Assembly (NCBI GenBank): GCA_035527535.1
Contig: DATLAK010000149.1
Span: 1 to 58,559 of the forward strand
Length of the DNA: 58,559 nucleotides
Source of the DNA: Armatimonadota bacterium
Lineage (GTDB): Bacteria > Armatimonadota > Hebobacteria > GCA-020354555 > CP070648
Direction of reading: 5' to 3'
Every line of letters starts with the position of its first letter. The stretch's first letter is position 1. A program made the translations under genes and the position numbers. The notes under the pieces are model-generated. The model ran no database searches. It had not been told where the DNA came from and saw only the letters and a list, made by a program, of their open reading frames with translations. Below, one piece after another: positions 1 to 58,559 of this stretch.

Positions 1-348
1 GATGATACCGCGCCGCGTTGCCGCCGCCACCTCCACGTTGTCCACGCCGACGCCGGCGCGGGCGATGACCTTGAGCCGCGTCCCGGACGCGATGACCTCC
101 GCCGTCACCTTGGTCTGGCTGCGCACCAGCAGCGCGTCGGCCTGGGCGACCGCGCGCTTGAGCTCGTCCGGCGTGTGGTCCGTCTTGACCACCACCGCGA
201 TCGCCGGGTCGCGCCGCAGGATGTCCAGGCCCTCTTCGGCGATGGGGTCGCTCACCAACGCGCGAAAGGCCGGCTGCGGCTTCTTCGCCCTGGCGTGTGG
301 CACCCCGACCGGTCGGGTTGGTCTCTGGGATTTTGCGCGCGTGGGCAT
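1..348 (-). CDS. serA: D-3-phosphoglycerate dehydrogenase, N-terminal part (cut by window edge)
   Basis: SerA would oxidise 3-phosphoglycerate to 3-phosphohydroxypyruvate, the first step of serine synthesis. The 116 visible residues carry the start of the family's substrate-binding domain: ALVSDPIAEEGLDIL near residue 30, then LLVRSQTKVTAEVI and LKVIARAGVGVDNV, the usual phosphoglycerate dehydrogenase pattern. The ATG at 348 is preceded by GAGGAG nine bases upstream, which supports this start despite an approximately 29-residue extension before the conserved core; a GTG inside ALVSD is a less likely start. It lies 13 bp downstream of the aminotransferase stop, so the two are surely cotranscribed. 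The NAD-binding and any ACT domains are beyond the window. Confidence 0.88.
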   Translation of the reverse strand, partial: MPTRAKSQRPTRPVGVPHARAKKPQPAFRALVSDPIAEEGLDILRRDPAIAVVVKTDHTPDELKRAVAQADALLVRSQTKVTAEVIASGTRLKVIARAGVGVDNVEVAAATRRGII

Positions 349-361
349 GGCGGTTCGCTCC

Positions 362-1525
362 TCAGCCCTTCGCGCCGGCCGCGGTGAGCTCGCGGTGAGC
401 GGCGTCGAGCGCCGCGCCGAGGTCCACCTTGAGGCCCAGCTCGTGCAGCCCCGCCCCCAGCGCCGCCAGGGTGGTCATGACATCGGTCTCGTTGACATAA
501 CCGAGGTGGCCGATGCGAAACACCGTGTCCTGCAGCTTGCCCTGCCCGCCCGCGAGCACCACCCCGTACTTGTCGAGCAGCAGGCCGCGGATCTGCTTGG
601 GCGTCAGGCCCTCGGGTGCCAGAATCGCGGTCACCGCGTTGGAGGCGTGCTTGGGGTCGGCGAACAGCGCCAGCCCCATCGTCTTGCACGCCGCGCGCAC
701 CGCGGAGCCCAGACGCGCATGTCGCGCGAAGCAGTTCTCCAACCCCTCCTCCGCGATCAGGCGCAGGCCCTCCTTGAGACCGTACATCTGCGGCAGCGCC
801 GGCGTCCAGGGCGTCTGCTTCTTATCCAGGAACTCCTTCGCCTTTTTGAGATCGAAGTAGTAGCGGTGCATCTTCGCCTTGTCGTTGGCCTCCCACGCGC
901 GCACGCTCATGGAGACGAACGCCAGCCCCGGCGGCAGCATGAACGCCTTCTGCGACGCCGCCGCCACCACATCAAGCCCCCACTCGTCCGCGCGCAGATC
1001 CATCGCCACCATACTGCTGACCGCGTCCACCAGCAGCAGCGCCCCGTGCTCGCGCACCACCGCCGCGATCGCCGCCAGGTCGTTGGTGACGCCGGTGGAG
1101 GTCTCGTTGTGCGTCACCAGCACCGCCTTGATCTCGCGCTTCGCATCCTGCTTCAGCCGCGCGGCCACTTGCTTCTCGTCAACCGCCCGGCCCCACTCGA
1201 AATCCATGCGTTCGACCTCGGCGCCGAAAGTCTGGGCGATCTGCGCGAAGCGGTCGCCGAAGGCGCCGATGACCAGGCACAGCACCTTATCCCCCGGCGA
1301 CAGGGTATTGACCACCGCCGCCTCCATCGCCCCGGTGCCGGAGCAGGTGAGGGTGAGGATGTCGTTTTCCGTCTTGAAGGCCGCCTGCAACCCGCGATTG
1401 CACTCATCCTGGAGCTGGGCGAACTCCGGCCCGCGGTGATTGATCATGGGCTTGCTGCACGCGCGCAGCACCGCCTGGGCGACCGGGGTCGGGCCGGGGA
1501 TCATCAGCAGTTGCTTCTCTTCCAA
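362..1525 (-). CDS. Class V aminotransferase, probably for serine synthesis
   Basis: This 387-residue PLP enzyme belongs to the alanine-glyoxylate / serine-pyruvate aminotransferase family. Seen: the N-terminal MIPGPTPV substrate-loop motif, CSGTGAMEAA near residues 61-70, LLVDAVSS near 164-171 and the PLP-lysine region ASQKAFMLPPG with K193. The TTG at 1523-1525 is the likely start because GGAGGTG sits six bases upstream. The immediate neighbour downstream is serA. In several bacterial and archaeal lineages a class V enzyme of this type makes phosphoserine or serine in place of classical SerC, so a serine-pathway role is inferred from context; photorespiratory-type glyoxylate transamination is the alternative. 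Confidence 0.9.
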   Translation of the reverse strand: MEEKQLLMIPGPTPVAQAVLRACSKPMINHRGPEFAQLQDECNRGLQAAFKTENDILTLTCSGTGAMEAAVVNTLSPGDKVLCLVIGAFGDRFAQIAQTFGAEVERMDFEWGRAVDEKQVAARLKQDAKREIKAVLVTHNETSTGVTNDLAAIAAVVREHGALLLVDAVSSMVAMDLRADEWGLDVVAAASQKAFMLPPGLAFVSMSVRAWEANDKAKMHRYYFDLKKAKEFLDKKQTPWTPALPQMYGLKEGLRLIAEEGLENCFARHARLGSAVRAACKTMGLALFADPKHASNAVTAILAPEGLTPKQIRGLLLDKYGVVLAGGQGKLQDTVFRIGHLGYVNETDVMTTLAALGAGLHELGLKVDLGAALDAAHRELTAAGAKG

Positions 1526-1563
1526 GGCGCACCTCCGTGGGCAAGCATGAACCGACGCGCCAT

Positions 1564-1593
1564 ATTATGCGGGGAGAGCGCGCGCGGTGTCAA
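1564..1593 (-). promoter_or_regulatory. Sigma-70-type promoter for the aminotransferase-serA pair
   Basis: On the minus strand TTGACA (complement of 1588-1593) and CATAAT (complement of 1564-1569) are separated by 18 bp and lie about 40 bp upstream of the TTG start. Confidence 0.7.
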
Positions 1594-1716
1594 GCAATCC
1601 TGTCAGAGTCGCCATTCTCGCAATAACGGAGCTCCTGGCCGCGCGCGGGTGTGACCTATTTCGGTGGGTGTGGCGTAGTCGCGCACTTGGATGTGGCCCA
1701 GCCGTTTCCGAATCCC

Positions 1717-1771
1717 GATGGCTAGGCCCTTCGGGCCGCCATGGCGGGCCGATCAGGCGGCCCTAGCCATC
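1717..1771. repeat. CTAG-containing inverted repeat, left part of the CTAG element
   Basis: A perfect 10-bp inverted repeat, GATGGCTAGG at 1717-1726 and CCTAGCCATC at 1762-1771, encloses a CCCTTCGGG hairpin. It abuts the 111-bp repeat at 1784-1894 and shares its CTAG-hairpin style. It is probably part of the same structured element; copy 2 near 10.8 kb lacks this part. Confidence 0.75.
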
Positions 1772-1783
1772 TATCGGGGCCCT

Positions 1784-1894
1784 CGGTGGCTAGGTCGCAA
1801 GGCGACCGCCACGTCCCTAGGTCCCGACTTCGTCGGGCCGGGATGGCGGCGGCTACTAGCCGCCTAGCCAGCGGCCAACGGCCTAGCCGCTGTG
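1784..1894. repeat. 111-bp CTAG-rich multi-hairpin repeat, copy 1
   Basis: Read against 10841-10951 this segment is identical over all 111 bp. It is a chain of hairpins: GGTCGC/GCGACC, CCCGAC-TTC-GTCGGG, GGCGGCTA-C-TAGCCGCC and AGCGGC/GCCGCT, with CTAG several times. CTAG is normally rare in bacterial DNA. No coding function is apparent. It sits between the divergently oriented aminotransferase and tRNA transcription units. Nothing else was seen in the 1594-1983 gap. Confidence 0.9.
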
Positions 1895-1983
1895 AATGGG
1901 TGACCACACAGGGCCGCCTCTACAGCATGGCGACCATTGCCACTGTTCGAGGTCACACCCGCCGACGCCGCCGGCTGCCGCTA

Positions 1984-2012
1984 TTGACATCCCCTACACC
2001 CTATGGTAGATT
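1984..2012 (+). promoter_or_regulatory. Strong sigma-70-type promoter upstream of tRNA-Leu
   Basis: TTGACA at 1984-1989 and TAGATT at 2007-2012 are separated by exactly 17 bp. It starts about 105 bp before tRNA-Leu and probably drives both tRNAs and, by read-through, tig and clpP. Confidence 0.75.
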
Positions 2013-2117
2013 CTACCTGCGCGCGATCGGCGCGCAGGCGTCTCGCGGGGCGTGGAAACGCGCGTCGCGGCGGATGCATTTGGAGGGGCCCGCCGCTGCC
2101 GGACATGCCTGCCGTTA

Positions 2118-2203
2118 GGGCGAGTGGCGGAACGGTAGACGTGCAAGATTTAGGATCTTGTGGGGGCAACCCCGTGAGAGTTCGAATCTCTCCTCGCCCA
2201 CCA
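2118..2203 (+). tRNA. tRNA-Leu (anticodon UAG)
   Basis: An 86-nt class II tRNA. The acceptor stem GGGCGAG pairs with CTCGCCC at 2193-2199, followed by discriminator A and an encoded CCA. The anticodon stem CAAGA/TCTTG encloses loop TTTAGGA with TAG at 2151-2153, reading CUA codons. A long variable arm (TGGGGGCAACCCCG) and the T-arm sequence GTTCGAATC are present. Confidence 0.97.
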
Positions 2204-2268
2204 GTACCGCGCCGCCGGGCACTGGCGATGCTGCGCGCGAACGGAACTGAATAGCCGGCCGCAGCCGA

Positions 2269-2345
2269 GCGGAAGTAGCTCAGCCCGGTAGAGCATCTCC
2301 TTGCCAAGGAGAGGGTCGAGGGTTCAAATCCCTTCTTCCGCTCCA
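2269..2345 (+). tRNA. tRNA-Gly (anticodon GCC)
   Basis: A 77-nt class I tRNA. Acceptor GCGGAAG pairs with CTTCCGC at 2335-2341, followed by T and an encoded CCA. Anticodon stem TCTCC/GGAGA encloses TTGCCAA with GCC at 2303-2305. The T loop GGTTCAAATCC is present. It lies 65 bp after tRNA-Leu and 69 bp before tig. Confidence 0.97.
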
Positions 2346-2357
2346 CATTATTCTCTC

Positions 2358-2394
2358 AGCGCCGCCGCAGGCCGGTGCCATCCGCGGCGGCGCT
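2358..2394 (+). other. Hairpin between tRNA-Gly and tig
   Basis: AGCGCCGCCGC (2358-2368) and GCGGCGGCGCT (2384-2394) form a perfect 11-bp stem with a 15-nt loop. No T-run follows, so it is not a classical terminator. Ending 20 bp before the tig start, it could be an RNA-processing or partial attenuation site separating tRNA from mRNA (inference). Confidence 0.6.
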
Positions 2395-2414
2395 CACGGC
2401 AGGACTTCCAACAG

Positions 2415-3752
2415 ATGCAGCTAGTCACCCGGGAAACGCTCGAAGACGGACGGGTCCGCATCATCGTCAAGGCCGAAGCCGAGGAAGTGAGCCGCGCGGT
2501 TGACGGCATCTATCGCGACCTCGCTCGGCGCGCCTCGGTTCCCGGCTTTCGTAAGGGCAAGGCGCCGCGCGCCCTGCTCGAACAGCAAGTCGGCATCGAA
2601 CAAGCGCGCCGTTCCGCGCTCGACGAGCTCGCGCCGGCAGCGGTCACAGAGGGCATCGGCCAGGCCGATGTCGAGCCCTACAGCCGGCCCGAGCTGGAAG
2701 CGGCGAAGGTCGAGGACGATGCCTCCGCCACCTTCATCGCCCTGGTGACGCCGCGCCCCAAGGTCGAGCTCGGTGAGTACCGGGGGCTGACCGCCGTGCG
2801 CCCGGCGGTTGAAGTCAGCGACGAGCAGGTGGAGGCGCAGCTCACGGCCGTGCGCGAGCGCCATGCGCGCTACGAGCCGGCAAGCGATCGCGCCGCCGAG
2901 GAGGGCGATCTCGCGCTGGTGGATTACGACCTCGAGATCGCGGGGCAGGCGGTGGAGGGGCAGGGCGCCCGCGGTTATCCGTGCCAGATCGGCAGCGATA
3001 ATCTCTTCCCGGAGCTCAACGAGAGACTGGTCGGGCTCCAGCCGGGCGGGCAAGTTCGGATCACGGCCACCTTCCCCGCCGACCACCGGGAGGCGGCGCT
3101 GGCCGGCAAGCAGGGCGAATACGTCGTGACCGTACGCGAGCTCCGACAACGGGTGGTGCCGGAGCTGACGGACGAGATGGCGCAAGCGGCGCACGGGGTT
3201 GCGACCGCGTCGGAGCTGCGCGAGCGCATGCGTGAGGCGCTGACGCGCCTGGCCGAGGAGGATGGGGAAGACCGTCTGCACATGGAGCTGCTGGAGCAGA
3301 TCGTCGCGAGTACCGCCATGACGCTGCCGCCGGCGATGGTGCGCGCGGAGGCGCAAGCGCAGCTACGGCGACTGGAGGAGCGGTTGCGCGCCGACGGCAT
3401 CAACCCCGAGCGCTATCTGGCCGAACGCGGAACCGACGCCGAGCGCTGGCTGCGCGAGCAGGAGATGCAGGCGCGGGTGCACCTCAAGCGCGCGTTGGTG
3501 CTGGAGGAGATCGGCCGGCGGGAAGGGATCGAGGTTTCGTCGGCGGAAGTCTCCGACGAGATCGCTGGGATGGCGCGTCGCGCCGGCACCAGCGTCGAGC
3601 GGGTGCTCAAGCGGTTGCATGACCGCGACGTGGTGCGTCTGGCGAATCGCGTGCATCACCACAAGGTGCTCCAGTTCCTGGTGGATCACGCCGACATCAC
3701 TAGTGAGGGCGAAGCGGCGACGGCCGCCGAGTCGCGGGAGGAAGAATCGTGA
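2415..3752 (+). CDS. tig: Trigger factor, ribosome-associated chaperone
   Basis: Trigger factor binds the ribosome exit tunnel and shields nascent chains. The 445-residue product has the expected three parts: an N-terminal ribosome-binding domain with the signature [10 protein letters not shown] near residues 37-46, an FKBP-type PPIase domain from about 150 to 245 ([14 protein letters not shown], then [10 protein letters not shown]) and a helical C-terminal chaperone domain. Length is typical. The ATG at 2415 opens [16 protein letters not shown], the standard N-terminus; an upstream in-frame start would run into tRNA-Gly. The ribosome-binding site is weak (AGGA about 12 bases upstream). The stop overlaps clpP by 4 bp (GTGA), indicating translational coupling. 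Confidence 0.96.
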
Positions 3753-4351
3753 TCGTGCCCATGGTCGTGCACGGGCCTCGGGGGAGCGAGCGCGCCTTCG
3801 ACATCTACTCGCGCCTGCTGCAGAACCGGATCGTTTTCATCACCGGGGCGGTGGACGACACCGTCGCGAACTTGGTGATCGCGCAACTGCTATTCTTGCA
3901 GAGCGAGGATCCGACCAAGAAGGTTGACCTCTACATCAACAGCCCCGGCGGGTTGGTGCAGGCCGGGCTGGCGATCTACGACACCATGCAGCTGATCGCG
4001 CCGCCGGTGTACACCTACTGCATCGGTCTGGCGGCGAGCATGGGCGCGCTGCTGCTGGGCGCGGGCGAGCCGGGTCATCGCTACGCCCTGCCCAACTGCC
4101 GCATCCTCATCCACCAGCCGCACGTTGACCGCGTCGGCGGGCAGGCGAGCGACATTGACATTCAGGCGCGGGAGATGCTGCATACGCGCGATACCATCAA
4201 TCAGATCCTGGCCAAGCACACCGGCCAGCCGCTGGACAAGATCACGCGCGACGCCGACCGCGACTTCTACATGTCGGCGGAGGATGCCAGGGCCTACGGC
4301 CTGGTGGATCAGGTGCTCGAGAAGCAGCCGCCGGCACCCGCGAGCGAATAA
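3749..4351 (+). CDS. clpP: ATP-dependent Clp protease proteolytic subunit
   Basis: ClpP forms the double-heptamer serine-protease chamber fed by Clp unfoldases. The 200-residue product has the full family core: NSPGG at 64-68, the nucleophile S97 in [12 protein letters not shown], the catalytic histidine H122 in ILIHQP, and [18 protein letters not shown] carrying the third triad residue and C-terminal signature. The GTG start overlaps the tig stop (GTGA). Directly downstream, where clpX is normally found, there is only a clpX relic, so ClpP must use a ClpX or ClpA/C encoded elsewhere, if any. Confidence 0.96.
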
Positions 4352-4365
4352 GGTCACGCCCCCTC

Positions 4366-4723
4366 ATGCGCCACCCCACCGACGACCGCAAACGCCGAGA
4401 CGACTGCCGCTGCTCCTTCTGCGGCCGGCCTCGCAGCCAGGTGGAGCGCCTCATCTCCTCCGGCTGCGAGCGCGTGTCCATCTGCGCCGAATGCGTGACG
4501 GCGTGCTCCGACCTGCTGGGCTATGGCGCGACCGGCGGGCGCCCGCGGATTGCGCTCGGTGATGGAAGAGGTCATGCTCGATACCATGTACGATCTGCCG
4601 TCGCTCACCGGCATCCGCCGGTGCCTGGTGACGGAGGACACCGTGCGCCGCCGCGCCGCCCCCCTGTTGTTGACCCGCGACGAGGTCGGACCTCGCTGGC
4701 GGCGCCGGTCGCAGGCCGCTTGA
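4366..4723 (+). pseudogene. clpX: clpX relic: zinc finger joined to C-terminal tail, AAA+ domain missing
   Basis: The first ~50 codons from 4366 encode a ClpX-type zinc-binding domain with CSFC and CAEC pairs and SDLLGYG. After about 4520 the match shifts by one frame: ARGLRSVMEEVMLDTMYDLPS, continuing to a stop at 4721-4723, is the C-terminal end of ClpX. The roughly 300 intervening residues, with Walker A, Walker B, pore loops and sensors, are absent, and the two parts are out of frame. The most economical reading is one internal deletion with a frameshift that destroyed the gene. Reading on in the first frame gives a 127-residue zinc-finger protein with a meaningless tail. A misassembly that collapsed the gene is the alternative. 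Confidence 0.85.
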
Positions 4724-4885
4724 GATCCCCGGCCTTGGTGCCCGCGTGACGCAGGAACCACGCTCGCAGGTGGGAATAATACATGTGCGCTTGTGGGCGA
4801 CGGACGTCATGCTGTCGGTTCCTGGCGCGCAGCAATCGCAGGCATCTGTGGAAATAGTCAACCGTATCGCCGGCGGGAGGTCATC

Positions 4886-7339
4886 GTGAGTCAGGTCAAG
4901 CCGAAGAAACGAGCAGAAGCACCGAGTGGCGATTCGCCCACCCAGCGGGTGCCGGAGATCATCCCGGTGCTGCCCATCCGCGACCAGGTCATCTACCCGC
5001 ACATGATCATGCCGCTGTTCGTTGGTCGCGAGAAGTCCGTGCGCGCCCTTGAGGAGGCGCTCGAGCAAGAGCGCCGCATCCTGCTGGTGACGCAGAAGAG
5101 CGTGGACATTGACGACCCGCGGGCCGAGGACCTCTACAGCGTCGGCACCGTCGGCGAGAGCATGCAGAGTCTGCGCCTGCCGGACGACACCATCCGCGTC
5201 GTGGTCGAGGGCGTAGCGCGCGTGCGCGTGCTGGAGTACGTGCAGACCGAGCCGTTCTTCCGCGCGCGGGTGGAGGTGATGGCCGAGCCCGCGCGCGAGG
5301 GGATCGAGGTCGAGGCCCTCATGCGCAGCGTGGTCGCCCAGTTCGCGCGCTGCATCGAGCTCGGCAAGAACATCCCCCCGGAGGCGCTGGAGAATGCCGG
5401 CGGCGTGAACGATCCCGGACGCCTCGCCGACCTCGTCGCCGGCTTCCTGGACCTCAAGGTCGAGGTCAAGCAGGAGATCCTCGAGCTGGCGGACCCGGTG
5501 GCGCGCCTGGAGCGCATCGCGGCGCACCTGGGCCACGAGATCGAGATCCTGGAGATCGAGAAGAAGATCCACTCGCGCGTCAAGCAGGAGCTGGAGGACA
5601 CGCAGAAGGAGTTCTACCTGCGCGAGCGCATCAAGGCGATGCAGCAGGAGCTGGGCGAGCGCGACGATCGCACCATGGAGCTGGATGAGTTGCGCAGCCA
5701 GATCCAGTCCGCCGGCATGCCCAAGGAGGTCGAGGAGAAGGCGTTCAAGGAGCTCGATCGCCTGGAGAAGATGCCCCCGGCGTCGCCGGAGGTGGTGGTG
5801 GTGCGCACTTACCTCGACTGGCTCGTCACCCTGCCCTGGAGCAAGCGCAGCGAGGACCGCCTGGACATCGCGGACGCGGAACGCGTGCTCAACGAGGATC
5901 ACTACGGCCTCCAGAAGGTCAAGGAGCGCATCCTCGAGTACCTCGCCGTGCGCAAGCTCAACCCCGAGTCCAAGGGCCCCATCCTTTGCTTCATGGGGCC
6001 GCCGGGCGTGGGCAAGACCTCGATGGGGCGCTCCATCGCGCGCGCCACCGGGCGCAGCTTCGTGCGCATCTCGCTGGGCGGGATGCGCGACGAGGGCGAG
6101 ATCCGCGGCCACCGCCGCACCTACGTCGGCGCCCTGCCGGGCCGCATCATCCAGGGCATGAAGACCGCCGGCAGTCGCAACCCGGTCTTCATGATGGACG
6201 AGATAGACAAGATCGGCATTGACTTCCGCGGCGATCCGGCGGCGGCGCTGCTGGAGGTGCTCGATCCGGAGCAGAACTACGCCTTCAGCGATCACTACCT
6301 GGAGGTGCCGTTCGATCTATCCGAGGTCATGTTTATCACCACCGGCAACCTCCCCGACCCGGTGCCGTGGGCGCTGCGCGACCGCATGGAGTTCATCGAG
6401 TTCCCGGGCTACACCGAGGAGGAGAAGCTCAAGATCGCGCAGTTGTTCCTGGTGCCCAAGCAGATCAAGGAGCACGGCCTCACCGACCACCTCGCCAGAT
6501 TCGCGGAGAAGGGGCTGCGCACCATCGTCCGCAACTACACCCGCGAGGCCGGGGTGCGCAACCTCGAGCGCGAGGTCGCCAACGTCTGCCGCAAGGTGGC
6601 CAAGCGGGTCGCCCAGGGCAAATCCACCACCGCCACCATCGGCCCTGCGAGCCTGCACAAGTACCTGGGCGCGCTTCGCTTCCGCCACGGCATGGCCGAG
6701 CGCCAGGACGAGGTGGCGGTCGCCACCGGCCTCTTCTGGACCGAGGTCGGCGGCGACATCTTCTCCATCGAGGTCACCCTGATGAAGGGCCGCGGCAACC
6801 TCATCCTCACCGGCAAGCTCGGTGAGGTCATGCAGGAGTCGGCCAAGGCCGCCTTCAGCTACACCCGTTCGCGAGCCAAATCGCTGGACATTGACGAGGA
6901 CTTCTACCGGCGTTTCGACGTGCACATCCACGTTCCCGCCGCCGCCATCCCCAAAGATGGCCCTTCGGCCGGGATCACGCTCGCCACCGCCCTCATCTCG
7001 GCGCTCACGCGGCGCGCGGTACGCAGGGATGTGGCCATGACCGGCGAGGTCACCCTGCGCGGGCGGGTGCTGCCCGTGGGCGGAGTCAAGGAGAAGGTGT
7101 TGGCGGCTCACCGCGCGGGCATGACCACGGTCATCATGCCGGCGGACAACCAGAAGGAGCTCGATGAGATCTCGGCGCAGGTCAAGCGCGAGCTCAAGTT
7201 CGTATTCGTCGAGAGCATGGACCAAGTGCTGGAAGTCGCGCTGCTGCCGCCGATCGCAGGCGAGACCGTCTCCGCCGGCGATCGCCTCCGCCGATCCGAC
7301 CGCGCCGCCGATCAGCCCTCGGTGTCAAGGGTGATGTAG
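4886..7339 (+). CDS. lon: ATP-dependent endopeptidase La (Lon)
   Basis: Lon is a hexameric cytosolic AAA+ serine protease that degrades misfolded and regulatory proteins. The 817-residue product has the LonA plan: an N-terminal substrate domain ([19 protein letters not shown] near residue 28 on), a coiled linker, the AAA+ module with GPPGVGKT at 371-378 and FMMDEIDKI, and a C-terminal protease domain with catalytic S694 in PKDGPSAGI and K737 in [14 protein letters not shown]. The GTG at 4886 is chosen because GGGAGGT lies five bases upstream; an in-frame ATG at 4793 has no ribosome-binding site and adds 31 unrelated residues. The 4724-4885 gap shows no clear promoter. The last ~25 residues are a lineage-specific tail. 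Confidence 0.96.
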
Positions 7340-7378
7340 AGCGTGGGCGGGGCTCGCGCCCAGGATTCACAGCCTTGC

Positions 7379-7403
7379 GGGGGCACGGCGGCGCCGTGCC
7401 CCC
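7379..7403 (+). terminator. Perfect hairpin after lon, possible terminator or REP
   Basis: GGGGGCACGGC and GCCGTGCCCCC form an 11-bp stem with loop GGC, 40 bp after the lon stop. There is no T-tract, so intrinsic termination is uncertain. The core resembles the palindrome at 53759-53786, suggesting a shared repeat family. Confidence 0.5.
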
Positions 7404-7430
7404 TAGTGCTCCCCCGAGGCGCGGTCGCGA

Positions 7431-7460
7431 TTGACGGGCCGCGCGCTTACCTGCTATCAT
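7431..7460 (+). promoter_or_regulatory. Promoter of the valS T-box leader
   Basis: TTGACG at 7431-7436 and TATCAT at 7455-7460, 18 bp apart, immediately precede the T-box leader. Confidence 0.75.
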
Positions 7461-7877
7461 TCCCCCACCAAAGGCCGAGAAGGGGAGGAGTAGCCGCCTC
7501 GCGCTCGCCAGAGAGCCGGCCCCGGGTGGACATTCGCGCAGCGAAGCCGCTTGGGTGTGAGGGCCGGCACAGCGCCGGCGGCGAACGTCGCCCCCGAGCC
7601 GGGACGGTGAAGGGCCGCAGTCCTGCGTAACCGCCCCCGGGCACGCCCGTTACCGCGCCAGAGATGTCCCAGGCATTGTAGGAGCCGCGTCTGGCAACGA
7701 GATTGGGCGCGACTTCCTACAGAAGTCGCGGCTTTCTCGCGCGGTCTGAAGACCACGCGCCCAAATGCCCCGGACAATCAAGGTGGCACCGCGGAAGCGC
7801 TCCTTTCGCCTGGCTAGGCCCCGCTGGGGCCGCCATCCCGGCCTCCGGCCTAGGGACTTGAGCGAGAGGGGCGTTTT
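7461..7877 (+). promoter_or_regulatory. Valine T-box riboswitch leader
   Basis: T-box RNAs sense uncharged tRNA and control read-through into aminoacyl-tRNA synthetase genes. Seen: AGAGAGCCGG in the apical part of stem I, a GAAC-GTC-GCCCCCGAG specifier segment with GTC (valine codon) at 7587-7589, and the T-box motif AAGGTGGCACCGCGG at 7780-7794 that pairs with the tRNA CCA end. A terminator follows: CGCTCCTTTCGC (7798-7809) can pair over 12 positions, two of them G-U, with GCGAGAGGGGCG (7862-7873), followed by TTTT. The 52-nt terminator loop holds a CTAG-type element. The leader directs valS, consistent with the specifier. Confidence 0.93.
7812..7855. repeat. CTAG-type repeat inside the T-box terminator loop
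   Basis: Within the terminator loop, GGCTAGGCC at 7812-7820 and GGCCTAGG at 7847-7854 flank a GGCCCC-GCT-GGGGCC hairpin and CGCCATCCCGG. The arrangement GCTAGGCCC, small hairpin, GGGCCGCCAT is shared with 1721-1742. It looks like a relative of the CTAG elements at 1.7 and 10.8 kb. Confidence 0.65.
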
Positions 7878-7896
7878 GCGTTGTAGTGTTCCCACG

Positions 7897-7920
7897 GTGG
7901 GGCAGGCGTCCTCGCCTGCC
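7897..7920. repeat. Small palindromic repeat (GGCAGGCG...CGCCTGCC)
   Basis: The core GCAGGCGTCCTCGCCTGC recurs at 23808-23830 and, diverged, inside valS at 9850-9873, each preceded by GTGG. It lies between the T-box terminator and valS. The remaining sequence to 7979 shows no further feature. Confidence 0.7.
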
Positions 7921-7989
7921 AAGGTGCGCAGCCGCGGCGCGACCTAGCCACTCAGGACAGGCGGGCTGTGCCACATGCTGGAGGACCGA

Positions 7990-10752
7990 ATGGACGCGTC
8001 GCAACTGCCGAAGACATACGACCCACATGCGGTAGAAGCGAAATGGTATCGCTTCTGGGACGAACGCGGCTACTTCCACGCCGAGGCGGATTCCGGCAAG
8101 CCGCGCTACTGCATCACCATCCCGCCGCCCAACGTCACCGGCGAGCTGCACCTGGGCCATGCGTTGTGCTATGAGGTGCAGGACATCCTGGGCCGCTACC
8201 ATCGGATGACGGGCAAGCAGACCCTGATTCTCCCGGGTACCGACCACGCCGGCATCGCCACCCAGAACGTAGTCGAGCGCCAACTCGCCCAGGAGGGAGT
8301 GACGCGCTACGAGCTGGGGCGCGAGGGCTTTCTGCAACGCGTGTGGCAGTGGAAAGACGCCTACGGACGGCGCATCGAGGAGCAGTTCCGCGCCCTCGGC
8401 TTCGCCTTCGACTGGGGGCGGGATCGCTTTACCATGGACCCCGCTTACAGCGACGCCGTGCTCGAGGCGTTCGTGCGGCTGTTCGACGAGGGCTACATCT
8501 ACCGCGGCGAGCGGGTCACCAACTGGTGCCCGCGCTGCCGCACCGCGATCTCCGATATCGAGGTCGAGCACCAGGAATCACCCGGCCACCTCTATCACAT
8601 CGCCTATCCCTACGCGACACGCGAGGGCGCGGTCGTCGTCGCCACCACCCGCCCCGAGACTATGCTCGGCGACACCGCGGTCGCGGTCAACCCCACCGAT
8701 GAGCGCTATCGCGACGTCGTCGGGGAACGCGTGATCTTGCCGCTGGTGGAGCGGGAGATACCCATCATCGCCGACCACTACGCCGACCCCGAGTTCGGTA
8801 CCGGTGCGGTCAAGGTTACCCCCGCCCACGACCTCAACGACTTCGAGGCGGGGGAACGGCACGGCCTCCCGCGCGTCAAGGTCATCGGCGACGACGGCTG
8901 CATGACCGCCGACGCCGGGCGTTTCGCCGGCATGGATCGCTTCGCGGCGCGCGAGGCGGTGGTGGCGGCGCTGCGGGAGGATGGACGGTTGGTCGAGGTT
9001 GAGCCCTACGCCGTCTCCCTGGCCGCCTGCGAGCGCTGCGGCACGGTGCTGGAGCCGCTGCTGTCCGAGCAGTGGTTCGTGCGCATGAAGGAGTTGGCCC
9101 TGCCCGCCATCGAGGTCGTCGAGAGCGGGCGGGTGCGGTTCGTGCCCGAGCGCTGGGCTGACGTGTATCTCGAATGGATGCGCAATATCCGTGACTGGTG
9201 CATCAGCCGACAGTTGTGGTGGGGCCACCGCATTCCCGTGTACACCTGCGGCTGCGGCAGAGTCGTCGCGGCCAAGTCCGCGCCCGAGCGCTGCCCCGCG
9301 TGCGGCGGCCCTTCGACAAGCTCAGGACCGCCCCTGCGATGCGAAGGGGGGCCGTCCCGAGCGGCGTCGAGGGGCGGCGCGATGACCCAGGACCCCGATG
9401 TCCTCGACACCTGGTTCAGCTCCGCGCTGTGGCCGTTCGCGACCCTGGGCTGGCCCCGGCAGACCCCGGAGCTCGAATGCTTCTACCCCACCAACCTCAT
9501 GGTGACCTCGAGTCAGATCATCTTCCTATGGGTCGCGCGGATGGTGATGATGGGGCTGCACTTCATGGGCGACATCCCCTACCCCGAGGTTTACATCAAC
9601 GCCACCGTGCTCAACGCGCAGGGCCGGCGCATGAGCAAGTCCCTGGGCACCGGCGTGGATCCGCTGGAGACGGTGGAGAAGTACGGCGCCGATGCGACGC
9701 GCTTCGGCCTCATCGCACAGTCGAGCGGCCAGCAGGTGCGCTTCGAGATGGAGCGCGTCGAGACCGGGCGCAACCTCTGCAACAAGCTGTGGAACGCGGC
9801 GCGCATGGTGCGCATGAACCTCGATGAGGCGGCATACGAGCGCGCCCGGGTGGCACAGGCGCCCTCGCCTGTGTCCCTCGCCGACCGCTGGATCTTGAGC
9901 CGGCTCGAGGCGACGACGCAAACGGTGACGCAGGCCTTGGGCGACTATCGGGCGGACGAAGCGGCGCGGGCGCTCTATGATTTCTTCTGGGGCGAGCTGT
10001 GCGACTGGTATCTGGAGATAGCCAAACCCGCCTTGCGCGGCGATGATCCCGCAGCGCGCACGCGAACCCAGGACGTGTTGATCTACACGTTCGAGCGTAC
10101 TCTGAGGCTGCTGCATCCGTTCATGCCCTTCATCACCGAGGAGCTGTGGCAAGCGCTGCCCCATGACGGCGAGTCCATCATGATCGCGCCGTGGCCTGTC
10201 CTGAGCGGAGTCGAAGGGCCGGAAGGGCGCGCCCTGCTGCGAGACCAACAGGCGGAAGAGGCGATGAGCCTGGTGATGGCGGTAGTCACCTCGGCGCGGC
10301 GTCTGCGCATCGAACGCGGAGTGGAACCGGGGGCCGCGGTGGAGATCATCCTCACCCCCGATAGCAAGCGCGCGACCGAGGCTCTGACCGCCGGTCAGGC
10401 CATGATTGCTCATCTCGTCCATGCAAGCTCGATCACCTTGGGCGAGCCGGCGGGTGATGCCGAAGTCGCCACCGATGTGATACCCTGGGAGGGCGAGCAG
10501 GTGCGGGTGTCGGTGTCCACGGTGGCCTCCGCTGAGGAACTGGCCAGGGAGCGCGACCGCCTGCAAAAGGAGCTGGTGACACTGGAAGCCGAGTTGGCGC
10601 GCACGCGCGGGCGCCTGGATAATGCCAACTTCATCGCGCGCGCGTCGGAGAAAGTGGTAGCCGAAACCCGCGCCCGCATCGAGGACGCCGAGCGCCGGGC
10701 CGTAGCCTTGCGCGAACGCATGGCTGCTCTAGCTTCCCGCCTCGGGGGATGA
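7990..10752 (+). CDS. valS: Valyl-tRNA synthetase with in-frame repeat insertions
   Basis: ValS charges tRNA-Val with valine. The 920-residue product has the class Ia elements: PPNVTGELHLGH (HIGH motif near residue 54), the CP1 editing domain with CPRC and CPAC zinc knuckles, DVLDTWFSSALWPF, RRMSKSLG (KMSKS near 547), the anticodon-binding domain and a C-terminal coiled coil (LARERDRLQKELVTLEAEL). The ATG at 7990 has GGAGG five bases upstream; ATG 7975 lacks a site. Three short segments look foreign to the family and coincide with palindromic DNA repeats: PSTSSGPP...ASRGGA after CPACGG, VAQAPSPV before SLADRW, and VLSGVEGPEG after APWP. All keep the frame. Expression is controlled by the upstream valine T-box. 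Confidence 0.96.
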   Translation: MDASQLPKTYDPHAVEAKWYRFWDERGYFHAEADSGKPRYCITIPPPNVTGELHLGHALCYEVQDILGRYHRMTGKQTLILPGTDHAGIATQNVVERQLAQEGVTRYELGREGFLQRVWQWKDAYGRRIEEQFRALGFAFDWGRDRFTMDPAYSDAVLEAFVRLFDEGYIYRGERVTNWCPRCRTAISDIEVEHQESPGHLYHIAYPYATREGAVVVATTRPETMLGDTAVAVNPTDERYRDVVGERVILPLVEREIPIIADHYADPEFGTGAVKVTPAHDLNDFEAGERHGLPRVKVIGDDGCMTADAGRFAGMDRFAAREAVVAALREDGRLVEVEPYAVSLAACERCGTVLEPLLSEQWFVRMKELALPAIEVVESGRVRFVPERWADVYLEWMRNIRDWCISRQLWWGHRIPVYTCGCGRVVAAKSAPERCPACGGPSTSSGPPLRCEGGPSRAASRGGAMTQDPDVLDTWFSSALWPFATLGWPRQTPELECFYPTNLMVTSSQIIFLWVARMVMMGLHFMGDIPYPEVYINATVLNAQGRRMSKSLGTGVDPLETVEKYGADATRFGLIAQSSGQQVRFEMERVETGRNLCNKLWNAARMVRMNLDEAAYERARVAQAPSPVSLADRWILSRLEATTQTVTQALGDYRADEAARALYDFFWGELCDWYLEIAKPALRGDDPAARTRTQDVLIYTFERTLRLLHPFMPFITEELWQALPHDGESIMIAPWPVLSGVEGPEGRALLRDQQAEEAMSLVMAVVTSARRLRIERGVEPGAAVEIILTPDSKRATEALTAGQAMIAHLVHASSITLGEPAGDAEVATDVIPWEGEQVRVSVSTVASAEELARERDRLQKELVTLEAELARTRGRLDNANFIARASEKVVAETRARIEDAERRAVALRERMAALASRLGG
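9309..9374. repeat. Intragenic palindromic repeat in valS, site 1
   Basis: CCCTTCGACAAGCTCAGGAC at 9309-9328 is matched in inverted orientation by GTCCCGAGCGGCGTCGAGGG at 9354-9373. It encodes about 22 extra residues between CPACGG and TQDPDVLDTW in the second zinc knuckle region. Confidence 0.85.
9850..9873. repeat. Intragenic repeat in valS, site 2
   Basis: GTGGCACAGGCG-CCCT-CGCCTGTG is a hairpin-forming relative of the repeats at 7897 and 23808. It adds VAQAPSPV before the conserved SLADRWILSRL. Confidence 0.75.
10198..10218. repeat. Intragenic repeat in valS, site 3
   Basis: GTCCTGAGCGGAGTCGAAGG at 10198-10217 is the single-arm form of the site 1 repeat. It encodes VLSGVEG after APWP in the anticodon-binding domain. 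Confidence 0.8.
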
Positions 10753-10840
10753 GGTAGTATCCGCAGATTTGTCCGCCCCAGGCGGATTGCACAGATTGCA
10801 GGGGCGCGATTCATCGCATCCATGTGGCACAGCCGCCCCC

Positions 10841-10951
10841 CGGTGGCTAGGTCGCAAGGCGACCGCCACGTCCCTAGGTCCCGACTTCGTCGGGCCGGGA
10901 TGGCGGCGGCTACTAGCCGCCTAGCCAGCGGCCAACGGCCTAGCCGCTGTG
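10841..10951. repeat. 111-bp CTAG-rich multi-hairpin repeat, copy 2
   Basis: Identical over 111 bp to 1784-1894 and in the same orientation. It lies between valS and yqeG. The flanks differ: in this gap the only other structure is AT-rich repeated wording (AATCTG, ATCTGTGG) at 10763-10800 and 11042-11076. The gap 10753-11085 has no convincing promoter. Confidence 0.9.
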
Positions 10952-11085
10952 TACGGCAGTGAGCAGGTTATGAGCCTGGAGATTGTGGACATCTCGGATG
11001 CCACCTTCGACGCTCTGCAGCTACGAATGTGGGTCATCTCGGAAATCTGCGCGAATCTGTGGGAATCTGTGGATAAGAATCCCCG

Positions 11086-11589
11086 ATGCTCAAGCTGCTG
11101 CGCCCCGATATGATGGTCGAAGCGATCTGGGACATCAGTGTCGAGCAACTGCGAAAGCTTGGCATCGCGGGGCTGATCGTGGACCTCGACAACACCATCG
11201 TGGACTGGAACCGCGACGAGGTGCGCGAGGAGGTCGCGTCCTGGATGGAACGAGCGCGGGCAGCCGGCATCGGGGTCTGTATCGCCTCCAACGCGCGCGG
11301 CAAGGCGCGGGTTTGCGGCATCGCCGAGCGCATCGGCGCGCTATGGCTGGCGCCGGCGGGCAAACCCTCGCGGCGCGGGCTGCGGCGGGCGCTGGAGATG
11401 CTCGGCACCGAGGTCGCGACCACCGCCCTGGTGGGCGACCAGTTGTTCACCGATGTCATGGGCGGCAACCGGCTGGGGCTGTTCACGATCCTCGTGCGAC
11501 CACTAAGCCGCCGCGACTTCCCGGCCACCAAGATCATGCGCGTGCTGGAGCGCGTCGTGCTGTGGCGACTGCGCCGGAGCGAGACATGA
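11086..11589 (+). CDS. yqeG: YqeG-family HAD-IIIA phosphatase
   Basis: The 167-residue product matches the YqeG branch of HAD phosphatases: MLKLLRPDMMVEAIWDI, motif I DLDNTIVDW with nucleophile D33 and acid D35, and motif III GDQLFTDVMGGNRLG. It is a cytosolic metal-dependent phosphatase. In Firmicutes yqeG is linked with yqeH and aroE; the mitochondrial homologue dephosphorylates phosphatidylglycerophosphate, but the bacterial substrate is not settled. The last four bases (ATGA) overlap the aroE start, so translation is coupled. No clear ribosome-binding site precedes the ATG. Confidence 0.9.
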   Translation: MLKLLRPDMMVEAIWDISVEQLRKLGIAGLIVDLDNTIVDWNRDEVREEVASWMERARAAGIGVCIASNARGKARVCGIAERIGALWLAPAGKPSRRGLRRALEMLGTEVATTALVGDQLFTDVMGGNRLGLFTILVRPLSRRDFPATKIMRVLERVVLWRLRRSET

Positions 11590-12455
11590 ACATTACCGGT
11601 AAGACCAAGCTGGTCGGCCTCTTCGGGTACCCCATCGGGCACAGCGTCTCACCGCAGATGCACAACGCGGCCTTTGCCCACCTGGGCCTCGATTGGTGCT
11701 ATCTTCCGTTCGCGGTGGCGCCGAAGGACTTCGCGCAGGCCCTGCGGGCGCTGCCCGCGCTCGGCATCGTCGGGGTGAATGTGACGATCCCCCTCAAGGA
11801 GCTGGCCCTGCGCGCCGTGGACGAGGTGACGCCGGTGGCGGACCTGGTGGGAGCGGTCAATACGGTTCACTGCCAGGACGGCAAGCTGGTCGGATACAAC
11901 ACTGATGTCGCGGGGTTCACGCGGTCGCTCACCGAGGCGGGGGGGAACTTGCGCGGGCGCACGGCGGTGGTATTGGGCGCGGGCGGCGCGGCGCGGGCGG
12001 CGGTGGTCGGGTTGGCGAAGATGGGGGCGGCGCGCATCTGGGTCGCCGCGCTGCCGGTGGAGATAGAGCGGGCGGCAAGCACGGCGGGGCTTGCGCGCCG
12101 GGCGGCTGGCGGGGCGGTGGGCGCCGCCATAGAGTGGAGGCGGCCGGCCCTGCGCTCCGCGGTGGAGGCGGCGGATGTATTGGTCAACGCGACCCCCATC
12201 GGCATGTACCCCCACCACTCGCGGCCAGCGCCGGTGCCGCAGACCTGGCTGCGGAAAGACATGCTCGTCTTCGACATGGTGTACAATCCGGTAGAGACGC
12301 GGCTGCTGGCAGGGGCGCGCAGGCGGGGCTGTCGGACGGTGGGGGGGCTGCGGATGCTGGTACTGCAAGGAGCGGAATCGTTCACCATCTGGAGCGGACA
12401 GGCCGCCCCGGTGGAGGTCATGCAGGAGGCGGTAGCGGGAGCGCTGGGGCGATAG
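11586..12455 (+). CDS. aroE: Shikimate dehydrogenase
   Basis: AroE reduces 3-dehydroshikimate to shikimate with NADPH. The 289-residue product has GYPIGHSVSPQMHNAAF (shikimate-binding serines, residues 13-29), NVTIPLKE with the catalytic lysine, GAVNTV, NTDVAGF with the catalytic aspartate, and the dinucleotide loop GAGGAARAA. Length is normal. It starts inside the yqeG stop (ATGA) and is the first of the shikimate genes in the window; aroC and aroK-aroB are 32 kb downstream. Confidence 0.95.
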   Translation: MNITGKTKLVGLFGYPIGHSVSPQMHNAAFAHLGLDWCYLPFAVAPKDFAQALRALPALGIVGVNVTIPLKELALRAVDEVTPVADLVGAVNTVHCQDGKLVGYNTDVAGFTRSLTEAGGNLRGRTAVVLGAGGAARAAVVGLAKMGAARIWVAALPVEIERAASTAGLARRAAGGAVGAAIEWRRPALRSAVEAADVLVNATPIGMYPHHSRPAPVPQTWLRKDMLVFDMVYNPVETRLLAGARRRGCRTVGGLRMLVLQGAESFTIWSGQAAPVEVMQEAVAGALGR

Positions 12456-12660
12456 GGCCTGCGGTGCGGCATCGGCGGCGCGCAGGCGCGCCGGGTTGCG
12501 CGGTCGGGCAAGCAGGAACTGGGGCCCCCGCCGCCGAAAGAGGGGCAAAGGCATCGGGCCTGGGATCGCAGCCGACCCACAAGGTCTTCCAACCCCCTCC
12601 GGCAGATGCATGTTTGGCCCCTTGGGAGCAGCGGTATATTGGAGGCGTCGGGGCAGCCCC

Positions 12661-12688
12661 TTGCCCAAGTAGGCGTATGTGGTATAAT
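12661..12688 (+). promoter_or_regulatory. Promoter of the pilB operon
   Basis: TTGCCC at 12661-12666 and TATAAT at 12683-12688 are separated by 16 bp, leaving a leader of about 70 nt before pilB. The rest of the 12456-12763 gap is GC-rich and shows nothing recognisable. No riboswitch consensus was identified. Confidence 0.65.
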
Positions 12689-12763
12689 GGTTCTGTGGGT
12701 AGTCCGGCAGTCATCAATTCATACGGTCGGTAACCAGGGAGCCTTGTTTCTGAGGTAGAGGGC

Positions 12764-14509
12764 ATGGCGACGTCCCGCGGGCCGAAGAAGCCCATAGGCC
12801 AGATCCTGCTGGGTCAGGGACTGATCACGCAGGAGCAGCTGGAGGAAGCGCTGGCGATCCAGGCCAGCACCACCGAGCGGCTGGGCCGCATCCTGGTGGA
12901 CAAGGGCTATGTCAAGGACAAGGACGTCCTGCGCGCCTACGCCGAGCAGATCGGCGTCCCCTTCGTTGAGCTCGATCGCTCCCAGATTGACGAGCAGGTC
13001 TCCAAGTCCATTCCCCAGAGCATGATCTCGCGCCACAGCGCCATCCCCATCAAGCGCAACGGGGATCGGCTGGTGGTGGCGATGGCCGACCCCACCAACG
13101 TCTTCGCCCTCGACGACATCCGCCTCATGACCGGCTACGAGGTAGAGGCGGTGCTGGCGAGCGCGGAGGACATTGCGGCGATCCAGCGCAGCGACGCCGG
13201 CGGCGTCGTCACCGACGAATCGCTGCAGACGGCGCTGGAGGCGCTGGGGGTCGGTGGCGGCGGCAGCCTCCAGACCGAGGTCATGGCCGGCGCGGGCGTG
13301 GATGAGGACGTGGACCGGGCGACCCAACTGGCCGAGGAAGCCCCTATCATCCGCGTCGTCAACGTCATCATCCAGACCGCGATCAAGGAACGCGCCAGCG
13401 ACATCCACGTCGAGCCCGACCGCCGCGGGGTGCGTGTGCGCTACCGCATTGACGGCGTGCTGCACGAACGCATGAATATCCCCAAGTACGTCCACGCGCC
13501 GCTCATCTCGCGCATCAAGATCATGGCCGATATGAACATCGCCGAGCGCCGGGTGCCGCTGGACGGGCGCATCCACGTGCGCCACGAGGGCAAGGACTAC
13601 GACCTGCGCGTGTCGACCCTGCCCACGGTCTTCGGGGAGAAGGCGGTGATGCGCATCCTCGACCAGTCGAGCGTGCTCATCGGCCTCAGCAAGCTGGGCA
13701 TGTTCCCCGAGGTGCAGGCCGACGTCGAGACCGTCATCGTCCAGCCCAACGGCATGTTCCTGTCCACCGGCCCCACCGGCTCCGGCAAGACCACGACCCA
13801 GTACGCCATCCTCAACAAGATCAACTCGGTGGAGAGAAACGTCATCACCATCGAGGACCCGGTGGAGTACCAGCTGCCGGGGATCAGCCAGGTGCACGTC
13901 AACCGCAAGGCGGGGCTGACCTTCGCCATGGCCATGCGCCACTTTCTGCGCCAAGACCCGGATATCATCATGGTGGGCGAGATCCGCGACCTGGAGACGG
14001 CGGAGATCGCGGTGCAGGCGGCCCTGACCGGCCACCTGGTGCTGTCCACCCTACACACCAACGACGCGCCTTCGGCCGTCACCCGGCTGGTGGACATGGG
14101 GGTGGAGCCGTTCCTCATCTCCGCGTCGGTGGCGGGAGTGTTGGCGCAGCGGCTGGCGCGCAAGATCTGCTCCAACTGCAAGGAGCAGTACCGCCCGCCG
14201 GTGGAAGCGCTGACGCGGGTGGGCTTCCGCGTCGCCGACGCCGAGGACGTGGTGTTCTACCGCGGCCGCGGCTGCGAGCAGTGCATGCACACCGGCTACT
14301 ACGGCCGCACCGGCATCTTCGAGATGATGCTGATCAACGAAGAGATCCAAGATCTCGTGGTCAAGCGCGCGCCGTTGTCAGAGCTGGTGGAGGCGGCGAT
14401 CGCCAACGGGATGAAGACCCTCAGGCGCGACGGCTTCGAGAAGGTCATCGAGGGCATCACCACCATCGAAGAGGTGATGCGGGTGGTCTTCACTCAAGGC
14501 TCGCGCTGA
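12764..14509 (+). CDS. pilB: Type IV pilus extension ATPase PilB
   Basis: PilB is the cytoplasmic hexameric ATPase that powers pilin assembly. The 581-residue product has an N-terminal GspE/PilB domain (GQILLGQGLITQEQLEEAL from residue 8), the catalytic domain with Walker A GPTGSGKTTT near 336-345, the Asp box TIEDPVEY, Walker B DPDIIMVGEIRD and HTNDAP, and a C-terminal four-cysteine zinc site (CSNC and CEQC) typical of PilB/GspE. It begins the pilB-T-C-D operon behind its own promoter. With pilT next to it, a type IV pilus is more likely than a pure type II secretion system. Confidence 0.95.
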   Translation: MATSRGPKKPIGQILLGQGLITQEQLEEALAIQASTTERLGRILVDKGYVKDKDVLRAYAEQIGVPFVELDRSQIDEQVSKSIPQSMISRHSAIPIKRNGDRLVVAMADPTNVFALDDIRLMTGYEVEAVLASAEDIAAIQRSDAGGVVTDESLQTALEALGVGGGGSLQTEVMAGAGVDEDVDRATQLAEEAPIIRVVNVIIQTAIKERASDIHVEPDRRGVRVRYRIDGVLHERMNIPKYVHAPLISRIKIMADMNIAERRVPLDGRIHVRHEGKDYDLRVSTLPTVFGEKAVMRILDQSSVLIGLSKLGMFPEVQADVETVIVQPNGMFLSTGPTGSGKTTTQYAILNKINSVERNVITIEDPVEYQLPGISQVHVNRKAGLTFAMAMRHFLRQDPDIIMVGEIRDLETAEIAVQAALTGHLVLSTLHTNDAPSAVTRLVDMGVEPFLISASVAGVLAQRLARKICSNCKEQYRPPVEALTRVGFRVADAEDVVFYRGRGCEQCMHTGYYGRTGIFEMMLINEEIQDLVVKRAPLSELVEAAIANGMKTLRRDGFEKVIEGITTIEEVMRVVFTQGSR

Positions 14510-14627
14510 GGCCTCGGTGCGGCCGGCCCTGGATCCCCGGCGGCAGCGGCCGGGGACGATCTTGCCTGTGGTAGGACGGCCGGGGGCGGTGGCAGCACCC
14601 CGGGACCAAGGAGGATGTACGACGCCG

Positions 14628-15815
14628 ATGGAAGCCGCCACTGAACAACTGCACACCGGGGAGACCGACCCGGCCGTTGAGGTCGAGGAGTTCGCGGAGG
14701 TCGCGCTGCCACCGGCGGCTGCCGGGGCGAGCACCAAGGACCTCGCCGACGTCCACATCGACGAGCTGCTCGACATCGTCGTCAGCAAGAACGCCTCGGA
14801 CCTGCACATCGCCGTCAGCATCCCCCCGGTCATCCGCGTTGACGGCGAGCTCCTCGCCACCAACTACTCCCCGTTCACCGAGCACATCTCGCAGCGGATG
14901 GTCTATGACATCCTGAGCGACGAGCAGATCCAGACATTCGAGAGCACCTATGAACTCGACTGCTCCTATGCCCTGGGCAAGATCGCGCGCTTCCGCGTCA
15001 ACGTCTTCCGCGACAAGGGCACGGTCGCGGCCGCGCTGCGGTTGATCCCGGCGCGCATCCCCACCGTCCGCGAGCTCAACCTGCCGCTGGTGCTGGAGGA
15101 CCTCGCGCGCAAGCCGCGCGGGCTGGTGCTGGTCACCGGCCCCACCGGCAGCGGCAAGTCCACCACCCTGGCGGCGATGATCGGGCTCATCAACGGCGAG
15201 ACCTCCAAGCACATCATCACCATCGAGGACCCGATCGAATACCTGCACACGCACCGGCGCAGCATCATCAACCAGCGCGAGCTGGGCCAGGACACCAAGG
15301 ACTTCCAGATCGCGCTGCGCGAGGCGCTGCGCGAGGATCCCGATGTCATCCTCGTGGGCGAGATGCGCGACCTCGAGACCATGCGCCTGGCCATCACCGC
15401 GGCCGAAACCGGCCACCTGGTGTTCGCCACCGTCCATACCAACAACGCGGCGCAGACGGTGGACCGCATCGTGGACGTGTTCCCGGCGGGACAGCAGGAG
15501 CAGATCCGCATCATGCTCTCCAACAACCTGGAGGCGGTGATCTCGCAGCAGTTGCTCCCGCGCGCCGGCATGCCCGGGCGCGTCGCCGTCATCGAGGTCA
15601 TGACAGCGTCGCCCGCCATCCGCAACCTCATCCGCGAGGGCAAGGCCCACCAGATCACCTCCATGATCCAGACCAGCGCCCACCTCGGCATGCAGACCAT
15701 GGACCAGTGCCTGCGGGACTACTACCAGCGCGGCCTCATCACCTACGAGGAGGCGCTGGCGCGAGCGATGAATGTGGACGAACTGAAGAAGATGCTCTTC
15801 AGCGAGAGCTCCTAG
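14628..15815 (+). CDS. pilT: Twitching-motility retraction ATPase PilT
   Basis: PilT disassembles pili and drives retraction. From ATG 14628 the product has 395 residues: a ~50-residue acidic lead-in, then IDELLDIVVSKNASDLHIAV, the classic PilT N-domain, Walker A GPTGSGKST near 171-179, ITIEDPIEYLH, EDPDVILVGEMRD and HTNNAAQTVDRI, ending with RAMNVDELKKML. There is no zinc site, unlike PilB. GGAGG lies about 13 bases upstream, rather far, but no better in-frame start exists. It follows pilB by 118 bp. Confidence 0.95.
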   Translation: MEAATEQLHTGETDPAVEVEEFAEVALPPAAAGASTKDLADVHIDELLDIVVSKNASDLHIAVSIPPVIRVDGELLATNYSPFTEHISQRMVYDILSDEQIQTFESTYELDCSYALGKIARFRVNVFRDKGTVAAALRLIPARIPTVRELNLPLVLEDLARKPRGLVLVTGPTGSGKSTTLAAMIGLINGETSKHIITIEDPIEYLHTHRRSIINQRELGQDTKDFQIALREALREDPDVILVGEMRDLETMRLAITAAETGHLVFATVHTNNAAQTVDRIVDVFPAGQQEQIRIMLSNNLEAVISQQLLPRAGMPGRVAVIEVMTASPAIRNLIREGKAHQITSMIQTSAHLGMQTMDQCLRDYYQRGLITYEEALARAMNVDELKKMLFSESS

Positions 15816-15885
15816 CGCGGATCGCGACGGATGGGGCCGGGAGGGCCGGGCGCCGGGGTCTGCCGGCGAGGCAGGAGATCGAGAG

Positions 15886-17160
15886 TTGGCAACCTACAGA
15901 TACATCGCGAAGGACGCTCTGGGCAAGGTGCAGAGGGGCACCAGCGAGGCCGAGAACGAACAGATGCTGGTGCGCCGCCTGCGGGAAAAGGGCTTCTGGG
16001 TGCAGAAGGTTACCGAGGAGCGCGGCGCACCCGCGGCGCAGGCTGGCGCACCGCCCCAGGCCGGCGCTTTCGCCATCTTCGGGCGCGTCAGCGGGCGCGA
16101 CTTGGCGGTATTCTGCCGCCAGTTCGCGACCATGATGAACGCCGGCGTGTCCCTGGTGCGGTGCCTGGCGGTGCTGGAGGAGCAGACCTCGAGCTTCCGC
16201 CTGCGCCAGATCATCCGCGAGCTCCAGACCTCAGTCGAGGCCGGCGAGACCCTGTCGCGCTCCCTCACCAAGTTCCCCAACGTGTTCTCCAACCTGTTCG
16301 TGGGCCTGGTGCGCGCCGGCGAGGTCGGCGGTGTGCTCGACGAGACGCTCAACCGCCTGGCGATGTTCCTCGAGGAAGACCAGCGCCTCAAGCGCAAGGT
16401 GCGATCGGCGATGACCTACCCGGTGCTGGTCATGTTCTTCGCGACCGCGATCGTCCTTGGGCTGGTGACGTTTATCATCCCCCGCTTCATAGAGCTGTTC
16501 CAAGAGCTGGAAATCAAGGAGCTACCCGGGCCCACGCAGGTGCTGGTGGACTTCTCGAACTTCGCGAAGACCCGCTGGTATGTCCTGATCCTCGGCATCG
16601 TCTTGCTCTACGTGGCCGTCGGCCGCTATATTCGAACGCGCACCGGCAAGCGCCAATGGGACTGGGTGCGGCTGCGCATTCCGGTATTCGGGAAGCTCAA
16701 CCACAAGGTCGCCATCGCGCGCTTCTCGCGCACCCTGGGCACCCTGATGGTCAGCGGCGTGCCCATCCTGCAAGCGTTGGAGACCGTCGCCGGCGCCGTT
16801 GACAATGAGATCATGTCCGATGCGATCATGTCCGCCCGCGCCGCCATCCGCGAGGGCGAGCGTATCGGCGATCCGCTGGCCAAGAGCGGCTTGTTCCCGC
16901 CGATGGTGGTGCAGATGATTGCCATCGGCGAGGAGACCGGTTCTCTGGACGCCATGCTCAACAAGGTCGCCGACTTCTACGAGAGCGAGGTCGAGGCCAC
17001 CCTGCAGAGCCTGACCGCGGCCTTGGAGCCGGTCATGATCGTGATGCTCGGCGGGATCGTCGGCTTCATTGTCATTTCGATGTTCCTCCCCCTGATCGCG
17101 GTCATCAACAACCTCGCGGGCGGCGGCAGCGGCGCCGGCGAGGCAGGCGGAGGATACTGA
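15886..17160 (+). CDS. pilC: Pilus assembly inner-membrane platform protein PilC
   Basis: PilC/GspF is the membrane platform that PilB and PilT act on. The 424-residue product opens with ATYRYIAKDALGKVQRGTSEAENE, the usual N-terminus, and contains two GspF repeats (RDLAVFCRQFATMMNAGVSL and VAIARFSRTLGTLMVSGVPI) with three strong membrane segments near 185-207, 230-250 and the C-terminus. The TTG at 15886 has AGGAG about nine bases upstream. It sits between pilT and pilD. Confidence 0.95.
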   Translation: MATYRYIAKDALGKVQRGTSEAENEQMLVRRLREKGFWVQKVTEERGAPAAQAGAPPQAGAFAIFGRVSGRDLAVFCRQFATMMNAGVSLVRCLAVLEEQTSSFRLRQIIRELQTSVEAGETLSRSLTKFPNVFSNLFVGLVRAGEVGGVLDETLNRLAMFLEEDQRLKRKVRSAMTYPVLVMFFATAIVLGLVTFIIPRFIELFQELEIKELPGPTQVLVDFSNFAKTRWYVLILGIVLLYVAVGRYIRTRTGKRQWDWVRLRIPVFGKLNHKVAIARFSRTLGTLMVSGVPILQALETVAGAVDNEIMSDAIMSARAAIREGERIGDPLAKSGLFPPMVVQMIAIGEETGSLDAMLNKVADFYESEVEATLQSLTAALEPVMIVMLGGIVGFIVISMFLPLIAVINNLAGGGSGAGEAGGGY

Positions 17161-17167
17161 TAGTGGC

Positions 17168-18040
17168 ATGCCGGAGGTGATCGCCGGGTCCATCTTCTTC
17201 GTCCTGGGTGCGGCCGTGGGCAGCTTCCTCAACGTCTGCATCCACCGACTCCCGCGGGACGAGTCGATCGTCAACCCGCCCTCCCACTGCCCGGCATGCG
17301 GCCACCGGCTGGGAGTGCTCGACCTGGTACCGTTGGTCAGTTTCCTGATGCTGGGCCGCAAGTGCCGTTATTGTGGGGCCCGCATCGGCTGGCGCTACTT
17401 CGTCGTCGAGCTGGTGACCGCCGTCTGCTTCGTTGCCGCCTGGCTCACCTCCCAGGAGGTGTGGACCGAAGGCGCACCGGCGCTCGCCCATCTCGCCGCG
17501 AAGCTGGCCTTCGCCGCCCTCTTGATTGCCATCTTCTTCATCGACCTGGAACACATGATCATCCCGGACGAGCTGGCGGTGACCGGGATCGGCGTTGGCC
17601 TCGCCCTCGACGTCGCCGGGATTCTGCTGTGGCAGCGGCCGCTGCTGGCGGTTCATGTGCCGTGGAGTTCGTGGCTATTGAAGATGCCGTACTCGGTTGC
17701 GGGCATCATTGTCGGCGCCGCCTTCTTCCTTGTGATCGCCCTACTCAGCCTGCTCATCTTCCGCAAGGAGGGAATGGGCGGCGGCGATCTCAAGCTGGGC
17801 GCCGCCATCGGCGCGCTGCTGGGCCCCGGGCTGGCGCTGCTCAGCTTCGGCCTGGCGGTGGTGGCAGGTGCGGCGGCGGGCAGCGCGTTAATCGCGGTAC
17901 GCCTGCGCAAGCGCCAGGAGTACATTCCCTTCGGTCCGTTCATGGCGGTGGCGGCGTTGGCGGTGATGTTGTTCCCGGGGCCCATCAACCGGCTGCTGGA
18001 GCAGGCCTGGGTCGCCTATCGTTCCACCTGGGCGGGGTAA
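17168..18040 (+). CDS. pilD: Prepilin peptidase / N-methyltransferase PilD
   Basis: PilD cleaves prepilin leaders after glycine and methylates the new N-terminus. The 290-residue polytopic protein has the methyltransferase-side zinc pairs CPAC and CRYC and the two catalytic aspartates in FFIDLEHMIIPDEL and MGGGDLKLGA, the conserved GxGD-type pair. It starts 8 bp after pilC and closes the operon. Its substrates are likely the four prepilin-like proteins downstream. Confidence 0.95.
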   Translation: MPEVIAGSIFFVLGAAVGSFLNVCIHRLPRDESIVNPPSHCPACGHRLGVLDLVPLVSFLMLGRKCRYCGARIGWRYFVVELVTAVCFVAAWLTSQEVWTEGAPALAHLAAKLAFAALLIAIFFIDLEHMIIPDELAVTGIGVGLALDVAGILLWQRPLLAVHVPWSSWLLKMPYSVAGIIVGAAFFLVIALLSLLIFRKEGMGGGDLKLGAAIGALLGPGLALLSFGLAVVAGAAAGSALIAVRLRKRQEYIPFGPFMAVAALAVMLFPGPINRLLEQAWVAYRSTWAG

Positions 18041-18219
18041 TGACGAAGCGACCGGATTAGGGGCGCCCGGGCGGCCGGTACGGGACCGTCTCGCCCGTGC
18101 GCCGCACATGAGCGGGGGGCCGGCGGCGGGGGTTTAGGCGCCGAGGCGCGGGGGGTATGGTAGGTTGAAGGTGTGCCCGGGCACGCCGACGTAAGATCCA
18201 GGGAAGCGAGGGTAGGAGA

Positions 18220-19143
18220 ATGGGCGCTCGGTATCGCGACACCAGAGTTTGCGGCAGTCTCGTCCCCCGGCGGTTGCGGCAGGCGCCCCGCGGGCGCAGC
18301 GGCTTCACGCTCATCGAGCTGCTGGTGGTCATCGGCATCATCGCCGTGCTCGCGGCCATCATCATGCCGGTTTACGCCAGGGCCATAGAAAAGGCGCACC
18401 AGGCTACGTGCATCGCCAACATGCATGCCATCGCCGCCGCCGCCAGGATGTACCAGCAGGACTATCGCGCCTTCCCGCCCCCCTACGATCCCGTCAGCGG
18501 CTTCGGCGGCATCAGCGCGCTCTACCCGGATTACGTGACCAACGTCAAGGCCCTGCGCTGCCCGGACGACCCGACACCCCTGGGCGAATACATGGTGCTC
18601 TACGCGACCATGAAGACGACAGTGGACGAGCCCGGCACGGGCCCTGCGACCTACACCGGGCCGACGATCCTGGAGTGGGGAGATCCCAACTACGGCAAAT
18701 CCTGGAATGACGGTACCATTAACGAAGCGACCCGGCTGCGCAACTTCCGCGAGCACTACAGCAGCTACAACTGCATGCCCCAGGTCAACCCCGACCAATT
18801 GCCGGCCGGGCCGCCCGTGGGCGACGGCACGGCGGACACCCGCTACCAGCTCTACAACTACTACGGCCTCACCACCGACGGCCTCGCCCACCTGGCGGCG
18901 GCGGACGCCCAGGCGGAGTACACCGCCGTCCCCCGCGTACGCGACTACCCCACGTCGTCCGCGAAATTCGCGGGGCTCTACCAACGCTGGGCGCCGGACG
19001 AGACCATCATCACCCACTGCCCGTACCATCGCAGCTACTTCGGTCGTGAATCCGCCTGGCAGGATAACGTCGTCCGCATCGGCGGCGATGCGGACTTCAC
19101 GCGCATCTCGAGCTACGACTGGGTGAACCAGCCGCCGCAGTAG
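18220..19143 (+). CDS. Prepilin-like protein 1
   Basis: A 307-residue class III prepilin-like protein. Its leader ends at G28, with mature N-terminus FTLIELLVVIGIIAVLAAI carrying glutamate at +5. The soluble part keeps CIANMHAIAAAARMYQQDY, an AL[RH]CP cysteine (ALRCPDDP) and a C-terminal HCPYHR motif also found in the next protein. AGGAGA precedes the ATG. It could be the main pilin or a pseudopilin; no shorter classical PilA is present. The 18041-18219 gap holds only a GTGCCCGGGCAC palindrome. Confidence 0.85.
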   Translation: MGARYRDTRVCGSLVPRRLRQAPRGRSGFTLIELLVVIGIIAVLAAIIMPVYARAIEKAHQATCIANMHAIAAAARMYQQDYRAFPPPYDPVSGFGGISALYPDYVTNVKALRCPDDPTPLGEYMVLYATMKTTVDEPGTGPATYTGPTILEWGDPNYGKSWNDGTINEATRLRNFREHYSSYNCMPQVNPDQLPAGPPVGDGTADTRYQLYNYYGLTTDGLAHLAAADAQAEYTAVPRVRDYPTSSAKFAGLYQRWAPDETIITHCPYHRSYFGRESAWQDNVVRIGGDADFTRISSYDWVNQPPQ

Positions 19144-19222
19144 GGCGGCCGCGCGTCCCTGCTTACGCCGGCCGCGGAAGGTTACGCGCGCCGGCATCGG
19201 TCGGTTAGGACATCGAGACTCT

Positions 19223-19909
19223 ATGGCACGGCACTCGACGGCGACCGCTGGCATGACCCTGGTTGAGGTGCTGGTTGTCATCGGCATCATGGTCATCCTG
19301 GCGACGATGGTGGTGCCCATCTTCAGCACCCTGCAGTCCCGGCAGCAGGTGAGCGTGTGCGCCAACAACCTGAGGATGATCGGCCAGGCGCTGCTCATGT
19401 ACCGCGCCGACCACATGGGATTCCCGCCCGATGCCGGAGAATGGTTGGTCGCACCGAATCCGCCGCAGCCGGGCACGCACGGGCTGGGGCTGGCGCAGCT
19501 CTACTATGCGTTCTGGGCCTATGAACAGGCGGGGCCGCTGGACTACGTCATACCGCCGGCCAACTACCTGACCGGCGCGCGCGCCCTGCACTGCCCGCGC
19601 GCCCTCGCCGACCGCCCCGACTTCGGCGACTGGCCCTATCTGGGAGGTTACAACGTTTACGACTGGAATTACCGGCGTGATCGCTCGAGCGTCTGGCCCG
19701 AGCAGGGCCTGCGCAACCTGAAGCAGCCGTTCCCGCCCGACAACACGGTCGTCACCTGGTGCCCCATGCATCGGGCGATCCCGCCGGCGGACCGCACCGA
19801 CCTGGGCGACCTGCGCCGCAACGATCAGGACCTGGTGCTGTGGGCCGACGGCAGCGTCAGCCGCATGCCGTCACGCTACGACCAGTACAAGGCAGAGCAG
19901 CCGCGTTAG
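19223..19909 (+). CDS. Prepilin-like protein 2
   Basis: A 228-residue prepilin-like protein with a short leader (cleavage after G10), mature MTLVEVLVVIGIMVILATMVVP with glutamate at +5, then CANNLRMIGQALLMYRADH. The C-terminal half has ALHCP and WCPMHR, paralleling ALRCP and HCPYHR in prepilin 1, and ends with LVLWADGSVSRMP, similar to the DG-type ending of planctomycete/armatimonad prepilin families. It follows prepilin 1 by 79 bp and is probably the same operon. Confidence 0.85.
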   Translation: MARHSTATAGMTLVEVLVVIGIMVILATMVVPIFSTLQSRQQVSVCANNLRMIGQALLMYRADHMGFPPDAGEWLVAPNPPQPGTHGLGLAQLYYAFWAYEQAGPLDYVIPPANYLTGARALHCPRALADRPDFGDWPYLGGYNVYDWNYRRDRSSVWPEQGLRNLKQPFPPDNTVVTWCPMHRAIPPADRTDLGDLRRNDQDLVLWADGSVSRMPSRYDQYKAEQPR

Positions 19910-20026
19910 CTGTTGATGTCTTGCCCGCCGCGGGCGGGCGGTGCGAGCGGTATCCAATCATTTCATTCATGCGGATGACGATGCGAGGCTACTCTGCCAA
20001 GGTTAATACCGGTCGCGACGCTGAAT

Positions 20027-20219
20027 GTCATTCCGAGGAAGCGAAGCGCCCGAGGAATCTCCGATCGCGGCTGCTCGAGACACGAGACCCCTCGCGAGTT
20101 TACCCCTTTGGCAGGCTCAGGGCAGGCTCTGAGCCGAACCAGACTCTTCGCTTCCCCCTTCGCCAAGGCTACGGGGGACAAGGCGCTCAGAGTGACCGCG
20201 GCGAAGGGCTCGCAATGAC
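20027..20219. repeat. Nested GTCATTCCGAG-type palindromic repeats before prepilin 3
   Basis: The left arm GTCATTCCGAGG at 20027 and the right arm CTCGCAATGAC ending at 20219 bracket other repeat words, including GGCAGGCTCAGGGCAGGCTC (20111-20130) and CGCCAAGGCTACGGGGGACA (20161-20180). The latter two occur as independent small repeats in many genomes (recognised from general knowledge). The 19910-20214 gap otherwise holds no gene. Confidence 0.7.
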
Positions 20220-22161
20220 GGCAAGACAGTCACCGGGCTTCACCCTGGTCGAGGTGCTGGTGGCGCTGGTGATCCTGCTCATCGGCGCCTACGCGGCGCT
20301 GCGCCTGTTCCCGGCCGGGTTCGCGGCCATCGAGCGCAGCCGCCAGGAATCCATCGCCTCCCGCCTCGCCGACCGCGAGATCCAGCGCTGGCGCCTCGCC
20401 GCCGGCAGTCTGCCCGAGGCTATCGTCTGGGCCGACAGCTCCAGCGCCAGCCTCCAGTACAGACCCGACTACGATCCCGACGACCTGCGCCCCAAGGCCA
20501 CCAACCCCAACTGGGAGCCCGACAGCGTGTACCTGCCGCGCACGATCATCGGCGAGATGCTGCCGATCGGCGATGTCGAAACCGCAGGCGCCATCCGCGT
20601 GCCGCTGTGCCGCCTGCGCTTCGGCCCCCTGGAGCACCTCTACGACAACCCGGCGGACGGCGATCCGCTGTTCATCTACACCACCCGCTATCAGCGGGTG
20701 GATCGAGTGGGCTTCCTGCTCGATGCTACCGCCCCCAGTCCCAGGGACTGGGAACGCTACTACATTGACTACGACCAGGGCGCCATCAGCTTCGATTACG
20801 TGCCCAGCGCCGCCGGCGGCGGCTACGACCGCAAGTTTCGGGTCGAGTTCACGTATCTGACCGCCACCGGCCAGGGCGAAGAGCGACAGGTCGAGATGAC
20901 GGACACGACGCAGTTGATTACCGTGCCCGCCGGGTGGGACACCACCCCGACCGGCACGGCCCTCGGCCAGGGGCCGATGTCGCTGTGGCCGGTGACGCAG
21001 ACCATCGCTCCCGGCGGCGCTGTGCGCGACGCCGCCGGCACCACAGTCACCATCACCACCATGGCGCCCCACGAGTTCACCAGCGGGCAGAAGGTCATCA
21101 TCGCCGGCTTGACCCCGGCCAGCTTCAACGGCACCTTCGGCCCGATTACCGTGCCGCCCGGCCCCAATCCGACCACGTTTGACTATGCGCAGGCCGGGAC
21201 GCCCAGTGAAACCGGCGGCGGCGGCACCGCCGGTCCGCTGCCGGCGGACTTCGAGGGGGTGGTGCCGCTGAGCGAGCGCATACACCAGGCCTTCATCTTC
21301 GACGGCGTCGGCGCCGCGGCGCCCACCGGGCCCGCCCACTTCCGCCTCGACCAAGACATCGCGTCGCCCGATGCCCACCTGCTGTGCCACCCCGCTGACG
21401 CCGGGCGCACGGTCAACGTGGACTATCGCGTGCGCGACTGGCAGATCCTGACGGAAGAGCGGAGTCCCGACACGGAGATGCGCATTCACCTCGCGGTCTC
21501 GCCGATCAAGTCCGGCGCCTACCTCAACCCGCCGCGCCAGCCGGCGCGCAATCGCCTCCTCCCCGGCGACGACGACATGGTCATTATCTTGGATACCGAG
21601 ACCGGCGCCCGTCTCGACTACGTGGAGGGCACCCCGGCGAGTTCAGACTTCACCGTTGACTACGGCAACGGCGTTATCAGCTTCACCGCGGGCGACGGCT
21701 CGCCGCCCGAGCCCGCCGGCGGGCGCACCTACCGCATCTACTACCGCGGCGAGATGGACTGGACGGTGCAGCCGATGAAGGCGGCCGCCGACTATGCGGT
21801 GATGGTCAGCGCGACGCCGGGCTATCGCTCGGCGGTGTGGACCGCGGGCACCAACTTGCTGGACTTCGGTCGCTCCGAGGTCGGCAAGAGCGTGGTTGCC
21901 AGCTACTATATGTACGCCGACGCGCCCGCCAACACCAACCCGCGCGCGGTGGTCGGCGAGCTGCATCGGATCGCGCTCGCCGGCGACAGCGCGCGCGTGC
22001 AGCTCGCCCATGACGCGGCGTGGGGCGACCTCCGCATTCAGGGCGCGAGCATGCGCGCGCGCGTGTTGTGGGCCGGACGCGGGAGGACGCGCGCGACGGG
22101 CGGGGAAGAATCACCGGAGAGGTGGCGCTCGGCGGTGGTCGAGACCTTCCTGCGGCGCTAG
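20215..22161 (+). CDS. Large prepilin-like protein 3
   Basis: A 648-residue protein, very large for a pilin. MTARQSPG leader, then FTLVEVLVALVILLIGAYAALRLFP with glutamate at +5. The long exterior part contains two beta motifs, IDYDQGAISFDY and VDYGNGVISFTAG, and near residues 270-340 a module (PHEFTSGQKVIIAGL, then FNGTFGPITV) resembling a beta module common in phage tail and adhesin proteins. The ATG lies in the right arm of a palindromic repeat with only GAAGGG as a weak ribosome-binding site; the reading frame is open far upstream, but there is no other start close to the leader. Likely a minor pseudopilin with a display domain. Confidence 0.8.
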   Translation: MTARQSPGFTLVEVLVALVILLIGAYAALRLFPAGFAAIERSRQESIASRLADREIQRWRLAAGSLPEAIVWADSSSASLQYRPDYDPDDLRPKATNPNWEPDSVYLPRTIIGEMLPIGDVETAGAIRVPLCRLRFGPLEHLYDNPADGDPLFIYTTRYQRVDRVGFLLDATAPSPRDWERYYIDYDQGAISFDYVPSAAGGGYDRKFRVEFTYLTATGQGEERQVEMTDTTQLITVPAGWDTTPTGTALGQGPMSLWPVTQTIAPGGAVRDAAGTTVTITTMAPHEFTSGQKVIIAGLTPASFNGTFGPITVPPGPNPTTFDYAQAGTPSETGGGGTAGPLPADFEGVVPLSERIHQAFIFDGVGAAAPTGPAHFRLDQDIASPDAHLLCHPADAGRTVNVDYRVRDWQILTEERSPDTEMRIHLAVSPIKSGAYLNPPRQPARNRLLPGDDDMVIILDTETGARLDYVEGTPASSDFTVDYGNGVISFTAGDGSPPEPAGGRTYRIYYRGEMDWTVQPMKAAADYAVMVSATPGYRSAVWTAGTNLLDFGRSEVGKSVVASYYMYADAPANTNPRAVVGELHRIALAGDSARVQLAHDAAWGDLRIQGASMRARVLWAGRGRTRATGGEESPERWRSAVVETFLRR

Positions 22162-22197
22162 GAGGATGCGCTCGGCAGCGGGACAGACAACCGGCAG

Positions 22198-23760
22198 ATG
22201 AAACCGATACCATACAATCTGGCGTGCGGTGAGCCTGGTGTGACCGCAAAGCCCTGCGGTCGCAGAGCAGTAAGAGGAGCTTGCGCCGGCTTCACCCTGA
22301 TCGAGATCCTGGTCACCCTTTTTCTCATCGTGGTGATGCTGGCGCTGGTCGGCTATCCGGTGCTGACCGGCATGGCCTACATGGAAAAGGGGGTCGCGCG
22401 CGCCGACGCGCTGTCCGCGGCGCGCCTGGCGCTTGACGCGATGACGCGCGAGCTGGCGGAGGCGATGTACGTGTTCGATCCCCCTGCCGATGGGGGGTTC
22501 GTCGCATTCCTGCCGACAGTCAGTTCGTCCCAGGGAGCGGCCCCCATCGAGCCGCAGGCGGCGGCGGTCCGCTACTGGCGGGCGCTGCGCGATCCGCGCA
22601 GCGCCTACGCGCCCTTCTATCAACCGGACGCGGACCCGGTCAACCCCTACTACCTGGCGCGCACGGAAATCCCCGATCCGACCAGGCGCGATGATCCGTG
22701 GAACGACTCCGGCGAGGCGCTGCCGCGGGCGGCATTCTGGTACGCGGACGGGTATTCCTACAACGGCACGTGGCCGACCGCCCAGCCCGGCTATCCGTGG
22801 CTGGAGGCGGTGAGCCTGTATCCGGTGCCGCCGGACAGCAACCAGCAGCAGCGCCGCCGCTGGTACGGCGAGCGCGCGGTGGGCCTGACGCCGGACGACT
22901 GGGACTACGACGTGCCGGTCGCGTCGTTCTCCCCGGAGCCGGTAACCGAGGAAGCGCTGCTGCCGGCGGTCGGCGGCTTCCCGCGCGACTACAGCCGCTA
23001 CCGGGCGCGCTACCCGCTGTGGGTCAACTTCGCGCAGTGGGATCCCGCCGCCGCCGCGTTCCGGGAGATGGGCCGCATCAAGATCTACGCGGGCAGCCCG
23101 CGGGTCCTCGCCTACCAGACCGCGGTGGACAGCGCCAACGGCGAGGTGTGGGTCGAGGACGCGGTGGGGACACCGCTGTACGACCTCGCCTCCTACCCGC
23201 TGCGTGATGTCAACGACCCCGGCCCGGCGCAGTTCGCCTTCGGCGTTGACTACGACCGCGGGCAGGTTCAGTTCGACTTTCCGGCGAACGACGTCGCGGT
23301 CGCCAGCGCCCTCGACATGTACATATACGAACTGCCGAGGGTGCGGGCGACGACCGATCTCGACCCCGATCCGGCCCGGGATTCGCGGCGCCTCGTCGCC
23401 GGCTCCGTCACCGTGTGGGTCGAGACCAGCGGGGGCGAGATCACCTACTATCAGCAGGTGGACCCCATGCCGGCCACCCCGGCGAGCATCGGCCCCAACC
23501 ACTACGCCGTGGATGGCATCCGCATCGTCTTCGACTCCGACGGCGGCGAGTACCCCGCCGCCACCGACACCGTCCACGTCCGCTACCGCTATCGCAACAA
23601 TCTGGGCAGCCAACTGGTAGTGGCAAGCTATGCGACCAAGGCGGTTATCAACATTAGTCTCATCGTCAGCAAGCGCGACATCGCGGCGCGCACGCCGCCG
23701 GCGTCGCGTCAGGACGCGACGCTGGTGGCCAAGGTCAAGCTGAAGAACATCCCGCGGTGA
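22198..23760 (+). CDS. Large prepilin-like protein 4 (PilW-like)
   Basis: A 520-residue prepilin-like protein with an unusually long leader (cleavage after G31) before FTLIEILVTLFLIVVMLALVGYPVL. SAARLALDAMTRELAEAM follows, as in PilW/PilV-type minor pilins. The C-terminal half has VDYDRGQVQFDFP, the same DYxxGxxxF motif as protein 3, and ends with a KVKLKNIPR tail. A shorter start at the in-frame GTG encoding residue 15 is possible. It follows protein 3 by 36 bp. Confidence 0.8.
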   Translation: MKPIPYNLACGEPGVTAKPCGRRAVRGACAGFTLIEILVTLFLIVVMLALVGYPVLTGMAYMEKGVARADALSAARLALDAMTRELAEAMYVFDPPADGGFVAFLPTVSSSQGAAPIEPQAAAVRYWRALRDPRSAYAPFYQPDADPVNPYYLARTEIPDPTRRDDPWNDSGEALPRAAFWYADGYSYNGTWPTAQPGYPWLEAVSLYPVPPDSNQQQRRRWYGERAVGLTPDDWDYDVPVASFSPEPVTEEALLPAVGGFPRDYSRYRARYPLWVNFAQWDPAAAAFREMGRIKIYAGSPRVLAYQTAVDSANGEVWVEDAVGTPLYDLASYPLRDVNDPGPAQFAFGVDYDRGQVQFDFPANDVAVASALDMYIYELPRVRATTDLDPDPARDSRRLVAGSVTVWVETSGGEITYYQQVDPMPATPASIGPNHYAVDGIRIVFDSDGGEYPAATDTVHVRYRYRNNLGSQLVVASYATKAVINISLIVSKRDIAARTPPASRQDATLVAKVKLKNIPR

Positions 23761-23807
23761 TCTCGGTGTCAGTCAGCCGCGGATGGACGCCGAGCGGATT
23801 GAGAATG

Positions 23808-23869
23808 GTGGGGCAGGCGTCTCGCCTGCCAAGAAGGCGATTTCGCAGCCGAGACGGCTGCGCCACCAA
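23808..23869. repeat. Small palindromic repeat between pseudopilin genes
   Basis: GGTGGGGCAGGCGTCTCGCC begins a segment that ends in GGCTGCGCCACC, with GCAGCCGAGACGGCTGC inside. The first half matches 7897-7920. Confidence 0.7.
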
Positions 23870-23940
23870 ATGAGCAGGACATGGATCCGCGTTTACCCGC
23901 GGAAGCCTGCGGCGAAAAATGGGTGTGCTCGAGGTTGCGC

Positions 23941-26349
23941 ATGATGCGCCGTATGCGAAAACTGAATAGCCAATCCGGCCAGGCGCTGATCATGGCGGTC
24001 CTGGTGATGCTGATCGTCGCGGTGCTGGCGGCGCTGTTCCTGGCCGTCATCGTTTCGCAGTTGCGCCAGGCCCAGCGGCAGTCATTCAGCGTCGCCCTGC
24101 AAGAGATCGCTACGGCGGGGCTGAACTACGCGCACTACAACATGCTGGAGGGCCCGGAGGGGGCGGACTGGCGCCCCGACCCCAACCCCGGAACCTTCGA
24201 CTACGGCGACGGAGAATTCCGCCTCACCGTCACTTACGAGCCCCAGGCGGGCGACCCCTACTCCCGCTACATCAAGCTCGAGAGCGTGGCCGCGCTCAAG
24301 GGCAACCCCTTCTTGCAGCGGCGCATGGTGGGCTATCAACCCATTCTCATCACCGACTTCATCCGCTTCGTCGCCAACGGCGAGAAGAATCCACTGCCCG
24401 CCTCGCTCGGCGCCAGCGTCAGGATGTACCTCTACGACGCCCCGCCGGCGCCGTGGCCCGGGCGCCTCTACAAGACAGTGATAGACGGGCCCATCCGCGT
24501 CAACAGCGACCTCGCCTGGCACGGCGATGTCCAGGTCAACCTGTCGTCCAACCGCGGCGACAACATCGCGGTGGCCGGCGACATCTCCCACGACATGGTG
24601 CCGCGGTGGAATGAGACTACGCAGCTTTGGGACGGCCCGTCGTCGCAGGTGCTGGTGGCGATTGACGGTGGGGCGCCGCGGTCGGTGCTGCCGAGCCAAT
24701 CCGCGGCCTTCGACACCCTCGGCGGGTTCTACCGCGACGGACGCCAGCAACCCGACATCAACAGCGATCCCCGCTGGGTGCGCTACCTGGATGCTCCCGC
24801 CCTCGATGCCGCCCGCTACCTCGCCCTCACCCGCGACTCGGGCACCTGGATTGACGGCGCGGGGCCCTATGCCGGACGGCAGGTCAACACCGGCTGGTGC
24901 GGCTACGGCAAGGGCCTCTACATCAACAACCCCGAGCACATCAAGCACAACCACGACTACGAGCAGATGCGCTCGGAGTGGATGGACCCCGGCTTCGGCG
25001 GCAGCCCCGACGCGGTGGTACTGGAGTTGCTGCCGGGCGCGCCCGGCGGCAGCCCGCCGCCTAGAATTCGCCTCACCTGGCGCGGCGCGGGAGCGGGCTT
25101 CCGCAACCGGCGGGGCGAGCTCATCGGCGCGGGGCCGCTCGATTTGCCGTTCCCCGAGAACGGGGTCATCTATGCGGCGGGCGATGTCGCGGTCAAGGGC
25201 ATGCTGCCGCCGCGCGTGGGGTCACCCGCGCGCTACTATGACCAGGAATCATATGCGTTTCCCAACGACCCGCTCGGCCAGTCGTGGACGCCGGTGGACG
25301 ACACCAATCGCCACTACCACCTGACCGTCGTCTCCGGCGGCAACGTCTTCATCGAGGGCAACGTGCTGGGCCCGGAGGCAGCGGGGCTACCGGGTGCGAG
25401 CGCGGCGACCGACACCAAGCTGGCGCTGCTGGCGCGCGACTCGGTGGTCTTCAATACCCCCGCCTTGCAGCAGGTGCTGCAGCCCGCGACCCAAGTCGTG
25501 GTCGAGGACACGCCGTGGTACGAGGTGCGCCCCGGTCAGCCGCTGGATGTGGTGGTCACGACCGCGAGCATGGATCCGGTGCAGATCTACCTCAAGCACA
25601 GCGGCCAGCCCAACGTCTATCTGCCGGTGGGGCGCGCGGGCGCCGCCAAGATGCAGGTGTTGATCAACGGCGTCCCCTATAGCTGGGAGATCGGCGGCCT
25701 GCCCGTCTATGACGGCGCCACCAACTACTTCCTGTTCGTCCCGCCTCCGATCGAGAGCTATAACAACGAAACCAATGCCGTCTATCCGGTGCAGGAATCC
25801 ATCCCCAACGTCAGCTTCGGCGCCAACAAGCGCATCACGTTCACCCCGCTCGCCATCGGCGAGCCGCACATCGTCCGCTTCCGCGTGACCGACGACAGCC
25901 AACGCTTCTACTGGGTGCGCGACATCCGGGCGCGCGTGGACGTCGAGATTGATGCCGCCATCTACGCCGAGCACGGAAGCTGGTTCGTCATCCCCGGCAG
26001 CTTCTTCAATCCCCCTCCCCCGGACCCGGGGAGCGATCCCATGGGTAGTCCAGCGCCCGGCGAGCCGCTCGACATCCGCATCACCGTGCTCGGCGCCGTC
26101 GCCGAGAATCGCACCGCCCCCCTGGCCGACGCCATGGACTGGGTCGCCAAGTGGCGCGGCGCCAACGCCGGCTGGCTACCGACCAGCGCCAACTACGACC
26201 CCGACCTCGGCATCAGCCGCTATACATTGCGCTATCTCTACGACGAGTCGCTGTGCCGCGGGCTCATCGCCAATGAGCCCGGCGGCCCGCCGCGCCTGCC
26301 CAAGCTGCCGGTAAGCCCGGCCATGATCGCCTGGGGGGAACGGATATAG
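23941..26349 (+). CDS. PilX/DUF4900-like membrane-anchored protein
   Basis: An 802-residue protein with a short basic N-terminus, then SGQALIMAVLVMLIVAVLAALFLAVIVSQLRQAQRQ, the PilX-type anchor seen in pilus-assembly proteins that lack the G-F-T-L-x-E cleavage site. DGPIRVNSDLAWHGDVQVN and related stretches resemble DUF4900. The rest is beta-rich and unassigned. The ATG at 23941 has GAGG about eight bases upstream; an in-frame ATG at 23881 would add 20 residues. It completes the run of five pilin-related genes. Function is inferred only from location and anchor. Confidence 0.75.
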   Translation: MMRRMRKLNSQSGQALIMAVLVMLIVAVLAALFLAVIVSQLRQAQRQSFSVALQEIATAGLNYAHYNMLEGPEGADWRPDPNPGTFDYGDGEFRLTVTYEPQAGDPYSRYIKLESVAALKGNPFLQRRMVGYQPILITDFIRFVANGEKNPLPASLGASVRMYLYDAPPAPWPGRLYKTVIDGPIRVNSDLAWHGDVQVNLSSNRGDNIAVAGDISHDMVPRWNETTQLWDGPSSQVLVAIDGGAPRSVLPSQSAAFDTLGGFYRDGRQQPDINSDPRWVRYLDAPALDAARYLALTRDSGTWIDGAGPYAGRQVNTGWCGYGKGLYINNPEHIKHNHDYEQMRSEWMDPGFGGSPDAVVLELLPGAPGGSPPPRIRLTWRGAGAGFRNRRGELIGAGPLDLPFPENGVIYAAGDVAVKGMLPPRVGSPARYYDQESYAFPNDPLGQSWTPVDDTNRHYHLTVVSGGNVFIEGNVLGPEAAGLPGASAATDTKLALLARDSVVFNTPALQQVLQPATQVVVEDTPWYEVRPGQPLDVVVTTASMDPVQIYLKHSGQPNVYLPVGRAGAAKMQVLINGVPYSWEIGGLPVYDGATNYFLFVPPPIESYNNETNAVYPVQESIPNVSFGANKRITFTPLAIGEPHIVRFRVTDDSQRFYWVRDIRARVDVEIDAAIYAEHGSWFVIPGSFFNPPPPDPGSDPMGSPAPGEPLDIRITVLGAVAENRTAPLADAMDWVAKWRGANAGWLPTSANYDPDLGISRYTLRYLYDESLCRGLIANEPGGPPRLPKLPVSPAMIAWGERI

Positions 26350-26365
26350 TCGGCCGTCGTAGTCG

Positions 26366-26466
26366 TAGGGGCCGATCTCCTGATCGGCCCGCCAGGAGGG
26401 ACGGGCCGGGGTGGAACCCGGCCCTACGGGATGGTCGGAGGTAGGGGCCGATCTCCTGATCGGCCC
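26366..26466. repeat. RAYT-associated REP sequences, upstream cluster
   Basis: Module 1 (TAGGGGCCGATCTCCTGATC plus GGCCC) occurs at 26366-26390 and 26442-26466. Module 2 (GGGACGGGCCGGGGTGGAAC, then CCGGCCCTACGGG) lies at 26398-26430. Each is an imperfect palindrome, and the order is repeated on the other side of the transposase. Confidence 0.9.
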
Positions 26467-26480
26467 GGAGGGGGAGGGCA

Positions 26481-27086
26481 ATGATTGAACGGGCCGTGGA
26501 ATGCCCGAAGCGCAAGCAACTTCGGTTGCCCGGACATGACTATGGCGAGCCCGGTCATGCCTATTCCCTGACCGTTTGCGCACGGCGGGGAGCGTCGCCT
26601 TTTCGCCATCGGACACTGGCGCAAGAGGCGGTGGCGACCCTGCAGTCCCTGGAGGCTCTCAGCGGCGTCAAGGTATTCGCATACTGCGTGATGCCGGACC
26701 ACGTTCATTTGGTATGCTGGGCGGGGGATGGTGCGGATTCCATTCCCTCGTTCATTCGCAGGTTCAAGTCGTTTGTGAGCCACGCTGGCCGCAGGCTCGG
26801 TCACAGCGGGCAGCTGTGGCAGCGTTCGTACTACGACCACGTCATACGCAGGGCTGAGGATCTGGGCGAGATCTGTACGTACGTAATCGAGAATCCGGTG
26901 CGGCGGGGGATGGTGCAGGAGGTTGGCGAATACCCTTTTGCCGGGATGCCGAATCCCGACGCGGACAGGTCGGGGATGGACCCGGCCCCTACGGGATGGT
27001 CGGAGGTAGGGGCCGATCTCCTGATTGGCCCGGAGGGGAAGGGACGGGCCGGGATGGAACCCGGCCCCTACGGAGATGACACGTAA
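26481..27086 (+). mobile_element. REP-associated tyrosine transposase (RAYT, Y1_Tnp)
   Basis: RAYTs are single-domain HUH nucleases that nick REP sequences. The 201-residue product has the HUH motif in YCVMPDHVHLVCW (H74 and H76), a downstream QRSYYDHVIR with the probable nucleophile Y118, and the family sequence YVIENPVRRGMV. GGGGAGGG lies just before the ATG. The last ~35 codons run into the downstream REP, so the true protein core ends near residue 160. The gene is flanked on both sides by the same REP modules and interrupts the pilus-linked gene run. Confidence 0.92.
26972..27073. repeat. RAYT-associated REP sequences, downstream cluster
   Basis: A partial module 2 (GGGGATGGACCCGGCCCCTA) starts at 26972, module 1 is at 27007-27031 with one change (GATTGGCCC) and a full module 2 at 27041-27073. 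The order mirrors the upstream cluster as direct repeats. Confidence 0.88.
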
Positions 27087-27099
27087 ACTGGTAACTGAC

Positions 27100-30000
27100 A
27101 TGCGATCGCGACGATGGACAACCATCCTGGCGGCGGCCGCGGCCCTGGCGTGCGCGCTGGGCATCGCGGCGCCGCTGTACTCCGGGCGCACCTGGGACAG
27201 CTACGCTCAGGAGCGCCGCGCCATCCGCGCCGCCATCCTCATGTACGGGGACTACACCTCCGTGCCCAGCCCCTACGTCTTCTACCTGCTCGGCTCGAAC
27301 TCGCTGACCATTCCCCTCGGCGCTCAGAGCTTCGAGTTCCATCCGCCCCGCCCCCCGGGCTGGGACATCGTCAATCCCGTCGCCGCGACCCAGGACCAGC
27401 GCGACCCCGCCTACTGGGCGATCGCCATGGACGTCATTGATCTGCCGCTGCTGCAGAACTTCGACGTCTTGCTGGTGCCCATCGCCTACACCGGCGCGCT
27501 GGTCGGCCTCACTCCCGCCCAGCAGCAAGCGCTGGAGACGTGGGTGGAGCAGGGCGGCCTGCTGTGGATGGACAACCAGCCGGGCGCGGCGGGACCTCCT
27601 CCCCAAGACCCGCTGCTCGGCGATTTCTTCCTGCGCCCGCCGCTGCAGTTCGCGGGACGCGACCGCACCGTGACCGCGACCAAGACCGCGGTGGATCCCA
27701 ACCACCCGCTGCTGCGCGGCCGCTGCGTGCTGACCGACGACGAGCTGCAGTGGCTCGGCGAGCAGTACCCTTATGCCGCGGGCGCACGGGTTCCCGCCGC
27801 CGACCCGACCGGCGCGCCGCTGGCAACCAGCCGGGGGCTGAGCCCCCTGGACGGCATCGTCGCCGGCGTGAATTGCCTGTTCCCTCCCAACAACGCAATC
27901 GCAAGCATCACCGCCCTGCAGGAGGTGGTGGGTGAGGTCTACGACGTCGGCGGCACCAGGTACCGGACCCCTGCCATCGCCGCCGGTCACTTCGGCGAGG
28001 GCTGCATCGTCATCTCGGCCTGCGGGGTCGGGGCCGGCATCAGCAACTGGTACGCGGGCCTGACCGACCCGCCGGTGCAGCCGCAGACGGCGTTGGAGCT
28101 GCCGCAGTGGGCGCTGCCGGACCTCAAGCTGGCCTACAACATGATTCAGTGGTGGATGGACTGGTCGGGGGCGCACGGGCGCGTCCGCTTCCGCGGTGAC
28201 TATGTCGAGGCGCTCCCGGGGCCGCCGCTGCCGGCGTGGAGTGACGCAACCACGCTCTCGGGTTCGCTCGGCGGGCCGGCGTGTGTGAGCCGCGGCTTGA
28301 CCTTTGCGGGATCGGCGAGCGGCGTGTTGGGGGTGTGGGACTCCAACCCCTATCGCGACCGCGACCTCGACGGCCGCAGCGATGACGGCGCGGCCGACTA
28401 TGCCAACGGCTTCGCCGCCGACCGGCTGTGGAGCCTAACCGTGCCCTGGCAGGACCCCGCTGACCCCAGCTCGCGCTCGTCCGAACCGGCGCGCCAGGTG
28501 GTGGGAACGCCGGCGGTTGCCACCACCTACGACGGCACCCGCCCGCGCCGACTGGCGGCGGCGGCCGTCAAGACGACGGATAACCTGGACTGCTCGCTCC
28601 AGGCCTACCTGGCGGATGCGACCGACGGAGAGCAGGTCGCCCCGGTGTGGTCCGCCACCATCAAGCATCACTCCCTGCCGCAGCCCAGCGACAACCACGG
28701 CCTGGTCGGCTCGGGGCCGGTGGCGGCGGACCAGTTCTTCGCCCTGCTCACGACCGACAGCGGCACCCTGGAGGCGCCGAATCGCGACGCCGGTCTCCTG
28801 CTCTACGACGCCGCCGGCTGGAACACGCAGAGGAACGTCGGCGGCATCCTCTACGAGGAGCCGGCGGCGCAGGTGCCGATGACCGCGGGCGGGCGGGCGA
28901 TGAGCTTCGCCAACTCGCCGGCGGTGACGACGGCCGCCGCCTACGATGCCCTGTGGCAGCCGACCGAGCCGCAGCCGGTGCAGGTGGCGGTCGCCACCGG
29001 CGACAGCCTGCCGCGGCCGTTGCCGTCGGCGGTGGGATGGCTATACGTCACCCCGCTGATGGTGCGCGCCCCGGCCCCGGGGTGGGACCAGGTTTGGGTC
29101 GCGGATATTGACGGCAGCGGCGTGGTGGAGGACGTGGCGGACGACCAGGCGGTGCAGGTGTGGTTCCCCAACGCCTACGGCAACCCCGGGGGGCCGTGGA
29201 TTCAGGTGCCCCCGCACGTGGACAACGATCCCAGCAAGCCCCTGAACTACGTTCGCAACGAGAGCGGCGGGCAGCTCAGCATCACCTTCACCCGGTGGGC
29301 GATGTTCGGTTGGGGGCCGGCGGCCGAGAATCGCTACCCGCTCGGCTTCGGCGACATCTGGATCAGGTATCGCGACGCCCAGGACAACTGGCGCGAGCTG
29401 CGCCCCTTGAGCCTGTCACCGGGCTCGCCGACCGCCCTCAACGGGATGCTCAGCGGCGCCGGCAACCGCACCGCGTCCGTGAGCGGCTTCATCAACGAAG
29501 CGGGGTACTCCTCGCCATGTGTGGTCGAGGATACGGTCTTCATCGGCACCGACGCGGTTGACGCCTACCCCAGCCCGTCGAGCGAGGGCCAGCTCGCCAG
29601 CTGCGCGATATCCGCGAGCGGTGCCGGCCAGCCCAACTGGCGTTTCATCGGCGACCGCTATCGGGGCGAGACCCCACTGGCGGCCGGCGGCTACTATTAC
29701 TCCAGCTTCTCCTTCACCCCGGCGTGCTTCGGAGATACGTTGTATGCGGTGGCCAACTACCGCTTCTTCCGCCGCCAGGGCGACCAGCGCAACGAGGCGC
29801 TGAGCCCCGGCCCCTCGGGAGCTCTCTATGCGTTGGAGCTCAACCCCTCCGCGGCGCTGGTCAATCCCGGCACCGCGGATCCCGTCTTCCGCGACGGCCT
29901 CGGGCAGCCCATCGCCATAGATCCCACCGCCCCGCCCAACGACGGCGTCAACCTCCCGCCCTACAGCGCCGACCCCAACCAGGTCGTGGCCGCGGACCGC

Positions 30001-32235
30001 TCCGGGGCGACGGTGTGGATCTCGACCAATACCGATCCCGCCAGCTCCGACTACAACAGCCCGCGCTACGCCATTCCCCAGATTTCCGCCTCCCAGAGCA
30101 ACTGGCGGGTCGAGTTCCAGGACAGCATCATCCGCCTCGACGCCGGGGCCATCGGCGACCTCGGCTGCCCCGTGTGGAACGGTAGCCGCTACCTGCCGCA
30201 GCGGGTGCGCGTGCGCTTCTTCAGCTCCGGGGTGCTGACGGAGAGAACGATGGAGGCCACGCCGCTCGTCAAGTGGATGTACCTGGCGCCCGACGGGTGG
30301 GAATTCGTCAGCTCGCCCGTGGTTGCCAATGACACGGTGATGGCGGCCGCCTACGATCACGGCACCCAGCGCTACCTGCTGCTCGGCCTGCCGGTGGTGC
30401 CGGAGGATCCCACGCCCGACGATCTCACCGATCGGCCGTGGTCCTACCTAGCGCAGCCGGCGTTCGTCAGCACTCTGGCGAGCGGGGTCGCGTCGCCGGC
30501 GCCGTGCAGCCTGGCGGTCGCGGACCGGGGCTTGGTATGGGCGAGCGACGCGGGCGGCCTGGGAGGAGTGGCCGGGCTGGCGAGCCCGGAATTGGTGATC
30601 GCCGACAGCAACCGCCTGCTGATGGCGGACGCCGGCGGCCGCGCCGTCACCAGTGAAAACGCGCTGTGGCACCTGCGCCCCGGGACGCAGATCGGCGCGG
30701 CGGGCATACCGGTGCAGGACTCGTACGCGGAGAGGATGTTCGAGCCGCTGGAGCGGCCGACGCGCGCGCGCGCGCTGCCCAACGGCAACCTCCTGGTCGT
30801 GGACACGGGCGCGAGCATGGTGGTGGAGCTCGACCCCGCTCACGAAGTGGTTTGGCGCTACCCCAACGACGACCCCGCGGCGGATCTGGGCGGCATGACC
30901 GCGGAGCAGGCGTGGCTGCTCGCGCCGGCCGACGCGCAGCGCTACTACTACCGCACCTCGGCGCTCCTGGCCGACGTGGTTGACCTGGAGGGCGTGATTC
31001 GCAACGGCGATACGGTTGCCCTGGAATGGGTGACGACACTGATCGCCGACGCGGGGAAGTACCGGGTGCTGGAGGTTGCGCGGCCACTGGTCAACGGCCG
31101 CTACCGCCCCGACCTGACCAATGCGGCACTCGCGCCGCTATTCGTCGAGCTGGTGCGCGAAGTCGCTTCGCCCCCGCTTACCGACTGGCCCACGCGGGCC
31201 GGTGGCGCCACCAAGCTCGAGGCGGCCTTCACCACGGTCGCGCGCCTGGAAGCCGCCGCTCCGTACCCGTACCTCAGCACCAGGATCATGTGCGCCGTGG
31301 GCAACCACCCGCCGGACCCGCGGGGCGATGACCAGTACGTGCGCCTGGTGGAGATCGCGCCCGCGGAGGCCGATACCGGCCAGCCGCTCGCGTACCTGGC
31401 GGGGAACCGCGTGGTGGGCCGCGGCGCCGAGGGCATCAACATCTACCGCCCGCGCACCAGCCCCTGGAGCTACGTCGGCGGGGAGCAGCTGCCCCGCGAC
31501 TTCCTCAGTATTCGCCAGGCCGACTCCCTGGCGGTCAACGGCGCCCTCCACGCCCTGGTGGTGGATGACGTCGGCGTCAAGCTGGTGGACTACGCCACCT
31601 GGAACAACCCGGCGGCGGCGGGCTATCTGACCCCGGTGTTCGAGATGCGCGGCGCGGCGCCGTGGATGCACGACACCGCCGTCCCGCGCCCCGGTGGTTG
31701 GCTGACGACGTACGAGGAGGAAATCGCCGAGCTGGAATGGTCTCTCCGACAGTGGACGGCGGAGGTCGGCGACCCCGTGACCACCGGGCGCTATCCCCCG
31801 CTCATCAGCGAGCCCCACGCCGGCCTGAGCCAGGCGCTGTGGGACGCGGCCCGTGTCGCCGCCCTCAACCACCTGACGACGTACGCGCAGGCCACCGTCA
31901 CCGCCGGCTCCGCCACCGGCGCGGTGGGGTTCCTGCCGGCTTACGCGAAGCGGCTGGGCGATGGGCAGTACCTGGTCGTGAACTCCTACCCCAACCCGTA
32001 CTCCAGCACCGACCCGCTGGAGCTGGCGGCGCCGACCACCGGTGAGGTGCTGCTGGTCAATCCCGCTCTGAGCGTGGGGCAGCGGGTGGTTCGCACTCTC
32101 GATCCACTGTCGGGGATGATGGACCGCAATGCGTGGGACCACCTCTTGATTCCCGACCCCGGACGGTCGGAGTACCCGTCGCTGCGCGGGGGTGCGAGAC
32201 CGCTGCGCCAGCCGCGCGCGGTGGACCTGCGGTAA
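27100..32235 (+). CDS. Giant secreted protein A (1,711 residues)
   Basis: I do not recognise a named family. Seen: a signal peptide (RSRRWTTILAAAAALACAL), a region near residues 117-160 (FDVLLVPIAYTGAL, then LETWVEQGGLLWMDN) that resembles glutamine-amidotransferase-like surface proteins, many beta-propeller-like blades, and near residues 1225-1260 an NHL-like stretch (LPNGNLLVVDTGASMVVELD). It is an exported, beta-rich protein, perhaps a surface scaffold or sensor. The ATG at 27100 is preferred for its signal peptide; ATG 27076 is in frame but abuts the REP. No good ribosome-binding site is visible, perhaps because the RAYT element displaced it. Confidence 0.8.
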   Translation: MRSRRWTTILAAAAALACALGIAAPLYSGRTWDSYAQERRAIRAAILMYGDYTSVPSPYVFYLLGSNSLTIPLGAQSFEFHPPRPPGWDIVNPVAATQDQRDPAYWAIAMDVIDLPLLQNFDVLLVPIAYTGALVGLTPAQQQALETWVEQGGLLWMDNQPGAAGPPPQDPLLGDFFLRPPLQFAGRDRTVTATKTAVDPNHPLLRGRCVLTDDELQWLGEQYPYAAGARVPAADPTGAPLATSRGLSPLDGIVAGVNCLFPPNNAIASITALQEVVGEVYDVGGTRYRTPAIAAGHFGEGCIVISACGVGAGISNWYAGLTDPPVQPQTALELPQWALPDLKLAYNMIQWWMDWSGAHGRVRFRGDYVEALPGPPLPAWSDATTLSGSLGGPACVSRGLTFAGSASGVLGVWDSNPYRDRDLDGRSDDGAADYANGFAADRLWSLTVPWQDPADPSSRSSEPARQVVGTPAVATTYDGTRPRRLAAAAVKTTDNLDCSLQAYLADATDGEQVAPVWSATIKHHSLPQPSDNHGLVGSGPVAADQFFALLTTDSGTLEAPNRDAGLLLYDAAGWNTQRNVGGILYEEPAAQVPMTAGGRAMSFANSPAVTTAAAYDALWQPTEPQPVQVAVATGDSLPRPLPSAVGWLYVTPLMVRAPAPGWDQVWVADIDGSGVVEDVADDQAVQVWFPNAYGNPGGPWIQVPPHVDNDPSKPLNYVRNESGGQLSITFTRWAMFGWGPAAENRYPLGFGDIWIRYRDAQDNWRELRPLSLSPGSPTALNGMLSGAGNRTASVSGFINEAGYSSPCVVEDTVFIGTDAVDAYPSPSSEGQLASCAISASGAGQPNWRFIGDRYRGETPLAAGGYYYSSFSFTPACFGDTLYAVANYRFFRRQGDQRNEALSPGPSGALYALELNPSAALVNPGTADPVFRDGLGQPIAIDPTAPPNDGVNLPPYSADPNQVVAADRSGATVWISTNTDPASSDYNSPRYAIPQISASQSNWRVEFQDSIIRLDAGAIGDLGCPVWNGSRYLPQRVRVRFFSSGVLTERTMEATPLVKWMYLAPDGWEFVSSPVVANDTVMAAAYDHGTQRYLLLGLPVVPEDPTPDDLTDRPWSYLAQPAFVSTLASGVASPAPCSLAVADRGLVWASDAGGLGGVAGLASPELVIADSNRLLMADAGGRAVTSENALWHLRPGTQIGAAGIPVQDSYAERMFEPLERPTRARALPNGNLLVVDTGASMVVELDPAHEVVWRYPNDDPAADLGGMTAEQAWLLAPADAQRYYYRTSALLADVVDLEGVIRNGDTVALEWVTTLIADAGKYRVLEVARPLVNGRYRPDLTNAALAPLFVELVREVASPPLTDWPTRAGGATKLEAAFTTVARLEAAAPYPYLSTRIMCAVGNHPPDPRGDDQYVRLVEIAPAEADTGQPLAYLAGNRVVGRGAEGINIYRPRTSPWSYVGGEQLPRDFLSIRQADSLAVNGALHALVVDDVGVKLVDYATWNNPAAAGYLTPVFEMRGAAPWMHDTAVPRPGGWLTTYEEEIAELEWSLRQWTAEVGDPVTTGRYPPLISEPHAGLSQALWDAARVAALNHLTTYAQATVTAGSATGAVGFLPAYAKRLGDGQYLVVNSYPNPYSSTDPLELAAPTTGEVLLVNPALSVGQRVVRTLDPLSGMMDRNAWDHLLIPDPGRSEYPSLRGGARPLRQPRAVDLR

Positions 32236-32253
32236 GCCGCGGCAGAAGGTGAT

Positions 32254-35200
32254 GTGATCGTGACAACGCGCGCGACAAGATGGATAACGACGGCGGCGCT
32301 GATCGCGCTGGCCGTGGGGCTGGCGGTCGGCGTGACGGCGTCCGGCCCGGCATGGGGCGCCGGCCTGGCGAGCACCGAGTGGCCGATGTTCCACCGCGAC
32401 GCCGAGCATACCGGCAGCTCGCTGCTGCCGGGCCCCACCAGCGCTCGCATCCGATGGTGGCAGGGGGGCGCGGCCTTTGCCGACGAGTCGGGGCATCGTC
32501 CCCACGGCCCCCAGGGCGCGATCTGGTCTTCGGCGGCCACCTCCGAGGTCACCCCCGAGCTGGGCGGCGCCAAGAAGGTATGGTACTTCCACAACAGCTC
32601 GTGGACCGGGCGCGGCGCCGCCCCCGGGCCGCCGCTGGTGCTGCGGTCGGAGTACCCGGAGGCTGCGAGCACCAACGTGCCGCTTACCGGGGGACAGACC
32701 CTTTTCGAGACCAGCGCCGCGATGAATCTGGCGGCGGGCAGCGCCAGCCGGTTCCGCAACCGCGATCCGTACAGCAACCTCAGTTGGGTGCAGGCCGGGG
32801 TCTCGTTCCTGCTCAAGCAGCGCGTCCCCGCCGGGACCTGGCTTTTCAGCCTGTGGGTCACGGATGTAGTGCCGACTGTTCCCGGGGTCCCGGTGCAGGC
32901 GCAGTTCACGGTGTACAGTTTCACCGAGGGCCTGCCCGACACCACCCGGGTCGCCCTGCCGGGGCTGGATGCCATCAGCGTCCCGCTGCCGGACACCGCG
33001 CCGGGCGCGAGCAGTCTCGTCACCTACGCGCAGCCCGTTGCCGCCCCTATCTACCTGGAGCTGACGCAAGGCGTGTCCATCGGCGTCACCGTCAGTGGCG
33101 GCACGGCCACGCTCAAAGTGGGAGATACCAGCCCCAGCCGGGTGGAGACCTCGATCGAGGTGCCGGCGATCTACGCCGGTGCGGATGACGGCGCGCTGTA
33201 TGCTTTCGACGCCGCGACCGGCAATGTGCTGTGGAGCTTCCGCGTGCCCAACACGTGGTTTCGCAGTTCGCCCGCCGTGGGCGACGACGGCAGCATCTAC
33301 ATCGGCAGCTACGAGGGGGCGCAGCGCGATCAGGGAGACCTGTACGCCTTCCGCCCCGACGGGACGCTGAAGTGGCTCTACCCCGCGTTGGACGAAGAGC
33401 CGCTCGACGCCATCAGCGCATCGCCCGTGATCGGCGGCGACGACGTCGTTTACATCGCCACCCACGCGGGCGAGGTGCACGCGGTGGACGCGGCGGACGG
33501 CCAGGCACGCTGGGTGCGCGCGATAGAGGAGGAGGGGATCGCTGACGAGCTGCGTTCCTCCCCCGCCTTGAGCTCCTCGGGCACGCTATACATCGGCTCC
33601 ATGAACGGGCGTCTATACGCGCTCGACAGCGGCAGCGGCGAGATCATGTGGCGCTATCCGGCCTCCGGGCAAACCGCGCTGGGGGCGCTCGAGTCCTCGC
33701 CGGCCCTCGACAGCGACCTGGTGCGGCTCTACTTCGTCAACGAGGTGGCGACCGGCGACCCGTCGCGGCTGCATCTCGGCACCGGCGCCCAGGGCGACCC
33801 CGGCGACGAGCCCGCGGGCGAGATCGCACAGTCCTTCGGCGCCACCGGGCAGGCGAAGTTCGCGCAGGAGTTCCGCACCCACGCCCGGCAGTCCGAGCCC
33901 GCCATGCCCTCCGTGCTGCCGGGCGGAAGCTACACCGTGGATTTCTGGGCGCGGGCCGCCCTCGAGTCCCCGACCACCGAGCAGGCGTGGATGCGCTTCA
34001 GCGTCTTCCACTGCACGGCGGCGGACCCCGTGGGCACGCAGATATTCTCCTTTCCTGAGCAGGACATCCAATCCAGCACCGCCCCCGTCCGCTACCAGGC
34101 GCAGGCGACGCTGGCGTCGGCGGTGGCGCTCCAGCCCACGGACTACCTGCGCGTCGAGGTCTGGAGCCGCGTGGCGCTGGAGTCCGGCCACAGCGCGACC
34201 GTGCGCTTCGCGTTCGACGGCGAATTCGTCAGCCACTTCGAGGTGCCGCTGGAGGCCGAGCGCATCTACATCGGCTCCGACGACGGCAACATCTACTGCC
34301 TGCAGTCCACGGTGACCGAGCCGAACGTGGTCGAGCCGCAGCTCGAATGGAGCTATGCCACGGGCGACGCGGTCACCGCCACCCCCGCCATCGGACCCGA
34401 CCGCACGGTTTACGTCGGATCGCTCGACCACAAGCTCTACGCGCTCGACCCCGATGGCACCCTGGCGAGCGGGGCATGGCCGTTCCAGGCGGCGGGGGAG
34501 ATTCAGTCGTCGGCGGCGGTCACCGCCAGCGATCCGGCGCGGATCTACTTCGCGACGTCGGTGGTGGCCCAGGTGGGATCCAACCTCGCCGCGGGACGGG
34601 TGTATTGCCTGGAGCGCAACGCCGGGGTCGTGTGGACCGATCCGATTGACTTCGGGGCGGGCTTCGATCCCAGGGGCGGCGACCCGACCGCGTTCACTGC
34701 TTCGCCCGCGCCGTGGCTGGTGGAAAGCGTGCGCGGGAGCTTCATCGGCCCCGAGCAGTTCCGGTTCACGGGCGTGTCGCGCGTCGTGGATCCGGTGGTT
34801 TACCTGGGGGGCCACGACGGGGTGATGTACGCCTTCGGCACCGTGCTCGACAACATCGCGCCGCCTCCCGTAATGCCGGGGCAGGTGCCGGCGCAAAGTG
34901 TGCTGCGGCTGACCAAGCAGGCCGACAAGGCGGTGGCGGATGTCGGCGAGGAGATCACCTTCACCCTGCGCTACCGCAACGAGTCCTCGCCGCTGGCGGC
35001 CCCGGTGAGCGGCGCACAGATTTGGGACCCGCTGCCGGAGGCGCGCAACTATCTCGGCGTCATCAGGCCGGCGGCGGTCGCGATCACCACCTACAGCCCG
35101 GGAGGCGTCGAGTCGGCAGGCGGCATGATCTGGAGCGTGGGCGACATCTGGCCCCAGCGCTCGGGGCAAGTGTGGTTCAAGGTGCAAGTGATGGAGGACC

Positions 35201-38127
35201 TAGCGGAAACGCCCTCCACCCCCCAGGTGAGCGTCAGCCGCACCGACCCGGTGACGGCGGTACCGCCCCCGGGCGAAGACGATTTCGCGTGGGGCGACAC
35301 GCTCTACCTCGACCTCACGGGGCGCGGGCGGCCGGGGAAGATCATCAACTCGCCGGCGACCAGCCAGGCCGGCATCTACGTCGGCGCGAACCCGCTCGCC
35401 TACGCGGCCCCGGTCGAGGTGGCAGCCGGGTGGGGGACGCGGTACCGACTGGCCTTCACCTATGGGCCCGAGAACAACGATCCGGCGAGCTTGGCGAAGA
35501 ACCAGTACGTGGACCTCAACCACAACGGGCTGTGGGATGTCGGGGAGCCGCAGTTGTCGTATGCCACCGAGATCATCCTCAGCGCCACCGGCACGCGTAC
35601 CGGTCGCTCGGAGGAGGCCTACGAGGACCCGATGGTGCTCGCCGCCAATGAGACCGTCTTCAAGGTCGTGTTGTTGCCGCGCGGGTACGCGGGCGGCCTC
35701 GGCGCCAGGTCGGTGACGGAGGCGCCCAACCGGGCGTGGACCCCGTACTTCTGGCGCGTCGCCGTGCAGCAGAACCGCGGCGGCGCTCCCGGGCGCGAGG
35801 TGTGGGGGCCGGCATGGGAGCCCCAGCGCACGCAGACCTACGACATCATGGTCCATAACCCCCTGGCGGCCCCGGCGAGCTACGATCTGGCGGGGGGCAT
35901 CGCCGTCAACCCAGGGACGCGCACCAATCGCACCTCCTTCACCGTCACCAATGTCAGCGGCTTCTCACTGGTCGGCAGCGGGCGCACGCCCCAGCCCAAT
36001 GTCGTGCGCCTCGGTTTCGGGGACCTGGGGCAGGTCGGGGCGGCATACCCGAGCTACGACTTCCGCCTTGAGAACTATCTGCCCGCCCATCGCCTGGTCA
36101 CGGGGCTCGCTCACCTGGGTCTGCCTGCCGGGGGGAGTGGTTCCCTTGCCTTGTGGGGCGACATCCCCGCGTATCTCTCCCCGGGGGCCTACCGATCGCC
36201 CCGCACGGGGAACCCCCTGAGCGACGCGGTGACCGCCGGCATAGTCATCTACGTGGACATCAATGGCAACCGGATGTGGGACCTCGGGGAGGCCAGGTTC
36301 GAGGACGAAGCGGGCGGCTCGTTCAACCCGTTCACCGTCACCGCGTGGATCGCGCCCCAGCCGTCGCTGCGATTCGCGGGCGAGAGCGTTGACTACGCCA
36401 AGGCGTCGCCGGGAACGACGGCGGCGCAGCCAACAACCGCGCTGGTCAACCTGGGCAATGTGGGTTTGACTGCGGTGCAGCTCAATCCCCTGCAAGGCGG
36501 CCTGCTGTCACTGGCGCGCGCCGAGCGCACCGACACCGGTCTCACCGACTGGAGAGAGACGCATCCGCTGCCGGTGGACCTGTCGGCAGTCAGCCAGCCG
36601 GTCGCCAAGACCCCCGTCGGTTGGCTCCGGCCCTACCAGCAGTCGTTGTCGCTGCCGCAACCGGACGTGTCGTGGAGCCAGCCCTCCGGCGCCTACAGCG
36701 CCGCGCCCGACGTGGTGAGCGCCGCCGAGGGTCTCACGGCGCCGGGGTCCCCTTTCACTATGCGCGTCGCGGAGCGCCGCCTCACCGGCTACGACTGGAG
36801 CACCGGTCAGCCGGTGCTGGGCGCCAACCTCGACCCGTGGGCGACGTGGCTGGGCAACGACACCCTGCTTCTGTTGTGGTCGAGCCAGCGCAAGAGCGAC
36901 GGCAGCGACCCCACTCCGGCGAATCCGCCGACCCAGGTCGAGCCCTACCAGGACGCGAACGGCAACCGCCAATGGGATGCGGGGGAATGGTACGACGACC
37001 GCAATGGCAATGGCACCTGGGACCGCGCGGATCCCTACCTCCTGCGGTACCGCAGCTTCGACCGCACCACCGAGCCAGGCGCCTGGACCGCGGCGCAGAA
37101 CTACCCGGCGGCTGGCGACCCCATGGACCTGCCCGCGCCGGCGCCGCCGGCGTGGTACGACTGGCTGACCAAAGAGCACATGACCCCCGGGTTCGGGGTT
37201 GACGCCGACGGCACCCAGTGGCTGTTCTGGGGTGGCTCCGCCCTGCGCGCCAACAGCACCGGTGGCCATTCCTACGACAACCGTCTGCTGTGGAGCGATT
37301 CCAGCGCCATCTACGACAGTCCCAACGTCAGCGGCGGCGGCACGGCGAGCGACATGTTCCGCCTGCATCCGCGGCCGGTGTTCTGGGACGACGGCGCCAA
37401 CGAGTACAACTGCGTCGTGTTCAGCGAGCACAGCGCGTCACAGGCGTGGCGGCTGTCGGCGCTCTATCGCAGTCGCCCGCTGGGGAACCCGGCCTGGGGA
37501 GCATGGGCGGGCCCGGTGACGCTGGACACCACCGGCGACATTACCGCCGCCCGCGAGCCGAGCGCCTTCATCTACGGGGGCTATCTGTGGGTCGTCTTCT
37601 CCGGCGCGTCGCAGACCTACGGCAACTACGACATCTACTGCGCCCGTTACAGCCCGGCGCCGCCCTTCACCCCGGTCGCCTTCGCGGGCGGGCTGCAGCT
37701 CCTGCGACTGACCACCCATCCGGCGAACGAATCCAACCCCGCGGCCTTCATCGAGACCTATCGCTACCTGGACGCCTCGAACCAGCCGCGGCCGAGCGTC
37801 GCCGCGGGCGACCCGGCAGACTATGATCCACGCCTGTGGGTGTTCTGGGTGCAAGAGGGAATCGGCGGCGGCGGTGGAGAAATCATGTATGTCACCCTGC
37901 GCGGGCTCCAGACCAACCCCCTGCAGTTGACCCCGGAGCGCGCGCCGCGCCAGGTGTCGGTGGATCACGCGGCCAACGACTTCGGGCTGTGCGCCGTCAA
38001 GGATCGGCGCTACGCGCAGGTGTGGCTATTCTGGAGCAGCACCCGCGGCGCCCCCACGGCGGGCGCCGCAGGGGCGGCCGCGAACAGCGACATATACTGC
38101 CAGGCATTCAACCCGGAGCTGCCGTAG
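32254..38127 (+). CDS. Giant secreted PQQ-type beta-propeller protein B (1,957 residues)
   Basis: Signal peptide (ITTAALIALAVGLAVG, ending PAWGAG), then WPMFHRDAEHTGSS and repeated PQQ-like blades such as LYALDSGSGEIMWRYPASG between about residues 300 and 860. Near 883-985 is a DUF11-like segment (LTKQADKAVADVGEEITFTL). Calcium-loop-like motifs follow: VDLNHNGLWDVGEP near 1085, VDINGNRMWDLGEA near 1332 and QDANGNRQWDAGE plus DRNGNGTWD near 1565-1595. The C-terminus looks like another propeller. The GTG at 32254, 18 bp after protein A, follows AAGGTGAT. It is likely displayed on the cell surface with protein A; no enzymatic motif was found. Confidence 0.82.
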   Translation: MIVTTRATRWITTAALIALAVGLAVGVTASGPAWGAGLASTEWPMFHRDAEHTGSSLLPGPTSARIRWWQGGAAFADESGHRPHGPQGAIWSSAATSEVTPELGGAKKVWYFHNSSWTGRGAAPGPPLVLRSEYPEAASTNVPLTGGQTLFETSAAMNLAAGSASRFRNRDPYSNLSWVQAGVSFLLKQRVPAGTWLFSLWVTDVVPTVPGVPVQAQFTVYSFTEGLPDTTRVALPGLDAISVPLPDTAPGASSLVTYAQPVAAPIYLELTQGVSIGVTVSGGTATLKVGDTSPSRVETSIEVPAIYAGADDGALYAFDAATGNVLWSFRVPNTWFRSSPAVGDDGSIYIGSYEGAQRDQGDLYAFRPDGTLKWLYPALDEEPLDAISASPVIGGDDVVYIATHAGEVHAVDAADGQARWVRAIEEEGIADELRSSPALSSSGTLYIGSMNGRLYALDSGSGEIMWRYPASGQTALGALESSPALDSDLVRLYFVNEVATGDPSRLHLGTGAQGDPGDEPAGEIAQSFGATGQAKFAQEFRTHARQSEPAMPSVLPGGSYTVDFWARAALESPTTEQAWMRFSVFHCTAADPVGTQIFSFPEQDIQSSTAPVRYQAQATLASAVALQPTDYLRVEVWSRVALESGHSATVRFAFDGEFVSHFEVPLEAERIYIGSDDGNIYCLQSTVTEPNVVEPQLEWSYATGDAVTATPAIGPDRTVYVGSLDHKLYALDPDGTLASGAWPFQAAGEIQSSAAVTASDPARIYFATSVVAQVGSNLAAGRVYCLERNAGVVWTDPIDFGAGFDPRGGDPTAFTASPAPWLVESVRGSFIGPEQFRFTGVSRVVDPVVYLGGHDGVMYAFGTVLDNIAPPPVMPGQVPAQSVLRLTKQADKAVADVGEEITFTLRYRNESSPLAAPVSGAQIWDPLPEARNYLGVIRPAAVAITTYSPGGVESAGGMIWSVGDIWPQRSGQVWFKVQVMEDLAETPSTPQVSVSRTDPVTAVPPPGEDDFAWGDTLYLDLTGRGRPGKIINSPATSQAGIYVGANPLAYAAPVEVAAGWGTRYRLAFTYGPENNDPASLAKNQYVDLNHNGLWDVGEPQLSYATEIILSATGTRTGRSEEAYEDPMVLAANETVFKVVLLPRGYAGGLGARSVTEAPNRAWTPYFWRVAVQQNRGGAPGREVWGPAWEPQRTQTYDIMVHNPLAAPASYDLAGGIAVNPGTRTNRTSFTVTNVSGFSLVGSGRTPQPNVVRLGFGDLGQVGAAYPSYDFRLENYLPAHRLVTGLAHLGLPAGGSGSLALWGDIPAYLSPGAYRSPRTGNPLSDAVTAGIVIYVDINGNRMWDLGEARFEDEAGGSFNPFTVTAWIAPQPSLRFAGESVDYAKASPGTTAAQPTTALVNLGNVGLTAVQLNPLQGGLLSLARAERTDTGLTDWRETHPLPVDLSAVSQPVAKTPVGWLRPYQQSLSLPQPDVSWSQPSGAYSAAPDVVSAAEGLTAPGSPFTMRVAERRLTGYDWSTGQPVLGANLDPWATWLGNDTLLLLWSSQRKSDGSDPTPANPPTQVEPYQDANGNRQWDAGEWYDDRNGNGTWDRADPYLLRYRSFDRTTEPGAWTAAQNYPAAGDPMDLPAPAPPAWYDWLTKEHMTPGFGVDADGTQWLFWGGSALRANSTGGHSYDNRLLWSDSSAIYDSPNVSGGGTASDMFRLHPRPVFWDDGANEYNCVVFSEHSASQAWRLSALYRSRPLGNPAWGAWAGPVTLDTTGDITAAREPSAFIYGGYLWVVFSGASQTYGNYDIYCARYSPAPPFTPVAFAGGLQLLRLTTHPANESNPAAFIETYRYLDASNQPRPSVAAGDPADYDPRLWVFWVQEGIGGGGGEIMYVTLRGLQTNPLQLTPERAPRQVSVDHAANDFGLCAVKDRRYAQVWLFWSSTRGAPTAGAAGAAANSDIYCQAFNPELP

Positions 38128-38217
38128 CGCGCGCCGACGCAAGCCGGCGAGCCTTTCCCTGGGCCGGGCGGGCCTCGCCGGCAGGGGCCTCGCCGGGCGG
38201 GGGCCTCGCCGGCAAGG

Positions 38218-38246
38218 TTGCGGGTGCGCGCGGCATGTGCTATAAT
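38218..38246 (+). promoter_or_regulatory. Promoter of the pilM operon
   Basis: TTGCGG at 38218-38223 and TATAAT at 38241-38246 are 17 bp apart. Directly upstream, GGCCTCGCCGG is repeated three times between 38171 and 38212. Confidence 0.75.
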
Positions 38247-38295
38247 CGCGGCGCATAACCGGGGGGGCGTCGGCGGCGCCGACAAGGGGAAGCAG

Positions 38296-39693
38296 ATGTC
38301 AGCCATTCCTACGATCGCCCGCGATATGACCATTCTCGGGTTGGATATCGGCACCAACCTGATCAAGGTGGTCGAGATGCGATCGGCGCGCGGGTCGCTG
38401 CAGCTGCTGAACCTGGGCATCCGGCCGACCCCGCCCGAAGTCATCTCTAACGGCGTGATCGTGGATCCGGCGGCACTGGGCAGCGCGATTCGCGGGCTGG
38501 TGCAAGCTCAGGGCATCCGGACGCGGGCCGTCATCGCCTCCGTCGCCGGCCAATCCTCGCTGGTGGTGCGCCACATCGAAGTGCCCAAGATGTCACGCGC
38601 CGAACTTGCGGACACCATGCGTTGGGAGGTGGAACGACAGATCCCCTTCGCCGCCAGCGAGGTCATCATGGACTATCAGCCCCTGATCGAGCCGGAGGAA
38701 CTGCCCGAGGACCGGCAGAACATGGAGGTGCTCCTGGCCGCCGCCCAGGAGGACATGGTCAACGCCTACCTCGAGACCTTCCAGGTCGCGGGGCTGCAGC
38801 CGCGGGCGCTCGACATCGAGGGCCTGGCGGCCACGCGCGCCCTGGTCAACCTGCGGGCCGCCGACGGGCTCCACGACCAGACGGTGGCACTGGTAAACAT
38901 CGGCGCCACCACCACCGATATCAGCATTATCCGCGATGGGCTGCTGAGCTTCAACCGACCGGTGCCGATGGCGGGCGACAGCCTCACCAACGCCATCAGC
39001 GAGAACCTCGGTCGCGACCTGGGCGAGGCCGAGCGCCTGAAGAAAGAAGTCGGCGTGGTCCTCCTCGACCAGCGGCCAACCGCGGCGGTGCCCGCTCCCG
39101 CCGCGCCGGAGGCGGAGCAGAAGACGCCCGGTGCGGCCGCGGCCGAGCCCCCCGCAGACGAGCACGCACCCGAGTTTGACCTCGCCGCGGAGCTCGACGA
39201 CATTGCGCCGCAGCAACGGCAGGCGCAGCCGGCCCCCGAACAGATTTTCGACCTCAGCCGCCCGCCGGAGGTTGCCCCTTCGGCGGAGCCGGCGGCGAAG
39301 CCCGAACCGGCAGCGGCCGGCGCGCCGGCCGAGGCGTCTGCGCAGCCGCGTCCCGGCATACAGCTCAGCACCGAGGCGGTCAGCCGCCGGGTCTTCGAGG
39401 CGATGCTGCCGGCGTTGTCGGAGCTGGTGAGCGAGATTCGGCGCTCCCTGGACTACTATCGGTCGCGCTTCCCCGACTCGGCGGTGGACCGCGTTCTGCT
39501 CTTCGGCGGAACCGCCAAGCTGGAGAATCTCGCGCAGTTCGTCTCCAACGAAATCGGCATCCAAGTCGAGTTGGCGAACCCGTTGGAACGTCTCGACTTC
39601 GTGCCCCCGTTCTACAGCAAGCCCTACCTCGACGAGATCGCGTGCCTGCTGCCCATCGCGTTGGGGCTGGCGACGCGGGACATGCTGGAGTGA
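38296..39693 (+). CDS. pilM: Type IV pilus assembly ATPase-like protein PilM
   Basis: PilM is an actin-like cytoplasmic protein that binds the N-terminus of PilN and organises the inner-membrane alignment complex. The 465-residue product has the PilM opening ILGLDIGTNLIKVVEM, the SHS2-type region, EVERQIPF, and IGATTTDISIIRDG for the second phosphate loop. A proline/alanine-rich insert of about 100 residues (near 257-355) interrupts the C-terminal lobe before LLFGGTAKLENLAQFV, making it longer than the usual ~350 residues. AAGGGGAAG precedes the ATG. PilN follows 4 bp after the stop. Confidence 0.93.
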   Translation: MSAIPTIARDMTILGLDIGTNLIKVVEMRSARGSLQLLNLGIRPTPPEVISNGVIVDPAALGSAIRGLVQAQGIRTRAVIASVAGQSSLVVRHIEVPKMSRAELADTMRWEVERQIPFAASEVIMDYQPLIEPEELPEDRQNMEVLLAAAQEDMVNAYLETFQVAGLQPRALDIEGLAATRALVNLRAADGLHDQTVALVNIGATTTDISIIRDGLLSFNRPVPMAGDSLTNAISENLGRDLGEAERLKKEVGVVLLDQRPTAAVPAPAAPEAEQKTPGAAAAEPPADEHAPEFDLAAELDDIAPQQRQAQPAPEQIFDLSRPPEVAPSAEPAAKPEPAAAGAPAEASAQPRPGIQLSTEAVSRRVFEAMLPALSELVSEIRRSLDYYRSRFPDSAVDRVLLFGGTAKLENLAQFVSNEIGIQVELANPLERLDFVPPFYSKPYLDEIACLLPIALGLATRDMLE

Positions 39694-39697
39694 GCCG

Positions 39698-40540
39698 ATG
39701 ATCAAGATCAACCTCTTGCCCGCGCACATCTTGGAGCGCCAGCGCATTCGCTCCGTCATCGTGCTCGTGCTGGTGTTCGTCATCATCGAGGCGGCGATCC
39801 TGGGCCTGGTGATGGTGGACATGAAGAGACAGTTGAACGACCAGATGCTCGATCTCGCGCGCTGGGAGAGCCGGGCAAAGCAGGTGGCGAGCGTCCGGGA
39901 AGCCACCGCCAACGCCGATCGGGCGGCGCAGTCCTACGGCCGCTGGCGAGTGTGGCTGAACCAGATAGACACCTACCACAATGCGTGGGCCGATACCCTC
40001 GGCGAAATCGCGCGATGGATCTACGCCAAGGTGCAGGTGAGCTCGATACAGCCGTCTCCGAACGGGGTGCAGATCGCGGGGAAGACGGACAGCCTGGAAT
40101 CCTTCCGCCGGGCGTACCTGAATATCTTGCGCTCGCCGATGTACTCGAACGTGACGTTCAGCATCTCGGGCGTCACCGGCGGTTGGCCTCGCGCCGAATC
40201 CCCAGCGCCGGGTACCGGGGCTGCGGGGCCGGCGGCCCCCGCCGGCAGGGGGAGAAGCGGGGGGCGAGGCGGAGAGGAAGAAGAGGCGGCCTCTCCGCCC
40301 CAGTTCCCGGCCGCTCAAGGCGCACTTCCTGTGGCGCCACCGCCGCCGCGCGACCCCCTGCCGATCGGCGTGACTTTCTCCTGCGTCATGAGGCCCGAGT
40401 GGGGAGGGAGGCTGGTTCCACCTCAACCACCCATTCTGCCCGGGACCGTCTCCGGCGTGGGCGGCGGAGCGCCGGGAGCACCAGCGCCGCCCGGCGGTGG
40501 TAGTAGCGGCCGTAGCGGCGGCGGGCGCGGCGGGGAATGA
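39698..40540 (+). CDS. pilN: Type IV pilus assembly protein PilN
   Basis: PilN spans the inner membrane once and links PilM to PilO. The 280-residue product begins MIKINLLPAHILERQRIRS, the PilM-binding INLLP motif, followed by a membrane helix (18-40) and a periplasmic coiled and ferredoxin-like domain. The last ~100 residues are a glycine-, proline- and glutamate-rich extension not seen in standard PilN. Similar RGGGRG tails close PilO and PilP downstream. Confidence 0.92.
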   Translation: MIKINLLPAHILERQRIRSVIVLVLVFVIIEAAILGLVMVDMKRQLNDQMLDLARWESRAKQVASVREATANADRAAQSYGRWRVWLNQIDTYHNAWADTLGEIARWIYAKVQVSSIQPSPNGVQIAGKTDSLESFRRAYLNILRSPMYSNVTFSISGVTGGWPRAESPAPGTGAAGPAAPAGRGRSGGRGGEEEEAASPPQFPAAQGALPVAPPPPRDPLPIGVTFSCVMRPEWGGRLVPPQPPILPGTVSGVGGGAPGAPAPPGGGSSGRSGGGRGGE

Positions 40541-40574
40541 CGACGCCAGGCGACCGCGGCCGGGAGGACTGCAC

Positions 40575-41273
40575 ATGGGCATCTTGTCACGGATAAAGCG
40601 ATGGCACCTAGTCGCCGTTGGAGGGGTTATCACGGCGGCGATGCTGGTCGCGTTCATTGCGACGTTTCTGCTGCCGACGACGCGGCAGATGAAAGAACTG
40701 CGTGACGGCCAATCGGAACAGGAGCAGACATGGCAACGGCTGCCGACGGCCGTCAACGCCCTCAGCGACGCCCAGCAGCGACTGAGGGAGAGCAAGGCGG
40801 ACACCGAGAAGTTGCTGGCGACGATGCCCAAGATCTCATCGGATCCCTTCCAGGCAATGTTCGATCTGCACGAGGTGTTCAACGACAAGATCGGCCCCCC
40901 CGTGTACGACTTCTTCCTCTCGCTGGGCTACGTCGCCAGCGGGATCAGCGTGCCCGCCTCTCCCATGCAGCCGGTGATCGTTCCTCCGCTGATGTCTTTC
41001 AACTGGAGTCTGAACCCGCAGATGAAGAGCTTGCCCGCCACCATCAACTTCCTGCGCCGACTCAAGGGCATGCCATACCCGGGCGTCATCAGTAGCATCA
41101 GCGTGTCCGGCATGAGCCCGCAACTTAGCGTGCCCATGCCGCTGACCGTCTATGTCGTGACACAGCGGGCATTGGTGCTCGGGGCGCCGGCGCCGGCCGG
41201 CGCACCCGCGGCCGCGCCCACCATGGCTGCTCCGCCGTCCGAAAGACGCGGCGGTGGCCGCGGTGCGGAATGA
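40575..41273 (+). CDS. pilO: Type IV pilus assembly protein PilO
   Basis: PilO pairs with PilN in the periplasm. The 232-residue product has a basic N-terminus, a membrane helix (12-34), a coiled coil (ELRDGQSEQEQTWQRLPTAV onward) and a C-terminal beta domain ending in an RRGGGRGAE tail. The ATG at 40575 is preceded by GGGAGGA eight bases upstream. The family call rests on position and architecture more than on sequence. Confidence 0.85.
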   Translation: MGILSRIKRWHLVAVGGVITAAMLVAFIATFLLPTTRQMKELRDGQSEQEQTWQRLPTAVNALSDAQQRLRESKADTEKLLATMPKISSDPFQAMFDLHEVFNDKIGPPVYDFFLSLGYVASGISVPASPMQPVIVPPLMSFNWSLNPQMKSLPATINFLRRLKGMPYPGVISSISVSGMSPQLSVPMPLTVYVVTQRALVLGAPAPAGAPAAAPTMAAPPSERRGGGRGAE

Positions 41274-41342
41274 TGAGCACGGAACTCGACATCGCCGCCT
41301 GCCGTCACAGGTAGGGAGAGGATAATGAGCGCCAAGGACAAG
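41267..41342 (+). repeat. 76-bp direct repeat, left copy (pilP start region)
   Basis: From GGAATGATGAGCACGG to GAGCGCCAAGGACAAG it matches 41990-42065 with one mismatch (an A/C difference just before GGTAGGGAG). It spans the end of pilO, the ribosome-binding site and the first codons of pilP. Confidence 0.95.
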
Positions 41343-41996
41343 CAGAAACTGGCGATTGCGGTGGGACTGGTGGTGGTCGTCGCCGTCGCGCTGTACTTCC
41401 TGGTTCTGCGCAAGCCGGCCCCGGAGGCCGAGCTTGCACCTCCCCCCATAGCGGCGCGCCCAGTGGCGCCCCGACCGGCGCCGATCGCCGCGGCCCAAGT
41501 TCTGGCCGCGGCCCAGGCGGCCAAGCCGCTGGAGCTCTCCCGGCCGGATCCGTTTGAGCCGCTGATCAAGCAAATCGAGCCCATATGGCCGGTCGGTCAG
41601 CGGCCGCCCGTGGCGGCGGAAGAGGTGGGTATCGGGCCCGTCGTCGCCAACCTGCTGCCGCTCGACATCCCCGGCGTGCGGGAATCGCGGCGTATGGCCG
41701 GGGTGCTGTGGAATGAGCATGTGTGGGCCATCATCGAGACCGAGAGGACGACCGCCGTCGTGCAGCCGGGCGACGTGGTGGAGGGGAATACGATACGGGC
41801 GATCAGCCCGCAGGGGATGATACTAACCACCAAGCGGGGCATGATCGACGAGGTGAAACTGCAGGGACGCATTCCGGCGGCGGTAGCGGCCGTGCCGGTG
41901 AGCGCACCTGCCGGGCGGCCGGCGCTGCCGGGAATGGGCGTGCCCCAGGTAGCTGCCCCGCCGTCCAGAGGAGGCGGCGGCCGTGGTATGGAATGA
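41325..41996 (+). CDS. pilP: PilP-like pilus assembly lipoprotein-position protein
   Basis: A 223-residue protein with an N-terminal membrane anchor (LAIAVGLVVVVAVALYFLVL), an alanine/proline-rich spacer and a compact beta domain (MAGVLWNEHVWAIIETERTTAVVQPGD, then ISPQGMILTTKRG) like the PilP/GspC homology region that contacts the secretin. No lipobox is visible. GGGAGAGGATA precedes the ATG. The gene is bracketed by 76-bp direct repeats, the right one carrying a second, truncated start of the same gene. Confidence 0.82.
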   Translation: MSAKDKQKLAIAVGLVVVVAVALYFLVLRKPAPEAELAPPPIAARPVAPRPAPIAAAQVLAAAQAAKPLELSRPDPFEPLIKQIEPIWPVGQRPPVAAEEVGIGPVVANLLPLDIPGVRESRRMAGVLWNEHVWAIIETERTTAVVQPGDVVEGNTIRAISPQGMILTTKRGMIDEVKLQGRIPAAVAAVPVSAPAGRPALPGMGVPQVAAPPSRGGGGRGME

Positions 41997-42065
41997 TGAG
42001 CACGGAACTCGACATCGCCGCCTGCCGTCACCGGTAGGGAGAGGATAATGAGCGCCAAGGACAAG
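41990..42065 (+). repeat. 76-bp direct repeat, right copy
   Basis: Matches 41267-41342 with one mismatch, including the pilP ribosome-binding site, ATG and first six codons. It marks a tandem duplication that took in pilP. Confidence 0.95.
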
Positions 42066-42131
42066 AGGATCCCGGGGATGTCCGGGAGCGCTCGGGGCAC
42101 GGCGCGTGCGGTGGGGGAAGACTTGCCGTAG
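42048..42131 (+). pseudogene. Truncated second copy of pilP (5' end only)
   Basis: The first six codons, MSAKDK, are identical to pilP, then the sequence diverges and stops after 27 codons. It retains a perfect copy of the pilP ribosome-binding site. It is the leftover of a tandem duplication of pilP, most of which has been deleted. Confidence 0.85.
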
Positions 42132-42151
42132 CGGTCGTGCGCAGGTATAAT
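42123..42151 (+). promoter_or_regulatory. Promoter of the STN protein / secretin genes
   Basis: TTGCCG at 42123-42128 and TATAAT at 42146-42151 are 17 bp apart, and TATAATCGC is shared with the pilM promoter. It begins inside the pilP relic. Confidence 0.75.
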
Positions 42152-42186
42152 CGCAGCGGCCGCCATCGGCGGCAGGGAGGTACGTG

Positions 42187-42861
42187 ATGCGCACATTGAC
42201 ACTGATGGTAGCGTGGGGCCTGGTGCTGGCGCTAGCAGTCGGCGCCGCGTTCGCGCAGCCGGAGCGCATTTCGCTCACCCTCAAGGACGCGGACCTGCAG
42301 AGCGCGCTGACGATGCTGTTCAAAGACACGGGTAAGAGCTTCGTCATCGAGAGCGGAGCGCGCGGCGATATCAACGTCAGCCTCTATGACGTTCCGTGGG
42401 AGCAAGCGTTGCGGGCGACCCTGGAGAGCGTGGGCGCCACCTACGTCAGGGACGGAGATATCTACCGCATCCGCCCCGCGGTCATGCCGCTTCCTCCCGC
42501 TCCGCCCCCGCGTGAGGTGAGCAAGCTGGCGGCGGCGGGATTCCCATCTCTGCCGGCGCCTTCCAGCGGCGCGCCTACTGCTGCGGGTGCCATCTATCTG
42601 GGGTTCATCCCCGTGCGCCACGCGTCCGTCACCGATATGGCGCTGTGGTTCGGTGGCACCGCGGTCTATCCCACCACGACGTCCATGCCCGGGATGATGG
42701 GTTACGGGATCGGTCAGACGGGCACGATCGGTGGCGGCGGCTATCCGGGTCAGCTTGGTGGCGGCGGCTATCCGGGTCAGCTTGGTGGCGTGACGGGGCC
42801 CGTCGGTGGGTATACCAGCCCGTACACGGGCGGCGGCTCGACCCAGAGCGGGAGGGGGTAA
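42187..42861 (+). CDS. Short exported STN (secretin/TonB N-terminal) domain protein
   Basis: A 224-residue exported protein: signal peptide (LTLMVAWGLVLALAVGAAFA), then an STN-type domain at about 25-100 (ISLTLKDADLQSALTMLFKD, then DGDIYRIRP), a second conserved stretch (IYLGFIPVRHASVTDMALWFGG) and a glycine-rich tail with GYPGQLGGG twice. The secretin beta-barrel is missing, so it cannot form a channel. ATG 42187 is preferred over GTG 42184, given GGGAGG six bases upstream of the ATG. Probably a periplasmic partner of the secretin that follows. Confidence 0.8.
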   Translation: MRTLTLMVAWGLVLALAVGAAFAQPERISLTLKDADLQSALTMLFKDTGKSFVIESGARGDINVSLYDVPWEQALRATLESVGATYVRDGDIYRIRPAVMPLPPAPPPREVSKLAAAGFPSLPAPSSGAPTAAGAIYLGFIPVRHASVTDMALWFGGTAVYPTTTSMPGMMGYGIGQTGTIGGGGYPGQLGGGGYPGQLGGVTGPVGGYTSPYTGGGSTQSGRG

Positions 42862-43068
42862 GAGGAAAGCTGAGGCTGACCGCAGAAGAGGGTGGTTTGG
42901 CCGAGGCCAGGCTTTGTCGAGCGGCCGCAGCGGGGAGCGCCGCGGCCTACGTGCGGCACAGCGGGTCGGCCTTGCGGGCCTGGGCGATGTAGGCAGTTGC
43001 CGAGCACGGTTGCGGCGAATGACCCCTGGCAGCGACAGGAAGCCGCCGGGCCAACTAGGAGGGTGCTG

Positions 43069-44673
43069 ATGACAAGAAGAGCGAGGCGCGGGCTGAGTAT
43101 CCTCGCGCTGACTATCGCGGTCGTCGCAGCAGTGGCGCTGCCCGCAGCGGGTGATCAGAACGGGGCCGCGACCCCACTCGACATGACGTTGAAAGACGCA
43201 TCGCTGCAAGAGGTGCTGCGCGCGATCGCCACCGCGCAGGGCGCGGACATCGTCATGACCGACGACGTCCAGGGCACGATCTCGCTGTCGGTGGCGCAGA
43301 AGACCGCCGAGGAGATACTGGATCTCATCGCCTCCACCCGCAACCTGCACTGGTGGAAGGAGAACGGGGCCTACGTCGTGAGCGGGCAGCCCCGCAGCGT
43401 CAGTACCGACTCGCACATCGGCGAAAGCGCATCCCCGAAAACGGCCCGCGCCGCCAACCAGCGCGTGGTCATCCCCCTGCGTTTCAACAACGCGCAGGAT
43501 CTCGCTTATCAGTTCGGCGGCGCCGCGGAACCCTATACCCCTTCCTCCCGCAGCTTCGATGAGATCATCTATCCCTACGGTCCTCCGGGGCAGCCGGTAG
43601 GCAACCGCGTGGAGGGCGCGCAGCCGCAATCGCCCCGGGCGAAGACCGCCGCCGTCCCGCGCAATCCCTATGATGAGCTGAGGCAGCGAGGCGGCGGCAT
43701 AGAGGAGATGCAGCCCACCGCGGGAACGCCGGCCGGCCCGGGGGGTGAGGAGGAAATGGTGACGGCCGGCGGGCCCCTCGGCCATCTGCTCCCGGCGGAG
43801 CTGTCGCCGCCGGTTGCGTACGCCCCCCTCAACGCGCTCATCGTGCAGGGGCCGATGGAGGCGATCGAGGAGTTTCGCAAGCTGGTCGAGCAGCTGGATG
43901 TGCGCGTGCCGCAGGTGATGGTGGAGGCACAATTCGTGGAGATGCGCGTGGATGACGCCCGCCAGTTCGGCATCAATTGGAGCTGGATCGGCGGCGAGAC
44001 GGGGGTGGACGTCACCGGCCAGTCCACCGGCGGCAACGTCGGCATCTCCTTCGTCAAGGGTCGCTTCACCGCGCTCCTGCAGTCGCTGCTCGACACCTCG
44101 CGCGCGCGCATCATCAACGCGCCGCGGCTCGCCACCATGAACATGCAGCGTGTCGCCTTCACCATCAGCCGCACCTTCTTCTACTTCACCAGCGACACCG
44201 TCGTGCAAACGCCGACGTTCGCCGGCAGCCAGGTCTTCACCACCAGCCGGCTTAATGCGCTGCCGGTGGTCACCACCTTCGAGATCATGCCCCAGGTCAA
44301 CGGCGACGACTCGATCACGGTTGACGTCAGTACCATCATCTCCGATGTGGCGGGGTTCATTACCGGGCCCAACGGCGAGAAGATACCGGAGCCGACGGCG
44401 ACCGCGCTGCCGACGCGGCTGCGGGTGCAGAACGGCGAGACCATAGTCATGGGCGGATTCGTCCGCAAGAACGTCAGCGAGACCAAGCACAAGGTGCCGT
44501 TGCTGAGCGACATCCCGATCATCGGCAAGTGGCTGTTCACGGGCAGCAGTTTCACCCAGAGCGACAGCGAACTGCTTATTTTCCTCACCGCCCGCATCAT
44601 GGAGGAGAAGGGCGATACGGCCGCCCGCGAGGAAGGCGGTTCGTCTTTCATGACGATGCCCCTGGGGCAATAG
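43069..44673 (+). CDS. pilQ: Outer-membrane secretin, PilQ-type
   Basis: PilQ forms the outer-membrane pore for the pilus. The 534-residue product has a signal peptide, an STN domain (35-90; LDMTLKDASLQEVLRAIATA), a long linker, an N-domain (APLNALIVQGPMEAIEEFRKL) and the secretin core VMVEAQFVEMRVDDARQFGINW, then the VPLLSDIPIIGKWLF signature and ending SELLIFLTARIM. It lacks AMIN domains, which explains the short length. A secretin implies a diderm cell envelope. AGGAGG lies seven bases before the ATG. The gap 42862-43068 shows no gene. Confidence 0.93.
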   Translation: MTRRARRGLSILALTIAVVAAVALPAAGDQNGAATPLDMTLKDASLQEVLRAIATAQGADIVMTDDVQGTISLSVAQKTAEEILDLIASTRNLHWWKENGAYVVSGQPRSVSTDSHIGESASPKTARAANQRVVIPLRFNNAQDLAYQFGGAAEPYTPSSRSFDEIIYPYGPPGQPVGNRVEGAQPQSPRAKTAAVPRNPYDELRQRGGGIEEMQPTAGTPAGPGGEEEMVTAGGPLGHLLPAELSPPVAYAPLNALIVQGPMEAIEEFRKLVEQLDVRVPQVMVEAQFVEMRVDDARQFGINWSWIGGETGVDVTGQSTGGNVGISFVKGRFTALLQSLLDTSRARIINAPRLATMNMQRVAFTISRTFFYFTSDTVVQTPTFAGSQVFTTSRLNALPVVTTFEIMPQVNGDDSITVDVSTIISDVAGFITGPNGEKIPEPTATALPTRLRVQNGETIVMGGFVRKNVSETKHKVPLLSDIPIIGKWLFTGSSFTQSDSELLIFLTARIMEEKGDTAAREEGGSSFMTMPLGQ

Positions 44674-44756
44674 CCGGCAGGCGGCGGGGCAGGCGCGCGA
44701 TTATCCGAGGCGGCGCCATGCAGGCGCCGCCTCGCCGCTGTTGAGGGGTTCCCGGC

Positions 44757-45923
44757 ATGAGGCTGCTAAGTGCGGGCGAGAGCCACGGTCCAGGCTTGGT
44801 CGTCATCCTCGACGGCGTGCCCGCGGGCCTCGCGCTCGAGGCCGCCGACATCAACCTGCAACTGCGGCGGCGCCAGGGCGGCTACGGTCGCGGCGGGCGC
44901 ATGCGCATCGAGCAGGACGCGGTCGAGATTCGCTCGGGCGTCCGCTTCGGCGAGACCATCGGCAGCCCGCTGGCGCTGCTCATCGCCAACCGCGACTGGG
45001 AGAACTGGCGCGCCGTCATGGCCGTCAGCGGCGAGCCGGTCGGGGATCCGGTTACGGTGCCGCGACCGGGCCATGCTGATCTCGCGGGGGCGCTCAAGTA
45101 TGGGCGGCGCGACCTGCGCGACGTGCTGGAGCGCGCCAGCGCGCGGGAAACCGCTGCCCGGGTCGCGGCGGGCGCCGTCGCCCGCAAGCTGCTTGCGCGG
45201 CTGGGGGTCGAGATTGGGAGCCGCGTGCTCGCCATCGGGGCGGCCGAGGCGCGCATCGCCGATCAGCGCCCCTGGCGGGAGCTGCAGCAAGCAGCCGAGG
45301 CGAGCGACGTCGGGTGTGCCGACGACGACGCGGCGCAACGCATGCGGGCCGAGATCGATGCCGCGCGCGAGGCCGGCGATACCGTGGGGGGAGTGTTCGA
45401 AGTCACCGCACAAGGCGTGCCGCCGGGTTTGGGTGCCTTTGCGCAGTGGGACTTGCGCCTGGACGGGCGCCTGGCGCAGGCCTTCATGAGCATCCCGGCG
45501 ATCAAGGGCGTGGAGATCGGCATCGGCTTCGCGGCCGCGCGGGTGCGCGGCAGCGCCGCCCACGACGCCCTCGTTCCCGGCGAGGGAGCGCGCGGCGTCA
45601 GCCGGCCCACCAACCGCGCGGGCGGCATTGAAGGCGGCGTCACCAACGGTCAGCCAGTGGTGGTGCGCGCCGCCATGAAGCCGATTCCGACGCTGACCGC
45701 GCCCCTCGATTCGGTGGATCTGGCCACCGGCGAGCCCGCGCCCGCGCACGCCGAGCGCTCGGACGTATGCGCGGTGCCCGCGGCGCGGGTGGTGGGGGAG
45801 GCGATGATGGCGCTGGCGCTTGCCGACGCCGTCACCGACAAGTTCGGCGGCGACACCATGGCGGAGATCGAGCGCAACCTGCGCGCCTATCTCGACTCAC
45901 TTGCTGCGGGGATGGGCCCGTAG
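44757..45923 (+). CDS. aroC: Chorismate synthase
   Basis: AroC converts EPSP to chorismate with reduced FMN. The 388-residue product begins [14 protein letters not shown], the first family signature, and continues with [13 protein letters not shown], the [13 protein letters not shown] region, [15 protein letters not shown] (third signature) and [24 protein letters not shown]. Length is typical. The next gene starts at the base after the stop, indicating coupling with the aroK-aroB fusion. Confidence 0.97.
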
Positions 45924-47504
45924 ATGGGCAACATCGCCCTCATCGGCTTCATGGGCACCGGCAAGTCCGAGGTCGGCCGCGTGATCGCCCGCCGCCTGGG
46001 CCTTGAGTTCGTGGACTGCGACACCCGCATCGAGGAGCGCACCGGAAGCAGCATCGCCGACATCTTCCGGCGCGCGGGCGAGGAGCGCTTCCGCCGCCTC
46101 GAACGAGAGGAGATCGCGCGCGCATCGCGCAAGTGGGGCCTGGTGGTGGCGACCGGCGGTGGCGCGCCCAAGGATCCTCGCAACCTCGAGGCGCTCAAGG
46201 CGGCCGGGCTCGTCATCTGCCTGACCGCGCGCCCCGAGGTCATCTGGGAGCGCACGCGGACCACCAGCGAGCGCCCACTGCTGGCGGTACCCGATCCCCG
46301 CGCCCGCATCGCCGAGCTGCTCGCAGAGCGCCGCTCCTGCTATGAGCAGGCCGATCGCTGCATTGACACCTCCGACTGCACCGTCGAGCAGGCGGCCGAG
46401 GCGGTATTCAACGTCGCCACCACCGTTGACGTGGCTCTCGACGCCCGCAGCTACCGCATCATCATCCGCCGCGGGGCGCTGGACGAGCTGGGCCCGCTGG
46501 CGGCGCCCGCGGCCGCGGGACGGCGCGCCGCGGTCGTCGGCAACCCCCGCGTGCTGCGCCTCTACGGCGAGCGGGCGCGGGCGAGCCTGGCGGCCGCTGG
46601 CATCGAGGGCGTGGAGCTCTCCGTGCCCGCGGGAGAGCGGCACAAGACGCTGCGCCGGCTGGGGTTGCTGCTGGAGCAGATGCTCAAGATCGGCCTCGAT
46701 CGCGACTGCTGCGTAGTCGCGATCGGCGGCGGCGTCATCGGCGACCTCGCCGGCTTCGCCGCCGCGACCTATATGCGGGGAATACCCTACCTGCAGGCGC
46801 CGACCAGCCTGCTGGCGCAGGTGGACAGCGCGGTCGGCGGCAAGGTGGCGGTGGACCTGCCCCAGGGCAAGAACCTGGCGGGCGCGTTCCATCAGCCGGC
46901 GGGGGTGGCCGCGGATCTCGACACCCTGGCCAGTCTGCCCGCGCGCGAGTTGCGCCAGGGGCTGGCCGAGGTCGTCAAGCACGGCGTCATCGCCGACCAC
47001 CGCTTCTTCGAGTATCTCGAGTCGCATCGCAAGCCGCTGTTGGCGCGCGACCCCGCGGTGCTGCTACACGCGGTGCGTCGGTCGTGCGAAATCAAGGCGG
47101 AGGTCGTGAGCAGGGACGAGACCGAGCAGGGCCTGCGCGCGATCCTCAACTACGGGCACACCTTCGCTCATGCGCTGGAGACCTGGGGCGGGTACCGCCG
47201 CTACCGTCACGGCGACGCGGTGGCAATCGGCATGGTGGCGGCGGCGCGGCTATCTGCACAGCGAGGGTGGCTGCCCGCCGCCGACGTCGAACGCATCCGG
47301 GCGCTGCTGGTATTGTTGCGCCTGCCGGTGGGCACCGACGCGCCGCCGGAGGAGGTCATGCGCATCATGGCGGCCGACAAGAAAGCGCGCGGCGGCCGCT
47401 TGCGCTTCGTCCTGCCGCGCGCCATCGGCGAGGTGGCGGTCGCCGACGACGTGCGCCCGGAGGAGATTATGCAAGCGCTCGCGCCCGACCAGGCTGGCCG
47501 TTGA
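45924..47504 (+). CDS. aroKB: Shikimate kinase - 3-dehydroquinate synthase fusion
   Basis: A 526-residue two-domain enzyme. Residues 1-165 are shikimate kinase: Walker A GFMGTGKSEVG (G11-S15), DCDTRIEERTG and ATGGGAPKD. Residues from about 170 are dehydroquinate synthase: PAGERHK, AIGGGVIGDLAGFAAATYMRG, AQVDSAVGGKVAVDLPQGKN, EVVKHG and NYGHTFAHALE with the zinc ligands. The N-terminal part acts fifth and the C-terminal part second in the shikimate pathway, so the fusion does not channel consecutive steps. Such AroK-AroB fusions are known in some lineages. It starts immediately after aroC. Confidence 0.95.
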   Translation: MGNIALIGFMGTGKSEVGRVIARRLGLEFVDCDTRIEERTGSSIADIFRRAGEERFRRLEREEIARASRKWGLVVATGGGAPKDPRNLEALKAAGLVICLTARPEVIWERTRTTSERPLLAVPDPRARIAELLAERRSCYEQADRCIDTSDCTVEQAAEAVFNVATTVDVALDARSYRIIIRRGALDELGPLAAPAAAGRRAAVVGNPRVLRLYGERARASLAAAGIEGVELSVPAGERHKTLRRLGLLLEQMLKIGLDRDCCVVAIGGGVIGDLAGFAAATYMRGIPYLQAPTSLLAQVDSAVGGKVAVDLPQGKNLAGAFHQPAGVAADLDTLASLPARELRQGLAEVVKHGVIADHRFFEYLESHRKPLLARDPAVLLHAVRRSCEIKAEVVSRDETEQGLRAILNYGHTFAHALETWGGYRRYRHGDAVAIGMVAAARLSAQRGWLPAADVERIRALLVLLRLPVGTDAPPEEVMRIMAADKKARGGRLRFVLPRAIGEVAVADDVRPEEIMQALAPDQAGR

Positions 47505-47559
47505 ATCGGGTTTCAGCCCCGGGCCTCGCGAGTTGGGGTCCCGTCAAGGGGGTGACACT

Positions 47560-48138
47560 GTGGCGTCGCCTGAACCGCCGCCCGTTGCGTGTCTGTGGTG
47601 CGGTGCGCGCTTCCCGCCAGGGACGGAAAACTGTCCGCGCTGCCGGCGCGCAGCGCCGGCAGGCGACTTGAGTTCCCTGACGGGCGGCTCGCAGCGCGCA
47701 CAGGAGAGTGGCGAGGCTGCGCGCGGCCGACGCGCCGGGGCTCCACAGCCGAACAAGGGGGATCGGTATCGAGCGACCCCGCTGCCGCCGGCGCGGGGGC
47801 AAGAGGCGTTTGGCAGTTGGGCCAACATCATTGTCACCGCCCGCGCCGACCCGCTCTTCGGCGTCTTGTTGGGGCTGATAAGCGCAAACGTGTTGCTTCA
47901 GTTGCTAGGGCAATCGTGGCTGGGCACGGCGGTTGCGGGGGCGATTCTGTGGGGCGTGGTGACGTTTCGGTGGTGGGGATATGTCCTGGGCATGTTCGGG
48001 GCGGGCATCGGCGTGCTGTTGGGATTGGCGTTCGCGATCGGCGCCAGGGGCGAGGGCTCGCTTAGTGCGATCATCCTGGTGGCGATCAACGGTTTCGCCC
48101 TCGTCGTGCTCTACACCAGGCGGGATCGCTTCGACTAA
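47560..48138 (+). CDS. Zinc-ribbon membrane protein of unknown function
   Basis: From GTG 47560, with AAGGGGGTG upstream, the product has 192 residues. A CLWC...CPRC zinc ribbon occupies the first 25, followed by a disordered linker and three to four hydrophobic segments (DPLFGVLLGLISANVLLQLL, AVAGAILWGVVTF, GMFGAGIGVLLGLAFAIG and SLSAIILVAINGFALVVLY). I do not recognise a family. An in-frame upstream ORF overlapping aroB is not likely to be translated. It lies between the shikimate genes and the PHP hydrolase. Confidence 0.7.
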   Translation: MASPEPPPVACLWCGARFPPGTENCPRCRRAAPAGDLSSLTGGSQRAQESGEAARGRRAGAPQPNKGDRYRATPLPPARGQEAFGSWANIIVTARADPLFGVLLGLISANVLLQLLGQSWLGTAVAGAILWGVVTFRWWGYVLGMFGAGIGVLLGLAFAIGARGEGSLSAIILVAINGFALVVLYTRRDRFD

Positions 48139-48169
48139 CAAGGAAGAAGCCACTGCGGCGGCTTGAACG

Positions 48170-48844
48170 ATGGACATGCTCTACGACTTCCATACCCACA
48201 CGTTCATGAGTGACGGCGCGCTGGCGCCGATCGAGCTCATCCGCCGCGCCGCGGTTAACGGCTACAGCGCCATCGGCATTTCCGACCACGCCGGCCCCGG
48301 GACGATGGAGGCCGCCATCGCCGGCGCGCTCGGGGACTGCGAACTGGCGGCCGCGCACTGGGGTATCATCGCCGTCGCGGGGGTGGAATTGACGCATGTC
48401 CCCGCCGGTGCCATCGCCGAACTGGCGCGCGCCGCCAAGCAGGCTGGCGCGCTCTACGTCGTCGTGCACGGCGAGTCCCCGGTCGAGCCGGTCGAACCGG
48501 GCACCAATGGCGCAGCGGCCGCTTGCCCCGACGTGGATATTCTCGCTCACCCGGGTCACATTAGCCCCGAAGTGGCTGCGGCAGCGGTCGCAAACAACGT
48601 CTTCCTCGAAGTGACCGCCCGCCAGGGGCACAGCCTGACCAATGGCCACGTCGTCCTGATCGGCCGGGCGGCGGGCGCCAGGTTCCTGGTCAACAGCGAT
48701 GCCCACGCGCCCGGCGATCTGCTGACGCGGGATAAGGCGGAATCGGTGGCTCGTGGTGCCGGCTTGAGCGACCATGAGGTGCGCCAGGTGCTGGACGACA
48801 ACCCGCGCGAGCTGCTGCGGCGCCTGGGGCTGGGGCCCGCGTGA
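48170..48844 (+). CDS. PHP-domain metal hydrolase (histidinol-phosphatase-like)
   Basis: The 224-residue product has the PHP motifs DFHTHTFMSDG, ISDHAG, VELTHV, DILAHPGHIS and VNSDAHAP, which supply the trinuclear metal ligands. It is a cytosolic phosphoesterase of the YcdX/HisK type; the substrate is not deducible. A GTGA overlap joins it to the transporter that follows. ATG 48176 is an alternative start. Confidence 0.9.
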   Translation: MDMLYDFHTHTFMSDGALAPIELIRRAAVNGYSAIGISDHAGPGTMEAAIAGALGDCELAAAHWGIIAVAGVELTHVPAGAIAELARAAKQAGALYVVVHGESPVEPVEPGTNGAAAACPDVDILAHPGHISPEVAAAAVANNVFLEVTARQGHSLTNGHVVLIGRAAGARFLVNSDAHAPGDLLTRDKAESVARGAGLSDHEVRQVLDDNPRELLRRLGLGPA

Positions 48845-50106
48845 CCCCCGGTGGGGTGCACACCCCCGGTGGGCCGCGGTCGGTGAGCAGGGACTCCCGC
48901 TGCGACCTGTGGGTGCTGTCCGCCGCGTTTTTCTTCATCTTCATGGGCACGGGCGCCCTGCAGCAGTTCCTCATCCCCTACCTGGAGCAAACGACGCCGT
49001 GGGGGGCAATGCGCTCGTCGCTGGTGCTGGCCACCGTGTATCTGGGATTGATCGTCTGGCGGGTGCTGGGCGGCTATGCCATTCGCGCGTTCGGCGACTA
49101 CTGGGCGATGGTCGTCGGGGCGACCACCTACACGCTGTTCGCGTTGGTGCTGCTGGTGTACCCACGCCAGTGGGCGCTGCTGGGGGCGGCGTTCGCCTGG
49201 TCATGGGGGGCGGCGCTGCTGTGGATCACGAGCAGCGCACACGTACTCGACGCCTCCCGTCGCGAGCACTATGGGCGCGCCGCCGGCATGTTCTACGCGG
49301 CGACCCATTTCGGGTTCGTGATCGGCGTGGTGGTGCTGGGGCTGCTGCTGCGCGGGGTCGGGGGGCGCGGCATGCTGCTGGGCGCCATCGGCCTCACCGG
49401 CGTCGGCAACGTGATTTGCCTGTTGGTGCCGCGGCGACGCTTTCCGCGCGACCTGCCGAGTTTCACCGCGGTGCTGCGCGTTGCGGTCGGCCGTGCCGGG
49501 CGGACACTGAGCTTGGTGCAGCTCGCGGCCGCCGCCGGCTTCGGCCTGCTGCTGGGTGTATTCGCCTCCGCCATCAAGCACGACTTCGGCATCGCCGCGG
49601 TGGCGCCCATCACCATGGCGTTCTACGTGATGCGGGCGGTGATCAGCCCCTTCGCCGGAGCGCTGTCAGACCGCCTAGGGCGCGCCCGGGTGATGGCCGG
49701 CGGCTTCGGCCTGGGCGGGGTGGCGCTCTTGATTGCGGCAGTGGCCCCCGGCGCGGCGACGTTGACGCTCGCGGCGGCGGCGCTGGGCGGCGTCACCGCG
49801 ACAGTGCTGGCGGCAGTACTCGCTTTCGTAGGTGACACCGCGCAGCCGAGCTCACGCCAGGCGGCGGTGGCCGGGCTCAGCGTGTGGCGCGACCTGGGAG
49901 TGGCGATCACCATCCTGCTGGGCCAATACCTGCGGCTAGTATTCCACGGCTACGCGGCGCCGTTCCTTCTGTTCGCTGCGGTGTTCTTCCTCTGCGCGTG
50001 GCTGAGCACGAGGCTCTACGCCATTCGCGGCGCCGCGGATACGAGCTTCGGCGGGGACGGCTGCGAACGCAGCCCGGTCGCGGCCGAACATCGGCGGCAG
50101 GACTAG
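48841..50106 (+). CDS. Major facilitator superfamily transporter
   Basis: A 421-residue protein with twelve hydrophobic segments and an MFS-type loop (GALSDRLGRARVMAGG) between segments 8 and 9. The first helix contains FFFIFMGTGALQQFLIPYLEQ. The substrate is unknown. The GTG start overlaps the stop of the PHP gene. The first ~15 codons contain a short tandem repeat (CACACCCCCGGTGGG twice over), so translation may begin later. Confidence 0.88.
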   Translation: MTPGGVHTPGGPRSVSRDSRCDLWVLSAAFFFIFMGTGALQQFLIPYLEQTTPWGAMRSSLVLATVYLGLIVWRVLGGYAIRAFGDYWAMVVGATTYTLFALVLLVYPRQWALLGAAFAWSWGAALLWITSSAHVLDASRREHYGRAAGMFYAATHFGFVIGVVVLGLLLRGVGGRGMLLGAIGLTGVGNVICLLVPRRRFPRDLPSFTAVLRVAVGRAGRTLSLVQLAAAAGFGLLLGVFASAIKHDFGIAAVAPITMAFYVMRAVISPFAGALSDRLGRARVMAGGFGLGGVALLIAAVAPGAATLTLAAAALGGVTATVLAAVLAFVGDTAQPSSRQAAVAGLSVWRDLGVAITILLGQYLRLVFHGYAAPFLLFAAVFFLCAWLSTRLYAIRGAADTSFGGDGCERSPVAAEHRRQD

Positions 50107-50168
50107 TCCCGGCACGCGCCGAATTCATCAAGCGGACCTCGCCCCATTCCCCATGCCTGGAGGTTGAG

Positions 50169-51443
50169 TTGGAGAAAGCACCGGACGGGCATTTCCTGGC
50201 CCAGTACTACCTGGAGTCAAAGGGCGACCCTTCGGCAAGGTTTACCCTGAGCGAAGTCGAAGGGCTCAGGGCAGGCTTGCGGACGGCGGCGGAGAAGATC
50301 GCCTCCGAGGAGACCACCGGCAGTTGGGTGGGCGCGGGTGAGCCCACCGATCTGTTCAAGCGCAGCCGCGGCGAAGTCCACCGATACGATGACATCGGCC
50401 CCGGCAAGGCCCTCGCCACCATCGCCTACCCGCTCATCAACATGCCGGTGGACCGCTACTTCGTGCCCAGCTTCTGGCTCTTCATGACCGGCGGGCCGCT
50501 GTTCGAGCGCATGTTCGTGGATTCGGTGCGGATGGTGGATTTCGCGTTGCCGGAGGCGCTGCTGGAGCAACTGCCCGGCCCCAAGTTCGGCATGAAAGGT
50601 TGCCGCGACTTCATCGGCGCCGCCGCTGAGGATCTCATCATCGCCACCATCGTCAAGCCCTGCGCCGGCTTGACCGCGCGCGAGGTGGCGGACAAGTGCC
50701 GCGAGGCGGCGCTGGGCGGGATCGAGTTCATCAAGGACGACGAGAAGATGAGCAATCCCGACTACTGCCCGCTGGCGGAGAAGGCGCGGCTGGTCTCGCA
50801 GGCGCTGCGCGAGGCCGAGCAGGAGACCGGGCGCAAGGTCATCTACTGCCCGCACATCAGCACCCGGCCCGACGTGATCGTTGACGCGGCGCGCACCGCC
50901 GTGGACCACGGCGCCAGCGGGCTCATGCTGAACTGCTTCTCCACCGGATTCCCCGCGATCCAAATCCTGGCCGAGCGCGAGGACCTGCCGGTGCCGATCT
51001 ACGTGCATACCGGGGGTCGCAGCGCGTGGGGGCGGCACGCCAACTTCGGGGTGGACCTCAAGGTGGTGGCGCGCATGGTGCGGATGTTGGGGGGCGACTT
51101 CATGCGCGCGCACATGATTGACGGCTACCTCATCGCCGACACGGCCGAGCGTTCGGTGGAGCTGGTCAACCTGTTCCGCGAGCCGATGGGGCATATCCGC
51201 GACATGGTGCCGGCGCTGTCGGGGGGGCTGGGCGCGGACAACCTGGTGCAGAACCTGGAGGCCTACGGCATAGACATTCTGCCCATGGCGGGCGGGGCGA
51301 TCCTGGGGCATCCCCTGGGCATCCGCGCGGGCGTCACGGCGCTGCGGCAGGCGGCGCAGGCATGGCGGGCCGGGGTGTCCGTCGGAGAGTATGCCAAGTC
51401 GCACCCCGAACTCGCTGCCGCCCTGGATGAAGCGCGGAAGTAG
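50169..51443 (+). CDS. RuBisCO-like protein (form IV)
   Basis: A 424-residue member of the RuBisCO large-subunit superfamily. Seen: TIVKP with K163 (K175 of plant RuBisCO), GGIEFIKDDE with carbamylation lysine K189 and metal ligands D191 and E192, HTGGRS, ALSGGLG, and MAGGAILG. The loop 6 region reads AHMIDGYLI without the lysine needed for CO2 fixation, so it is a form IV enolase- or decarboxylase-like protein rather than RuBisCO. The TTG at 50169 has GGAGG five bases upstream. Residues about 23-37 (ARFTLSEVEGLRAGL) coincide with a DNA repeat. A role in sugar-acid or methylthioribulose metabolism is possible; context does not decide. Confidence 0.9.
   Translation: MEKAPDGHFLAQYYLESKGDPSARFTLSEVEGLRAGLRTAAEKIASEETTGSWVGAGEPTDLFKRSRGEVHRYDDIGPGKALATIAYPLINMPVDRYFVPSFWLFMTGGPLFERMFVDSVRMVDFALPEALLEQLPGPKFGMKGCRDFIGAAAEDLIIATIVKPCAGLTAREVADKCREAALGGIEFIKDDEKMSNPDYCPLAEKARLVSQALREAEQETGRKVIYCPHISTRPDVIVDAARTAVDHGASGLMLNCFSTGFPAIQILAEREDLPVPIYVHTGGRSAWGRHANFGVDLKVVARMVRMLGGDFMRAHMIDGYLIADTAERSVELVNLFREPMGHIRDMVPALSGGLGADNLVQNLEAYGIDILPMAGGAILGHPLGIRAGVTALRQAAQAWRAGVSVGEYAKSHPELAAALDEARK
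50228..50275. repeat. Intragenic palindromic repeat in the RuBisCO-like gene
   Basis: CCCTTCGGCAAGG and CCTGAGCGAAGTCGAAGGG, then CTCAGGGCAGGCTTG, are the same repeat words as in valS site 1 and 3. They encode SARFTLSEVEGLRAGL in frame. Confidence 0.8.
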
Positions 51444-51525
51444 GGCCAGCGCCGTTGGTTGCGCAGAGAGCCGTCCTGGTGGGGCGCGAAGAAGGCCGGA
51501 TTTCGCAGTTCGCAATTCCAGCCCC

Positions 51526-51553
51526 TTGACAAGCTCTGACCATGCGTTATAAT
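51526..51553 (+). promoter_or_regulatory. groES-groEL promoter
   Basis: TTGACA at 51526-51531 and TATAAT at 51548-51553, 16 bp apart, end 11 bp before the CIRCE operator. Confidence 0.85.
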
Positions 51554-51564
51554 ACCTGCCGAGA

Positions 51565-51591
51565 TTGGCACTCTCCGGTCGAGAGTGCTAA
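51565..51591 (+). promoter_or_regulatory. CIRCE operator (HrcA-binding site)
   Basis: TTGGCACTC-N9-GAGTGCTAA differs from the CIRCE consensus only at one base of the left arm. Its position at the transcription start is that of HrcA-repressed groE operons, so heat-shock control by HrcA is expected. Confidence 0.95.
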
Positions 51592-51621
51592 TCGCCATTA
51601 ATGTTTGGGGAGGTGACAGCA

Positions 51622-51903
51622 TTGATTCAACCGTTGGGGGAGAAGGTGGTCGTGAAGCCGGGCCCCGAGGAAGAGAAGACCGCGACGGGCATCGTGCTTC
51701 CCGACACCGCCAAGAAGAAGCCCCAGGAGGGGGAGGTGGTCGCGGTCGGCAGCGGCAAGCTGCTGGACAACGGCCAGCGGGCGCCGATGCAGGTCAAGGT
51801 CGGCGACACGGTGATCTACTCCAAGTACGGAGGCACCGAGGTGCAGGTCGATGGCACCGACTACATGATCCTGGATGAGGATTCGATCCTCGCCGTGAAG
51901 TGA
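51622..51903 (+). CDS. groES: GroES co-chaperonin
   Basis: GroES caps GroEL during folding. From the TTG at 51622 the 93-residue product begins [27 protein letters not shown] and contains the mobile loop and the [10 protein letters not shown] and YSKYGGTEV signatures. TTG is preferred over ATG 51601 because GGGGAGGTGA lies five bases before the TTG, and the family starts at exactly this point. Regulated by CIRCE. groEL follows after a 122-bp spacer that contains a palindromic repeat. Confidence 0.95.
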
Positions 51904-51913
51904 CGGCGCAGCC

Positions 51914-51981
51914 GTCATCCTGAGCGCAGCGAAGGATCTCGCTCACGCACGCAAGGTTCTTCGCCTTCGGCTCAGAATGAC
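51914..51981. repeat. GTCATCCTGAG-type palindrome between groES and groEL
   Basis: GTCATCCTGAGCGCAGCGAA at the left and CTTCGGCTCAGAATGAC at the right form a long imperfect hairpin of the GTCATTCCGAG family. It lies in the 122-bp groES-groEL spacer, 44 bp before the groEL start. Confidence 0.85.
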
Positions 51982-52022
51982 ATTCTCTCGGACAAGTCAG
52001 CGTGCCAAGCATCAGGAGGTAA

Positions 52023-53750
<1,728 letters not shown>

Positions 53751-53758
53751 TACGGATC

Positions 53759-53786
53759 GTAGGGGCACAGCATGCTGTGCCCCTAC
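53759..53786. repeat. Perfect 28-bp palindrome after groEL
   Basis: GTAGGGGCACAGCA is followed by its exact reverse complement. The GTAGGGGC/GCCCCTAC arms are those of the RAYT-linked REPs. It may also act as a groEL 3' stabiliser; there is no T-run. The 53658-53918 gap holds no gene. Confidence 0.85.
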
Positions 53787-53918
53787 GGCGTAGCCGCCGA
53801 TGAACGATGCGCGCCGACAAGAGCAAGCATTGCCCGGCATGTGTCCACATCGTCGTTAATCGGCGTCCGTCGGCGGTTTGACTAGAGTAACAACATGAGA
53901 TGATGGAGATGATGATCA

Positions 53919-55970
53919 ATGCCTCCCGCCCACGACTTGCCCCGCGCATGGGTGCGCCCGGTGAACCCGGAGGAGTATCCGGGGTTTGCGAAGCGTCCGG
54001 TCAAGCCGGTCACCCGTGCGGACCTCGATAACCAGTTTCATACCACGGCGATGCGCGCCTTCAACCTCGACCGCGCGCCGCAGGCGCCGGCCCACGAGTT
54101 TCGCATTACCGATATCAAAGAGACCCTCGATCTCTATACCAGGGACTATGACTTCGGGCGCGCCATCTGGCCGAACTGGGCATTCCTGTTCGCGGAGAAC
54201 TGGCGCGAGGCGATTGATGAGATGGCCGCGCGCGAGCTCTACCTGTTTGACGTCTGGAACTACTGCCCGTCGGGCCCGTTCGAGCGCTTCGGTTGCTCGG
54301 AGTACCGCGTCCCCGACGACGTGCACCACTACCTCCTGCAACAGATGGGCCCCCGTTTCCTCGGTTATGACAACGGCGAACAGGATGGGCGCTACATCGG
54401 CGGCTACGCCAAGCTGGTGTGCCCCGCTCCGGTCACGCGGCGCCAGGCGTATGATGCGTTTTGCCAGTATTTTCGCCAGCTCGGCGACGACCTGCAAAAC
54501 TACCTCACCGCGCTCAACAGCCTGACCTTCCCGCACTACTTCGCCCAGTTGGGCAACCACCGGCTGCTCGGGACCGAGAGCGCGCAGGCGCTACCCAGCG
54601 TCCCCATGTGGTATGCCTTTATCCGCGGCGCGGGCAAGCAATACGGCCTGCTGTGGTTCGGCAACGCCAGCGTGTGGAACCGCTGGGGCGCGAAGTCGCT
54701 CGCTGACCTCAACGCCGAAGACACCACTGCGTCCGGCTTCCTCAGGGGCCCCACCGCGGGCACCAGCATGAGCTTGCTGCGCCGCCTGTGGTATGTCCTC
54801 GTCATGTACGGCAGCGTCATCATGGGCTTCGAGTCGGGGCACCTGGGCAGCGCGACCGAGGAGCGCACAGTCAACGGCGTCAAGCGGCAAGTGCCGGTGC
54901 TGACCGACATCGGCCGCGAGCATCTCCGCGGCGCGCGCTGGTGCGCCGCGCATCCGCACCGGGGTGAGCAGCACACCCCCGTCGCCCTGCTGTGGGACTT
55001 CCACGCGGGGTGGGCGCCCCCGCGCCACCTGTACACGGGTGATACGCATCTCGTGTGGGGCAACATGCCCTACGAAAAGGGCGACCACCAGATTGATCTG
55101 CTCTTGCGCGAGCTCTACCCGCATTACGAGGACGCGGGTTTCTACCACAGCGAGCGCGGCTTCTTGACCGCGACTCCCTGCGGCGATTCGTTCGACATCC
55201 TGCTGTCGGATGCGTCCGAAGAGATTCTCAATCACTATGAATGTGTGGTCGTGCTCGGCGAGACGCGCATCGAAGGAGAGCTGCTGGGCAGACTATCGCG
55301 CTACCTCGAGCGCGGCGGGCAGGTGGTGGCGTGCGCCAACCAGCTCGGCGCGGAGGCGCAGGCGCGGTTCGGGGTCGAGGTCGGCGCAGTCGAGGAGGCC
55401 TACCACGCCATCATCGAGGGGCACCCATGGCCGATCAACGAATCGCCTTTCCGCATGCACCGCCTGACGTGCGATCCCGCGGCTGAGGTGATCGCGCGCA
55501 CGCGCCAGGGCGCGCCCCTCGTCGTGCGCAGCAATCATGCGACCGGCGGCTCGACCCTGCTTTTCGCGGCGGAATTCTTCCTCACCAACCCCACGCTCGC
55601 CCCCGAACACATCCACAACGAGATCGAGCAGCCGCTGCCCTCGCCCTATGCCATCCTCGAACACGTGAAGGCGATCCTGCTGCCCTACCTGCGTTCCTCT
55701 AATCTGGTTGCGGTGGAGGGGTCACCCATCCAGTTCCTGGTCAATGTCACCGAGCGCGCCGACCGCCTGGTGGTGACCCTGTGCAACAACTCCGCCGAGC
55801 CTTGGGAGGGTGCGCTTCGCCCCCGGCGCGCGCGCGTGCGAGAGGCGACCGATTGGATGACCGACCGACCGCTGCCGGGCGGCGACTGCGTGCGGGTGCA
55901 GGTGCCGCCGCTGGAGGTGGTGGTCGTCGAGCTGCTGCTCGACGGTGCGGCATTCGAGGTCCGGCAGTGA
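53919..55970 (+). CDS. Glycosidase-like protein of unknown specificity
   Basis: A 683-residue protein with no signal peptide. The middle (NWREAIDEMAARELYLFDVWNY, then the WGNMPYEKGDHQIDLLLREL stretch) suggests a TIM-barrel glycosidase fold, and residues about 425-500 (ILLSDASEEILNHYECVVVLGE, then LERGGQVVACANQLGAEA) resemble the trimerisation, Rossmann-like domain of GH42-type beta-galactosidases. I cannot place catalytic residues, so the activity is inferred. The stop overlaps the next gene by 4 bp. GGAG lies 11 bases before the ATG. Confidence 0.65.
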   Translation: MPPAHDLPRAWVRPVNPEEYPGFAKRPVKPVTRADLDNQFHTTAMRAFNLDRAPQAPAHEFRITDIKETLDLYTRDYDFGRAIWPNWAFLFAENWREAIDEMAARELYLFDVWNYCPSGPFERFGCSEYRVPDDVHHYLLQQMGPRFLGYDNGEQDGRYIGGYAKLVCPAPVTRRQAYDAFCQYFRQLGDDLQNYLTALNSLTFPHYFAQLGNHRLLGTESAQALPSVPMWYAFIRGAGKQYGLLWFGNASVWNRWGAKSLADLNAEDTTASGFLRGPTAGTSMSLLRRLWYVLVMYGSVIMGFESGHLGSATEERTVNGVKRQVPVLTDIGREHLRGARWCAAHPHRGEQHTPVALLWDFHAGWAPPRHLYTGDTHLVWGNMPYEKGDHQIDLLLRELYPHYEDAGFYHSERGFLTATPCGDSFDILLSDASEEILNHYECVVVLGETRIEGELLGRLSRYLERGGQVVACANQLGAEAQARFGVEVGAVEEAYHAIIEGHPWPINESPFRMHRLTCDPAAEVIARTRQGAPLVVRSNHATGGSTLLFAAEFFLTNPTLAPEHIHNEIEQPLPSPYAILEHVKAILLPYLRSSNLVAVEGSPIQFLVNVTERADRLVVTLCNNSAEPWEGALRPRRARVREATDWMTDRPLPGGDCVRVQVPPLEVVVVELLLDGAAFEVRQ

Positions 55971-56839
55971 AGGACCCCCGGCGCGAGTTGATGCACGCGG
56001 CTGCGGTCGCGACAGGCGCGGCGGCGCTCGCTGCCGAGCCGGTCCTCGGCGTGGAAGGAGATGATGCAATGTCGCCCGCGGTCAACCCCGTTTACCTCAC
56101 CGGCTCGAGCGAAGGATGGCCCCTGAAGCAATTGGCGGCGGCGGGCTACCGCGGCCTGGAATTGACCCCCGCCTGCCTCGATAACCTCTCCCACTGGCAG
56201 CCGGCGGCAAGAAAGGCCGGCCTGCGCGCCTTGTGCGTCAATGCCATGGACGAGCTGCGCCCGTACCTGACGGGCAGCCTGTCGGACGCGGTCGAGCGCC
56301 GCCGCCGCGACACCCTGCGCCGGCTCCTGTGCACCCTGGCGAAAATGCGCGAGCAGGGGATTCCCTTTCTAGTGGTCGCACCGAGCCGCCTCGCTGAGGT
56401 TTACCAGTCGGTGGACGAGGCGCGCCCTTTGCTGGTCGAAAGCCTGCGCGAGCTGGCGGCGGCAGGAGACACGACGATTCTGCTCGTAGCGGCGCCGTTT
56501 CGCCTGTTCGCCTCCTCCGCCGAGACCGCCGCGATAGTGGATGAGGTGAACCGGCCCAATGTCGCCGCGGCCCTCGATGTCGGCCACGCGCTGCTGAGCG
56601 ACGAGAGGCCGGCCGCCGCGGCGAAGAGGCTAGGCAAGCGGCTGCGCTACGTGCAGGTGCATGACGCGGATATTCGCCCCGGCGTCATGCGCCTCGACCG
56701 CCATCTGCCATTGGGCGACGGATCGCTGGAAAAGGAAGAGGTCCGCGCCGCCGTGGGTGTGCGGCCGTTTGCCGTCGGCATCACCCCCGCCGCAGATCCC
56801 CTTGACACCGCCCGCGCGGCGCTGCGTTGGCTGGGGTAG
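55967..56839 (+). CDS. Sugar phosphate isomerase/epimerase-type TIM-barrel protein
   Basis: From GTG 55967 (GTGA overlap, GAGGT upstream) the product has 290 residues. The first ~33 contain RRELMHAAAVATGAAALAAEP, reminiscent of a twin-arginine leader. An ATG at 56069 with AAGGAG upstream would give a leaderless 256-residue form. The core NPVYLTGSSEGWPLKQLAAAGYRGLELTP, then ALDVGHAL, VQVHDAD and HLPLGDGSL, matches AP-endonuclease-2-type isomerases/epimerases with metal ligands E, D, H. It is coupled to the glycosidase-like gene, so a role in processing its sugar product is plausible. Confidence 0.8.
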   Translation: MKDPRRELMHAAAVATGAAALAAEPVLGVEGDDAMSPAVNPVYLTGSSEGWPLKQLAAAGYRGLELTPACLDNLSHWQPAARKAGLRALCVNAMDELRPYLTGSLSDAVERRRRDTLRRLLCTLAKMREQGIPFLVVAPSRLAEVYQSVDEARPLLVESLRELAAAGDTTILLVAAPFRLFASSAETAAIVDEVNRPNVAAALDVGHALLSDERPAAAAKRLGKRLRYVQVHDADIRPGVMRLDRHLPLGDGSLEKEEVRAAVGVRPFAVGITPAADPLDTARAALRWLG

Positions 56840-56845
56840 GGGCGA

Positions 56846-56957
56846 CCTGGCGGATGGGCCTGCGGGCGGCGCGCCGGATTACCACTTCTGGTAGCGACTG
56901 TAATTCCGAGCGAGGCGAGGCATCGCGTCGTCACGAGACCTTCGCGGATTGACGCAG
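56846..56957 (+). repeat. Decayed groEL 3'-end copy B
   Basis: CGGCGCGCC-GATTACCACTTCT encodes AGGAPDYHFW, closely like GGGAPDYDF at the end of GroEL, and is followed, as in the original, by TAGCGACTG, ATTCCGAGCGA, CACGAGACCTTCG and GGATTGACGCAG. The similarity to 53613-53750 extends over about 112 bp. The rest of the 56840-57164 gap is open in the ADH frame but shows no recognised domain. Confidence 0.8.
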
Positions 56958-57164
56958 CTCCATCGGCAGTACGACGCAGACCTCGCGAGCGATGTGCCGG
57001 CCGAAGGATTCCTCGGCTGGGACGCGATGACGGTAGATGTTCCGAAGGACGAATCCGCCATCGTCTGCATGCACTTCGCGAACTTCGGCCTGGACGAGAG
57101 GCTGCCCTACGGTCCGGAGACGTTTTCACCCTCCGGTACCGGGTGCAAGAATAAGTACTTCAGG

Positions 57165-58214
57165 ATGGCCGCCATGAGAGCCATGAGGCTGACCGGGATT
57201 CGCCGGATGGAGATGATGGAGGTCCCCACGCCCCGTATCACCGCCGACGACCAGGTCCTGATCAAGATGGCCGTGGTGGGGGTCTGCGGTTCCGACGTGC
57301 ATTACTACGGTCAGGGACGCATCGGCCGCCAGGTCGTCGAGTATCCTTTCACCGTTGGACACGAGGGCGCGGGCGTCGTCCAGGAAGTCGGAGCCGCGGT
57401 CACCCGGGTGAGGCCCGGCGACCGCGTAGCCATCGAGCCTGCGATGTCGTGCCGGGGGTGCGACCAGTGCCTCGCCGGGCGGCCCCACACCTGCCGGAAC
57501 CTGCGCTTCCTCGGCTGCCCCGGGCAGGCCCAGGGGTGCCTTTCCGAGTACCTGGTGATGCCGGAGACGAGCTGCTTCCCGATCGCTGCCAGTCTCACTC
57601 TGGACGAGGCGACGCTGTCCGAGCCGCTGGCGATCGGCGTTTATGCGGTCAAGCAAGCGATCCCCATGCGAGGGGCGAAGATAGGCATACTCGGCGCCGG
57701 GCCCATCGGCCTGAGCGTCTTGCTGTGCGCCAGGGGGCAGGGAGCGGCGGCGATCTATGTAACCGACAAGCTCGACGAACGCCTGGCGTGGGCGACGAAG
57801 ATGGGCGCCGACTGGGTCGGCAACCCCGACCGGCGCGATGTGGTGGCTGCGGTCAGCGAGCGCGAGCCGGGGGGGCTCAGCGCGGTCTTCGAGTGCTGCG
57901 GCGACCAGGAGGCCCTCGACCAGGCGGTGGAGATGCTGACGCCGGGCGGCAAGCTCATGCTGATCGGCATACCGGCCACCCAGGAGCGGGTCTCTTTCGA
58001 CCCCGACAGCCTGCGCCACAAGGAGATCTGCATCCAGAATGTCCGGCGCCAGAATCACTGCGTCCAGCTCGCGCTGGATATGCTGGCGCGCAAGGACTGC
58101 GATGGCAAGGTGATGATCACGCATCGCTTCAGGTTCGAGCGTAGCAACGAAGCGCTTGACCTCGTCGCCGGCTACCGCGATGGCGTGGTCAAGGCGATGA
58201 TAGACATCGAGTGA
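57165..58214 (+). CDS. Zinc-dependent alcohol/sorbitol dehydrogenase
   Basis: The 349-residue MDR-family product has catalytic zinc residues C41 (VCGSDVHYYG) and H66-E67 (GHEGAG), a structural zinc site of four cysteines (CRGCDQCLAGRPHTC) and the NAD loop GAGPIGL. The closest pattern is the sorbitol/xylitol/threonine dehydrogenase branch, oxidising a polyol or sugar with NAD. ATG 57165 gives the family length; ATG 57174 is possible. The frame is open back to 56949, but that extension matches no domain. Confidence 0.92.
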   Translation: MAAMRAMRLTGIRRMEMMEVPTPRITADDQVLIKMAVVGVCGSDVHYYGQGRIGRQVVEYPFTVGHEGAGVVQEVGAAVTRVRPGDRVAIEPAMSCRGCDQCLAGRPHTCRNLRFLGCPGQAQGCLSEYLVMPETSCFPIAASLTLDEATLSEPLAIGVYAVKQAIPMRGAKIGILGAGPIGLSVLLCARGQGAAAIYVTDKLDERLAWATKMGADWVGNPDRRDVVAAVSEREPGGLSAVFECCGDQEALDQAVEMLTPGGKLMLIGIPATQERVSFDPDSLRHKEICIQNVRRQNHCVQLALDMLARKDCDGKVMITHRFRFERSNEALDLVAGYRDGVVKAMIDIE

Positions 58215-58425
58215 CTTGACGCCGCGCCCTGCTATCTCTCGTGGCGCGTCCTTTAGCACGCGCAGCAGATCAATCCGGGTCTCCGCATATTCCTGTCGCA
58301 ACCAGCGTTCATCTGAGTCAACTTGTCCGCCGGCACCTTTGTCGCAACGCAGAAGCCGGCCTTCCGCCCGGTTTCTCTAACCCAGATTATGCATTCCGAG
58401 CGTGAAGAGCTCACCCAGCGGGTGT

Positions 58426-58538
58426 GTCATCCCGAGCAACGCGAGGGATCCCCTACCGGGGTTGCTCGCGGCTGGAATCGCTGATCTTGCGCATCCCCGA
58501 TAGGGGATTCCTCGGGCGCGTCGCTTCCTCGGAATGAC
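58426..58538. repeat. Long GTCATCCCGAG inverted repeat at the right edge
   Basis: GTCATCCCGAGCAACGCGAG (from 58426) and CGCTTCCTCGGAATGAC (ending 58538), with GGATCCCCTA and TAGGGGATTC inside, form a ~110-bp imperfect hairpin. It is the largest member of this family in the window. No gene was found in 58215-58559. Confidence 0.85.
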
Positions 58539-58559
58539 ATGCCCGAAGCTTTACGCATA

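Follow-up and report, generated by a model that had tools for sequence, protein, structure and literature searches.

A 46-nt mobile unit has entered the terminator loop of the T-box leader that precedes valS in the 58,559-nt stretch of armatimonadotal DNA analyzed here (the window). Both this insertion and the existence of the dispersed repeat family to which the unit belongs are firmly established. The unit splits a strand of the antiterminator, and the reading that we consider most likely, with some reserve, is that tRNA-dependent switching was thereby weakened and not abolished.

The valS Leader

The elements of the leader, on the forward strand unless marked otherwise, are as follows.

7431–7460 (+): promoter of the valS leader, sigma-70-type and TG-extended, TTGACG-18-TATCAT (10/12 matches, 0 in shuffles)
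7468–7810 (+): valine T-box leader, stem I through the 5' portion of the expression platform (RF00230 and homologous leaders)
7587–7589 (+): specifier codon GUC (Val) in the context GAAC-GUC-GC (GAAN-GUC in the valS T-boxes of relatives)
7780–7790 (+): T-box AAGG, the 5' strand of helix A1 (7780–7783), and the 7-nt bulge UGGCACC (sequence; alignment of relatives)
7791–7810 (+): canonical antiterminator helix A2 (7791–7796/7804–7809) and C7810, with which the A1 3' strand begins (energy-evaluated structure)
7798–7809 (+): 5' strand of the terminator stem (folding)
7811–7856 (+): mobile CTAG hairpin-pair unit of 46 nt (missing in G001, whose platform is identical; member of a genome-wide family)
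7811–7835 (+): hairpin 1 of the unit, TGGC-TA-GGCCCC.gct.GGGGCC-GCCA (folding)
7836–7856 (−): hairpin 2 of the unit, inverted, TCCC-TA-GGCC.gga.GGCC-GGGA (folding)
7857–7859 (+): CUU, the rest of the A1 3' strand, cut off from C7810 by the insert (structure evaluation; comparison with G001)
7862–7877 (+): 3' strand of the terminator stem (7862–7873) and UUUU (7874–7877) (folding)
7975–10752 (+): valS (Pfam tRNA-synt_1, Anticodon_1, and Val_tRNA-synt_C)

Judged by its sequence the leader is a genuine T-box, its covariance match to RF00230 (7468–7808; 40.7 bits, E 1.3e-7) lying under the gathering score of 93. Homologous leaders precede valS in G001, G005, G011, G018, G023, and G034; four of five such leaders score 93.6–114.6 bits against the same model and L060 scores 50.4. 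The specifier GUC matches the downstream gene and occupies the same position in the valS T-boxes of relatives, a tRNA-Val(GAC) gene is present in the genome, and both promoter hexamers are recognizable in the G001 leader. The valine T-box of the preliminary description is thus upheld by a subthreshold RF00230 match, a specifier placed as in relatives, a promoter, and valS downstream. Translation more likely starts at ATG 7990, which is preceded by GGAGGA. One strong ValS match was found in the genome, and the interval between the terminator and valS yielded no consensus promoter.

The bulge residues UGGC (7784–7787) mismatch A73 of the three tRNA-Val genes found in the genome. As UGGC is common to the valS T-boxes of G001, G047, and G057 (loci L048, L055, and L058), it is a lineage feature older than the insertion, and decay caused by the insert is ruled out as its origin by G001, which has UGGC without the insert. 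A match between UGGN and the discriminator is found in the majority of T-boxes and not in all (TBDB, PMC7778990), and we may be looking at a tolerated C-A mismatch shared by several genomes of the phylum. Its occurrence in G001 also makes T-box discrimination in this lineage uncertain even without the insert. Two more T-boxes of the same genome, at L145 (G000:C185, 1501–1800, minus strand) and L144 (G000:C191, 1501–1777, minus strand), both have UGGU; one is of valine type (GUC) and precedes an apparent ilvD, the other is of phenylalanine type (UUC) and precedes an apparent pheS, both gene names being read from the translation only.

The Unit in the Terminator Loop

The terminator has 12 pairs (7798–7809/7862–7873) and a loop of 52 nt (7810–7861), both as first described, followed by a short U-tract of 4 U. 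What had been taken for one CTAG-flanked hairpin segment filling the loop is indeed a copy of the family, consisting instead of a pair of adjoining hairpins, both of which have a TA bulge of two bases (z-score −3.2 for the fold of 7775–7895). Its limits, formerly put at 7812–7855, are corrected to 7811–7856, and the resemblance noted to positions 1721–1742 is explained by a strict family copy at 1719–1741.

The nearest relative, G001, belongs to another genus of the same family, and its ValS is 64% identical over the searched part. Its T-box platform lacks the 46 nt and is identical at 64/64 positions across the junction (38 left, 26 right). The insertion therefore falls between C7810 and C7857 with neither target duplication nor deletion, and the limits 7811–7856 are unambiguous. 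The valS T-boxes of G005, G011, G018, and G023 have short terminator tops, and among the valS loci examined we found no related T-box carrying a CTAG repeat. This orthologous empty site, together with paralogous empty sites elsewhere (see below), bears out the proposal of a mobile insert in the terminator loop.

In the G001 leader (L048) distal stem I, at its apex, carries a different extension, about 100 nt long and rich in repeats, so other sequences have also inserted into this T-box. In the window two hairpins lie between the terminator and the valS start: a degenerate GTAG-REP-like one (7890–7925) and, in minus-strand orientation at about 7936–7952, a decayed CTAG hairpin. A CRISPR-DR29 match at 7896–7932 was rejected, being under the gathering score and resembling a degenerate REP.

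A Family of CTAG-Framed Hairpin Pairs

Two further clusters of the same family lie in the window.

1719–1889 (+): unit cluster upstream of tRNA genes, in which unit 1719–1769 has exact empty sites elsewhere
10844–10946 (+): second cluster, downstream of valS, near-identical to 1787–1889

The window contains 9 occurrences of the core pattern GGCTAGG-N6..24-CCGCC where 0.48 would be expected, and a count of the strict pattern TGGCTAGG-N6..24-CCGCCA over the whole 3.2-Mb genome gives 110 matches, compared with 2 when the pattern is reversed as a control. Among 291 sampled genomes of the phylum, strong enrichment is confined to this genome and several of the same class (strict copies: 34 in G005, 25 in G013, 21 in G009, 19 in G011, and 14 in G007), the remainder being at or near control level. 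G001 has at least 2 copies of the full hairpin pair.

A unit usually comprises two hairpins in inverted orientation, with the frame X4-TA-GG-stem-loop-CC-X4' and zero spacing. Within 88 clusters comprising 175 hairpins, 56 adjacent inverted pairs have exactly zero spacing, and the zero-spaced pair is also found in G005, G007, G009, G010, G011, and G013. Hairpin 1 has TGGC/GCCA, and hairpin 2 has CGGC/GCCG, TCCC/GGGA, TGGC/GCCA, or CCCC/GGGG. In 95 distinct hairpins nearly every position is Watson–Crick paired by several pair types (the fifth inner position, for example, by CG in 30, GC in 22, TA in 4, and AT in 2 of the distinct hairpins compared), so that stems vary while pairing is kept. Since stem sequences vary freely, only the X4-TA-GG/CC-X4' frame is conserved. 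The near absence of G-T pairs from these stems hints at conservation at the level of DNA rather than RNA. The 64 full pairs are combinations of 43 first and 43 second hairpins.

To find empty sites, the flanks of each unit were joined and the joined sequence was sought in the genome stretches around family copies. L015 has a 32-nt stretch identical to the surroundings of window unit 1719–1769 but without the unit, and the site of the L153 unit is empty in L015 and L164 (32/32). A 43-bp unit of L014 is lodged inside another unit, which is uninterrupted in L159 and L165 (31/32). These paralogous insertions are seamless, the target being neither duplicated nor shortened, and apart from a few chance-like direct repeats no target-site duplications were found at units. 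A unit is mostly preceded by R and followed by Y. Orthologous presence or absence between G005 and G009 was unreadable, since both intergenic regions, although their flanks align, are full of other repeats.

Units insert into one another and into GTAG-type REPs (L188, L178). At both of these loci a CTAG unit occupies the same point, between TCTCG and TGGC, near the loop of a different GTAG-REP hairpin. A general preference for hairpin loops or terminators was rejected, as flank complementarity did not exceed that of permuted flanks. After the unit ends had been redefined, a slight excess appeared (7 vs 3.3 expected at a score ≥10), of which valS is the extreme case.

Known Elements and the Search for a Mover

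REPINs are inverted doublets of palindromes that move as one unit (PMC3116915), and REP palindromes carry a GTAG (or CGTC) tag at the foot (PMC3733652). By its sequence organization the CTAG family is REPIN-like: like REPINs and REP-BIMEs, the unit is a short, mobile inverted palindrome pair of high copy number, with nested clusters, seamless empty sites, and a structured single strand bearing a bulge. It differs in that CTAG lies inside the hairpin, with no GTAG/CGTC tag at the foot, that the two hairpins have zero spacing and freely varying stems, and that no RAYT flanked by CTAG repeats was found; one RAYT of the genome carries its own GTAG repeats. Pneumococcal BOX, RUP, and SPRITE elements (PMC10969869) are likewise small structured repeats that insert into one another near regulatory signals, but are unrelated in sequence and architecture.

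None of the 30 Y1_Tnp loci examined in the class has CTAG hairpin-pair units beside it, and none of the three Y1 transposase genes of the genome is flanked by them. G011 combines 19 strict matches with no Y1_Tnp match in a genome that is 74% complete. A RAYT was accordingly rejected as the mover, the Y1_Tnp genes of the class not being flanked by units. A recurrently adjacent mover gene was rejected as well: when 1,260 open frames from the vicinity of units were compared all against all, no cluster lay near units in more than 2 genomes.

The window itself has a Y1-type (RAYT-like) transposase gene (26481–27083) with GTAG-tagged inverted palindromes (GTAGGGGCCGATCTCCTGATCGGCCC) on both sides (window 26362–27083), a textbook REP/RAYT arrangement unlike that of the CTAG units. 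At L001 (G000:C61) a Y1 transposase gene lies amid many copies of the repeat GGGCGCGGGGTTCTCCTAACCCCGCGGGGCCCGCG (1001–1440 and 1930–2095).

In its stem I with GUC, UGGN bulge, mutually exclusive antiterminator and terminator, and position upstream of valS, the window leader resembles other valine T-boxes (RF00230), differing in UGGC instead of UGGU and in the A1 3' strand split by a 46-nt mobile element. Mobile attenuators, insertion sequence or prophage terminators exapted upstream of genes (PMC2965389), are also mobile DNA that changes a 5' attenuator; there the element supplies the terminator, whereas here it lands inside a pre-existing riboswitch. We found neither hairpin pairs framed by CTAG nor a T-box terminator loop occupied by a mobile element described in the open-access literature searched, which is weak evidence of absence.

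Predicted Effect on the Antiterminator

A T-box antiterminator is made up of two helices, A1 and A2, with the 7-nt bulge UGGNACC between them; the bulge is where the end of the tRNA pairs, and A1 is the helix on which it stacks (reviewed in PMC7583486). Covariance alignments of relatives place the A1 3' strand at CCUU, within the terminator loop. In the window this strand is cut after its first residue, the 46-nt insert standing between C7810 and C7857, U7858, and U7859. Because the CCUU of the loop is the A1 3' strand, the insert is in the terminator loop and simultaneously inside A1.

We compared the two alleles with a nearest-neighbor model, subtracting the insert's own −27.9 kcal/mol from the occupied one; the energies are model values with rough multiloop terms that ignore cotranscriptional order and tRNA binding. 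The competing terminator and antiterminator can both be drawn. Folding with and without the insert left the terminator nearly unchanged (−30.2 kcal/mol empty, −29.5 occupied), while the canonical antiterminator lost about 6 kcal/mol, from −6.0 empty to −0.1 occupied as a four-way junction. The original suggestion that the antiterminator would go on working because the insertion is confined to the loop is therefore unsupported, the A1 3' strand being split and the modeled canonical antiterminator reduced to about 0 kcal/mol. An alternative antiterminator further upstream, pairing AAGG (7780–7783) with CCUU (7802–7805) and GCG (7791–7793) with CGC (7798–7800), is valued at −3.5 kcal/mol with and without the insert, and through it antitermination could still work.

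Since the repeat sits where the "on" fold must close, it has probably altered the switch and is not harmless in the loop, as far as these models go. Some read-through must persist because ValS is single-copy and no consensus promoter follows the terminator. Both flanks of the insert are still identical to G001, and so there is no sign of platform decay.

How the Switch May Now Work

In the sequence of events that we favor, a 46-bp nonautonomous element, an inverted pair of imperfect hairpins that probably spread as folded single-stranded DNA, would have inserted once and seamlessly between C7810 and C7857. Its two hairpins would fold by themselves, and because of this the 12-bp terminator should still form with nearly unchanged stability. 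As the insert splits the A1 3' strand, the canonical antiterminator would be weakened and the switch biased to termination. Residual antitermination may proceed through the upstream antiterminator (7780–7783/7802–7805) or through a four-way junction in which A1 closes together with the two hairpins, and enough antitermination or leak-through would be retained for expression of the essential valS.

Alternatively, the element could be a neutral passenger of no regulatory consequence in a lineage that uses the upstream antiterminator, which lies wholly 5' of the insert. We regard this as a less probable but reasonable account: the Rfam alignment of the window picks the upstream strand, whose pairing has the same predicted stability in both alleles and recurs in G001, where the platform is identical. 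However, the canonical antiterminator of the empty allele is predicted to be the more stable (−6.0 vs −3.5 kcal/mol), and the aligned relatives use the CCUU of the loop.

The insertion might instead have inactivated the riboswitch, leaving a constitutive leaky attenuator with valS living on read-through. The break in canonical helix A1 seen in the model and the mismatch of UGGC with A73 of the three tRNA-Val genes are both in keeping with this, yet UGGC predates the insertion, as G001 shows, the flanking platform is without decay, and ValS is essential and single, and we think inactivation improbable. We find it very hard to believe in an ancient, native origin of the extra hairpins within this terminator: long loops of unrelated sequence were sought among relatives' leaders, and the more distant G038 and G034 do have longer terminator tops, but these are unrelated in sequence and follow an intact CGUCCUU, whereas the 46 nt of the window make up a full-length member of a dispersed family and their site is exactly empty in the nearest relative, which already refutes this idea unless G001 lost the element by precise excision.

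A bolder reading is that the CTAG units form a distinct class of miniature elements, recognized by hairpin shape (TA bulge and GG/CC frame) and not by their arms and moved by something other than a RAYT, and that the valS copy turned A1 into a tRNA-sensing four-way junction. We offer this tentatively and consider it unlikely.

The family brings together variable arms, a constant frame with constant pairing, and scarless insertion in one mobile unit. The two valS leaders form a natural before-and-after pair, one T-box platform of 64 identical nt with and without an element at the helix by which the end of the tRNA is read, so that the tolerance of a tRNA-sensing switch for structured insertions is directly testable with two short templates.
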